Below, piece by piece: positions 1 through 48,522 of a stretch of 48,522 bases of DNA. Below the pieces are notes generated by a model that saw only the letters and a program-made list of their open reading frames with translations, had not been told where the DNA came from and did not search any database. The position numbers and the translations under genes were made by a program. The DNA is taken from the NCBI GenBank assembly GCA_902627335.1, contig CACOIV010000011.1, forward strand, positions 1 through 48,522, written 5' to 3'. This DNA is from an uncultured Prochlorococcus sp. Lineage in GTDB: Bacteria; Cyanobacteriota; Cyanobacteriia; PCC-6307; Cyanobiaceae. Positions within the stretch are counted from its first letter, which is position 1, and each line of letters opens with the position of its first letter.

Positions 1-896
1 CTCCGTCCTTCATCAGTACCATCATTTGGATAAAGAACTTTTGATAATGTCTCAGAAGCAACTTTTTCTTCAACGGCACCATAATAATCACCAATATTAA
101 AAGCGTAAAAATCAAAACTTTCAGTAGCATCAGCTCTCCATAAACGTAGCCTATCGCATGTATTGACTCTATAACCTAAAACAGGGACATCATGTGGAAC
201 CCCAATAGCATGTTCATAAGGAATCCATCTTGATCTATAGTTCCCTTTATCATCTCTGTAACTCTCGGTTCTTCCTCCGAATCCAACAAAACAAGATTCA
301 TCAGGTTGAGGAAGTTCCCACGGCCAGCCACCCTTTAACCATTTGTCAGTAACTTCCACTTGCCATCCATCTCTAATGATTTGATTGAAAATCCCAAATT
401 CGTACCTTATCCCATATCCTACTGCTGGAACTTGTAGTGAAGCTAGTGACTCCATATAACAAGCAGCAAGTCTACCTAAACCTCCATTGCCAAGGCCTGG
501 CTCCTCTTCGACCTCTAATATTTCAGTTAATGATTCTATCCCAAATCTTGTTAAAGCCTCTTCAGCTTCTTTAGTAATTCCTAGGTTTAATAAATTATTA
601 CTTAGTTGGGGACCTATTAAAAATTCTGCAGATAAATAAGCAACTGTTTTTTGTGGTTTCTTTCTTATAGCTTCTTGGCTAGCTAAATATCTGGTCATCA
701 GTCGATCTTTTACAGCATAACTCAAAGCCATATAAAGATCATGGTGACTAGCCGATGTTGCTAATTTTCCAAGAGTAAAGAAAAGGTGAGAAGTCATACC
801 TTTAAATACCGCATCTGAATCCATTCCAGCTTTTTCTGAATCCAAGTAACAGCCAGGAGTAGGCAGTCTTAGATCAAGAGGTTCATTGGTATTCAT
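1..896 (-). CDS. glgP: Glycogen/alpha-glucan phosphorylase, N-terminal part (runs off the window)
   Basis: This enzyme releases glucose-1-phosphate from glycogen with pyridoxal phosphate as cofactor. Reading leftwards, the first ~298 residues are present; the C-terminal half with the PLP lysine lies beyond position 1. Family features seen are the early LPTPGCYLD stretch, an AYLSAEFLIGPQL segment, and the EEEPGLGNGGLGRLAACY stretch near residue 120, which is the conserved phosphorylase N-terminal signature. The start at 896 (MNTNEPLDL) is chosen; an in-frame ATG at 908 would add four residues. The gene diverges from the antiporter gene across about 150 bp, which must hold both promoters. Partial only because of the window edge; nothing suggests a pseudogene. 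Confidence 0.93.
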   Translation of the reverse strand, partial: MNTNEPLDLRLPTPGCYLDSEKAGMDSDAVFKGMTSHLFFTLGKLATSASHHDLYMALSYAVKDRLMTRYLASQEAIRKKPQKTVAYLSAEFLIGPQLSNNLLNLGITKEAEEALTRFGIESLTEILEVEEEPGLGNGGLGRLAACYMESLASLQVPAVGYGIRYEFGIFNQIIRDGWQVEVTDKWLKGGWPWELPQPDESCFVGFGGRTESYRDDKGNYRSRWIPYEHAIGVPHDVPVLGYRVNTCDRLRLWRADATESFDFYAFNIGDYYGAVEEKVASETLSKVLYPNDGTDEGR

Positions 897-1049
897 AGGA
901 TTTCTCATATATTTGACATTAGCTACATTTGTAAATAATTCTGCTTTGTAACTGCAGATCCACACTTGTTTATTTTTTTTTTACATAATTCCTAAAGATG
1001 GTACCTGATAAACTAGGGTCCATATAGTTAGATTTTTTGAATTCTTTAG

Positions 1050-2417
1050 ATGTATTATTTTCTGGCAGAACTAAGTGCGCATGATTTAGAAGTTGCTGAA
1101 ACTCTCATAGGAGTTATAAGATTTCTATTAATATTTTTAGCAGCAAGAACTCTTGCTGAAGTTTTGGTAAGACTCAGCTTGCCGACGATTGTTGGAGAGC
1201 TTCTAGCAGGAGTTGTGATAGGAGCTTCTGGTTTTCATCTATTAATACCTCCGTCTGCGCAGACCAACTTGAATGAGGGCTTAGTCAATTTAATCAGCTC
1301 GCTGGCTTCAATTCCTCCAGAGGCGGTCCCAGATGTGTACTTTGAGACATTTCCTTCTTTACAAGCAGTTGCGACTTTGGGATTATATGCTTTGTTATTT
1401 CTTACTGGTTTGGAGAGCGAATTAGAAGAATTAGTTGCGGTCGGAACTCAAGCTTTTACAGTAGCTATGGCTGGGGTTATTTTACCTTTTGCTTTTGGTA
1501 CTTTTGGATTAATGTTTATTTTTCATGTGGAGTTGATACCTGCAGTATTTGCGGGAGCATCAATGACCGCTACAAGTATTGGAATTACAGCAAGTGTATT
1601 TGGTGAATTGGGATATCTAAAAACTCGCGAGGGACAGATTGTTATTGGTGCAGCAGTTCTTGATGATATTTTGGGCATTGTAATACTTGCAGTTGTAGTT
1701 GCTTTGGCTGCTGGAGGTTCACTGGAAATTGCTCCAATCATAAAATTAGTGGCAGCTGCAGTTGTATTTGTAATTGCTGCAATAGCTCTTAGCCGCACTG
1801 CAGCCCCAGGTTTTGATTGGCTTTTGGATAGATTGAAAGCTCCTGGCGCAGTTGTAGTTGCATCTTTTGTAATTTTAGTATTGTGTTGTTTTGTTGCAAC
1901 TGCTATTGGACTTGAGGCGGCCTTAGGTGCATTTGCTGCAGGACTTATTTTAAGTAGTTCCAAAAATAATCATGCAATTCAACAATCTGTACTCCCTTTG
2001 GTTTCTTTATTCGCAACGATATTCTTTGTATTAGTTGGAGCAGGGATGGATTTATCTGTGATCAATCCTTTAGATCCTGCAAGCAGGTCTGCTCTTATAG
2101 TTGCTGGTTTTTTATTGGTAGTAGCAATCATAGGGAAAATTGCTGCGGGTTGGTCCTTTATTATTGATAAACCAACTGATAGATTAGTAGTTGGTCTTGG
2201 AATGATGCCTCGAGGTGAAGTTGGTTTAATCTTCCTTGGGTTAGGAACAAGTGCTGGTTTGTTAACCCCTTCATTAGAAGCAGCAATATTATTGATGGTG
2301 ATTGGAACAACTTTTCTTGCTCCAGTACTTTTAAGAATCGTTTTGAGGGATAAAAATCCTGGTGATGGGAACAAAATTTCAGATGATGTTGCAGCTGATC
2401 CTGTAGGACTTCGTTAA
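1050..2417 (+). CDS. Cation:proton antiporter, CPA2 family (membrane)
   Basis: A 455-residue integral membrane protein made of about 11-12 hydrophobic segments, fitting the Na+/H+ exchanger family (CPA2, KefB/NapA-like). Near the N-terminus it has the PTIVGELLAGVVIG stretch typical of the family, and an Asp-Asp pair (about D205-D206, in VLDDILGIV) in the core helix that carries the ion- and proton-binding acids. There is no C-terminal TrkA-N/KTN nucleotide-binding domain, so a simple exchanger is more likely than a Kef-type gated channel. It is the first gene of a plus-strand series reaching 5558. Whether it moves Na+ or K+ cannot be told from sequence. It looks somewhat richer in G+C than the genes after it. 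Confidence 0.88.
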   Translation: MYYFLAELSAHDLEVAETLIGVIRFLLIFLAARTLAEVLVRLSLPTIVGELLAGVVIGASGFHLLIPPSAQTNLNEGLVNLISSLASIPPEAVPDVYFETFPSLQAVATLGLYALLFLTGLESELEELVAVGTQAFTVAMAGVILPFAFGTFGLMFIFHVELIPAVFAGASMTATSIGITASVFGELGYLKTREGQIVIGAAVLDDILGIVILAVVVALAAGGSLEIAPIIKLVAAAVVFVIAAIALSRTAAPGFDWLLDRLKAPGAVVVASFVILVLCCFVATAIGLEAALGAFAAGLILSSSKNNHAIQQSVLPLVSLFATIFFVLVGAGMDLSVINPLDPASRSALIVAGFLLVVAIIGKIAAGWSFIIDKPTDRLVVGLGMMPRGEVGLIFLGLGTSAGLLTPSLEAAILLMVIGTTFLAPVLLRIVLRDKNPGDGNKISDDVAADPVGLR

Positions 2418-2457
2418 TAAATAATTCTATTAATATAAATCTAAATGTATCACTCTA

Positions 2458-3357
2458 ATGACAAAATCATCTGTACTAAACCCTAATGGAAACTATACTT
2501 GGAATTTTTTAAATTATCCAATACATACTATTCTGGCAAAATCAAAAGAGAATTCAGCTAACACAGCTATTTTGTTGATTCATGGTTTTGGGGCTTCAAC
2601 AGATCATTGGAGATTTAATGTTCCAGAATTATCTAAACAATTTGATGTTCACGCTATAGATCTTTTGGGTTTTGGTAAAAGTCCAAAGCCTAATGATATA
2701 GATTATTCAGGTGCTTTATGGAAAGATCAAGTCATTGCATATGTTAAAGAGGTAATAAAAAAACCAACTGTTATTGTAGGTAATTCTCTAGGGGGTTATG
2801 CTGCGCTCGCTGCAGGAGCAAGCCTTAAAGACTTATCAGCAGGAGTAATCTTACTTAATGCGGCTGGTTATTTTAGTGAAGAGAAATTAACAAAAAAAAA
2901 TATGCTGCAAACCTCATTGGAGACTGTTGCAGGTATTTTCCTGAAAAATATTGTTTTACAAAGATTAATCTTTGAGAACATGAGAAAACCAAACAACATT
3001 AGAAAAACATTAAAACAAGTTTACGTTGATAAAAAAAATGTGGATGATTTTTTAGTAGAGTCAATACGAAATCCCTCCCTTGATGTGGGAGCATTTAATG
3101 TTTTTCGTAGTGTATTTAATCCTTCGGGCCCACAAGGAGAACCTTTAGATAAACTTTTTAATCAATTAAAGTCTCCTCTTCTCTTGCTTTGGGGTAGTAA
3201 AGATCCATGGATGAATACACCCAAGAAAAGAAATTTATATAAAAAATTTACTCCAGAAAAAACAACTGAAATTATCCTAGATGCAGGACATTGTCCCCAT
3301 GATGAGATACCAGAATCAGTAAATAAACATATTCTAGATTGGATGAAATCCTTATAA
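2458..3357 (+). CDS. Alpha/beta hydrolase fold protein
   Basis: A 299-residue soluble alpha/beta hydrolase. The oxyanion-hole motif HGFGAS lies at about residues 42-47, the nucleophile elbow GNSLGG places the catalytic serine at Ser110, and the C-terminal AGHCPHDE supplies the catalytic His278; the acid is probably the Asp in WGSKDPW. This complete triad and the DLLGFGKSPKP segment match the esterase/haloperoxidase-like branch common in cyanobacteria. The substrate is unknown. It lies 40 bp after the antiporter and 15 bp before the epimerase-like gene, so it is probably co-transcribed with the latter. Confidence 0.85.
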   Translation: MTKSSVLNPNGNYTWNFLNYPIHTILAKSKENSANTAILLIHGFGASTDHWRFNVPELSKQFDVHAIDLLGFGKSPKPNDIDYSGALWKDQVIAYVKEVIKKPTVIVGNSLGGYAALAAGASLKDLSAGVILLNAAGYFSEEKLTKKNMLQTSLETVAGIFLKNIVLQRLIFENMRKPNNIRKTLKQVYVDKKNVDDFLVESIRNPSLDVGAFNVFRSVFNPSGPQGEPLDKLFNQLKSPLLLLWGSKDPWMNTPKKRNLYKKFTPEKTTEIILDAGHCPHDEIPESVNKHILDWMKSL

Positions 3358-3372
3358 ATTACTTGCTTTAAA

Positions 3373-4215
3373 ATGAATTTAATTGCTCAAGATAATGGGA
3401 TTTATATTTTTAAACAAGATGAGGATAACTTTATAAATTTCTGCCCTTCAAGAGGAGGAATAATAACAAAATGGGTTAATAATTCTGAAAATATTTTATA
3501 TTTTGATGAAGATAGATTCTTAAATAAATCTCAAAGTATTAGGGGAGGAATACCAATTTTATTCCCTATTTGCGGTAGTCTTAGCAAACGTGCATTTTTT
3601 GGAGATAATTATATCGATCTTAATCAGCATGGTTTTGCAAGAGATATAGTTTGGCAATTTGCAATAGATAACGAAAAAAGAACACTAATTTTAAGTTTAG
3701 TTAGTAATCAATTAACAAAACAATACTATCCTTTTGATTTTAAGTTAAAGATTCAATTAAGCTTTGGAATTGATTCTTTAGAATTCAAAATTGTAATAGA
3801 AAATTTTTCAAGAAAAAAAATGCCTATAAATTTTGGGTTGCATCCATACTTTAATATCTCAACATTTAAAAAAATTGAATTTATAAATTACCCATTAAAT
3901 TGTCAGAATCAAAAAAATAATATACTTGAATTATCAGATAATTTACTTAAAAAAATTTCAAATGGAGTAGATTTATTGATGTATTCTTGTGGTGAGATAT
4001 CTTTCAAGGATTTTGGCTTTAATAGGCAAATCACTTTAATTAATCCTTATCCTTTTGATCTAAGTGTAATATGGACTGATCCACCAAGAAAAATGATTTG
4101 TTTAGAACCTTGGACTAGCCCAAGAAATTCTTTTATTGATGGATATAGAAATATAAATTTACTTCCTAGTCAGAGTCAAATATTAAAGGCATCCATAAAA
4201 GTAAATAATTTATAA
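3373..4215 (+). CDS. Aldose 1-epimerase / galactose mutarotase-like protein
   Basis: A 280-residue protein of the beta-sandwich aldose-epimerase superfamily. Visible landmarks are RGGIPILFPICG near residues 57-68, where an Arg contributes to the sugar pocket, the NQHGFARD segment, and NFGLHPYFN with the His normally used as a catalytic base. LEPWTSPRNSF near the C-terminus resembles the carboxylate-bearing end of the D-hexose-6-phosphate epimerase (YeaD-like) branch more than that of GalM. It sits 15 bp downstream of the hydrolase and 14 bp upstream of a sugar-acid kinase, so a small sugar-handling operon is a fair inference. The exact hexose is not determined. Confidence 0.82.
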   Translation: MNLIAQDNGIYIFKQDEDNFINFCPSRGGIITKWVNNSENILYFDEDRFLNKSQSIRGGIPILFPICGSLSKRAFFGDNYIDLNQHGFARDIVWQFAIDNEKRTLILSLVSNQLTKQYYPFDFKLKIQLSFGIDSLEFKIVIENFSRKKMPINFGLHPYFNISTFKKIEFINYPLNCQNQKNNILELSDNLLKKISNGVDLLMYSCGEISFKDFGFNRQITLINPYPFDLSVIWTDPPRKMICLEPWTSPRNSFIDGYRNINLLPSQSQILKASIKVNNL

Positions 4216-4229
4216 AAGATAAAAAGCAT

Positions 4230-5558
4230 ATGAAAATAATTGTTATTGATGATGATCCAACGGGCTCTCAATTAGTTCATGATTGTTTATTATTATTGAA
4301 TTGGAATTATGAAACTCTACTAAAGGGCTTACTGAGTAAGTCAAGTTTATTATTTGTTTTAGCAAATACTCGCTCCTTAACGGAAAAAGAAGTAAAAAAA
4401 AGATTACAAGAAATTTGCAATAATCTCAATAAAGTATCAATTGAAAATAACATACAACATAATTTGCTTTTTGTAAGCAGAGGAGATTCTACTCTTAGAG
4501 GTCATAATTTCTTAGAACCTTATCTTATAAATGAATATCTTGGTCCTTTTGATGCAACCTTTCATATTCCAGCTTTTTTAGAGGGTAATAGAGTAACTAT
4601 TAATGGAAAACATTTTGTTAATGGTGTCCCAGCTCATAAGACTAATTTTGCTAAAGATATTATTTTCGGGTACGAAACAAATGATTTAAAAAAATTACTA
4701 CATAAAAAAAGTAGATCTAAGATTGAACTGAAAAATATAGAGAATTTAAATTGTATTGATCAAAAGCCTCTTCATGAGCTTAAAAAATATATGGCAAATT
4801 TAAAAAATAATACACATGTAATAGTCGATATTGATAAATTTTCTCAATTAGAGAAATTTTCAAAAATAATAAGCGAGCTAATCAAAAATAAGAAATTTTT
4901 ATTTAGAACAGCTGCAAGTTTCTTGAAAGCAATTTCTAATACTAAAAATCCTAAAAAAAGTAATTCTTATTACTCTCAATTAAGAGCAAGAAATACTCTA
5001 AATCAGTTTTTGCCAGGATTAATAATCATTGGCTCTTATACTGATATTTCAACAAACCAATTTAAAAAGTTATTAGAGTTTGATTTTTTTAATGCCATTG
5101 AAATTGATGTTGAAAAGTTTTACAAGATACATGTTTCGAAAGATAAAGAAATTCAAATTTATAAATTAAAAAATTTCATTTTGGAAAAAATAAGAATAAC
5201 TTTAAAGAACTCCTTTATACCCATAATTTATACATCTAGAAAAGAAAAAATTCTTGCAAATAATCTTGATCAAATGGATTTTTACAATTCACTATCTTTT
5301 TTTGTAGCTGAAATTGTAGCAGATATTAAACATGAAATTGGTTACCTTATATCTAAAGGTGGAATTACTTCAAATACTATTTTAAATTCTAGTTTTAATG
5401 TAGATTATGTTTATTTAGAAGGTCAAATTTGTAGCGGTATCTCTTTAGTAAAAGTCAAACTAATTAATAATAATTATTTACCAGTGATCACATTTCCAGG
5501 TAATTTAGGCGATGATTATTCTTTAAAGGATGTTTGGCAAGCAATAGAAAATAAATAG
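4230..5558 (+). CDS. Four-carbon acid sugar kinase family protein (DUF1537)
   Basis: The N-terminus carries the family signature IDDDPTGSQ (residues 6-14), found in OtnK/DUF1537 kinases that phosphorylate four-carbon sugar acids. The N-terminal sugar-binding domain continues with SRGDSTLRGH (about residues 87-96), a substrate-binding stretch; the C-terminal half has the nucleotide-binding region with KGGITS and FPGNLGDDYSL. At 442 residues it is of usual length. The partner oxidoreductase and isomerase genes of classical four-carbon pathways are not visible here; instead it follows an epimerase-like gene and a hydrolase. The true substrate is unknown. It ends 7 bp from the convergent icd stop. 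Confidence 0.82.
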   Translation: MKIIVIDDDPTGSQLVHDCLLLLNWNYETLLKGLLSKSSLLFVLANTRSLTEKEVKKRLQEICNNLNKVSIENNIQHNLLFVSRGDSTLRGHNFLEPYLINEYLGPFDATFHIPAFLEGNRVTINGKHFVNGVPAHKTNFAKDIIFGYETNDLKKLLHKKSRSKIELKNIENLNCIDQKPLHELKKYMANLKNNTHVIVDIDKFSQLEKFSKIISELIKNKKFLFRTAASFLKAISNTKNPKKSNSYYSQLRARNTLNQFLPGLIIIGSYTDISTNQFKKLLEFDFFNAIEIDVEKFYKIHVSKDKEIQIYKLKNFILEKIRITLKNSFIPIIYTSRKEKILANNLDQMDFYNSLSFFVAEIVADIKHEIGYLISKGGITSNTILNSSFNVDYVYLEGQICSGISLVKVKLINNNYLPVITFPGNLGDDYSLKDVWQAIENK

Positions 5559-5565
5559 AATTATT

Positions 5566-6990
5566 TTAAAAATTTGATATTATTGCCTCGGCAAACTCAC
5601 TGCAAGAGAGAGGACTAACTTTAGGTTCCATTAATCTTGCCAAATCGTAAGTAACTTGTTTATTTTTTATGGAGTTACTTAATCCCTTGGTTATCAAATC
5701 AGCAGCTTCATTCCAACCAAAATATTCAAGCATCATAACTCCGCTCAATATAACGGAACCGGGGTTGATCTTATCTAACCCTGCATGTTTTGGTGCGGTT
5801 CCATGAGTCGCTTCAAAAATTGCTGCATTATCTCCTATATTTGCTCCAGGTGCCATTCCTAATCCACCAACAATTGCCGCAGCCGCATCAGATAAATAAT
5901 CTCCATTAAGATTTAAAGTGGCAAGTATAGAGTATTCTTGAGGCCTCGTTTGGATTTGTTGAAATATACTATCTGCTATTCGATCATCAATTAAAACAAG
6001 TTCCTTCCATTTGTTATTTCCATGAGATTGAGAAATAGATGAGATTACGTGGCTGATTTCTTCGCATATAATGTTTTGTTTCTCGATGGTAAGTTTATTA
6101 AAACCTGGCTCAATAAGTCTTGCATTGTTTTCAATATTTATATCTGGATTATTTTTTATATTATCTAGGATCCAACTTTCTCTTTCAGTAATACAATCTC
6201 TTCGGAACTCATTTATGGCTAAATCATAACCCCAATCTCTAAAGGCTCCCTCAGTGAATTTCATGATATTACCTTTGTGAACAAGAGTTACATGTTTTTT
6301 ATCTCCTTTTAATTTTTTTGCATGTTCAATCGCTTTACGAATGTGTCTCTGACTTCCTTCTTTGCTGACTGGCTTTATTCCTATACCTGCTGATGCTGGA
6401 AGTTTTCTATTTTTTAATTTTTCACTATTTGGAATTACAAAATCATTTAAATGATTGATCAAATCTTTACAAATTTGATCATCCGCCTCCCATTCAATGC
6501 CCATATAAATATCCTCTGTATTTTCTCGATAAACAATGATGTCTAGATCCTGTGGTTTTTTATGAGGACTTGGAGTACCAGAATAATATTTACAAGGTCT
6601 TACACAACTATATAAATCAAATATTTGTCTTAAGGCTACGTTTAATGATCTTATTCCGCCACCGATTGGAGTTGTTAATGGTCCTTTTATCGCTACACCA
6701 TAAAATTTTATTGCTTCAATTGTATCTTCAGGTAGGTAATTATAAGTACCATAATTTTCACAAGCTTCGTCACCAGCATAGATTTTAAACCAATTAATTT
6801 TTCTTTTTTTTCCATAACTGAAAGCAATAGCAGAATCAAGCACTTTTTGTGTCGCTGGCCAAATATCAACTCCCGTTCCATCACCTCTTATGAAGGGTAC
6901 AATTGGATTATGAGGTACAATTGGTTTGCCTTTTTTAAAGGTTATCCTTTCTCCAGTAGTTGGGATTGTTAATTTTTTAAATGAAGGCAT
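5566..6990 (-). CDS. icd: NADP-dependent isocitrate dehydrogenase
   Basis: This 474-residue cytosolic enzyme converts isocitrate to 2-oxoglutarate, the main carbon skeleton for ammonium assimilation in cyanobacteria. Conserved pieces are PFIRGDGTGVDIW near the N-terminus, the isocitrate-binding GGGIRSLNVALRQ segment, YRENTEDIYMGIEW, KGNIMKFTEGAF, and the C-terminal GLGMAPGANIG plus EATHGTAPKHAG dehydrogenase signature. Length and sequence match the cyanobacterial icd type. It is transcribed away from the small gene at 7192; the intervening 200 bp holds an imperfect hairpin but no clear GTA-N8-TAC NtcA box that I could see. Confidence 0.97.
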   Translation of the reverse strand: MPSFKKLTIPTTGERITFKKGKPIVPHNPIVPFIRGDGTGVDIWPATQKVLDSAIAFSYGKKRKINWFKIYAGDEACENYGTYNYLPEDTIEAIKFYGVAIKGPLTTPIGGGIRSLNVALRQIFDLYSCVRPCKYYSGTPSPHKKPQDLDIIVYRENTEDIYMGIEWEADDQICKDLINHLNDFVIPNSEKLKNRKLPASAGIGIKPVSKEGSQRHIRKAIEHAKKLKGDKKHVTLVHKGNIMKFTEGAFRDWGYDLAINEFRRDCITERESWILDNIKNNPDINIENNARLIEPGFNKLTIEKQNIICEEISHVISSISQSHGNNKWKELVLIDDRIADSIFQQIQTRPQEYSILATLNLNGDYLSDAAAAIVGGLGMAPGANIGDNAAIFEATHGTAPKHAGLDKINPGSVILSGVMMLEYFGWNEAADLITKGLSNSIKNKQVTYDLARLMEPKVSPLSCSEFAEAIISNF

Positions 6991-7039
6991 AAATAATAAT
7001 TTTTAAAAAGATTAAACTAGATCTGCAAAATTTTAATCT

Positions 7040-7079
7040 TGGAGTGGAATGATTTATCGAACTTTTTAATCATTCTCCA
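7040..7079. repeat. Imperfect inverted repeat between icd and the ho1 gene group
   Basis: The arms are TGGAG-TGG-AATGATT and AATCATT-CTCCA: a 7-bp inner stem and a 5-bp outer stem separated by a 3-nt bulge on the left side, around a 13-nt loop. It lies 50 bp upstream of icd and 113 bp upstream of the gene at 7192, in a divergent promoter region. It could be an operator, an RNA hairpin in either leader, or chance in A+T-rich DNA. Confidence 0.4.
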
Positions 7080-7191
7080 GCAGAAAGATTTAATTAATAA
7101 TGTTCATTTCAACATTTAGATTAAAATAAAAAGCTTTTAAATAGCAAATTTTTATAAGTTATGTCATTTTCAGTCAAAGATTAAAATTATT

Positions 7192-7623
7192 ATGAATGCA
7201 AGCGCAAATGTAAGAAATTTAGATATTGCAAATAAAATTGCCTCTACAGCCACCTTATTTCGCAGATACTTTCCAGAAGCTAAAGTAGATTTTAGTCCAT
7301 GGGATAATTCAAATCAGAATGAATGGTTAGATACACTTGATTTTTCATTTCATTTCCCAGGATGGAGTCCTTGCATGGAGTGTAGAGCAATTTTACTCCA
7401 ATTACGCATTGATAATATTGATCAAGAAGGTAAGCCTAAATTGTTAGGAATTATTATGAGAGGCATGATCTTGCCAAAAGAAAGATGGAGAGTTGCAACA
7501 GTTGGAGAATGGGAAATGACTGGAAGTCATCCTCCTCAAAACGTACAAAAAGATAATTTGTTTCAAGTCTGCAAAGAACTTTATAAGTTATTCTCTACAA
7601 CATCTTCTAGTAACAAAAAATAG
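7192..7623 (+). CDS. Conserved hypothetical protein, likely cyanobacterial
   Basis: A 143-residue soluble protein that I cannot assign to a named family. It has no signal peptide or membrane segment. The composition looks genuinely coding, with a compact Trp- and Pro-bearing core (FHFPGWSPCMECRAI near residue 54-68, then RGMILPKERWRVATVGEWEMTG), two cysteines spaced CMEC, and a short polar tail rich in Ser and Lys. It is the first plus-strand gene before ho1-pebA-pebB, 60 bp upstream of ho1, so it may be co-transcribed with the bilin genes; that link is only positional. Confidence 0.8.
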   Translation: MNASANVRNLDIANKIASTATLFRRYFPEAKVDFSPWDNSNQNEWLDTLDFSFHFPGWSPCMECRAILLQLRIDNIDQEGKPKLLGIIMRGMILPKERWRVATVGEWEMTGSHPPQNVQKDNLFQVCKELYKLFSTTSSSNKK

Positions 7624-7683
7624 CTGTTTCTTGCATTTTATTAGTAGATTAAATATATATTTAATAACTTTTTGAATTTATAA

Positions 7684-8394
7684 ATGGCAGTTGCATTAGC
7701 AGGTCAATTAAGAGAAGGGACTAAAAAATCCCATACAATGGCAGAAAATACAGGTTTTGTCGCTTGTTTTTTAAAAGGTGTTGTAGAAAAAACATCTTAT
7801 AGAAAGTTGATCAGTGATTTATATTTTGTTTATAAAGCTATGGAAGAAGAGATAGATAGATTAGTTCAACAGGATCATCCAGTTATTAAGCATATTGGTT
7901 TTAAAGAATTATTTAGAAGACAAACATTGGAAAAAGATCTTAAATTTTATTATGGAAACAATTGGTTAGATCAAATTAAAATTTCTGAATCTGCTCAATC
8001 CTATGTTAATCGAATAAGGTTAGTAGCTAATGAATCGCCCGAGTTATTAGTTGGCCATCACTATACAAGGTATATAGGAGATTTATCTGGTGGACAGATT
8101 CTCAAGAAAATCGCAAAAAAGGCTTTAAATTTAAAAGGTGATGATGGATTAAATTTTTATGAATTTAAATTAATTGAGGATGAAAAATTATTTAAAAAAT
8201 CTTATTCAGAAACTCTTAATAAACTCCCTATTGATCAGAAAATTGCTGATAAAATAATTGAGGAAGCTAATGAAGCTTTTGCTTATAATATGAATATGTT
8301 CAGGGAACTTGAAGGTAATTTAATTTCTGTATTAGGGAGAATTGTATTTAACTTTCTTACAAAAAAAGTCAGAAAAGGAAGCACTGAAGACTAA
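7684..8394 (+). CDS. ho1: Heme oxygenase (biliverdin-forming)
   Basis: Heme oxygenase opens heme to biliverdin IX-alpha, CO and iron with electrons from ferredoxin. The 236-residue protein shows the proximal-helix histidine in [11 protein letters not shown] (residues ~15-25) and the distal-helix glycine-rich motif [11 protein letters not shown] (about residue 137-147), as well as the [10 protein letters not shown] context diagnostic of HO-1. It precedes pebA by 5 bp, forming the classic ho1-pebA-pebB order for making phycoerythrobilin. Being soluble, it lacks the eukaryotic C-terminal membrane anchor, as expected for bacteria. Confidence 0.97.
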
Positions 8395-8399
8395 CTTTT

Positions 8400-9095
8400 A
8401 TGTTGAATTCCTTACTTGATGTTTTAAATATTAGTCTTCAAGAAAGAAATTTTTCACAAAAAAAACTTCCATCAGATTTTCAAGAGTTCCATAATAAAGA
8501 CTCTAAATATATTATTAAAAATTATCTTTTTGAATCCTCAAAATATAGAAGATGGCGTGTTACAACGTTAAATGGAGGAGATAAATTACAAGTATTTAAT
8601 ACCGTAGCTTATCCTAATCACAGTAGTGAAAAACCGATATTGGGGGTTGATATTTTATGGTTTGGTGTATCTAATAAATTACTTGCAGTTTTAGATTTCC
8701 AACCTTTGATTCAAAATAAAAATTATCTTGATCAATATTGTTCAAGATTAAATTTAATCAAAGAAAAATATTCAAATTTTGACAATGAAAGAATGAAGGA
8801 GATATACGATTCAAATAAATATTTTTCGCCATGGGTAATAATATGCAGAGGAAATAAATTACATCTTGATAGAGAATTAAATAAAGTATTTAAGATGTTT
8901 TTAAAAGAGTATCTGAGTATGGATGATATAGTAATTGATAATCAATTTTTAAATAATAAAGAAATTAGATCTAAACATATTGAATATGATAAATATAGTT
9001 CTGAAAAAGATCCTGCTGAAAAGTTATTTAAATCTTTTTTTGGTAAATCTTGGACTGAAAAATTTGTAAAAGAATTCTTATTCACTCTTAGTTAG
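8400..9095 (+). CDS. pebA: 15,16-dihydrobiliverdin:ferredoxin oxidoreductase
   Basis: PebA reduces biliverdin IX-alpha at the C15=C16 double bond using ferredoxin, the first step to phycoerythrobilin. The 231-residue protein has the ferredoxin-dependent bilin reductase fold; the central [23 protein letters not shown] stretch includes the conserved acidic residues near the active site, and the C-terminal [15 protein letters not shown] segment is shared with other FDBRs. It follows ho1 closely and is followed by pebB after 13 bp. Choosing PebA over PcyA rests on gene order and on similarity of layout to the pebB product. Confidence 0.93.
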
Positions 9096-9108
9096 ATAAT
9101 TATTTACC

Positions 9109-9870
9109 ATGATTTTAAAAAATACAGTTTTTAATACTAGTGAATGGAGATGGTCTAAATATTTAAAATATTTATTAGCAAAATCAAATGAATATAAATT
9201 GACTGAAAAAGAGATTTTGCCAAAGTTTTCTTATTTGGAATCATTATATGGATCTAAGAAAAATAAAAAAATTGTTAATTTATTTAATTGGGCAGCATGC
9301 AGTGAAAAAATAACTCTTTCTAGAGCTTTATGTATCAATAGTCCTGATTATGCTGTTTTAAATTTCCTGATAATTCCAGAATCAATTTTTAATATGCCTT
9401 TTTTAGGATTAGATTTTGTATCGTTGCCAGGATATCATTTATTGGTTCTAGACTTTCAGCCATCAATTGAGTTCGAACGACAATTTAAAAAAGAATGGTT
9501 GGATAAATTATTGAAAATAAAGAATAATTTTTATCATCAATTTCCATTTAATCAAGAAATGTCTCAAGAATTTTCTAAGTTTTTTTCTCCTGCTTTGATA
9601 TGTATGAAATTACCAAAACAAACTGAAAGTGATTATTTGATATCAAATCAATTATTTGATGTTTTTAAAGAATACTTTAATTTATATTTTGATGTTCTTT
9701 ATAAAACTAAAAAAGTTGATGAAGATTTGAATTCGGAAATTGTTAAAGGCCAGAATTTTTACTTAAGATTTAGAAAAGAAAAAGATCCTGCGAGACCAAT
9801 GCTAAATACTTTATTTGGATCTGATTTTACAGAAACTTTATTAAGTGATATTTTATTTAAATTTGAGTAA
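9109..9870 (+). CDS. pebB: Phycoerythrobilin:ferredoxin oxidoreductase
   Basis: PebB takes the dihydrobiliverdin made by PebA and reduces the A-ring diene to give phycoerythrobilin. At 253 residues it is of usual length. The LGLDFVSLPGYHLLVLDFQPS core is the bilin-reductase signature and parallels the PebA segment; the C-terminal KEKDPARPMLNTLFGSDF is the FDBR tail motif. It completes the ho1-pebA-pebB set. No phycobiliprotein or lyase gene is in the window, so the acceptor of the pigment (residual phycoerythrin elsewhere, or another use) cannot be read here. Confidence 0.94.
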   Translation: MILKNTVFNTSEWRWSKYLKYLLAKSNEYKLTEKEILPKFSYLESLYGSKKNKKIVNLFNWAACSEKITLSRALCINSPDYAVLNFLIIPESIFNMPFLGLDFVSLPGYHLLVLDFQPSIEFERQFKKEWLDKLLKIKNNFYHQFPFNQEMSQEFSKFFSPALICMKLPKQTESDYLISNQLFDVFKEYFNLYFDVLYKTKKVDEDLNSEIVKGQNFYLRFRKEKDPARPMLNTLFGSDFTETLLSDILFKFE

Positions 9871-9885
9871 ATTCATCTGATTATT

Positions 9886-10371
9886 ATGAAAAAAATTTCA
9901 GTTTTGTTTGTTTGCTTAGGAAATATTTGTAGATCACCTGCTGCAGAAGCATTATTTATAAAAAAAATAAAAGAAAAGCAAATTGAAGATAGATTCTTAG
10001 TTGATTCTGCAGGCACTGGTAGCTGGCATGTTGGCAAAAAATCTGATTTAAGAATGAGACTTGCCGCAAAAAATAGAAAAATTGATATTACCTCTATAGC
10101 GAGACAGATCAATAAAAATGATTTTCAAAAATTCAACTATATTCTTACTATGGATGATTCAAATTATAAAAATGTAATGAGTCTGAAAAATAGAGAGCCA
10201 TATTCAGATAATTGTGAAGTACGGAAAATCCAGGAATACGCAAATAGTTTCCATGAGAAAGAAGTACCTGATCCTTACTTTGGAGGAGAAGAAGGATTTG
10301 ATTATGTGCTGGATATTTTGACTGATTCTATAAGTGGTTTTTTAGACCATATCTTTAAAAATCATTTTTAA
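9886..10371 (+). CDS. Low-molecular-weight protein tyrosine phosphatase
   Basis: A 161-residue LMW-PTP. The phosphate-binding loop C-X5-R-S is present near the N-terminus (VCLGNICRSPAAEA, residues ~10-23), and the general acid Asp sits in VPDPYFGG toward the C-terminus, so both catalytic elements are intact. The family dephosphorylates phosphotyrosine in bacterial Wzb/Etp-type proteins, and close relatives act as arsenate reductases; the substrate here is unknown. It starts 15 bp after pebB, on the same strand. Its 3' end overlaps the convergent panC-cmk gene by 17 bp. Confidence 0.92.
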   Translation: MKKISVLFVCLGNICRSPAAEALFIKKIKEKQIEDRFLVDSAGTGSWHVGKKSDLRMRLAAKNRKIDITSIARQINKNDFQKFNYILTMDDSNYKNVMSLKNREPYSDNCEVRKIQEYANSFHEKEVPDPYFGGEEGFDYVLDILTDSISGFLDHIFKNHF

Positions 10372-11881
10372 TTTCTTTTGGGAGTTTTTCATAGAATATC
10401 TGTATAATTTTATTTGCAATCTGCTCAGCTGTATAATTATCCGTGATAATTTCTATAGCATCTTCTGCTTTTATAAGTGGCGAGATATTTCTAGTAGAAT
10501 CATTCAAATCTCTCTGTTTTATTTGCTCTTTGAGTTTGTCAAAGTTAATATATTGGCCTTTTATTTCTAGTTCAAGTTTTCTTCTCGTTGCTCTTTCATC
10601 AATACTTGCATTAAGGTAGATTTTTATTTCTGCTGTTGGAAATACTGTAGTGCCAATATCTCGACCTTCGGCTACTATTCCTCCTTTATCTCCAATTTTT
10701 CTTTGTTCTTTAACTAAAAATTCTCTTACTTTACCTATGGAGGCAATAGTAGAAACAATAGAACTTATCTTTTGTGATCTTATTTTATTTGTAACGCAAA
10801 TATCATTTATAAATATATCTTGATGAGAATTTAAATTTGTCTTGAAAACTATGTTTAATTTTTTTAAACATTCTTCTAGGATATTATCATTCTCATAACT
10901 TAATTTCTGGTCAATGAAAAACCAACTTAAAGCCCTGTACATTGCTCCTGTATCGAGATAAATAAAGCCTAATTTTTTTGCAATTAATTTTGTAACTGTA
11001 CTTTTGCCAGAACCAGCTGGCCCATCAATTGCAATAATAGGTTTTCGCTTCATTAGAAAAACATGATCAATTAATCTTGTACTGCCGCACAAAATCGCAC
11101 CTGCAAGTATTGTAATATTTTCTTTGTCAATTGATTCATTTAAAGAAAATGCACTTAAGTGTTGTAAGTATTCAACGTTTAAATTCTTATTTTTAAAGGA
11201 GTTATTTATCTCCTCTAAATCAATAACTTTATTGACTAAAAAATTTTTCTTGGCTTTTTTTAACTCTTTAGAAAAGATTTGAAGATCTTTTCTTTCTGCA
11301 GTGGTTAATAGATTATTCCTAGAGCTAAATGGAACTCCATCTACATCCCTTTGTGTATTTATTGATTTTATTTCAACTTTTAAATTTAATTTCTTAATCA
11401 TGTTTTTTAAAATTATTACTTGTTGCCAATCTTTTTCTCCTAAAAACATTTTTTGAGGATTTATGATTTTTAACATTCTCAATACAATAGTGCACACTCC
11501 ATCAAAATGTCCTTCTCTACTTTTGCCACATAAATTAGAAGATAATTTTTTGCATGCTTTCTGATAAATTAAACTATTAATATTTAATATTTCTTTTTCA
11601 CTTGGCACAAAAATTGCATTTGCGCCTGAGCAAAAAGCAAGCCTAATATCTTTTTCGATTGTTTTAGGATAGTTTTTAAAATCTCTCTTGTCATTAAATT
11701 GGAGTGGATTAATAAAAATACTCACAAGAGTATCATTAGATCCATCTTTATTAGATTGATTAATTAATTCAAGATGCCCTTTATGTAAGTTACCCATAGT
11801 AGGCACAAAATTAATTTTGTCCTCTAGGTTATTTTTCCATTTATTTATATCATTTATTGTTTTGAGGATGGTTTGCTGCAC
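10355..11881 (-). CDS. panC/cmk: Bifunctional pantothenate synthetase / cytidylate kinase (PanC-Cmk fusion)
   Basis: One 508-residue chain carries two enzymes. Residues 1 to ~277 are pantoate-beta-alanine ligase, which makes pantothenate for CoA, with the ATP-binding HXGH-type element in FVPTMGNLHKGH and FLGEKDWQQ. Residues ~278-508 are cytidylate kinase, with P-loop GPAGSGKST at about 283-291, LDTGAMYRAL, and EGRDIGTTVFP for CMP binding. The fusion is a known cyanobacterial arrangement, so it is not an assembly error. The two halves belong to unrelated pathways. The gene starts about 100 bp from purM, divergently. Confidence 0.95.
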   Translation of the reverse strand: MQQTILKTINDINKWKNNLEDKINFVPTMGNLHKGHLELINQSNKDGSNDTLVSIFINPLQFNDKRDFKNYPKTIEKDIRLAFCSGANAIFVPSEKEILNINSLIYQKACKKLSSNLCGKSREGHFDGVCTIVLRMLKIINPQKMFLGEKDWQQVIILKNMIKKLNLKVEIKSINTQRDVDGVPFSSRNNLLTTAERKDLQIFSKELKKAKKNFLVNKVIDLEEINNSFKNKNLNVEYLQHLSAFSLNESIDKENITILAGAILCGSTRLIDHVFLMKRKPIIAIDGPAGSGKSTVTKLIAKKLGFIYLDTGAMYRALSWFFIDQKLSYENDNILEECLKKLNIVFKTNLNSHQDIFINDICVTNKIRSQKISSIVSTIASIGKVREFLVKEQRKIGDKGGIVAEGRDIGTTVFPTAEIKIYLNASIDERATRRKLELEIKGQYINFDKLKEQIKQRDLNDSTRNISPLIKAEDAIEIITDNYTAEQIANKIIQIFYEKLPKEIKNDF

Positions 11882-11980
11882 TTTTGGTTTTACAAAATAA
11901 ATCTATTTAACAAATAATTACTGGACAAAGTTAATCTTCAGAGGAATATCTATATAGGTAAAGTTTATCATTTAATTATT

Positions 11981-13024
11981 ATGGATTACAAAAAATCCGG
12001 TGTTGATATAGTGGCAGGAAGAAAATTTGTATTTGATATTAAAAAAACTGTTGAAGCAACGCATTCTGAGAATGTTATGAAAGGCATAGGAGGTTTTGGT
12101 GGTTTATTTAAATTACCTTTGGCAGATTTTAAATCTCCAATCTTGGTTTCTGGTACTGATGGAGTGGGTACAAAACTTGAGTTGGCTCAAAAAAATAACT
12201 TTCATTATCAAGTAGGAATTGATTTAGTAGCGATGTGCATAAACGATATAATAACCTCAGGTGCTAAGCCATTATTTTTTCTTGACTATATAGCTACAGG
12301 AAAACTTGACAAGGAAAATCTTCAAAAAGTGATTGAGGGTATATCTCAAGGTTGTAAAGACAATAATTGTTCATTGCTTGGTGGGGAAACAGCAGAAATG
12401 CCCGGTTTCTATGCAAATAATAAGTATGATTTAGCTGGATTTTGTGTTGGTATAGTAGAAGAAGAAAATTTAATTAGTGGTGATAATATTTGCGAAAATG
12501 ATTTGATAATTGGAATAGGAAGTAGTGGCATTCATAGTAATGGTTATAGTTTGGTCAGAAAAATCATTGAAGGATGTTCGAATATAGAAGAAAAATTTGA
12601 ATCTTTAACTAAATTAAAATTTTATGATGAATTATTAAAGCCTACAACAATTTACTTTAATCTAATAAAAAAAATATGCTCTGAAAATATTGAAATAAAA
12701 GGTATGGCTCATATAACGGGAGGAGGTATTCCAGAGAATTTACCAAGATGTATTCCTAACGATTTTTCGCCATGTATTGATAATCAATCTTGGGAAATAC
12801 CTTTTATATTTAGATTTTTACAAGATGTTGGTGAAATACCTGAAGATGATTTATGGAATACCTTTAATCTTGGTATTGGCTTTTGTTTGATAGTAGAGCC
12901 AAAATATAAAGATCTGATTTTAAAAATATGTAACTCACAAAATATGCCTTCATGGGTAATAGGAAAAATCAAGAAAAAAGTTAAGTCAGATACAAATTTA
13001 ATTATTGAAGGATTATCAATTTAA
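11981..13024 (+). CDS. purM: Phosphoribosylformylglycinamidine cyclo-ligase (AIR synthetase)
   Basis: PurM closes the imidazole ring to give 5-aminoimidazole ribonucleotide in purine synthesis, using ATP. The 347-residue protein has the usual length. Seen in order: SGTDGVGTKLELA (~residue 58), the GIDLVAMCINDI and GAKPLFFLDYIATG segments that define the ATP-binding half, LLGGETAEMPGFY, GSSGIHSNGYSLVR, and AHITGGGIPENLPR in the C-terminal domain. It is transcribed away from panC-cmk. No other purine gene adjoins it, as is usual in cyanobacteria, where the pathway is scattered. Confidence 0.96.
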   Translation: MDYKKSGVDIVAGRKFVFDIKKTVEATHSENVMKGIGGFGGLFKLPLADFKSPILVSGTDGVGTKLELAQKNNFHYQVGIDLVAMCINDIITSGAKPLFFLDYIATGKLDKENLQKVIEGISQGCKDNNCSLLGGETAEMPGFYANNKYDLAGFCVGIVEEENLISGDNICENDLIIGIGSSGIHSNGYSLVRKIIEGCSNIEEKFESLTKLKFYDELLKPTTIYFNLIKKICSENIEIKGMAHITGGGIPENLPRCIPNDFSPCIDNQSWEIPFIFRFLQDVGEIPEDDLWNTFNLGIGFCLIVEPKYKDLILKICNSQNMPSWVIGKIKKKVKSDTNLIIEGLSI

Positions 13025-13151
13025 ATAGTATTAAATTATTTATATTTAAAAGTTTAAGAAGAAAATAATATATACAAAAAAAAAGTTAGATGTAATATAA
13101 TATGTGAATTAATGTTTTTTCAAGCAGAATTAATTAGATTTAATTAACCTT

Positions 13152-13790
13152 ATGCCTTTTGAAAGTAATAAGCGAATAACTCGTAGAAGGAGTTCAGCTG
13201 GCCCCACTCCTCCAAAAAGACCTTTAGGAAATACTTCGGATTTTAATAGACAAAATCAGGGGCCAAGGCCTACATTTCTTACTTTGAGAGATCATGGTAA
13301 GGTTTTTGTCGCTGATTTGCCAAATTTATCTGATGGTCAATTAGCTCATATCAGTAAAGAGGCTAATGAGGTTCTTAGTAGTCTTGATAAAAGATTAAGT
13401 GATCTTGAAATTGAGACTAATATCGCAAACCCTGAAAATGACACTTTAATAAAGGCTTCAACAAAAAGAGATGTTACTTTAAGGTTTATTAAATCTATAG
13501 AGGAAGAGCAAGAACATAGAAGAAATAATCCTGCCTTGCGGGATGCTGCCTCTGAATCTTTACCTAGGACTTTTTTAGAAGTTGCAAGACATAGATTACC
13601 AGGAGCGACATTTGATTCTCTTTTGAGAGAGGCTTTAGAAGCATGTTCTGTTGAAGAGCAACCAGAGGATAACTCGGCAAGAGAGAGAGTTAAGGAAACC
13701 GTTAAGATCATGGATATTCCTTCATCTAACACAAAAGCGTCACTCGTTGTTAGTATCGATTCAGATAATAATAATGGAGATGAAAATTAA
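13152..13790 (+). CDS. Hypothetical protein, 212 residues, unknown family
   Basis: I do not recognise a family. The N-terminus (residues 1-40) is basic and Arg/Pro-rich (RITRRRSSAGPTPPKRP) and is probably disordered. The middle is a predicted helical region with charged heptads (SKEANEVLSSLDKRLSDLEIE, about residue 72-92, and IKSIEEEQEHRRN), and the C-terminus is acidic and polar, ending in a low-complexity NNNGDEN tail. There is no signal peptide or membrane segment. The coding composition and length favour a real gene. Its end overlaps the start of the cysteine-rich gene by 17 bp, which suggests coupled translation. Confidence 0.72.
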   Translation: MPFESNKRITRRRSSAGPTPPKRPLGNTSDFNRQNQGPRPTFLTLRDHGKVFVADLPNLSDGQLAHISKEANEVLSSLDKRLSDLEIETNIANPENDTLIKASTKRDVTLRFIKSIEEEQEHRRNNPALRDAASESLPRTFLEVARHRLPGATFDSLLREALEACSVEEQPEDNSARERVKETVKIMDIPSSNTKASLVVSIDSDNNNGDEN

Positions 13791-13941
13791 GCCAAAAGAT
13801 TCAATAATTGAGAAAGATATTAGCTTTAGTAACTGTTCATTAATTAAAGAAGAAGATCCGATTTTGTGTGATCATTGCCTGAGAACTGCCTCTAATGGAA
13901 TAAGATGTATGGGGATTTGTGTTGCCGATAATGAATATTAA
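13774..13941 (+). CDS. Small four-cysteine protein, putative zinc knuckle
   Basis: A 55-residue protein whose C-terminal part has four Cys spaced C-X2-C-X9-C-X3-C (CDHC then CMGIC), suited to one zinc or iron site. I chose the ATG at 13774 inside the end of the previous gene; 13780 is equally possible. A longer upstream extension in the same frame (from 13651) would simply be the previous gene read out of frame. The ending CMGICVADNEY resembles a type of short cyanobacterial picoplankton protein that I recall but cannot name. No function is known; it could be a nucleic-acid or partner-binding adaptor. Confidence 0.65.
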   Translation: MEMKIKPKDSIIEKDISFSNCSLIKEEDPILCDHCLRTASNGIRCMGICVADNEY

Positions 13942-14151
13942 ATAAATTGCTGAATAATTTAAAAATATTGTTTGATCCAATTTCATATTTTTTCTAATAA
14001 ATTTATAATTTTAATTTCTTTTTTACTAAAGTTTTCAAATCAATCCTAAGAAAGACTATCATATAAATATATCTATGTATTGAGTTTTATAATCAAAGAA
14101 TTTTGTTGAGACAGAATTCATAGAACAAAATATTCTTTATTAGAAGATTTA

Positions 14152-14298
14152 ATGATATGGTTTAATCAATATTTTATGCGTTTCTATTCTGTTTCAGATG
14201 AAAAGATTCCCAAAAATAACTTTAAAGAATTAGATTTTAAATCCATTGGAATTGAGACCCCAAATCAATACTATAATATTGTGATAAGGGTTAAATGA
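14152..14298 (+). CDS. Possible small ORF (48 codons), hypothetical
   Basis: An uninterrupted ATG-to-TGA frame (starts MIWFNQYFMRFYS, ends YYNIVIRVK) in an otherwise non-coding stretch, with a weak AGAAG 8-12 bp upstream of the ATG. The amino-acid mix looks protein-like rather than random, but no family is recognised. It lies between the cysteine-rich gene and the repeats beside tRNA-Cys. It may be a real microprotein, or a remnant of a longer gene lost from this tRNA-adjacent site. Confidence 0.35.
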   Translation: MIWFNQYFMRFYSVSDEKIPKNNFKELDFKSIGIETPNQYYNIVIRVK

Positions 14299-14303
14299 AG
14301 GTC

Positions 14304-14336
14304 GATTCACCTACCATTCACCTACCACTCACCTAC
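14304..14336. repeat. Three tandem 11-bp repeats, consensus CAYTCACCTAC
   Basis: Units are 14304-14314 (GATTCACCTAC), 14315-14325 (CATTCACCTAC) and 14326-14336 (CACTCACCTAC); the CACCTAC core is identical in all three. They sit 89 bp past the 3' end of tRNA-Cys. The local G+C is visibly higher than the flanks. Their role is unknown: protein-binding direct repeats or a scar from recombination are both possible. Confidence 0.8.
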
Positions 14337-14425
14337 TGTTTTTTGAGATTTGAAGTATAGAAATCGTTACTCAAAACTCCTTTTCCTGCAGAGGTTTATA
14401 GAGAAATATGTTTCAAAATTCAAAA

Positions 14426-14496
14426 AGGCGGCACCCAGATTCGAACTGGGGATAAAGGATTTGCAATCCTCTGCCTTACCACTTGGCCATGCCGCC
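14426..14496 (-). tRNA. tRNA-Cys (anticodon GCA)
   Basis: On the minus strand the sequence folds into a full cloverleaf: acceptor stem GGCGGCA/TGCCGCC, discriminator U73 as expected for tRNA-Cys, D-loop GGCCAAGTGGTAAGGC, anticodon stem GAGGA/TCCTT around loop TTGCAAA (anticodon GCA), and T-arm GGTTCGAAT-like TTCGAATC. CCA is not encoded. Confidence 0.96.
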
Positions 14497-14544
14497 GCGC
14501 AAAATTCAAAATACTCACTAAAACATTTTAACAGTAGACCGTCT

Positions 14545-15771
14545 ATTTATTTACTAATTATATGTAATGGACATGGAGAGGATTTAATCGCTTTAGAAAT
14601 TATTAAAAAATTATTATCTTTAAAGCGAATTAAAAAAATTGAAGTTTTGCCTTTGGTAGGAAATGGTTATATTTTTGACTCTATTGCTTCCGATGCATTT
14701 AGTAAAATTGGAACTCAAATATATTTACCAAGCGGAGGATTTAGTAACCAAAGCTTAAAAGGTTTATTTAGGGATTTAAGAGTTGGATTATTAGAAAATC
14801 TTTTCAGTAATTGGTTATTAGTTAAAAAAAAACATAAGGAAAATTATAAGATTATTGCTATTGGTGATTTATTACCACTTTATTTTGCTTGGAGTTCAAA
14901 ATGTATATTTGGATTTATAGGAACTCCAAAAAGTGACTATACCTGGAGTAGTGGACCAGGAAAAGCTATATCTGATTTTTATCATAAGTTAAAAGGCTCA
15001 GAGTGGGATCCATGGGAATTGTTTTTAATGCGTAGTCATAAATGTAAATTCGTAATTATGAGAGATGAACTAACTGCGAATAATTTAAATTTAAAAAATA
15101 TTAATGCTAAATATTTTGGTAATCCTATGATGGACTTTATAAAAGAAAAAAAATTAGAGCATAAAAATATTAAATCATTTCAGAAATTGATAATGTTAAT
15201 AGGAAGTAGGTCCCCTGAAGCGTTTGATAATCTTGATATATTTTTATCATCTTTATCTACAGTAGATTTGCCTTTAAAAACTTTAATTTTTGTCCCATTA
15301 AGTTCCAATATAGATGTAAATATTGTTGAAGATTATTTCTTAAAATATAAATTCTCAAAAGAAATTAATAAAGAATATTATCTTGGTGAGGACTCTATCT
15401 GGATGAAAAATAATATTATTTTTTTAATTGGTAAAAATACTTTTGATGATTGGGCTAATTTATCTCAGGTCGGCTTAGCAAATGCTGGCACAGCCACTGA
15501 ACAATTAGCAGGTTTAGGAGTGCCATCATTATCGCTACCAGGAAGAGGTCCTCAGTTCACTAAGAAATTTGCCAATAGACAACAAAGATTATTAGGTGGA
15601 AGCGTTAGAGTTTGTTCAGATAAACAAACTCTAATGGAAAAATTAATTTATCTTTTATTAGATGAGAAGATGAGACAAAAGCAAGCCATTATGGGTTTAG
15701 AAAGAATGGGTCCAAAAGGCGCAAGTAAAAGGATAGTCGAGTATATAAATTTTAATTTTTTGTCTCAATAA
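14545..15771 (+). CDS. Lipid-A-disaccharide synthase-related protein, probable AUU start
   Basis: A ~408-residue protein of the LpxB-related family, with GT-B-like architecture. The N-terminus should begin at YLLIICNGHGEDLIALEII, where HGED is the family's first loop; GFIGTPKSDY and, near the C-terminus, GLANAGTATEQLAGLGVPSLSLPGRGPQFT form the nucleotide-sugar side. The frame stays open upstream to a TTG at 14350, but that extension reads through the antisense strand of tRNA-Cys, so it cannot be real. Between the tRNA and the first conserved residues there is no ATG, GTG or TTG in frame; ATT at 14545 fits the expected N-terminus. Actual substrate is unknown; it should not be read as proof of lipid A synthesis. 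Confidence 0.8.
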   Translation: MYLLIICNGHGEDLIALEIIKKLLSLKRIKKIEVLPLVGNGYIFDSIASDAFSKIGTQIYLPSGGFSNQSLKGLFRDLRVGLLENLFSNWLLVKKKHKENYKIIAIGDLLPLYFAWSSKCIFGFIGTPKSDYTWSSGPGKAISDFYHKLKGSEWDPWELFLMRSHKCKFVIMRDELTANNLNLKNINAKYFGNPMMDFIKEKKLEHKNIKSFQKLIMLIGSRSPEAFDNLDIFLSSLSTVDLPLKTLIFVPLSSNIDVNIVEDYFLKYKFSKEINKEYYLGEDSIWMKNNIIFLIGKNTFDDWANLSQVGLANAGTATEQLAGLGVPSLSLPGRGPQFTKKFANRQQRLLGGSVRVCSDKQTLMEKLIYLLLDEKMRQKQAIMGLERMGPKGASKRIVEYINFNFLSQ

Positions 15772-15799
15772 AGTAGAATCTAAAGGTTATTTGTTTGAC

Positions 15800-16066
15800 A
15801 TGTATCCAATTAATGATCGAGAGTTTTTAAAAATATGTGCAGATATTGCCAGTTTAATGAGTATTAGTCTGGCATCTGCAAAGAAAAAAGTGGAAATTCA
15901 GATTTCTAATAAAGCATGTAAAACTATAGATGAAAAAAGAAAAGTGGCAAAAGAAGTTTATGAGACCTGTAAGAAAGATAGTGTTAATGATCAAAATTCC
16001 ATTAAGCTTTTAGATGATCTTATGCAATCATTGGATGGGCAAGATAATTTCTTAGTTGAAGATTAA
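15800..16066 (+). CDS. Small conserved hypothetical protein
   Basis: An 88-residue, mostly helical, soluble protein. ATG at 15800 (MYPINDREFLKICADIAS) is preferred over the in-frame TTG at 15791. It has two Lys-rich helices (ASAKKKVEIQ; TIDEKRKVAKEVYETCKKD), three Cys without a metal-site pattern, and an acidic tail. No family is recognised. It follows the LpxB-related gene by 28 bp and probably shares its transcript; its stop is 2 bp from the convergent rnd stop. Confidence 0.7.
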   Translation: MYPINDREFLKICADIASLMSISLASAKKKVEIQISNKACKTIDEKRKVAKEVYETCKKDSVNDQNSIKLLDDLMQSLDGQDNFLVED

Positions 16067-16068
16067 AT

Positions 16069-16710
16069 TTAATGTTCAAAAATATTTGAATAATGATTAA
16101 TATCTAATTCTGAATGTACTTCAATGGTATCAAAACATTTTTGTGCTAAATCATATCTATCTTCTCTTTTTAATATAATATTTAATTTTTGCATCGCATC
16201 GATTAAATATCTAACATCATTTGCTGCATAATTAATTTGTTCTCGAGATAAGTTGTCTTGATTACCCCAGTCGCTACTCTGGGAAGTTTTGTCTAATTCA
16301 ACACCTAACATTTCGTAAATTAAATCTTTCAATCCATGCTTATTTGTATAAGTTCTAGCTAATTTACTTGCTATTTTAGTACAAAAGATATTTTGAGTAT
16401 TGATTGTTAGATTGGCTTTTAATGCAGCAACATCAAATCTTGCGAAGTGAAAAATTTTGAGGATGTTTTTATTTTCGAATAAATTTTTTAAATTCGATGC
16501 CTCACATATGCCTTTGTCAATTTTGATACAGGATGTGAGTTTAGATTCATTACAAATTTGTATTAGGCATAATCTATCTCGTCCATGAACTAAGCCCATT
16601 GCTTCAGTATCTGCAGCTAAGTATTGAGAACTTTTGTATTGTTCATAAAGATTATCTGATAAATCATTATTGCAAAATATAATTTCATCTCTACTGGTTC
16701 TTTCAGTCAT
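16069..16710 (-). CDS. rnd: Ribonuclease D-type 3'-5' exonuclease (single domain)
   Basis: A 213-residue DEDDy exonuclease. Motif I is AADTEAMGL (Asp and Glu near residues 34-36), motif II is in FHFARFDVAAL, and motif III is YAANDVRYL with the catalytic Tyr and Asp. RNase D trims 3' ends of tRNA and other stable RNA. It is much shorter than the E. coli enzyme (about 375 residues) because the C-terminal HRDC domains are absent; this single-domain form is widespread in cyanobacteria. It diverges from the CCB gene over ~150 A+T-rich bp. Confidence 0.9.
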   Translation of the reverse strand: MTERTSRDEIIFCNNDLSDNLYEQYKSSQYLAADTEAMGLVHGRDRLCLIQICNESKLTSCIKIDKGICEASNLKNLFENKNILKIFHFARFDVAALKANLTINTQNIFCTKIASKLARTYTNKHGLKDLIYEMLGVELDKTSQSSDWGNQDNLSREQINYAANDVRYLIDAMQKLNIILKREDRYDLAQKCFDTIEVHSELDINHYSNIFEH

Positions 16711-16859
16711 ATAGTTTCACTAAAACTCTATCTATAGTAACTAATATTATTTATAAAAATTATTAGTTTAAGATTTTCTAATTAAAACTTATAAGTTTAT
16801 GATTTAATCTATTATATATGAATTTGGAAATTTCTTATTAAAGAGAAGAATTTAAATAA

Positions 16860-17414
16860 ATGAATTATTCATTGAAATCAACTTTCTTATTAACAATTCT
16901 TCTCTCTATTGGATTGTTTTTCTTCCTTAGAGCGTCCAGTAAAGATAGGACTACCACTATAGATATTTCTACAGAAACAGATCAAATTGAGACACTTAAT
17001 ATTCTTTGTAGTTGGCTTAGATTAAGAGGATGGAATCAGGTAGGAGGCAATAGTGATCAAAAAACTTTAACTTTTACAGGTCAAGTTACATCAAGCAATT
17101 CGTTTGCAATTTTCTTATCTATTTTAGGGGGTTTGGGTTCATGTTCATTAGGTTTGGTTATTAGACAAATTTACCCAAATTTAAGTTGGTGGCCTATCCT
17201 TTTAGGATTGATTGGTGGGCCAATATCGGGAATTATCTATTCAAAAAAATCTAAAAGAGAAGAAACCTTTGAATTCAGATTACTTGATACGCTTGATAAA
17301 TCAACTAAATTAAGATTGCGAGCTCATAGAGATGAGTTAATAAGTTTAGAGAAAGAGCTTCAAGATAAACTTCAATTGGAGAGTGATGGTTCATTATTTA
17401 AAACGCCAATTTAA
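16860..17414 (+). CDS. Cofactor assembly of complex C subunit B-like protein (DUF2930)
   Basis: A 184-residue membrane protein. An N-terminal membrane helix (about residues 8-24) is followed by a short lumenal or cytoplasmic domain, then two hydrophobic segments (FAIFLSILGGLGSCSLGLVI and WWPILLGLIGGPISGIIY) and a charged C-terminal helix. This arrangement matches DUF2930/CCB2-CCB4-like proteins, which help attach heme c(i) covalently to cytochrome b6. The heme context (hemF converges 10 bp away) is suggestive only. The assignment is from recall of the family, without a single decisive motif. Confidence 0.7.
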   Translation: MNYSLKSTFLLTILLSIGLFFFLRASSKDRTTTIDISTETDQIETLNILCSWLRLRGWNQVGGNSDQKTLTFTGQVTSSNSFAIFLSILGGLGSCSLGLVIRQIYPNLSWWPILLGLIGGPISGIIYSKKSKREETFEFRLLDTLDKSTKLRLRAHRDELISLEKELQDKLQLESDGSLFKTPI

Positions 17415-17424
17415 ATAAAAATAT

Positions 17425-18453
17425 CTACTCAAATATATTATGCTTTTTACAATATTGTTCTAAATCTTTGTCATATAACCAATCTTGAGGTTTGGTAAAG
17501 ATTTTGGTTAATAAATCTTCCCTCGAATTATCTTTTGTTTTGAATCCATATTCCCATTTAGCTAATGGTGGTAGGGACATCAATATTGATTCAGTTCTCC
17601 CATTGGTTTGAAGCCCAAATATGGTTCCACGGTCCCAAACCAAATTAAATTCTACATATCTGCCTCTTCTGTAAAGCTGAAATTCTCTCTCTTTTTCAGA
17701 ATAAATTTGGTTCATTCTTTTATGAATAATTGGTTCATATGCAGGAAGAAATGCATTTCCACAATTCTCTGCTAATGAAAATAGATTTTCCCAACTAAGG
17801 TTTAATGCCCCAATACTTTTAGATGTCTCATAAGCCTTTCCTTTCTTATTATTACCTTTATACAGATTTCCAGTCCCATCTTGATAATCATAAAAAATCC
17901 CCCCAATACCTCTAGATTCTTTTCTATGTCTTAAATAAAAATATTCATCACACCAGGGTTTAAAGACTTTATGTAAATTAGAATCAATTTTTTGACATGC
18001 TTTGCGATGTTCTTGATGAAAATGTCTTACATCAGATAAGTATGGGTAGTACGGGGTAAGATCTGCACCTCCACCAAACCACCAAACAGGCCCTGCTTCA
18101 AAATATCGATAGTTTAAATGAACAGTTGGTATAAATGGATTTTTAGGATGTAAGACCAATGATGTACCAGTTGCAAACCAATCGTGTCCTTTTGCTTCTG
18201 GACGCTGAGAAATAATTGATTCAGGTAATTCTTTTCCATATACTTCAGAAAAATTTACCCCTGCTTGTTCAAAAATTTTGCCATTTTTTAAAACTCTTGA
18301 CTTTCCCCCTCCTCCTTCAGGTCTAAGCCAGGACTCTTCAATGAATTTACCTTTGCCATCAATCTTTTCTAAGTTGTTGCATATTTTTTCTTGTAGTTTA
18401 ATTAAGAGACTTTTTGTTTTTTCTCTTGAATCTAAGGGTGGTTTATTAGACAT
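17425..18453 (-). CDS. hemF: Oxygen-dependent coproporphyrinogen III oxidase
   Basis: HemF oxidatively decarboxylates coproporphyrinogen III to protoporphyrinogen IX, on the route to heme, chlorophyll and bilins. The 342-residue protein has GGGGKSRVL near residue 48, the [26 protein letters not shown] substrate region, [15 protein letters not shown] (family signature), [10 protein letters not shown] and [13 protein letters not shown]. Length is normal. It diverges from mrp. It links functionally with ho1-pebAB and CCB in this window, all of which draw on the heme pool. Confidence 0.97.
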
Positions 18454-18608
18454 TTCTTTTTAGCTTGATAAAGAGGAATTTGTTTGGTCAATTAAGATTT
18501 TGCACTTATAATTTCCCTTAAGGGGGTAAATTTCTTATTATTTGATAGTTCGACATAGTTCTTAATCTTCTAGCAAGTCGGCTAACTTATAAAAAAGTAT
18601 CAAAAATT

Positions 18609-19673
18609 TTGATGACCACTGTTGAAGAAGCTAGTTATGCCTTATCAAAGATAGTTGATGCTGGTTCCAAGAAAAGTGTGATTGATTTAGGTTGGATTAA
18701 AAATGTTAGGATCACATCACCTAGATCAATCATAACTTTAGCATTACCATCTTATGCAAATTCTCAAAGGGATAGGATAGTTAAAGAAGTTAGAGAAATC
18801 TTACTTAACTTTAATGATATTGATGACGTACAAATTGAGTTAGATAATAGTTCTCCAGAGGCTAATAATAGTGAAGCTAATACTCCCCAACTCCAAGACA
18901 TTAAGGGTATAAAAAAAATTATTGCTGTTAGTAGTGGTAAAGGTGGAGTAGGTAAAAGTACGATTGCTGTAAATCTAGCTTGCTCTCTTTCAAAAATGGG
19001 TTTAAGAACTGGATTATTAGATGCAGATATTTACGGGCCTAATACTCCTTCAATGCTTGGGGTTTCAGAAGAAAATCCGAAAGTATACGGAAGTGGTAAT
19101 GAACAAAGACTGATACCAATAGAAAAACATGGAATTTCAATAGTTTCAATGGGTTTCTTAATAGAAGAGGGGCAGCCTGTGATTTGGAGGGGGCCAATGT
19201 TAAATAGTATTATTCGACAATTCCTTTATCAAGTTGAATGGAATAATTTAGATTTTTTAGTTATTGATTTACCTCCTGGAACAGGAGATGCTCAAATTTC
19301 TTTGGCTCAATCTGTACCTATAGCGGGAGCTATTATTGTTACAACTCCTCAAAAAGTTTCACTACAAGACTCCAGGCGAGGATTAGCTATGTTTAAACAG
19401 TTAGGAGTTCCTCTATTAGGAGTTGTAGAAAATATGTCGGTTTTTATACCTCCTGATCAACCGAATAAAAAATATGAAATATTTGGTAATGGCGGAGGCG
19501 AGCTTTTGGCTTATGAAAATAATTTACCTCTACTTGCAAAAATCCCTATCGAGATGCCTGTAGTAACTGAAAGTAATCTTGGAGTACCCATTTCTATATC
19601 TGAACCTAATGCAAAAAGCTCTATTAAATTTCAAGAGCTTGCAACACTAATTAAATCTAAATATTTGAGCTAA
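18609..19673 (+). CDS. mrp: Mrp/ApbC-type P-loop ATPase, iron-sulfur carrier
   Basis: A 354-residue protein with two domains: an N-terminal MIP18/DUF59 segment (residues ~1-80) and an Mrp/NBP35 ATPase. The deviant Walker A SGKGGVGKST lies at about residues 108-117, followed by DADIYGPNTPSM and DLPPGTGDAQIS. This family carries and delivers Fe-S clusters to apoproteins. The CXXC pair of the classic scaffold near the C-terminus is not visible here, which is usual for many cyanobacterial Mrp proteins but leaves cluster binding unproven. Its TAA shares one base with the rodA ATG (TAATG), so translation is coupled. Confidence 0.92.
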   Translation: MMTTVEEASYALSKIVDAGSKKSVIDLGWIKNVRITSPRSIITLALPSYANSQRDRIVKEVREILLNFNDIDDVQIELDNSSPEANNSEANTPQLQDIKGIKKIIAVSSGKGGVGKSTIAVNLACSLSKMGLRTGLLDADIYGPNTPSMLGVSEENPKVYGSGNEQRLIPIEKHGISIVSMGFLIEEGQPVIWRGPMLNSIIRQFLYQVEWNNLDFLVIDLPPGTGDAQISLAQSVPIAGAIIVTTPQKVSLQDSRRGLAMFKQLGVPLLGVVENMSVFIPPDQPNKKYEIFGNGGGELLAYENNLPLLAKIPIEMPVVTESNLGVPISISEPNAKSSIKFQELATLIKSKYLS

Positions 19674-20935
19674 TGATAGGTAATATTCCATTGTTAAAAA
19701 AAAGGATAATCAATTATAAAAAAAAAAATTATTTCGATCGATTTCTTTCTCCCTTGCTCTTGTTACCTTTCAGTCTTGTAATAATTTCAAGTTTTTTAAT
19801 TCAAAGTGTTCAAAGACAGCTTGAGAGAAATGATGCTTTCAATCATTTTTTTATGGGGATCTTAGGCTACTTAGTTGCAATATTAATTTCATATATTCCA
19901 TTACAAAAAATAAAAGGTTTTATTTTACCTTTTTATCTATTGACTTTATTCTCTTTAATCTTAATTTATTTTTTTGGGATTTCGATGTATGGTGCTCAAA
20001 GGTGGTTAAGTCTAGGTTTTATTACATATCAACCTTCAGAAGTCGCTAAATTAAGCACATTATTAGCTCTTGCAGCTGTTTTTGAGAGATCTTATTTTAA
20101 ATCTTTCAAAGATCTTTTCCTCCCATTTGTCATCGCGCTTATTCCTTGGCTATTAATATTTTTTCAACCAGATTTAGGGACTTCTTTAGTATTAATTTTT
20201 TTATTTTTAACATTTCTCTATTGGGTACAAGTTCCTGTGGAAGCGATACTAATAGTTCTTTTTTGTTTAATAACAGGCATTTTATCTATGATTTCATTTC
20301 AACTTATATTTTTATGGATTCCTTTAATTTGTTTTTGGGCTTATAAAACATTTAAGAACCAAAAGATATTGACATTATTGACTTTAATTCTTCACGGGTT
20401 GGCAGCAAAACTTACTCCATTATTATGGAATATAGGACTCAAGGATTATCAGAAAGATAGATTAATATTATTTCTTGAGCCTGGAAAAGATCCTTTGGGT
20501 GGAGGATACCATCTTTTGCAAAGTAAAATTGCTATTGGGTCTGGGGGATTACTAGGAACAGGTTTAATGCAAGGCAAGTTAACTAATTTACAATTTATAC
20601 CTGAACAACATACTGATTTTATTTTTAGTGCGTTAGGTGAGGAAGTTGGATTTTTTGGTTCAATCTTAGTAGTCTCAATTTTTTTCTTGCTGATATTTAA
20701 ATTAATAAAGATCGCAAAGAATGCCAGAACTGATTTTGAATCATTGCTTGTGATTGGAATTGCATCTATTTTTTTATTTCAAATAATTATTAATATTTAT
20801 ATGACAATTGGACTTGGACCTGTAACTGGTATTCCTCTTCCTTTCATGAGCTATGGAAGAACTTCTTTGATAATAAATTTTGTTTTTATAGGATTTGCTT
20901 TGTCTACATATAAAAGATGTATTTCAGTAAGATGA
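19673..20935 (+). CDS. rodA: Rod-shape SEDS protein RodA (peptidoglycan glycosyltransferase)
   Basis: A 420-residue polytopic membrane protein of the SEDS family (RodA/FtsW/SpoVE), which polymerises glycan strands of the side wall. The protein has about ten hydrophobic helices. Landmarks are AQRWLSLGFITYQPSEVAKL, FQPDLGTSLVL (the catalytic Asp loop), and C-terminal GLGPVTGIPLPFMSYGRTSL, the family signature. RodA rather than FtsW is favoured by this ending and length. It starts on the last base of mrp and ends overlapping the histidine-kinase ATG by four bases (ATGA). Confidence 0.93.
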   Translation: MIGNIPLLKKRIINYKKKNYFDRFLSPLLLLPFSLVIISSFLIQSVQRQLERNDAFNHFFMGILGYLVAILISYIPLQKIKGFILPFYLLTLFSLILIYFFGISMYGAQRWLSLGFITYQPSEVAKLSTLLALAAVFERSYFKSFKDLFLPFVIALIPWLLIFFQPDLGTSLVLIFLFLTFLYWVQVPVEAILIVLFCLITGILSMISFQLIFLWIPLICFWAYKTFKNQKILTLLTLILHGLAAKLTPLLWNIGLKDYQKDRLILFLEPGKDPLGGGYHLLQSKIAIGSGGLLGTGLMQGKLTNLQFIPEQHTDFIFSALGEEVGFFGSILVVSIFFLLIFKLIKIAKNARTDFESLLVIGIASIFLFQIIINIYMTIGLGPVTGIPLPFMSYGRTSLIINFVFIGFALSTYKRCISVR

Positions 20936-22308
20936 TCATTAATGAACCAATTACTTTTGAATTTATTAAGAGTGTTCTCCTTAATGATTTCCAATCCTCT
21001 CTAAAAGTTGATGATGAAACGTCAAGAAGAATGTGGTGGAACTCGTTGGAGGTAATACAAAAAGATTTTCTCTCTAATAACTATAGTAATGGTGGTTTGT
21101 GGGTTGCTTCACCTCTGCCTGCAATAAATGAGAAGAAATTCATTGAAGCAATGAAAGGATGGCTTTGGGCTCCAAATGGTTTTTCTAGATTTGATTTTGA
21201 AAAAACTAAGTTTCTTCCATATCATCAATCCAGATGTGGATCTGAAGATTTTAATTACTCAAATAACTATGAAATATTACAGTTACATGCAAATGAGGGA
21301 TATGATCCGTTTTTGTTGATAATTACTTCAAAATTCCAATGTGTTTTGACAATAACTGGAGAAAAAAATAAAAAAAATTTAATAATGAGAAATGATGAAA
21401 ATAGTTTAAAAAAAGTAATTGAATTAGTAGATTTAAAATTAGGTCAGGAGAATATAAAAGCATCAAAAGAGTTTAAAAATCATTTACATACATTGGGAGA
21501 ACTTTCATTTAATAATGATTTTTCAAATAACTTTTGGCCAATTTTATCTAGTAGACTTGCGAATATTGTTCCAAATATAAACTTTAAAGCACCAAATAAA
21601 GAAGAGAAGAATGAGACAATTCACATAACTGAGGCAAAGCTTTTGGAAGCAATTTCTCATGAGGTTAGAACGCCTTTAGCAACAATAAAAACTTTAATAA
21701 GTTCTACCCTTAAGAAATATAATATGGATGAAAAGATCAAGAGTCGATTAATTCAAATAGATAATGAATGTACTGAGCAAATTGATCGATTTGGTTTGAT
21801 ATTTAATGCGGCTGAACTGGTTAGTGGAGAACCCTCTCCACCTCAATCACTAGCTAGCATAAATTTAGGTGAAATATTAAGGAATTTATCTCCATATTGG
21901 GAAGCACAATTGGAAAGAAAAGGAATTTCTCTTAAGATGAGTATTCCAAACGAATTACCTGAAATACTTAGTAACTCTGAAAAAATTGAATTAATGTTGG
22001 GAGGTTTAATTGATAAAAATACTAGAGGATTGAAAGAGGGAAGTACCTTAATATTGGAATTACGTCCCGCTGGACAAAAGGTTAAGTTACAACTTTATGT
22101 ACAAAAAGAGAATTCGGATGTTAAAGAAAAAACTTATAAACCAGATGGATCAGATCTTGGCCCTGTATTAAATTGGAATCCTCAGACTGGTAGCTTACAG
22201 ATAAGTCAAGCGGCCACTCAAAAATTACTAGCAAGTTTGGGTGGTCATGTAACTCAAAGAAGAGATACTGGTCTTACAGTTTTTTTTCCAATTTCAAATT
22301 TGAATTAA
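20932..22308 (+). CDS. Sensor histidine kinase with an eroded ATPase domain
   Basis: A 458-residue protein. ATG 20932, overlapping the rodA stop as ATGA, is a better start than upstream TTG-type codons. The N-terminal ~200 residues are a soluble input domain with no membrane helix. The dimerisation box ISHEVRTPLATIKTL places the phospho-acceptor at His243. The C-terminal ATPase part is atypical: where the N box should read NLL-X-NA, it has GLIDKNTRG, and no clear DXGXG G1 box is seen; a GG-containing ending (LASLGGHV) remains. It may bind ATP poorly or have lost kinase activity, or it may be a fast-diverging true kinase. No response regulator gene adjoins it. Confidence 0.8.
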   Translation: MIINEPITFEFIKSVLLNDFQSSLKVDDETSRRMWWNSLEVIQKDFLSNNYSNGGLWVASPLPAINEKKFIEAMKGWLWAPNGFSRFDFEKTKFLPYHQSRCGSEDFNYSNNYEILQLHANEGYDPFLLIITSKFQCVLTITGEKNKKNLIMRNDENSLKKVIELVDLKLGQENIKASKEFKNHLHTLGELSFNNDFSNNFWPILSSRLANIVPNINFKAPNKEEKNETIHITEAKLLEAISHEVRTPLATIKTLISSTLKKYNMDEKIKSRLIQIDNECTEQIDRFGLIFNAAELVSGEPSPPQSLASINLGEILRNLSPYWEAQLERKGISLKMSIPNELPEILSNSEKIELMLGGLIDKNTRGLKEGSTLILELRPAGQKVKLQLYVQKENSDVKEKTYKPDGSDLGPVLNWNPQTGSLQISQAATQKLLASLGGHVTQRRDTGLTVFFPISNLN

Positions 22309-22375
22309 CTATTAATCTTTTATTAAATAATGTAGATACTTCAATAAATATTCAATAAATATAAAATCTAGATGT

Positions 22376-22395
22376 TAGTTTTTTATTACTAACGA
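22376..22395 (+). other. Short inverted repeat in the psaD leader
   Basis: GTTAG and CTAAC flank a T-rich ~10-nt loop about 15-30 bp before the psaD ATG. It could form a small 5' hairpin on the mRNA. It is short, and no function can be claimed from sequence alone; the positions are approximate to within a base or two. Confidence 0.35.
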
Positions 22396-22407
22396 ATTTT
22401 AAGAAGG

Positions 22408-22830
22408 ATGACTGAAGCATTAGTTGGTCAATTTCCAAAACATATAGGAAGTACAGGTGGTTTACTTAATTCTGCAGAAACAGAAGAAAAGTACGCTATC
22501 TGTTGGAATAGTTCTAAAGAACAACCTTTTGAATTACCAACTGGTGGAGCTGCCATTATGAATGAGGGTGATAATCTAATGTACTTTGCCAGAAAAGAAC
22601 AATGTTTGGCTCTTGGAACTCAATTAAGAGGTTTTAAACCAAGGATTGAGAATTTTAAGATATATAGAATTTTCCCAGGCGGTGATATAGAATTTCTGCA
22701 TCCTAAGGATGGTGTATTTCCAGAAAAAGTAAATGAAGGACGTGAACAAGTAGGGCATAATCCCCGGAGAATTGGAGAAAATCTTAGTCCTGCAAAATTT
22801 AAATTTACGACAAAAAAAACTTATGATTAA
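22408..22830 (+). CDS. psaD: Photosystem I subunit II (ferredoxin-docking subunit)
   Basis: PsaD is a stromal-side extrinsic subunit that positions ferredoxin on PSI and stabilises PsaC. The 140-residue protein begins MTEALVGQF, and the [17 protein letters not shown] segment, LPTGGAAIM and [10 protein letters not shown] (basic docking region) are all typical; the [22 protein letters not shown] stretch completes the fold. AAGAAGG directly abuts the ATG, with no spacer, which is unusual for a Shine-Dalgarno. psaD followed by trpE is a familiar picocyanobacterial order. A short inverted repeat, GTTAG/CTAAC, lies just upstream. Confidence 0.98.
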
Positions 22831-22887
22831 ACGCAGAAATTTGATATAGGAAAGACTTTATTTATAATTTGAACTATCTTTGTTAGT

Positions 22888-24405
22888 ATGATTAGCTCAA
22901 AAAAAAGTAGTTTTGTGCAAGCATATAAAGATGGGAAGAATTTTATACCCATTTACGAGACTTGGCCTGCTGACCTAGAGACTCCACTAACTACTTGGCT
23001 TAAATTACATAAAAAAAATGCGCATGGCGTATTTCTTGAGTCAGTTGAAGGAGGAGAGAACATAGGGAGATGGAGTATAGTCGCTAACAACCCTCTTTGG
23101 GAAGCTGTTTGTTATGGGAAAAAAACTACTAGAACATTTAGAGATGGTAAGAAAGAGGTGAAAGAAGGAGATGTATTTAATTTACTGAGGGATTGGACTA
23201 ATGAATATTATTCTCATAGCTTAGAAGAATTTCCTTTTTTAGGGCAATTATATGGATCTTGGGGGTATGAGTTAATTAACTATATAGAACCGACTGTTCC
23301 CGCTCATAAAGTTACAAATAAAGAAGTTCCAAATGGTGCTTGGATGTTTTTTGATCAAATTATTATCTTTGATCAATTGAAAAGATGTATAACTGCTTTA
23401 GTCTATGCAGATTTCTCACAAACAAAAAAATTATCTATTGAAAAGGTTTATGAAAATTCAATGAAAGAAATTCGTGCAATAAAGAGTGCAATGTTAATGC
23501 CATTGAAAGAAGTTGATATTTTAAAATGGAACCAGAAAAAAGATTTAAATGTTGATTTTACTAGTAATTGGTCACAAAAGGATTTTCAAGGTGCTGTTTC
23601 GAAGGCAAAAGAATTTATTAGAAATGGAGACATATTCCAGATTGTAATTAGCCAAAAATTTAAAACAAAGGTAAAAAGTAAACCATTTGATTTATATAGA
23701 AGTTTGCGAATGATAAATCCATCACCATATATGGCTTTTTTTGATTTTGGATCATGGTATTTAATAGGTTCTAGTCCGGAGGTAATGGTAAAAGCAGAGC
23801 AAGATAAAAAGGACAGGATTATTGCAAGCTTGAGACCAATTGCTGGTACGAGGCCTAGAGGTATAGATCTTGATGAAGACAATCAATTAGCCACCGACCT
23901 TCTTAATGATCCTAAAGAGATATCTGAACATGTAATGTTGGTTGATCTAGGAAGAAATGATCTCGGCAGAGTATGTGAGATTGGTAGCGTTAATGTTAAA
24001 GACTTAATGATTATTGAAAAATATTCACATGTAATGCATATAGTTAGCGAAGTCCAGGGTATATTACGAAAAGATAAAGATGTCTGGGATTTATTAAAAG
24101 CCTCCTTTCCCGCGGGTACGGTTAGTGGAGCCCCAAAAATAAGAGCTATGCAGTTAATTCAATCTTTTGAGAAAGAAGCAAGAGGGCCTTATGCTGGTGT
24201 TTATGGTTCTGTTGATATTAATGGATCACTTAATACAGCAATAACTATTAGATCTATGGTAGCTGTACCTTCTAAAGATGGGAGTCTAATAGTAACTATT
24301 CAAGCAGGAGCTGGGATTGTAGCTGATTCCTCTCCATTAAATGAATATCAAGAAACCATTAATAAAGCAAAAGGTATCTTAATAGCAATTTCATCTTTGG
24401 ATTAG
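22888..24405 (+). CDS. trpE: Anthranilate synthase component I
   Basis: TrpE forms anthranilate from chorismate, the first tryptophan-specific step. At 505 residues it is a stand-alone component without fused glutaminase. Key parts are the ETWPADLETPLTTWLKL feedback-site start, FQIVISQKF, SPEVMV, the IAGTRPRG loop, the EHVMLVDLGRNDLGRV signature of chorismate-utilising enzymes, and FPAGTVSGAPKIRAM. TrpG is not in the window. It follows psaD by 57 bp and precedes gshA by 5 bp, so transcription through the three genes is plausible. Confidence 0.96.
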   Translation: MISSKKSSFVQAYKDGKNFIPIYETWPADLETPLTTWLKLHKKNAHGVFLESVEGGENIGRWSIVANNPLWEAVCYGKKTTRTFRDGKKEVKEGDVFNLLRDWTNEYYSHSLEEFPFLGQLYGSWGYELINYIEPTVPAHKVTNKEVPNGAWMFFDQIIIFDQLKRCITALVYADFSQTKKLSIEKVYENSMKEIRAIKSAMLMPLKEVDILKWNQKKDLNVDFTSNWSQKDFQGAVSKAKEFIRNGDIFQIVISQKFKTKVKSKPFDLYRSLRMINPSPYMAFFDFGSWYLIGSSPEVMVKAEQDKKDRIIASLRPIAGTRPRGIDLDEDNQLATDLLNDPKEISEHVMLVDLGRNDLGRVCEIGSVNVKDLMIIEKYSHVMHIVSEVQGILRKDKDVWDLLKASFPAGTVSGAPKIRAMQLIQSFEKEARGPYAGVYGSVDINGSLNTAITIRSMVAVPSKDGSLIVTIQAGAGIVADSSPLNEYQETINKAKGILIAISSLD

Positions 24406-24410
24406 AGTGA

Positions 24411-25517
24411 ATGTACGAAGATAAATTATATAAAGGCTTTGAAGTAGAGCTTTTCACTGGAACTTATAAATCACATGTAGGTATATCGGATGAAGTTGAG
24501 AAAAATTTTAGTAATTTTGTTAAGGAGCCAGATAACAGAAATGTTGAGTACATAACTGACCCTAGTAAAGACTACAAAGAATTATATAGCTTTCTTCTTC
24601 AACCAAGACAAAATTTAAGGAAATGGCTTTCCGAAAGGCAATTGACAATTATTCCCTCCTCAACACTTTGTTTTAAGCATGATTCCAAATTTAAAAGGTC
24701 TGATAATTTAAATAATTATCATAATTTTATTGAATCAAATTATGGGATCTCAATTGCTACATCTAGTGTCCATATCAATTTAGGAATTGATAAAGTAGAT
24801 CAACTTTTCGCAGCAATACGCTTAGTTAGGTGTGAGGCATCAATATATCTAGCATTAAGCGCTAGTTCCCCTTTTTTAAATGGAGAATTTACAGGTAATC
24901 ATTCACAGAGATGGTTGCAGTTCCCAAAAACACCAGCAGAAGTTCCATTCTTTGAAGATCACAAACAATATATAAATTGGGTAGATAAAAATTTGAAAAT
25001 TGGAAAGATGCAAAATATCAGACATTTTTGGTCATCTATTAGACCAAATGGACCGCAAAGACCATTTAAATTGGATCGTTTGGAATTAAGAATCTGCGAC
25101 TTTATTTCAGATATTGACTTGTTGTTGGCTATCACTGCTTTATTAGAGTTAAGAGTTCTTTTTTTGTTTGAAAATATTGATTATTTAGATCCTTCCTTAT
25201 CAAGTAATTTTTCCTTGAAAGAGTTGCAGTATATTTGCGACAAAAATGAAATAGAAGTTGCTAAAAATAGTCTGAATGCAGAATTGATACATTGGAAAGA
25301 TGGTAAAAAATGTATTTGCCATGAATGGATTAAAAATTTATTGGATGAAGTAACTTTTCTTGCGAAGAAATTTAATATGGATGCCCAATTAGATCCAATT
25401 CGTATAGTGCTTCAAGAGGGTAATCAATCTATGAAGTGGATTAAAAATTATAAAGAAGGAAGTTCTATAGAAGAAATCATGAAATGCGCAATAAACGATA
25501 TGATTAAATCTGAATGA
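24411..25517 (+). CDS. gshA: Glutamate-cysteine ligase, cyanobacterial type
   Basis: The enzyme makes gamma-glutamylcysteine, the first step of glutathione synthesis. A 368-residue protein of the GCS2-like ATP-grasp-related family: GFEVELFTG at the N-terminus, PSSTLCF, TSSVHINLGI and, centrally, HFWSSIRPNGPQRP and RLELRICD, which form the glutamate/ATP pocket shared with carboxylate-amine ligases. The length matches cyanobacterial GCL, shorter than the proteobacterial type. It sits 5 bp after trpE, with which it has no metabolic link, a common picocyanobacterial arrangement. Confidence 0.88.
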   Translation: MYEDKLYKGFEVELFTGTYKSHVGISDEVEKNFSNFVKEPDNRNVEYITDPSKDYKELYSFLLQPRQNLRKWLSERQLTIIPSSTLCFKHDSKFKRSDNLNNYHNFIESNYGISIATSSVHINLGIDKVDQLFAAIRLVRCEASIYLALSASSPFLNGEFTGNHSQRWLQFPKTPAEVPFFEDHKQYINWVDKNLKIGKMQNIRHFWSSIRPNGPQRPFKLDRLELRICDFISDIDLLLAITALLELRVLFLFENIDYLDPSLSSNFSLKELQYICDKNEIEVAKNSLNAELIHWKDGKKCICHEWIKNLLDEVTFLAKKFNMDAQLDPIRIVLQEGNQSMKWIKNYKEGSSIEEIMKCAINDMIKSE

Positions 25518-25586
25518 ATTATTTCATGGTTTAAATAAATAAAAATATATGATTATCTTACTTTTTGTGTGTAGCATATTAAATAT

Positions 25587-28556
25587 ATGGAGTCTTTCAA
25601 AAATTTAAAAGAAAATAGAATGGATCTTATAAGTAATAGCGATCCATCAAAAGCAAATCGTGATTTGATAGAAGAATTATGGGAATTAGTGTTACGACAA
25701 GAATGCCCTCAAGATCAGGCAGATCGTTTGATTAAATTAAAACAATTAAGTTATTCAAAGCAAAGTAATGCGACTGAATCTAAAACCTTCAAGAATGAGA
25801 TAGTAAAAATTATTAATAAAATGGATTTAGCAGAATCAATATCTGCGGCAAGAGCCTTTTCGTTATATTTTCAACTAGTGAATATCTTGGAACAAAGAGT
25901 TGAAGAGGATCGTTACATATATAGTTTTACTAATCAAAAGAAGGAAAAATCTCAAGATAATTTAGATCCTTTTGCTCCTCCTTTAGCTAGACAAAATGCT
26001 CCAGTTACTTTTAAAGAATTATTTCATAGATTAAGAAAATTGAATGTTCCACCAGGGAGGTTGGAGGACTTATTGCAAGAAATGGATATAAGACTTGTTT
26101 TTACAGCTCATCCGACTGAGATTGTTAGGCACACAATTAGGCATAAACAAAGAAGGGTGGCAAATTTGCTTCAAAAAATACAATCCGAAACTTTTTTGAC
26201 TAAAGATGAAATATATTCTTTGAAATTACAGTTAAAAGAGGAAATCCGTCTTTGGTGGAGAACGGATGAATTACATCAATTTAAACCGTCTGTTCTAGAT
26301 GAAGTGGATTACGCATTGCATTATTTTCAGCAAATTCTGTTTAATGCAATGCCACAGTTGAGAAGAAGGATCTCATCTGCATTAGTTGATAATTATCCTG
26401 ATGTGCAAATCCCCGTAGAATCATTTTGTACTTTTGGGTCATGGGTTGGATCTGATAGAGATGGAAATCCATCTGTAACTCCTGAAATCACATGGAGAAC
26501 AGCCTGTTATCAAAGACAGCTTATGTTAGAAAGATATATTAGTGCTATTTCTAATTTGCGAGATCAGTTGAGTGTTTCAATGCAATGGAGTCAAGTTAGC
26601 CCATCGCTTTTAGAATCATTAGAAACTGATAGAGTAAAGTTTCCATCAGTATATGAAGCGAGAGCAACGAGATATAGATCTGAACCTTATAGATTAAAAC
26701 TTAGCTATATGCTCGAAAAATTAAGATTAACCCAAGAAAGAAATAATTTGTTAGCACAAACTGGTTGGAGGGTATCTATAGATGTTGAATCAGAAAAAAA
26801 AGATTTCGATTTCAATGATGAGCCTTACTATAGATCAGTTGATGAATTTACAAATGACCTTGAATTAATAAAGAATAGTCTTATTACGACTGATTTAAGC
26901 TGCGAACCTTTAAACACCTTATTAACTCAAGTACATATTTTTGGATTTTCATTAGCAAGTTTAGATATTCGTCAAGAAAGCACGAGGCATAGTGATGCAA
27001 TAGAAGAACTTACTAGATATCTTGCATTGCCAATTACCTATGAAAATATGACAGAGGATGAAAAAACTAATTGGTTAATCAGCGAATTAAATACTAGAAG
27101 ACCATTAATACCAAACACTGCAAGTTGGTCAGAGCATACAGAAGAGACATTTGCAGTTTTTAAGATGGTTAAAAGACTTCAAGAGGAATTTGGCAGTAGA
27201 ATATGTCACTCTTATGTAATCTCAATGAGTCATAGTGTCTCTGATTTATTGGAAGTACTTCTCTTAGCAAAAGAGACTGGTCTAATTGATCAAGGATTAA
27301 ATCAATCAAATTTACTTGTAGTGCCATTATTTGAGACTGTGGAAGACTTGAAAAGGGCTCCTAAAGTCATGGATGAATTATTTCACTTAGATTTTTATAG
27401 ATCTTACTTGCCTAAAGTTGGAGAACAAAATAAACCATTACAAGAGTTGATGCTTGGATATTCCGATAGTAATAAAGACTCTGGTTTTCTTTCAAGTAAT
27501 TGGGAAATTCATAGAGCCCAAATTGCATTGCAAAATTTGTCGAGCCAGAATGGAATTCTTTTAAGATTATTTCATGGCAGAGGCGGCTCAGTAGGACGGG
27601 GAGGTGGTCCTGCCTATCAGGCAATACTTGCACAACCAAGTGGTACCTTGTTAGGGAGGATTAAAATCACTGAGCAAGGTGAAGTCTTAGCCTCCAAATA
27701 TGGTTTACCAGAACTGGCTCTTTATAATTTGGAGACTGTAACAACTGCTGTAATACAGAATAGCCTTGTTAATAATAGACTTGATGCCATGGCTGAATGG
27801 AACGAATTAATGGGAAGATTAGCTGATTCATCAAGAAAACATTATCGAGCATTAGTTCATGAAAATCCTGATTTATTAACTTTTTTTCAAGAAGTAACTC
27901 CAATAGAAGAAATAAGTAAGTTACAAATTTCTAGTAGGCCAGCTAGGCGAAAGAAGGGGGCAAATGACCTTTCAAGTTTAAGAGCCATACCTTGGGTATT
28001 TGGTTGGACTCAAAGTAGGTTTCTTTTGCCAAGTTGGTTTGGAGTTGGAACTGCTTTGTCTAAAGAATTAGGTGAAGATTCTAAACAAATAGAATTATTA
28101 AGGATGCTTCATCAACGTTGGCCATTCTTTAGAATGCTCATATCAAAAGTTGAAATGACTTTGTCAAAAGTCGATTTAGAAGTAGCAAAGTATTATGTTG
28201 ATACTTTAGGTAGTAAAGAAAATAGTCAGTCTTTTAATAAAATATTTGGGACTATTTCGGAAGAATATTCTTTAACAAAAACTTTAATATTACAAATTAC
28301 AGGAAAGAATAAACTATTGGAAACTGATAAGGATTTAAGAGATTCTGTTGAGCTTAGAAATAAAACAATAATACCCCTTGGTTTTTTACAGGTATCTCTA
28401 CTCAAAAGATTAAGAGATCAAAAAAGGCAGCCTCCTATAAGTGAATTTATCAATGATAAAGATGAATCAAGGAGAACTTATAGTAGAAGTGAATTACTAA
28501 GAGGAGCTCTTTTAACGATTAATGGCATTGCTGCAGGTATGAGAAATACTGGATAA
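25587..28556 (+). CDS. ppc: Phosphoenolpyruvate carboxylase
   Basis: PEPC adds bicarbonate to PEP to give oxaloacetate, replenishing the TCA intermediates drained by icd-linked nitrogen assimilation. The 989-residue chain carries [17 protein letters not shown] with the essential His, [24 protein letters not shown], the [15 protein letters not shown] catalytic loop and a C-terminal MRNTG ending like other PEPCs (…NTG). The N-terminal ~60 residues are longer and less conserved. Start at ATG 25587 is preceded by an A+T-rich promoter-like region. No phosphorylatable plant-type Ser is evident. Confidence 0.98.
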
Positions 28557-28559
28557 AAA

Positions 28560-29006
28560 TTGGCATATTTCCCCAAAAAAAAATTAATTTTACCAGAAGG
28601 GTTTTACTTGGATTCATCAAAGATACCCTCTGGAAGGTTAGTAAATAATTTATTAATATCTTGCGGGATTGATTTTTTTCCAAATTTTAAATTAGAACTA
28701 GCAATTAAAAATAGTAACTTTTTTTTTGTGATTTATGCTGAGAAACAAAAACAAATTTATGGGTTTGTCAGAGTCACTTCTGATAAAGGGCTGAATGCAA
28801 ATTTATGGAATTTATGTGCGAAACCTGGAAAAAGTCAAAAACTTTTTTATTTAGTTTTACTTAAAGCAACTCTTGAAAAAATAAATAGGGAAATGCCTGG
28901 ATGTAGTATTTCAGTGCAAGCTCCACCTTCAGCCTTTGATAGCTTGGAGGAGAGTGGATTTGTGCTAGATCCAAATGGGATAAGAGTGATGGGTATAAAA
29001 TTTTAA
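28560..29006 (+). CDS. Small hypothetical protein with UUG start
   Basis: A 148-residue protein that I cannot assign. Four bases separate the ppc stop from TTG 28560, which gives MAYFPKKKLILPEGFYLD; no ATG occurs in the early frame. The central FFFVIYAEKQKQIYGFVRVTSD and later ALEESGFVLDPNG-like pattern (DSLEESGFVLDPNGIRVMG) recall a GNAT-type acetyltransferase layout, especially the final beta-strand, but the acetyl-CoA P-loop (Q/R-X2-G-X-G/A) is not clear. Function is therefore open. It is a likely downstream passenger of ppc. Confidence 0.7.
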   Translation: MAYFPKKKLILPEGFYLDSSKIPSGRLVNNLLISCGIDFFPNFKLELAIKNSNFFFVIYAEKQKQIYGFVRVTSDKGLNANLWNLCAKPGKSQKLFYLVLLKATLEKINREMPGCSISVQAPPSAFDSLEESGFVLDPNGIRVMGIKF

Positions 29007-29014
29007 GGATTTAA

Positions 29015-29088
29015 CGAGCATGGAGGGACTTGAACCCCCGACTCTCAGAACCGGAATCTGATGCTCTATCCAACTGAGCTACATGCCC
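29015..29088 (-). tRNA. tRNA-Arg (anticodon CCG)
   Basis: The minus strand folds into a cloverleaf with acceptor GGGCATG/CATGCTC (one G-U pair), D-loop AGCTCAGTTGGATAGAGC, anticodon stem TCAGA/TCTGA around TTCCGGT (anticodon CCG), and T-arm GGGTTCAAGTCCC. The discriminator is G; CCA is not encoded. Confidence 0.95.
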
Positions 29089-29159
29089 AAAAAAATTTTT
29101 CAATTTTATTCAAGGATAATCTAAAACCTCATAAAGTAGCTAACTTGATTATGTAATAC

Positions 29160-30260
29160 ATTAAAAAAATTTTTTTAAATCAACTTAAAATTAAAAATTT
29201 TCGAAATCATTTAACTTTTGATCTGAATGTTCAAAAAAGTAGAATTATAGTACTTGGTTGCAATGGTATTGGGAAAACTAATTTACTTGAAGCAATTGAA
29301 TTTTTGAGCCAGTTAAAATCAAGTAGAGCTTTAAATGATAAAGATTTAATTAATAATGAGGCTGAATCAGCAATTGTTTCAGCTCAAGTTAATTTGAGTG
29401 AAGAGTTGAAGATTATCTTATTAAAAAAAGGATCAAAAAAAATTTATGTGAATGATAACTTACTAAAGAAACAATGTGACATAAGAAACTATATTAGAAC
29501 CGTATGTTTTAGTGCTAGTGATATAAATATTGTGAGAGGGGAGCCAAGTCTTAGAAGAATTTGGCTGGATAAGGTGGTGTCTCAACTTGAACCTGTATAT
29601 GTTGAATTGATATCAAGATTTAATAAATTATTGAAGCAAAGAAGTCATTTTTGGCGCTCTGGGATTTACAAAAAATATCAAGCAGATTCTCTACTTGATA
29701 GCTTTGATGAACAAATGTCAATTATTGGAACAAGAATCTTCAGAAGGAGAAAGAGGGCATTAGCCAGATTAAAACCCTTTGTTGAATATAGGCATAATTA
29801 TTTAAGTAAATCTAAAGAAAAGATAGGATTTAATTATCTAGGTTTATTTCAAAATTTTTCTGATGAACAGTCTGAGGAACAACTAATCATAGATGAATTT
29901 TGTAGAAAGTTAAGAGAGCAAAGAAAACTAGAGGAAATTACTGGAAAGTGCGTAATAGGACCGCATAGGGATGATATTGAATTTTTAATAAATGATTTCT
30001 CTGTAAGAAAATATGCTTCTTCAGGACAACAAAGAACTATTACATTAGCCTTGAAGATGGCTGAAATGGATTTACTTCGAAAGTCATTATCTATTAAACC
30101 TATTTTAATCTTAGATGATGTTCTGGCTGAGCTGGATGTGGTTCGACAAAATTTATTACTTGATTCAGTGGGTAACGAAAGTCAATGCTTTATTAGTGCA
30201 ACGCATCTTGATAAATTTAATGATCGTTATTTGGATAATTCGCAGATAATTTATTTATAA
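29160..30260 (+). CDS. recF: DNA repair/recombination ATPase RecF, probable AUU start
   Basis: RecF loads RecA at gapped DNA. The conserved N-terminus is fully present in frame upstream of TTG 29304: QLKIKNFRNH and the Walker A GCNGIGKT (residues 33-40), then SGQQRTITLALKMAE (ABC signature) and ILDDVLAELD (Walker B). Starting at ATT 29160 gives MKKIFLNQL and 366 residues, normal for RecF. A stop (29154) lies two codons earlier and no ATG, GTG or TTG lies between it and the FRN motif, so the start must be ATT (29160 or 29169). The ATG at 29151 is followed directly by TAA. Convergent to none; tRNA-Arg diverges upstream. Confidence 0.9.
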   Translation: MKKIFLNQLKIKNFRNHLTFDLNVQKSRIIVLGCNGIGKTNLLEAIEFLSQLKSSRALNDKDLINNEAESAIVSAQVNLSEELKIILLKKGSKKIYVNDNLLKKQCDIRNYIRTVCFSASDINIVRGEPSLRRIWLDKVVSQLEPVYVELISRFNKLLKQRSHFWRSGIYKKYQADSLLDSFDEQMSIIGTRIFRRRKRALARLKPFVEYRHNYLSKSKEKIGFNYLGLFQNFSDEQSEEQLIIDEFCRKLREQRKLEEITGKCVIGPHRDDIEFLINDFSVRKYASSGQQRTITLALKMAEMDLLRKSLSIKPILILDDVLAELDVVRQNLLLDSVGNESQCFISATHLDKFNDRYLDNSQIIYL

Positions 30261-30315
30261 ATTTTAAAATTTACCTATATTTAGCTAATATATTTTTCAT
30301 CAAATAATCCAATTA

Positions 30316-30759
30316 ATGAAAGTTTCAAAAGAAAATCAAGAAATTGATATTTATACTCAAACAAGAAATACTAATTTTGATCGGTTTCAAGGGAAGCATC
30401 TTTTACTAGAACTTTATGGATGTAACAGTGATAAATTGAACGATGAAATTTTTCTTAGATGTAAAATTGATAATGCTTCTAAACTTGCACGGGCATCGGT
30501 TTTAAATTTGGTGAGTAATAAATTTGAACCATTTGGAGTTACTGCTATTGCACTTCTTGCAGAATCGCATTTGTCAATTCATACTTGGCCTGAATCTCAA
30601 TATGCAGCTATAGATATATTTACATGTGGAAAAAATATGCTTCCTAATTTAGCCAGTCAATTTTTAATTGACCAATTAGAAGCAACTAATCATATCTTAA
30701 AAATTATTAATCGAGATTATCCAATTTATATTGAGAATCAAACTCGAACTGTTTTATAA
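30316..30759 (+). CDS. speD: S-adenosylmethionine decarboxylase proenzyme
   Basis: SpeD decarboxylates SAM to give the aminopropyl donor for spermidine. The 147-residue precursor is of the short prokaryotic type. The self-cleavage site is in LLAESHLSIHTWPE: Ser84 becomes the pyruvoyl group after the Glu83-Ser84 bond is cut. FEPFGVTAIA precedes it, and IDIFTCGK carries the catalytic Cys. It ends 5 bp from the convergent larE stop. No spermidine synthase is adjacent. Confidence 0.95.
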   Translation: MKVSKENQEIDIYTQTRNTNFDRFQGKHLLLELYGCNSDKLNDEIFLRCKIDNASKLARASVLNLVSNKFEPFGVTAIALLAESHLSIHTWPESQYAAIDIFTCGKNMLPNLASQFLIDQLEATNHILKIINRDYPIYIENQTRTVL

Positions 30760-30764
30760 GCTAT

Positions 30765-31589
30765 TTATCTATTAAGTTTTCCACTCACTAAACCTTCTAG
30801 ATCTAAACTCGCACTTTTAAAGCCTAATTTGAAAAAGAATTTCATTAATTCATCACGATTATATAAATTGATAAAACTTTTAATTTCATTTTTAGGTATT
30901 TCTATTCTCGCTGAAGTACCTTGACATCTGACTCTTACTTCTTTTATTCCAAAGTTTTTGATATATTCTTCAGCTTCTTCGATCATTTTCAAGCGCTTTT
31001 GCGTAATTTCATACCCATAAGGAAATCTTGAAGATAAACATGGCTGAGCAGGTTTATCCCACCATGGTAAGCAAAGAGATTTTGAAATATCACGAATGTC
31101 TTGTTTAGAAAATTTGAGTACTGCAAGAGGAGATATGACACCTGCATCTTTAGCAGCATTAATACCAGGTCTATAATCTCCTAAATCATCTAAATTGACT
31201 CCATCAAGGACATGCTTATAGTTTAATTTTTTGGAGATTAGCGTTGTATGTTTATGTAGTTCTCTTTTGCAGGCAAAACATCTCTCTTTTGGATTATTAC
31301 TATAACTTTCATCTTCTAATTCGAATGTATCTATCTCAATATGTTTAATACCAATCCATTTAGCTTGTAATCTTGCTTCATTAAGTAATTGACTCGCAAG
31401 AGCAGCAGAAACCCCTGTAATCGCCAATGATTTATCTCTTAGTTGCTCAAAAGCTATAGTTGCCACTAAAGTGCTATCAACGCCTCCTGAGTAAGCTATA
31501 CAAGCAGTTTTAAGATTTCTTAGAAATTTTCGCAGACTATTTAGTTTCTTAATTTGTTCCTCAGAAATAATTTCTAACTGATTGAACAT
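30765..31589 (-). CDS. larE: ATP-dependent sacrificial sulfur transferase, LarE family
   Basis: The 274-residue PP-loop ATPase has SGGVDST near residues 35-41 (pyrophosphate loop). Further signatures are NPKERCFACKRELH, LDGVNLDDLGDYRPG and WDKPAQPCLSSRFPYG, whose Cys matches the position that gives up its sulfur in LarE. In lactobacilli LarE makes the thiocarboxylates of the nickel-pincer cofactor of lactate racemase. No larB, larC or racemase gene is in this window, so the sulfur acceptor here is unknown. Cysteine-rich cluster-binding LarE variants also exist; here the extra pair CFAC may matter. Confidence 0.88.
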   Translation of the reverse strand: MFNQLEIISEEQIKKLNSLRKFLRNLKTACIAYSGGVDSTLVATIAFEQLRDKSLAITGVSAALASQLLNEARLQAKWIGIKHIEIDTFELEDESYSNNPKERCFACKRELHKHTTLISKKLNYKHVLDGVNLDDLGDYRPGINAAKDAGVISPLAVLKFSKQDIRDISKSLCLPWWDKPAQPCLSSRFPYGYEITQKRLKMIEEAEEYIKNFGIKEVRVRCQGTSARIEIPKNEIKSFINLYNRDELMKFFFKLGFKSASLDLEGLVSGKLNR

Positions 31590-31686
31590 TTTTAGGATAG
31601 TTTTGATTATTAGGTTGAATTTATTATTAAATTTTTAATAACTTTATCAACTATAACTTAAATTAATAAATATTATTTTCTAAACA

Positions 31687-32844
31687 TTGTCAAATTCTAA
31701 TAGAAATTCAGGGATAGGAATTGCCACTGCAGCGGTTAGTCAAGAAAGATCCAAAGGTCAATTACATATTTATGATGGGGAAGGTAAGGGTAAGAGTCAA
31801 GCTGCATTAGGAGTAGTTCTAAGAACTATAGGTTTAGGTATTTGTGAAAAGAGACAAACAAGAGTTCTTTTATTAAGATTTTTAAAGGGACCCGGACGCC
31901 CATATGATGAAGACGCAGCTATTGAAGCATTACAACGAGGATTTCCACATTTAATAGATCATGTTAGAACTGGAAGATCTGAATTCTTTAATGAAAAAGA
32001 GGTTAAAAAATTTGATAAAGAGGAGGCTCAAAGAGGATGGAATATTGCAAAAGGGGCAATTGCCAGTTCTCTTTATTCAGTCTTAGTGCTTGATGAATTA
32101 AATCCTGTTTTAGAGTTAGGATTATTAGATATTAATGATGTTGTTAATACGCTTGAGAATCGCCCAAATGGATTAGAAATTATAGTTACGGGTAGAGCGG
32201 CACCTTCTGCTTTAATAAGAATTGCCCAACTTCACTCAGAGATGAGACCACGCTCCAAAACGGAATTTGATGATTCCTTAAATAATGATGATTTAGGTGA
32301 TATTGAAGTTTATACCGGCGAAGGAAAAGGAAAATCAACAAGTGCTTTAGGGAAAGCACTGCAGGCTATAGGTAAAGGTATATCTCAAGATAAAAGTCAT
32401 AGAGTTTTAATCTTACAGTGGCTGAAAGGTGGTACAGGTTATACAGAAGATGCTGCAATTGAGGCTTTAAGAGAGAGTTATCCTCATTTAGTAGATCATC
32501 TAAGATCAGGGCGAGATGCTATTGTTTGGAGAGGTCAGCAGCAGCCAATAGATTATGTTGAGGCTGAAAGAGCGTGGGAAATAGCTAAAGCAGCAATTTT
32601 AAGTGGTATATACAAAACTGTAATCCTTGATGAAATAAATCCCACTGTAGATTTAGAACTTTTACCAGTAGAGTCAATTCATCAAACACTTCTAAAAAAG
32701 CCAACTGAGACGGAAGTTATACTAACAGGAAGATGTAAAAATGAACCTTCATATTTTCAATTAGCAAATGTTTATTCTGAAATGGTTTGCCATAAACATT
32801 ATGCAAATATAGGTGTCGATTTAAAAAAAGGAGTTGATTATTAG
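31687..32844 (+). CDS. cobO: Tandem-domain corrinoid adenosyltransferase (CobO family)
   Basis: CobO/BtuR adenosylates cob(I)yrinic acid a,c-diamide in B12 synthesis. This 385-residue protein contains the domain twice: Walker A GEGKGKS at residues 31-37 and again at 211-217, each followed by DAAIEALQRGFPHLIDH-type and ALRESYPHLVDH-type segments and by VLDELNP / ILDEINP (Walker B). Single-domain relatives are about 200 residues. The start is TTG 31687 (MSNSNRNSG). Both halves keep the nucleotide-binding residues, so both look active. A duplicated form is known in cyanobacteria; the advantage is unclear. Confidence 0.88.
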   Translation: MSNSNRNSGIGIATAAVSQERSKGQLHIYDGEGKGKSQAALGVVLRTIGLGICEKRQTRVLLLRFLKGPGRPYDEDAAIEALQRGFPHLIDHVRTGRSEFFNEKEVKKFDKEEAQRGWNIAKGAIASSLYSVLVLDELNPVLELGLLDINDVVNTLENRPNGLEIIVTGRAAPSALIRIAQLHSEMRPRSKTEFDDSLNNDDLGDIEVYTGEGKGKSTSALGKALQAIGKGISQDKSHRVLILQWLKGGTGYTEDAAIEALRESYPHLVDHLRSGRDAIVWRGQQQPIDYVEAERAWEIAKAAILSGIYKTVILDEINPTVDLELLPVESIHQTLLKKPTETEVILTGRCKNEPSYFQLANVYSEMVCHKHYANIGVDLKKGVDY

Positions 32845-32860
32845 ATCCTTGGTTAATTAT

Positions 32861-33988
32861 TTAGTTGAAATTATCTATACCTCCTTCAACCGATATAGAT
32901 TTAATGTTTTCTCTTATTAATATTTGAGATGCCTTTTCTGATCTAATTCCTTTTTGACAGATAGTATATATTTCTTTGCCAAGACTGTTTTTTCTTATAT
33001 ATTCAAAGGATGATTTTTTATTTAATAAGCTCAATGGCATAGAAATGGATCCTTGGATTGAAAACTTTCTGAATTCATCTTTTTCACGTACATCCAATAT
33101 CATAATTTTTCTTGACTTGTTTTTGAGAATTTTTTTAAACTCAAAATCACTTATTTTTTGTATGTTTTCTATATTAGAGCAATTCTCGGAAATATAATCT
33201 TGTTGAGATGTTTTTAGATTAACAATGCTCTTATCTGAGTTTAATTTAAGATTTAATTTTTTCATACTAAGATCTAATAAATTAAAAACTAAAATTTTCC
33301 CATCTAAAATTTCTCCTTTTTTAAGGATTATTTTAATAATTTCATTTGTTTGCAGAACTCCAATTAAACCAGTTGAAACACCGATTACCCCAAATTGATC
33401 ACAACTTGGAATTAAGGTGTTTTCAGGAGGAACTGGTATTAAGTCTCTTAAAGTAGGACTTTTCTTATGTAAATTAAAAACACTTAATTGCCCTTCAAAA
33501 CCTTGAACAGAGCCATAAATAAGCGGTTTAGAGAGAATTATACATGCATCATTGACTAGATATCGCGTTCCAAAATTATCTGAACAGTCGCAAACAATAT
33601 CAAAATCCTTAATAGTTTGAAGTACGTTTTTGATGTTTAGCCTCTCTGTAAATATTTTCACATCACAATTTGGATTTAATTCTAGAATTCTTTTTGCAGC
33701 GGAATCAGTTTTGTTTTTCCCTAATTCATTAATATTATGTATTACTTGCCTTTGAAGATTAGATTTTTCAACTTGATCATCATCAATTATTCCAATACTT
33801 CCTATTCCAGCAGCAGATGCATATAAAATGGATGAAGAACCTAATCCCCCAGCACCAACAAATAACACGGAGGAGTTCTTTAATTTTTTTTGACCAGCAA
33901 TACCTATCTCTTTAAGTGAAATATGTCTTTTATATCTTTGAATATCATCTTCATTCAATTCTTTATGCACTAAATTTGATCTTTCCAT
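32861..33988 (-). CDS. MoeB/ThiF-type adenylyltransferase with C-terminal rhodanese domain
   Basis: A 375-residue two-domain protein. Residues ~15-240 are an E1-like ThiF/MoeB enzyme with the GAGGLGSS nucleotide loop, a following DDDQVEKSNLQRQ (ATP/Mg site), and CDNFGTRYLVNDAC. Residues ~275-375 are a rhodanese with active Cys344 in ICQKGIRS. Such fusions adenylate a sulfur-carrier protein C-terminus (MoaD, ThiS or Urm1-like) and then pass sulfur to it, for molybdopterin or thiolation pathways. The CXXC zinc knuckles of E. coli MoeB are absent. No partner carrier gene lies adjacent. Confidence 0.9.
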   Translation of the reverse strand: MERSNLVHKELNEDDIQRYKRHISLKEIGIAGQKKLKNSSVLFVGAGGLGSSSILYASAAGIGSIGIIDDDQVEKSNLQRQVIHNINELGKNKTDSAAKRILELNPNCDVKIFTERLNIKNVLQTIKDFDIVCDCSDNFGTRYLVNDACIILSKPLIYGSVQGFEGQLSVFNLHKKSPTLRDLIPVPPENTLIPSCDQFGVIGVSTGLIGVLQTNEIIKIILKKGEILDGKILVFNLLDLSMKKLNLKLNSDKSIVNLKTSQQDYISENCSNIENIQKISDFEFKKILKNKSRKIMILDVREKDEFRKFSIQGSISMPLSLLNKKSSFEYIRKNSLGKEIYTICQKGIRSEKASQILIRENIKSISVEGGIDNFN

Positions 33989-34027
33989 TCTCTAAGGTAA
34001 GGAATTCACTGAAATCATTCTAATTGT

Positions 34028-34294
34028 TTATAAATACAAAGCTATTTTTATACATTTGTTATTTTTAATATTTCTCTTTAACGAGTATTCCTTAAATAAA
34101 AAAACATGCGTCTTTAAAAGTTTTATTGTGAAAAGGTGATTAAATGTGAAGTTTTTGTAAACCCTCTTTGGAAATCTAAAATTAATAAACTCAATCATAT
34201 CAATCGATTTCTCGTAAATTGAATATTTAGGTTCGGAATTATCTACAACAAATAGGTAGTCAACTGTCATTTTTTCCGATATTGTCTGGTTCAT
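34028..34294 (-). CDS. Doubtful small ORF, hypothetical
   Basis: An open frame of 88 codons (or 80 from the second ATG, 34270: MTVDYLFVVDNSE) that fills the gap between the MoeB and CAAD genes. The first half looks protein-like, including VDNSEPKYSIYEKSIDMIEF; the C-terminal half is Lys/Asn/Phe-rich and less convincing. No family is recognised. It could be a true small gene, a decaying one, or non-coding DNA of the divergent promoter region. Confidence 0.4.
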   Translation of the reverse strand: MNQTISEKMTVDYLFVVDNSEPKYSIYEKSIDMIEFINFRFPKRVYKNFTFNHLFTIKLLKTHVFLFKEYSLKRNIKNNKCIKIALYL

Positions 34295-34299
34295 ATAAC

Positions 34300-34680
34300 A
34301 TGATGCCTGAATTCATGAGTGATAACACTCCTGAGTCAAATCAAGACTCTGCCTCCGATACAAATTCTGAGAATAAAAGTTTTTCAGAGAAATCTTCCGA
34401 TGTAATGGGAAAAATTAATGAATCTCTTGGAAAAGTTGATTGGACCCAGATGGGAAAGTATGGTAAAGCAGCAGGAATTATTGCTGTTGTCGTACTAGCA
34501 CAAATTATTATTAAAGTTATTATTGACACTATTAACTTCTTCCCTATTATCCCGGGACTGTTGGAATTATTAGGGGTTATTGTTGTTTCTCAATGGAGTT
34601 GGCAAAATCTTCGTACAAATGAAAATAGAGAAGCTGTTTTGGATAAGCTAGAAAATCTTAAGAAAACTTACTTAGGTTAA
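34300..34680 (+). CDS. CAAD-domain protein (CURT1-like thylakoid membrane protein)
   Basis: A 126-residue protein. Residues ~1-40 are acidic and Ser-rich (disordered); residues ~45-110 form the CAAD domain: an amphipathic helix, then two hydrophobic helices (AAGIIAVVVLAQIIIKVIIDTI and FPIIPGLLELLGVIVVSQWSW) followed by an amphipathic tail. In plants the CURT1 homologue bends thylakoid grana margins; in cyanobacteria CAAD also appears attached to some aminoacyl-tRNA synthetases. The ATG at 34300 is preferred over TTG 34282 and the in-frame ATGs at 34303 and 34315 are also possible. Confidence 0.82.
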   Translation: MMPEFMSDNTPESNQDSASDTNSENKSFSEKSSDVMGKINESLGKVDWTQMGKYGKAAGIIAVVVLAQIIIKVIIDTINFFPIIPGLLELLGVIVVSQWSWQNLRTNENREAVLDKLENLKKTYLG

Positions 34681-34686
34681 TTATTT

Positions 34687-35565
34687 CTAAAAATTTAAAA
34701 TAAGTTTTATTTGACTTCTTAATTGATTTATATAACTTCCACCAAACATATTGGTATGATTTAATATATGGTAAAGATTATATATTTCATTTCTTTTTTC
34801 ACATTTCTTTGATCTGTTGTTGGTTTTATAGTATTCATCATAAAAATCATTTCCAAAGCCACCAAATAATCTTGACATTGCGATGTCAACTTCACTATCG
34901 GCCCACCATGATGCAGGATCAAAAATAACCCCTTTATTATTATTTGCTATTCCTTTATTCCCTGACCATAGGTCACCATGGACTATGGCACTTGTTGGGT
35001 CATGTTTAGATAAAGTTTGTTTGACTTTTGATTTTAAATTCCTAATTATTTCTGATGAAATAATATTTTTATTTAAATAAGATAATTGAGGATTTAACCT
35101 ATAATCGATAAAAAAATCTGTCCAATTTTCCTTCCATCCTTTAATTTGGGGATTCGTTCCAATAAATCCTCCTATAGAGTAACCAAATTTATTTAATTTT
35201 CGATTTTGTGAATTTAAATGCATTATGGCTAAGCCTTTACCAAGTTTCTTATGGTCATTATTTTGCATATCTATCCAATCCAAGATTAAAATTTCTGAAC
35301 TTTTATTTTTTTTATAATTTATGACCTTTGGTATTAGTAAATATTTTTCATCTACATAATTTCTTAGATCATTGAGGCAATATTCTTCAAATGCAAGAAA
35401 AAGTCTTTTGCTAATATTTTTTTTTACAAATATTTTTGATGTTCTAAACTCTAAACTCCATGAAGAATTAATATTTCCTCCAAACACAGGTTTGATTGTT
35501 ATTGGATATGTTTCTCCTAAATGATCACAAATTTCGCTAAGTTCAAGTTCAGATAAATTGATCAT
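34687..35565 (-). CDS. Fructosamine kinase family protein
   Basis: A 292-residue protein kinase-fold phosphotransferase. IVHGDLWSGNKG carries the catalytic Asp, and FDPASWWADSEVDIAMSRLFGG has the metal-binding Asp of the family, as well as the early GGNINSSWSLE glycine loop. Such enzymes (FN3K-like) phosphorylate sugar adducts on amines, helping to remove glycation damage, though the bacterial substrate is unproven. It runs opposite to the CrtD-like gene, whose ATG is 5 bp from this start, so a shared promoter region is very short. Confidence 0.88.
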   Translation of the reverse strand: MINLSELELSEICDHLGETYPITIKPVFGGNINSSWSLEFRTSKIFVKKNISKRLFLAFEEYCLNDLRNYVDEKYLLIPKVINYKKNKSSEILILDWIDMQNNDHKKLGKGLAIMHLNSQNRKLNKFGYSIGGFIGTNPQIKGWKENWTDFFIDYRLNPQLSYLNKNIISSEIIRNLKSKVKQTLSKHDPTSAIVHGDLWSGNKGIANNNKGVIFDPASWWADSEVDIAMSRLFGGFGNDFYDEYYKTNNRSKKCEKRNEIYNLYHILNHTNMFGGSYINQLRSQIKLILNF

Positions 35566-35569
35566 AGGT

Positions 35570-37075
35570 ATGAATAAGAAAGAAATTATTGTAGTTGGAG
35601 CAGGGATTGCAGGTCTAACTTCCGCAGCAATCCTATCAAAATATGGATTTAAAGTTACTTTAATTGAATCTCATTCACAATCAGGTGGTTGTGCAGGCAC
35701 CTTTAAAAGAAAGAATTATGTATTTGATGTAGGAGCTACTCAAGTAGCAGGATTAGAAAAGGGTGGAATACATTCAAAAATATTTGAGTTTCTTCAAGTT
35801 CCTACTCCAAAGGCTTCAATTTTAGACCCATCTTGCATTGTTGACCTGAACGATGGAACCAGACCAATAAATATTTGGCACGATTCAAAAGAATGGATTA
35901 AGGAGAGAAATATACAGTTCCCAGATAGTTCAAAATTTTGGAATCTTTGTTATTTAATACATCAAAATAATTGGAAATTCGCTAGGAATAATCCAGTGAT
36001 GCCATTTAATAATTTATGGGATTTAAGGCAATTTTTGAATGCCCTATCTCCTACAAATATTTTGACCGGAATATTAATAAAATCAAGTATGTTTGATCTA
36101 TTAAAATTTTGTGGTTCTCATAAGGATGAGCGCTTAATCAAATTCTTAAACTTGCAGCTAAAGCTTTATTCACAAGAGGATATTTTTAATACTGCTGCCT
36201 TATATGGTTGTACAGTTCTTCAAATGTCGCAAAATCCTCTTGGCCTTTTTCATCTTAAGGAATCTATGCAAGCACTTAGTAAAGCATTAGAAATTTCATT
36301 AGCGAAAAATAGAGTTAATGTACTGTTTAATGAAAAAGTTAATTCATTAAGTTATGATTCTAAAAATAAATTTTGGAGAGTATTTACAAAGAGAGGCAGT
36401 AATAATTTCGAATATATATCTCAAGATGTTGTTTACACTCCACCTCCCCAAAGTCTTTTGAAAACATTAGATCAAAATTCAGATATTTTTAATAGGTATA
36501 GGAAGAAAATAGAGTCTCTACCTGAGCCAAGTGGCGCCGTAGTTTTTTATTCAGCAATATCAAAAGATAATTTAAAAAATGTAACTTCCAATCATTATCA
36601 AATAGTTGATAATGATTTGGGATCACTTTTTATCTCCTTTAGTGAAGATGGAGATGGAAGAGCTCCTATGGGGGAAATTACGCTAATAGCGAGTGTTTTT
36701 GTAAATATTAACGATTGGCAAGGAATCAATAAAGATCTTTATCTTATAAAAAAGGATAATTTTTTAAAAAAGATTTCTAATGCCATTGAAAATAAATTTG
36801 AGATTTCTCCTGAAAATTGGCTTCATAGAGAATTAGCAACTCCTTTATCTTTTGAAAGATGGACAAATAGGCCTAAAGGTATAGTAGGTGGGTTGGGTCA
36901 AAATCCAGATATATTTGGGATATTTGGATTGTCCAGCAGGACCCCCATGAGTGGCTTATGGTTATGTGGAGATTCAATATATCCAGGAGAGGGGACTGCA
37001 GGTGTTAGCCAATCTGCGGTAATGGTTGCGAGACAAATTATTGCATCTAAGGGTTTTTCAGATCTTAGAATATAG
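35570..37075 (+). CDS. FAD-dependent carotenoid desaturase/isomerase family (CrtD-like)
   Basis: A ~501-residue flavoprotein with an N-terminal Rossmann motif VVGAGIAGLTSAAIL and FAD-binding GGCAGTF. VFDVGATQVAGLEKGGIHSKIF and the C-terminal LWLCGDSIYPGEGTAGVSQSA (FAD-binding end) match the CrtISO/CrtD branch of phytoene-desaturase-like enzymes. CrtD adds C-3',4' double bonds, while CrtISO isomerises cis carotenoids; I lean to CrtD, but the call between the two is not secure from sequence. ATG 35570 is chosen because TTG 35558 would overlap the divergent gene. Confidence 0.78.
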   Translation: MNKKEIIVVGAGIAGLTSAAILSKYGFKVTLIESHSQSGGCAGTFKRKNYVFDVGATQVAGLEKGGIHSKIFEFLQVPTPKASILDPSCIVDLNDGTRPINIWHDSKEWIKERNIQFPDSSKFWNLCYLIHQNNWKFARNNPVMPFNNLWDLRQFLNALSPTNILTGILIKSSMFDLLKFCGSHKDERLIKFLNLQLKLYSQEDIFNTAALYGCTVLQMSQNPLGLFHLKESMQALSKALEISLAKNRVNVLFNEKVNSLSYDSKNKFWRVFTKRGSNNFEYISQDVVYTPPPQSLLKTLDQNSDIFNRYRKKIESLPEPSGAVVFYSAISKDNLKNVTSNHYQIVDNDLGSLFISFSEDGDGRAPMGEITLIASVFVNINDWQGINKDLYLIKKDNFLKKISNAIENKFEISPENWLHRELATPLSFERWTNRPKGIVGGLGQNPDIFGIFGLSSRTPMSGLWLCGDSIYPGEGTAGVSQSAVMVARQIIASKGFSDLRI

Positions 37076-37083
37076 AAAGATTT

Positions 37084-37923
37084 TTATTCACAAAATTTCT
37101 TTCTTACATGTCGAGATTCTTTAAGCTTTTTTTTGAGTGTTTTCCAATCTTTTTTAATAATAATATCTTCTAATTCATTAAGTTTATCTTTAAAAATATT
37201 TATTGCTAAAAGGATATTTATCTGATTATTTTTTGCTAAATCTACTCCTAAATCTGGATTACCTCCCCCAACCCTAGAAGTATCAGAAAATCCTGTTGAT
37301 GAAATTTGCTGAGATAAATTTAAAAGAGATTGATTTTCCTTCGTATTGGCCGTTTCAATCAAAGCTGATGATAAAAAAATTGGTAAATGAGAAATAAAAG
37401 ATACTGCCTTATCATGTTCTTCTGGAAATGTTTCATAAATTTTGCAATTCATTGATAATATCAATTCTTTAAGTTTCTCAATAGAACTCGTTTTTGTTGT
37501 TGGTGTTGGTGTGATTATCCATACCTTATTTTCAAATAATGATTCTTCTCCAGCTTTTGCTCCTTTATTTTCATTACCAGCCATGGGATGAGAGCCTATA
37601 AAACCTGAATGCAGTTTTTCCCATTTTTTAATAATGGGATCTTTAATTGATCCTACATCCGTAACAACTGCATTGGATGGTATTGAATTTATCAATTCAA
37701 TTGAGGGGTTCATTAAATCTTTGATAGGTAAGGCTAAGATTATTAATTCGCAATTTTCTAAAATCCCATAATCGCAACTAATGACATTTGCTAAATTGCG
37801 ACTAATGGCAATCTTTTTATTAGAAACATTATTTACACAACCATAGACTGTATGATTCAATTTTTGAAGTTTTAAACCGATTGAACCCCCGATTAATCCT
37901 AATCCTACAATTCCGATATTCAT
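37084..37923 (-). CDS. tyrA: Prephenate/arogenate dehydrogenase
   Basis: TyrA oxidatively decarboxylates prephenate or arogenate on the way to tyrosine (arogenate and NADP+ are usual in cyanobacteria). The 279-residue protein begins with GLGLIGGSIGLKLQ (dinucleotide fold); GSHPMAGNENKGAKAGEESLFENK is the substrate-site signature and HDKAVSFISHLP the second conserved His region. No ACT regulatory domain is present. It converges on the CrtD-like gene with an 8-bp gap. Confidence 0.93.
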   Translation of the reverse strand: MNIGIVGLGLIGGSIGLKLQKLNHTVYGCVNNVSNKKIAISRNLANVISCDYGILENCELIILALPIKDLMNPSIELINSIPSNAVVTDVGSIKDPIIKKWEKLHSGFIGSHPMAGNENKGAKAGEESLFENKVWIITPTPTTKTSSIEKLKELILSMNCKIYETFPEEHDKAVSFISHLPIFLSSALIETANTKENQSLLNLSQQISSTGFSDTSRVGGGNPDLGVDLAKNNQINILLAINIFKDKLNELEDIIIKKDWKTLKKKLKESRHVRKKFCE

Positions 37924-38012
37924 TAAACAGAAAATTTATTAATTACTATATTGATAACAATTTTATTTATATTAAGTAAATAAGCTTTGAAATCATAATT
38001 GATTATTGATAC

Positions 38013-39467
38013 ATGCTGGAAATAGAAAGTCATCGATATTTAAAACAATTCGTCAGAGAGAATACATTGGATTGGAAACATGTATTTGCATTTGGAAGGC
38101 TATTGTCCACATCCTTGAGAAAAAATGATAATTATTTAGTAAATTCAGAAATTTTTAAAACTAATAAATGGATGCCTGCTTTATTAATATCTCTATTTTT
38201 AAATAATAAGGATACTATTTGCATAATCACGGAGAAAAATTTTAAATATATTTTATTGAGTTACTTAGATGACATAAAAAAACTTGGATTTGATTTTACA
38301 AGAATAAATAACGAGTTAATTTTTAAAACTCATAAGATTATTTTTATTTCTTATCATGAATTTATTCATAGAAAATTTAATATTTATAATTTGCAAAAAA
38401 AAAGCTTTATTTTTACAGATGCGGAAAATTTAAAAAATAATTTAAAAGAAGCGTCAAGATTATCACTATTAAAAAAGGACTGGTTTAATGCGATAGCATT
38501 AGATCTTGAAGCTAAAGATGAATTAATAAGTACCTATAATATTTTAAAGAAAAAATTCTTTCTGAAATTTATTTCAAATAAAAATAAAATTTTTCTTGAT
38601 GAGAATGATATAAAAACTTTAAGATACATATTTGCAAAATATTCTCATCTCTCTAAACAATTTTTAAATATCAAGTTGGCATTATTAGCAGATTGGGCAT
38701 GTTGGGTTGTTTTGGATAATGACAAATTTGAATGGGTTTTAAAATTAGAGCCTATAAATCCAATTTCTTTCATTAAACCTTTATCGAAGGCAAACCATTT
38801 TATTTTTTTATCTTCTCTAAGGGACGATTATTTTCTTGAAAAATATCTAAAGACTGTTGACTTAAAAATTAAATTAAAAGTTACTTTTAAAAGTGATTTT
38901 CCTGAACAAGATATTTTAATTTATGTCCCTACAAAGCAACTCCTTCCCAATAATCCACTATTTACTCAGTCGACGTTTGATAAATGTAATAAGATATTTC
39001 TTTTAAGTAAAGGTATCACCATTATTCTATCTAATGAAATCAACTTAAAGAAAGACATAGCAACTAAGTTTGCTTCTATCTATGGAAGAAAAGTTTTGTT
39101 AGAAAAAATTCCTAATATTAAAAGTAAGAAGTTGATAATTTGCTCTAGTTTCGATTGGTGGATTCATAACTTACACCTAATTAAGATCCCTGATCAAATT
39201 ATTATCCCTCTATTGCCTATCCCTGACATGTCTGAGCCAGTTAATCAAATTACAGCATCGTTTAATAAAAAATTATCTCAAGATTGGTTTAGAGATTTTA
39301 TGATCCCAGATACTTTTGAAAAATTAGATAAATCCGTGGCGCCTTTAAGAGTTAATTCAGGTAAGTTATTGTTTCTTGACGGGAGAGTGAATTACCGTAA
39401 ATGGGGAAGAGATCTAATAGAAATGATTCATCCTTCAAAATATATTCATCAATTAATTCCTTTTTAA
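38013..39467 (+). CDS. Degenerate DinG/Rad3-like helicase-family protein
   Basis: A 484-residue protein of a picocyanobacterial family annotated as helicase. The C-terminal segment LRVNSGKLLFLDGRVNYRKWGRDLIE is the part that resembles the final helicase motif region of DinG. I do not find the Walker A GXGKT or a DEAH/DEAD box; the N-terminal region instead has an ordinary LRKNDNYLVNS-type start. ATP hydrolysis is therefore doubtful, and it may be a structural or DNA-binding derivative. It is A+T-rich and rich in Lys and Ile. It lies alone between tyrA and the DUF2839 gene. Confidence 0.65.
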   Translation: MLEIESHRYLKQFVRENTLDWKHVFAFGRLLSTSLRKNDNYLVNSEIFKTNKWMPALLISLFLNNKDTICIITEKNFKYILLSYLDDIKKLGFDFTRINNELIFKTHKIIFISYHEFIHRKFNIYNLQKKSFIFTDAENLKNNLKEASRLSLLKKDWFNAIALDLEAKDELISTYNILKKKFFLKFISNKNKIFLDENDIKTLRYIFAKYSHLSKQFLNIKLALLADWACWVVLDNDKFEWVLKLEPINPISFIKPLSKANHFIFLSSLRDDYFLEKYLKTVDLKIKLKVTFKSDFPEQDILIYVPTKQLLPNNPLFTQSTFDKCNKIFLLSKGITIILSNEINLKKDIATKFASIYGRKVLLEKIPNIKSKKLIICSSFDWWIHNLHLIKIPDQIIIPLLPIPDMSEPVNQITASFNKKLSQDWFRDFMIPDTFEKLDKSVAPLRVNSGKLLFLDGRVNYRKWGRDLIEMIHPSKYIHQLIPF

Positions 39468-39499
39468 TAAGCTAATATTAATTAAAAGTTCAATTTAGA

Positions 39500-39745
39500 A
39501 TGGGCGAAGCAAAAAGAAAAAAAGATCTAGGGTTGTATTCTAGAAATGTCTATAAGAAAGTTGATATTGATAATTCTCCAAGATTAATAGAATGGATTCC
39601 AATTACTATAAATCAAAAAGATCAATTTATAAAATTGAGTATAAGAGCTGGATGGGTAGGAATTTTTTGCTTGATTTTATTATGGATAGTTGTTCGTTTT
39701 ATTGGTCCTGCTGCAGGATGGTGGATTCCTGCTGATGCTAGATAA
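39500..39745 (+). CDS. DUF2839 family small membrane protein
   Basis: An 81-residue protein. The N-terminus MGEAKRKKDLGL is the family's basic signature (typically MGEAKRRK), followed by a polar region and one membrane helix (about residues 53-70, VGIFCLILLWIVVRFIG) and a short Trp-containing tail GWWIPADAR. Function is unknown in all members I am aware of; a cyanobacterial membrane-associated role is likely. It stops 2 bp from the recA stop. Confidence 0.83.
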   Translation: MGEAKRKKDLGLYSRNVYKKVDIDNSPRLIEWIPITINQKDQFIKLSIRAGWVGIFCLILLWIVVRFIGPAAGWWIPADAR

Positions 39746-39747
39746 AT

Positions 39748-40860
39748 CTAGGCTACGCTTTTTATATCATTAGTTGAGCTGATATTCTCCTTGTTAGTAT
39801 TGATTTGCTTCATTGAGTTAGAGCTTACTTCTGTACCTTCAGTAAGTTTCTGTTTAACAATCGCTTCTATTGTCTTTTTGATTTCTTGGTTTTGATCTAG
39901 CCATAGAATTGTATTATCTCTGCCTTGTCCTATATTTTCTCCTTCATAGCTATACCAAGCTCCTCTTCTAATTACAATATTTGTTTCTTCTGCTAAATCT
40001 AATAGACAGCCTGTAGTACTGATTCCTTTGCCAAATAAAATATCAAATTCTGCAATTCTGAATGGGGGGGCTACTTTATTTTTTGCCACTTTAACTTTTG
40101 CTCTAATTCCATATTCTTCGGTGCCTCTTTTAAGAGTTTGAATTCTCCTTATATCTAATCTGACTGATGAATAAAATTTTAATGCATTCCCACCTGTTGT
40201 TGTCTCGGGATTTCCGTATGTAATTCCTATCTTAAGTCTTAATTGATTTAAGAAAATAACCGTGCATCCTGATTTACCAATATTTCCTGTGATCTTTCGC
40301 ATAGCTTGACTCATTAATCTTGCTTGACTACCAACTACATGATCTCCCATTTCACCTTCAATCTCAGATCGAGGTGTAAGGGCAGCAACAGAATCCACAA
40401 CCACTAAATCTACCGCCGCTGATCTTATAAGTTGATCAACTATCTCTAAAGCCATTTCGCCAGTATCAGGCTGCGATACTAATAAATTTTCAACGTCTAC
40501 ACCTAAGGAAGCTGCGTAAACTGGATCTAAAGCATGTTCAGCATCTACAAATGCTGCTATGCCACCATTTTTCTGTACTTCTGCGATTGCATGTAATGTC
40601 AAGGTTGTCTTGCCAGAACTTTCAGGTCCATAAACTTCTACGACTCTTCCTTTTGGATATCCTCCTCCTAAGGCTAAATCTAGAGTTAGAGCACCGGTTG
40701 AAATTGTTTCTACTCTCATTCTTGAGGCATCACCTAACCGCATTATTGATCCTTTGCCAAAGTTTCTTTCTATTTGTCCTAATACAAGAGTTAATGCTTT
40801 ATCTTTCTCTTTTGATAATTGGTCTTTAGTACCTTCTGATTGTTTTCTTTCAATACTCAT
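39748..40860 (-). CDS. recA: Recombinase A
   Basis: RecA polymerises on ssDNA for strand exchange and promotes LexA cleavage. At 370 residues it is normal. Walker [10 protein letters not shown] is near residue 76; [20 protein letters not shown] is the Walker B and L1 region, and the L2 loop includes the [17 protein letters not shown] stretch. The C-terminal tail is Asn/Ser/Lys-rich. Upstream, a LexA-type palindrome lies at 40948-40961. It converges on the DUF2839 gene with only 2 bp between stops. Confidence 0.98.
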
Positions 40861-40947
40861 AATCTTAGATTTACTAGTAGTTATTTATAATTCTTCATTT
40901 GATTTGTCATCGAACATTTGGAGTCCAATATTAATGAATGAATTAAT

Positions 40948-40961
40948 AGTACACGCGTACT
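40948..40961 (-). promoter_or_regulatory. Putative LexA/SOS box upstream of recA
   Basis: On the minus strand the site reads AGTACGCGTGTACT: AGTAC and GTACT arms around four bases. It fits the cyanobacterial LexA consensus RGTAC-N3-D-GTWC-B as I recall it. It begins 88 bp from the recA ATG, and a TTGGCT/TATTAA pair flanks it as a possible promoter, which would put the operator between -35 and -10. LexA itself is not in the window. Confidence 0.75.
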
Positions 40962-40969
40962 CTAGCCAA

Positions 40970-41752
40970 TTAGTCGAAATTAGCAAGTTTATTTTTTAAA
41001 TCATTTAATTTTAAAAGTTTTATAGTTTTGGGCAAGTTTTTGCGATCAGTTTCTTTTAAGTAACCCCAATCTGCCAGATAACATGGCACTGATGATGTTT
41101 GGCTAGTGTTTACTACATTCAATAAAGTGTTGAGTCTATCTTCTAGAAATCCGATAATTTTAAAATCATTTATTAAGTTAGTAATAATTTCAGGTTTTGA
41201 ACCTGATTCATATCCATAGAGAAAATTAGGATTGATATCAATTTTTTCTAGTATTTTTTGAGTAAATAATTTTCCCTTTGTAGTAATAATTCCAATTTGA
41301 CATCCATTTTTTTTTGCATATTTAATAAATTGAACAACCTCGATAAAAGGATTATGAAGACTGATCCATTGATCAAAATTATCAGATATTTGGAGTTCTC
41401 TTGCCCTATCAAGACATTTTTGTAGATTTTTAGAATCCCATGAATTTTTTTTTATTATTTCCGCACAATTATTTTGATAATCCGCTAAAAAACTTTTCTT
41501 GTTGTTATCAGTAAGGGGATTATTTTTCTTAATTATTTCATGAGTGATAATTACCATTTCCCATCCATACTTTATCCATGGCCTTAAAGAAATAAATACA
41601 TTAGAAGTTTTTAAATTAGTATTAATATCTGAACAAATATCTTTAGAATTTAAGTAATATTTGCATGCCAAAAGTGAACTATGCCAATATTCATTCATTC
41701 CATCAACTATTACGCCATCAAAATCAAAAAGAATTAATTCTTTCTTTTTCAC
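40970..41752 (-). CDS. HAD-superfamily hydrolase
   Basis: A 260-residue phosphatase-type protein. Motif I FDFDGVIVDG holds the two catalytic Asp near residues 9-11; motif II GIITTKGKLF has the Thr, with a Lys that follows, and the GFLEDRLNTLLNV segment is the third motif with its acid (E/D). The cap domain is inserted after motif I (C1 type). The substrate cannot be told. It lies 5' of recA on the same strand, and its stop is 9 bp from the LexA-like box; tRNA-Gln is just upstream of its start. Confidence 0.85.
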   Translation of the reverse strand: MKKKELILFDFDGVIVDGMNEYWHSSLLACKYYLNSKDICSDINTNLKTSNVFISLRPWIKYGWEMVIITHEIIKKNNPLTDNNKKSFLADYQNNCAEIIKKNSWDSKNLQKCLDRARELQISDNFDQWISLHNPFIEVVQFIKYAKKNGCQIGIITTKGKLFTQKILEKIDINPNFLYGYESGSKPEIITNLINDFKIIGFLEDRLNTLLNVVNTSQTSSVPCYLADWGYLKETDRKNLPKTIKLLKLNDLKNKLANFD

Positions 41753-41768
41753 ACTTAAAAAAAATTAA

Positions 41769-41840
41769 CTGGGCCGCTAGGATTCGAACCTAGGAATGGC
41801 GAGACCAAAACCCGCTGCCTTACCACTTGGCGACGGCCCA
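41769..41840 (-). tRNA. tRNA-Gln (anticodon UUG)
   Basis: The minus strand forms a cloverleaf: acceptor TGGGCCG/CGGCCCA, discriminator G73, D-loop GCCAAGTGGTAAGGC, anticodon stem GCGGG/CTCGC around TTTTGGT (anticodon TTG), and T-arm TAGGTTCGAATCCTA. CCA is not encoded. In cyanobacteria this tRNA is usually charged through Glu-tRNA amidation. Confidence 0.95.
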
Positions 41841-41900
41841 TTATTTTATTTACTTTAGTACATTTATAGATTTTTTACTATTAAAATGATTAAATCCTTT

Positions 41901-42884
41901 TTAATTTTTCCAGGGATTTAATAAGATTTTTGCTTTTTCAATTGCTAAAGCCATTTTTTCTGGATTTTCATAAATTTTTTTATTCCTATCAAAAGTCTCT
42001 TGTATCAAGGGTTGCACTAATTTTCTAGCGACGCTCCCAAAAGCTATCCCGTCAGGTATCTGATTACGTTTAAGAAATTTATATGTGTTTCCATTGGTAC
42101 CGCCAGCTAGTTGAATTAAACCTGGAGGTAAAAGGGATCTTATATTCTCCCAAAGTTTTACAGCTGCTTTTGCGGTTGTTGCTGCTATATCTCCAGACAT
42201 AGGCCTCCCATCTAATTGCCATATTAGCTGAACTTCATGGTCAGCCAATATTTCATACCTCTCCCAGAAAGCTCGTGCAAGATCTTCTGGTTTTCCGTGG
42301 GATTGAGCTAATCCGCAACTTACAGAAATTTTTTTTAATTTTACTCCAGAGTTTTTGATGATATTTGCAACTTTCTGAAATGCATCTGCTCTATTTATTT
42401 CTGTATGAATCTCTACAGCATCAGGTTTAATTTTATGTAAAATATCCTTTAAGGAATCTTTTGATAATTGATATTCATATTCAGAAATTAAATTTAAAGG
42501 ACAGCTTGCAATGCATCTACCGCACCCGTAACATTTATTTTTACTAATGCCATTTGGATTAATTGCAAAAGTAGGACAAATGTTTTCGCACGGTCTTGAG
42601 CAGTTTGGAGGGCACTTTAAAGGATCAAAGTGTGCTTTTCTAAAGTGAATGTCTTTGCCATCGCTAATACTGATCATTAATCCAGGATCTTTACCAAATA
42701 CTTCTTTTGACCAACTTATTCCATTTCGAGCGGCTGTAACTACAGAGGGATCTGCAGCAACATCTATATAATCAACCCCTGCTGCAGAGTAAATTGCGCA
42801 AAGATCTTCTATCGAAGCAATATCTTCATTACTTGCTCCACATATTAATTTTACCCACTTGTTTGTGAGTATACTTTTCACCAT
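41901..42884 (-). CDS. ldpA: Light-dependent period protein LdpA (4Fe-4S redox/clock protein)
   Basis: A 327-residue iron-sulfur protein. Two cysteine clusters are clear: CPPNCSRPCENICP and CYGCGRCIASCP (about residue 90-130), suited to two 4Fe-4S sites. The N-terminal KLICGASNEDIASIEDLCAIY and C-terminal GGTNGNTYKFL segments match LdpA, which in Synechococcus elongatus links the redox state of the photosynthetic chain to the clock. Prochlorococcus lacks kaiA, so its output here may differ. It follows ndhN by 50 bp on the same strand, so one transcript is likely. Confidence 0.92.
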   Translation of the reverse strand: MVKSILTNKWVKLICGASNEDIASIEDLCAIYSAAGVDYIDVAADPSVVTAARNGISWSKEVFGKDPGLMISISDGKDIHFRKAHFDPLKCPPNCSRPCENICPTFAINPNGISKNKCYGCGRCIASCPLNLISEYEYQLSKDSLKDILHKIKPDAVEIHTEINRADAFQKVANIIKNSGVKLKKISVSCGLAQSHGKPEDLARAFWERYEILADHEVQLIWQLDGRPMSGDIAATTAKAAVKLWENIRSLLPPGLIQLAGGTNGNTYKFLKRNQIPDGIAFGSVARKLVQPLIQETFDRNKKIYENPEKMALAIEKAKILLNPWKN

Positions 42885-42934
42885 ATAAGGATCATTATTT
42901 TTAAGAATATTTTATTTTTCAGATTAATCAAGTT

Positions 42935-43405
42935 TTAGAATTCATTTGTTATGTAATCACTCAATGATTGCCATTTAAGTTTTCTAGAACCACCCATTTC
43001 AATAACGATTTTAAGAGTATCATTTTCTTGAGATATTTTTAGAAGGCTTGCTAATTCTGATTGAGATAATACCTGCCCTTCTATTAACCAAAGTAATTTT
43101 TTTTTATCATTATCATTAAATAGCTCTGCTGCCTGTGGAATAACTTGTTGAACTTCGCCAAGAGCTCCATTCCTTCCTACATTTTGGTGACCAAGATGTG
43201 GAGGTCTTATCCCATGAAGTTTCAAAAGGAAGACTTCGGGGTCTCCTAAACCTCTGGAGGACGTAATAAAGGTTTTAAATCCTTTAGCTCTCATACGTCT
43301 TAATAAGCGTGTTTCATAACCACCTTCTAAAGGTGCAAAAACTGCAATACAGCCATATTTATACAAATCATCATGGAATTTCTCACCAGAAAGTATTAGT
43401 GGCAT
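42935..43405 (-). CDS. ndhN: NAD(P)H-quinone oxidoreductase subunit N
   Basis: NdhN is an oxygenic-photosynthesis-specific subunit of the NDH-1 hydrophilic arm, needed for cyclic and respiratory electron flow to plastoquinone. The 156-residue protein has [25 protein letters not shown] (about residues 18-42), [24 protein letters not shown], and a short basic C-terminus, as in other NdhN. It diverges from the ribosomal operon across ~300 bp and heads the transcript that probably includes ldpA. Confidence 0.95.
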
Positions 43406-43703
43406 AAAATGAATTTCGATTTATTTATATGATATTTCATTTTATGGGACTTGATGATGTACAATTATAAATCGGTGGAAATTTAATGCTCGTATAACTA
43501 GCCGAGCCTCTCAAATATTTCACGTTTTGGCGTTTGAGCTAAAAATTGGTAGGTTTATTACCTTAGAGAAACTTTTTAATTTATTTAAAAAAGTCTCAGC
43601 CACAACTATCTTAGTTTTTTAACTATTAGCTAGTCCCTAACAAATCAAGGATCTAGATAATTAAATTAAAAATTAACTAATACAGCTAGTTTTAATAAAA
43701 TTT
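43406..43703. promoter_or_regulatory. Divergent promoter region and rplC leader with two stem-loops
   Basis: These 298 bp hold no ORF of note. Two successive inverted repeats are visible: 43488-43507 (GCTCG/CGAGC) and 43510-43538 (CTCAAA/TTTGAG). They lie ~165-215 bp upstream of the rplC ATG and could form part of a long 5' leader or a control site. A TACAAT at 43460-43465 is a possible -10. No Shine-Dalgarno is seen before rplC. Confidence 0.5.
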
Positions 43704-44357
43704 ATGTCAGTAGGAATTTTAGGAAAAAAACTGGGAATGTCCCAGTTATTTGATGACATGGGTAATGCTGTACCAGTTACCCTTATTCAGGCCGGACCTT
43801 GCAGGGTTACTCAGTTAAAATCACTTCCAGTGGATGGATATTCTGCTGTACAGATTGGTTTTGGTCTTTCTAAGGAAAAGTTATTAAATAAACCTAAGAA
43901 AGGGCACTTGGCTAAATCAGGGGACAATTTATTAAAGTACCTAAAAGAATATAGAGTAGAAGAAACTGCACAATATGAAATTGGTAGTCAAATAACAGTC
44001 GATAATTTTGAGGTCGGCCAAAAAGTTGATATTAGTGGTAAGTCCATGGGAAGAGGATTTGCTGGATATCAAAAAAGACATGGTTTTAGCAGAGGCCCTA
44101 TGAGTCATGGTTCAAAGAACCATAGACAACCTGGTTCTACAGGCGCGGGTACAACTCCTGGAAGAATATATCCTGGTAAAAGAATGGCAGGTAGATATGG
44201 AGGTAAAAAAATTACCACCAAAGGACTAATTGTTGTGAAAGTTGATAATGAAAAAAATCTAATTGTAGTTAAAGGATCTGTACCCGGCAAACCGGGTTCT
44301 CTCCTAAATATTAGGCCAAATAACAAGGTCGGAAATAAAGGAGGTAATAAATCATGA
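43704..44357 (+). CDS. rplC: 50S ribosomal protein L3
   Basis: L3 starts 50S assembly near the peptidyl-transferase centre. The 217-residue protein begins [16 protein letters not shown] (family start), contains [15 protein letters not shown] and [19 protein letters not shown], and [20 protein letters not shown]. Length is normal. It is the first gene of this operon, since in cyanobacteria rpsJ lies elsewhere (with tufA). Its stop overlaps the rplD start by four bases (44354-44357). No Shine-Dalgarno is present upstream, unlike the next genes. Confidence 0.98.
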
Positions 44358-44986
44358 CTACTTTTGATTCTCTTAAATGGGACGGTAAAAAAAGCGGAAA
44401 AATTTCTTTAGATTTGAAAGTCGCTAAAGAATCTTCAGCAGGGGATTTACTCCATCGAGCTGTATTGAGACAATTAGCAAATAAGAGACAAGGTACAGCA
44501 TCAACTCTGACAAGATCTGAGGTTAGAGGTGGAGGAAGAAAACCTTATAAACAAAAAGGAACAGGTAGAGCAAGGCAAGGTTCAATTAGGACACCATTGA
44601 GGCCTGGAGGTGGAATAATCTTTGGCCCTAAACCTCGTTCCTATAATTTAGATATGAATAGAAAAGAGAGAAGATTAGCTTTACGGACAGCTCTAATGTC
44701 CAGAACTTCGGATATTCAAACTGTAGAGGATTTTGGCTCATCACTCACTACCCCTAAAACTAAGGAGATAGTAAAAGGCCTTGATCGACTTGGAATTGAT
44801 AAAACTCAGAAAATTCTTATTATCCTTGATAATCCATCAAGTAATATTCGAAAATCAATACATAACATACCTAATATCAAGCTTGTTTTAGCTGATCAAT
44901 TAAATGTATTTGACATTCTAAATGCCAACCAATTGGTCATAGGAAATTCTGCTATCGAAAAGATTAAGGAGGTTTATGAATCATGA
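44354..44986 (+). CDS. rplD: 50S ribosomal protein L4
   Basis: L4 binds 23S rRNA and lines the exit tunnel; in E. coli it also represses the S10 operon. The 210-residue protein has [33 protein letters not shown], the extended loop motif that reaches the tunnel. Start overlaps rplC by 4 bp (ATGA-type coupling) and a GGAGG lies at 44340-44344. It overlaps rplW by four bases. The loop signature is complete, so an extra-ribosomal regulatory role could persist but is unproven here. Confidence 0.97.
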
Positions 44987-45285
44987 CTAAATTCTTTGAA
45001 AATCGATTGGCAGATGTAATACGCAAACCTCTTATTACCGAGAAAGCAACCAATGCTCTAGATCTAAATCAATATACTTTCGAAGTTGATCACAGAGCGG
45101 CAAAACCTGAAATTAAAGCAGCAGTTGAGTCTATGTTTAATGTTAAAGTTATAGGTATCAACACAATGAATCCCCCAAGAAGAACCAGGAGAGTTGGTAA
45201 ATTTTCTGGAAAGCGTTCTCAAGTTAAGAAAGCGATTGTTCGCCTTGCAGAGGGAGACAAAATTCAGTTATTCCCTGAATCTTAA
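44983..45285 (+). CDS. rplW: 50S ribosomal protein L23
   Basis: L23 sits at the tunnel exit and docks trigger factor and SRP. The 100-residue protein has [23 protein letters not shown] and [17 protein letters not shown], both diagnostic. GGAGG at 44968-44972 precedes the start, which overlaps rplD by four bases. Length is normal and composition basic. Confidence 0.97.
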
Positions 45286-45296
45286 GGAGTTTTATC

Positions 45297-46160
45297 ATGG
45301 CAATACGTAAATTCAGACCTTATACCCCAGGAACACGGCAAAGAGTAGTAACAGATTTTAGTGAAATAACAGGTAGAAAACCTGAAAAATCACTTCTTGT
45401 TTCTAAACATAGAGCCAAAGGTAGAAATAATCGTGGGGTAATTACTTGCAGACATAGAGGGGGAGGACATAAAAGGCAATATAGAATTGTTGATTTCAAA
45501 AGGGACAAAAGGGACATTGCAGCAAAGGTTGCAGCTATTCACTACGATCCCCACAGAAATGCGAGACTTGCACTGCTATTCTACGAAGATGGTGAGAAAA
45601 GGTACATAATTGCTCCAGCAGGTGTAAAAATAGGTCAAAAGTTAATCTCAGGTCAATCTGTACCTATTGAAAATGGTAACGCTATGCCACTTTCAGTAAT
45701 GCCATTAGGATCGAGTGTTCATTGTGTTGAACTATATTCCGGTCGAGGTGCTCAGATGGTCAGATCAGCAGGTTCTAGTGCCCAAGTCATGGCGAAAGAG
45801 GGAGATTATGTAGCTTTAAAATTACCATCTACTGAAGTAAGGCTAGTTAGGAAAGAATGTTATGCAACTTTAGGAGAAGTAGGTAATGCTGAAATACGTA
45901 ATACTAGTCTTGGAAAAGCAGGAAGAAAAAGATGGTTAGGAAGAAGACCGCAAGTTAGAGGTAGTGTGATGAATCCATGTGATCATCCACATGGTGGAGG
46001 AGAAGGTAAGGCGCCTGTGGGAAGAGCTGGACCAGTAACTCCTTGGGGAAAACCTGCTTTGGGTTTGAAAACACGTAAAAAGAACAAGCCTAGTAATAAG
46101 TTAGTTCTTAGAAAGAGACGTCGTGTTTCTAAGAGAAGTCGTGGAGGTAGAGATTCATGA
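45297..46160 (+). CDS. rplB: 50S ribosomal protein L2
   Basis: L2 is needed for subunit joining and peptidyl transfer. The 287-residue protein includes [20 protein letters not shown], the conserved [12 protein letters not shown]-binding stretch, and the C-terminal [19 protein letters not shown] signature with the catalytic-centre His. A Shine-Dalgarno AAGGAG lies at 45284-45289. The stop at 46160 is followed by a 31-bp T-rich gap before rpsS. Confidence 0.98.
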
Positions 46161-46191
46161 TTTTACTTTTTTTACATTTCACTTATTAATT

Positions 46192-46467
46192 ATGGGAAGA
46201 TCACTTAAGAAAGGACCTTTTATCGCTGACAGCTTACTCAAAAAGGTTGAAAAACAAAATACTGATAATGATAAGTCCGTTATCAAAACATGGTCACGTG
46301 CCTCCACCATTCTTCCTGTGATGATTGGTCATACAATTGCTGTACATAATGGTAAATCACATATTCCTGTGTTTATAACTGAGCAAATGGTAGGGCATAA
46401 ATTAGGAGAATTTGCCCCGACAAGGACTTATCGTGGACATATTAGAGATAAGAAGGGGACAAGATAA
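46192..46467 (+). CDS. rpsS: 30S ribosomal protein S19
   Basis: S19 binds the head of the 30S subunit near the A site. ATG 46192 gives a 91-residue protein starting [16 protein letters not shown], with [23 protein letters not shown] and [16 protein letters not shown]. The frame stays open to 46123 inside rplB; that extension is not real. Unlike most genes of this operon, no GGAGG precedes the start: the 31 bp before it is T-rich. Confidence 0.97.
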
Positions 46468-46853
46468 TGACAAAAACACCAGATACCTTAAAAATTGCTA
46501 AAGCTCACGGAAATTATGTAAGAGGCTCAGCATCAAAAGTTAGAAGAGTCTTAGATCAGATAAGAGGCAAATCTTATCGAGATGCTCTTATTATGCTTGA
46601 GTTTATGCCCTATAGATCTACTCAACCTATTACAAAGGTTTTAAGATCAGCAGTAGCTAATGCAGAACATAATTTAGGAATGGATCCATCTACCCTTATT
46701 ATTAATTCTGCTTCAGCAGATATGGGACCGGTTATGAAAAGGTTCAGACCGAGAGCTCAAGGGAGAGCATTTGCTATTAAAAAACAAACCTGTCACATCA
46801 CTATTACAGTGCAATCACAAATTAACGAAACCAACTCGGAGGATCAAAACTAA
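46467..46853 (+). CDS. rplV: 50S ribosomal protein L22
   Basis: L22 extends a hairpin into the exit tunnel and is a site of macrolide action. The 128-residue protein has [20 protein letters not shown], the [12 protein letters not shown] helix, and [19 protein letters not shown]. It starts on the last base of rpsS (shared A of TAATG) and ends sharing a base with the rpsC start, so translation is coupled on both sides. Usual family length is ~110; the extra C-terminal residues are polar. Confidence 0.97.
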
Positions 46854-47584
46854 TGGGACATAAAATTAATCCTTCGGGTTTAAGACTTGGAATTACGCAA
46901 GAACATCGTTCAAAATGGTTTGCTTCATCAAAAACATATCCATTGCTTTTACAAGAAGATCATAAAATTCGAACATTTATTCAAAAGAAATATGGTTCAG
47001 CTGGAATTAGTGATGTCCTAATAGCTAGAAAAGCTGATCAACTAGAACTTGAATTAAAAACTGCTAGGCCTGGAGTAATTGTTGGAAGGCAAGGCAGCGG
47101 AATTGAAGAGCTTAGATCAGGAATTCAGAAGACAATTGGAGATAGAACAAGACAAGTCAGAATTAATGTTGTTGAAGTTGAAAGAGTAGATGCAGATGCA
47201 TTTCTCCTTGCAGAATATATTGCTCAACAACTTGAAAAAAGAGTTGCTTTTCGAAGAACCATTAGAATGGCTTTACAGAGAGCTCAGAGAGCAGGAGTGC
47301 AAGGTTTAAAAATACAAGTCGGAGGAAGACTAAATGGTGCTGAAATAGCAAGAACTGAATGGACCAGAGAGGGAAGAGTACCTCTCCATACCCTTAGAGC
47401 AGAGATTGATTATGCCACCAGAGAAGCTAATACCACCTATGGTGTTTTGGGTATAAAGGTTTGGGTCTTCAAAGGGGAAGTTTTATCTAAGGAAGAACAA
47501 ACTATTCCAGTTGGTTCAACTTCAAAAAGAAAGGGTGGAAGAATGCCTCAACAGTTTGAGGATCGTTCTAATGAGAATTCATAG
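46853..47584 (+). CDS. rpsC: 30S ribosomal protein S3
   Basis: S3 forms the mRNA entry site with S4 and S5. The 243-residue protein begins [23 protein letters not shown], has the KH-domain GXXG in [11 protein letters not shown], and the C-terminal [31 protein letters not shown] signature. GGAGG is at 46838-46842. It shares its first base with the rplV stop codon. Length is slightly above E. coli because of a basic polar tail. Confidence 0.98.
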
Positions 47585-47595
47585 GAGGTTTCAAA

Positions 47596-48078
47596 ATGCT
47601 TAGCCCTAAACGTACTAAATTTCGTAAACAACACAGAGGCAGGATGAAAGGTATTGCCTCAAGAGGAAATACCATTGCTTTTGGTGAATTTGCAATTCAG
47701 GCCCAAGAATGTGGTTGGATAACCTCTCGACAAATTGAAGCTAGTAGAAGAGCTATGACGAGATATGTTAAACGCGGAGGTAAGATTTGGATTCGTATTT
47801 TTCCTGATAAGCCAGTCACAATGAGACCTGCTGAAACGAGGATGGGTTCTGGTAAAGGTAATCCTGAATTCTGGGTTGCAGTTGTTAAACCTGGAAGAAT
47901 ATTGTTTGAGATGGGTGGTGAAGAAATTACTGAAGATATAGCAAAAGAAGCTATGCGTCTTGCTCAGTATAAATTACCTGTTAAAACAAAATTTATCGTT
48001 AGTAACGCAACACCTAGTCCTACTACTGATGATAAGAAAAAATCAGTTGATGTCGATTCAAAGGAGGTTAAGACATGA
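47596..48078 (+). CDS. rplP: 50S ribosomal protein L16
   Basis: L16 helps position the acceptor end of A-site tRNA. The 160-residue protein has [19 protein letters not shown] at the start and the [17 protein letters not shown] signature. It is about 20 residues longer than the E. coli protein; the C-terminal 20 residues are a polar tail rich in Lys, Ser and Asp. GGAGG sits at 47584-47588. Stop overlaps the rpmC start by four bases. Confidence 0.97.
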
Positions 48079-48293
48079 AAAAAAGTGAAATTTTAAAAGA
48101 ATTTAAGAGTTTAAATGATTCTCAAATTAAGGAAAAAGTCAATGAACTGCGAAAAGAACTTTTTGATTTAAGATTTAAACAAGCCACAAGGCAATTATCT
48201 GAAACACACAAGTTTAAAACGTTAAAGAAAAACATTGCACAATTATTGACACTCTCAAAAAGTCAATCTAATTCTCAAAAATCAACTGATTAA
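48075..48293 (+). CDS. rpmC: 50S ribosomal protein L29
   Basis: L29 lies beside L23 at the tunnel exit. The 72-residue helical protein has the family core [27 protein letters not shown] at 48063-48067 precedes the start, which overlaps rplP by four bases. The C-terminal ~20 residues ([15 protein letters not shown]) are a polar extension. Confidence 0.95.
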
Positions 48294-48301
48294 TTATTAT
48301 C

Positions 48302-48522
48302 ATGGCATTAAAAGAACGAGTTGGAACAGTAGTAAGCGACAAAATGGATAAGACAGTCGTTGTGGCTGTCATTAATAGATATCCTCATCCAACCTACAAA
48401 AAAATTGTTAGTAGAACAAAACGCTATCAAGCACATGATCCTGAAAATATTTGCACTACAGGTGATAGGGTTCGTATCAGAGAGACTAGACCTTTGAGTG
48501 CTAATAAGAGATGGGCTATTGA
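48302..48522 (+). CDS. rpsQ: 30S ribosomal protein S17, N-terminal part (window edge)
   Basis: S17 binds 16S rRNA early in assembly. The first ~73 residues are present, beginning [23 protein letters not shown], with the family core [16 protein letters not shown] and the [18 protein letters not shown] signature. It ends only because the window stops. The start follows rpmC by 8 bp and lacks a Shine-Dalgarno (TTATTATC precedes ATG). Confidence 0.95.

Follow-up and report, generated by a model that had tools for sequence, protein, structure and literature searches.

A near-cognate AUU codon very probably starts recF in Prochlorococcus and across the family Cyanobiaceae

The recF gene of the window (the whole stretch of 48,522 nucleotides analysed here, which is one entire contig, G000:C11, of a draft Prochlorococcus genome in 68 contigs) raises the question of where RecF begins when its frame offers no ordinary start codon ahead of the Walker A motif. 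Read in frame from 29145, the codons are TTG-ATT-ATG-TAA(29154)-TAC-ATT(29160)-AAA-AAA-ATT(29169)-TTT-TTA-AAT; read upstream from the conserved RecF N-terminus IFLNQLKIKNFRNH, they are ATT 29169, AAA, AAA, ATT 29160, TAC and TAA 29154. An earlier note on this DNA had stated that the TAA at 29154 closes the frame, that the next ordinary start is the TTG at 29304 and that a start there would delete the Walker A motif, and all of this was borne out: no ATG, GTG or TTG lies between TAA 29154 and the motif, and TTG 29304, which is 46 codons into recF, comes after it. The reading frame from 29169 to 30260 has no internal stop, and its translation contains the Walker A motif, the signature SGQQRT and the Walker B motif ILDDVLAELD, the last two in a C-terminal part of SMC/RecF type. 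The TIGR00611 (RecF) profile was matched by residues 3-345 over positions 1-339 of 339, well above its cut-off (282 bits vs. 172). The nearest named records were those of Prochlorococcus W8 and bv. HNLC2, both with 91% identity in RecF. The comparisons given below indicate that recF of the Cyanobiaceae, including this HNLC-kind Prochlorococcus, very probably starts at a near-cognate AUU (29169), with AUC in its place in some relatives. The features discussed are listed in Table 1.

Table 1. Positions of the features discussed, numbered along the window.
Feature	Positions	Strand	Remarks
TIGR03492 gene	14350-15771	+	429 bits; gene from about 14533 onward
tRNA-Cys	14426-14496	-	antisense to the TIGR03492 frame
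tRNA-Arg (CCG), divergent	29014-29089	-	neighbour conserved in the family
Probable recF -10 box, TAACTT	29141-29146	+	-28 from the start codon; inferred from equivalent boxes in relatives
In-frame TAA	29154-29156	+	bars any start farther upstream; same in L031 and L110
ATT chosen as start by the earlier note	29160-29162	+	unconserved; stop codon in 15 of 153 relatives
recF coding sequence	29169-30260	+	363 aa and stop; TIGR00611 282 bits, PF02463 69 bits
ATT (AUU) start codon of recF, conserved initiation codon (very probable)	29169-29171	+	aligns with ATG/GTG starts in other cyanobacteria
Walker A motif GCNGIGKT	29256-29279	+	from the translation
TTG, first ordinary in-frame start past the TAA	29304-29306	+	downstream of Walker A

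The start region was compared in 153 distinct recF loci of the family, from many genera (Prochlorococcus, marine Synechococcus and allies), and in 23 loci of other cyanobacterial families as outgroup; the loci share descent, and the tallies are of related sequences, not of independent events. In the family, the codon aligned to ATT 29169 was ATT in 136 loci, ATC in 14 and ATG in 3, a near-cognate ATT or ATC being conserved in 150 of 153, and ATA, GTG, TTG and CTG were found at this codon in none of the 153. The outgroup had ATG (15 loci) or GTG (8 loci) at the same codon, for example ATG TTC CTC AAA ACG and GTG TAC CTG CGT TCT. The earlier note had held that relatives starting RecF with ATG would speak against its reading; the 3 family loci with ATG have it at exactly the codon of 29169, in separate places on the RecF tree, which has 57 rows and requires 11 or more changes of start-codon label, and the other 150 keep ATT or ATC. 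The AUU start proposed in that note was strongly supported by this family-wide comparison; it is not specific to the lineage, as it spans the whole family Cyanobiaceae.

The exact codon named in the earlier note, ATT 29160 (366 residues), was off by three codons. An initiation at 29160 or at some other non-standard codon upstream (ACG, CTG), which would make ATT 29169 an ordinary second or fourth codon, is very unlikely. A start at the in-frame ATT 29160 would yield MKKIFLNQL, and a number of near-cognate codons appear upstream in individual genomes, but at the position of 29160 the 153 relatives had, among other codons, ACA (37), ATA (23), ATT (21) or a stop codon (15). None of the upstream codons is conserved, whereas the AT of the 29169 codon was invariant in all 170 loci. 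Moreover, 25 distinct loci carried an in-frame stop at most six codons upstream, in contexts such as 'taa aga aac ATT', 'tga ccc ATT' and 'tga acg ATT', which leave hardly any codons upstream, so that no other codon can start RecF in such loci. In 118 of 152 relatives, the stretch from the upstream stop to this codon contained no ordinary start.

The choice among isoleucine codons also set this position apart. In the AT-rich recF genes, the 3634 isoleucines of the body were encoded by ATT (1712), ATA (1590) and ATC (332), and the start by ATT (123), ATC (5) and never ATA; in the GC-rich genes, ATC was used for 44 of 56 isoleucines in the body and ATT for 10, and the start was ATT in 13 and ATC in 9. 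By these counts the recF start codon is restricted to AUY, a restriction that does not apply to ordinary isoleucine codons elsewhere in these genes. Mean entropies at the first, second and third codon positions were 1.60, 1.38 and 1.50 in the 30 bases upstream and 0.79, 0.55 and 1.54 in the 30 bases downstream; conservation by codon position, with the variable third position that marks coding sequence, begins exactly at the 29169 codon.

The same data bear on the reading of the gene as a relic, in which an internal ordinary start (TTG 29304, the first after the stop in the frame of the window) would yield a shortened protein or recF would be a pseudogene. This is highly improbable, since that start loses Walker A, the RecF profile was matched over its full length, the N-terminal codons have a strong third-position bias throughout the family, and the first ordinary start lay behind the beginning of Walker A in 88 of 153 loci. 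Sequencing or assembly error, which the draft state of the genome in 68 contigs might suggest, is hardly credible: W8 (L031) and bv. HNLC2 (L110), which are separate assemblies, both read ATG TAA TAC ATT AAA AAA/AAC ATT, so this is not an error of the assembly of the window, and the same codon was found in more than 130 distinct loci, closed genomes included. The claim that random error is not involved therefore held, and a start shared across the family is neither an assembly error nor the quirk of a single strain.

A further alternative is that recF of most HL Prochlorococcus begins at an out-of-frame ATG and that a -1 frameshift or slippage of the transcript at an A8/T7 run before IFLN then leads into the recF frame. 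The arrangement ATGAATGCACAAAAAAAATTTTTTT of many HL genomes, in which a single slip would link the ATG to recF, fits this, as does the loss of one A in L017, L034, L038 and L101, which brings the ATG into frame. It is nevertheless very unlikely, given that the window offers only ATG-TAA, and hence no slippage route, that no ATG is nearby in L005, L018, L020 and L104, that the A run is interrupted in L012, L056 and L095, and that loci from outside the HL genus lack the run altogether; as a general mechanism it is refuted by these loci. A conserved upstream ATG together with a slippery run, as expected of a programmed frameshift, is missing from the recF sequences compared. In the four loci with one A fewer the in-frame ATG stands four codons upstream (ATG CAC AAA AAA ATT), and single lineages may in this way have escaped the AUU start.

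Upstream of the AUU codon, a box TACCTT or TAGCTT (TANNNT) began at -28 or -29 in 51 of 59 family loci outside the HL genus. The corresponding probable -10 box of the window, at -28, would place the transcript start near 29153 and give a leader of about 16 bases without a Shine-Dalgarno sequence, which would begin about at the in-frame TAA and past the ATG at 29151. A Shine-Dalgarno core (GGAG, GAGG or AGGA between -20 and -4) was present in only 1 of the 59 non-HL loci and in 22 of 111 HL loci, where the example read is probably too distant. A strong upstream Shine-Dalgarno sequence was not seen, and from the leaders recF is not a Shine-Dalgarno-directed near-cognate start of the kind described in Staphylococcus aureus. 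The earlier note had also pointed to a divergent tRNA gene beside recF; this is a tRNA-Arg(CCG), which accompanies recF in every HL locus examined and in 13 of the 14 other loci of the family, and was absent in the three outgroup loci examined. It is simply a conserved neighbour, in an arrangement of genes that arrived with the family. Conservation of the ATT as part of the promoter of this tRNA was considered and rejected for recF, because the start codon is 80 bases from the 5' end of the tRNA and the variability of the third position (ATT/ATC/ATG) follows the codon.

recF is listed among the core repair genes shared by all cyanobacteria, small Prochlorococcus genomes not excepted (PMC5101192), and in WH7803 recF and recR were reportedly mostly up-regulated on a low-light UV shift (PMC7393227). 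The literature searched, to which most subscription journals did not belong, contained no mention of the recF start codon. Near-cognate starts are on record for other genes; AUU and AUC are weak start codons, and the textbook examples are pcnB and infC of Escherichia coli (PMC1780047). In Escherichia coli, infC (IF3) has an AUU start and is autoregulated (cited in PMC1780047), and the AUU start of pcnB limits its expression (Binns and Masters 2002, cited in PMC13009471 and PMC1780047). In S. aureus, infC (AUA), cvfC1 (AUU) and ccpN (AUA) yield less than with AUG, and the cvfC1 start was shown to be conserved among Staphylococci (PMC13009471). The S. aureus starts have an extended Shine-Dalgarno sequence predicted to direct initiation, and no core of this kind was present in 58 of the 59 non-HL recF loci. 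E. coli infC resembles recF as a chromosomal gene with a conserved near-cognate AUU start, but the Prochlorococcus infC starts with ATG, and recF is a repair gene with an apparently short leader and no Shine-Dalgarno sequence. Closest in the purpose proposed here is pcnB, which has a single AUU start and a scarce product, as is proposed for RecF; it is, however, another gene in another phylum, and in recF AUC alternates with AUU. Other AUU starts have been deduced in single genomes since no ordinary start restores the full protein, in contrast to the whole family and the codon-level tests available for recF.

The initiator tRNA-fMet would pair with the AUU despite the mismatch at the third position, and this mismatch would make initiation at recF weak and subject to the check by IF3. 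Weak initiation may hold RecF at a low level, in the way that the AUU of E. coli pcnB limits poly(A) polymerase, and most lineages could have failed to regain AUG, one substitution away, because scarcity is selected. By this analogy, the likeliest purpose of the start is a low synthesis of RecF, and the retention of AUU across the family with AUG a single substitution off would also point to selection. Weakness alone does not account for the absence of ATA, itself a weak start, at this codon. A peculiarity of IF3, which the earlier note had suggested comparing, was discarded as the cause: infC starts with an ordinary ATG in Prochlorococcus, so that autoregulation of IF3 through AUU is absent, and IF3, where examined, has the same residues as in other cyanobacteria.

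This family contains the most abundant photosynthetic cells, and recF would rank among the broadest near-cognate starts known outside infC. Gene finders limited to ATG, GTG and TTG would shorten RecF of picocyanobacteria past its ATP-binding motif or wrongly extend it. The case offers a test of whether selection favours weak initiation as a way of limiting the amount of a recombination mediator, and of how messages with short leaders and without Shine-Dalgarno sequences accept AUU.

A second gene of the window, the TIGR03492 gene, had been put beside recF in the earlier note as a like case next to a divergent tRNA. The recF half of this pair stood; the TIGR03492 gene is the weaker and a confounded case. 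Throughout the family its frame runs without a stop across the antisense tRNA-Cys, and 8 of 30 family loci, that of the window among them, have no ordinary start between the tRNA-Cys and the NGHGED motif. A conserved CGTATCAG gives an AUC candidate in 24. On the opposite strand, the conserved GATCGTATCAG is the extended -10 sequence (TGATACGAT) of the tRNA-Cys, and this promoter confounds the reading of a near-cognate start in the TIGR03492 gene.

The search for conserved N-termini upstream of ordinary starts that the earlier note had recommended was carried out, gene by gene, on two 400-kb stretches from each of two HL relatives (708 pairs with at least 80 aligned residues), a survey that detects only genes without a chance ordinary start nearby. 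Four genes had, in one or both genomes, a conserved N-terminus that begins far ahead of the first ordinary start: recF and three more AUH candidates, namely crtR, which we take from its sequence motifs, and not from a family search, to encode beta-carotene hydroxylase, a presumed 3-methyladenine DNA glycosylase gene and a presumed cobS, the latter two also named by their motifs. The start position of crtR was AUU in 21 and AUC in 1 of 22 HL relatives, with no ATG, GTG or TTG start in HL Prochlorococcus, an upstream stop only two or three codons off in several strains, and ATG in other genera (L387-L407, L357). The glycosylase gene (L416-L440) had ATA in 22 of 23 loci; the stop of the frame lay two codons earlier in 15, and the strains carrying that stop had no ordinary start before the conserved body. 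Conserved ATC/ATA candidates (CTC ATC AAA AAA) were found in cobS (L446-L469), which is without an ordinary start in several HL strains; in others the 14th codon of the open frame is TTG. Near-cognate starts are therefore rare yet not confined to recF, and the suggestion that AUU is tolerated in this lineage gains some support from crtR (AUU/AUC) and the glycosylase gene (AUA). It is possible, though on balance doubtful, that near-cognate AUH starts are a regular, selected device in recF, crtR, the glycosylase gene, cobS and possibly the TIGR03492 gene, on leaders that are short or lack Shine-Dalgarno sequences, where the start codon would set a low dose and perhaps make it respond to IF3 or to the state of growth.

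Two draft genomes carried stops within crtR (L408 and a hit in G112; two TAA and one TAG), for which assembly error and decay are both possible. The crtR of the window's own genome (L358) apparently has ATA at the start position.
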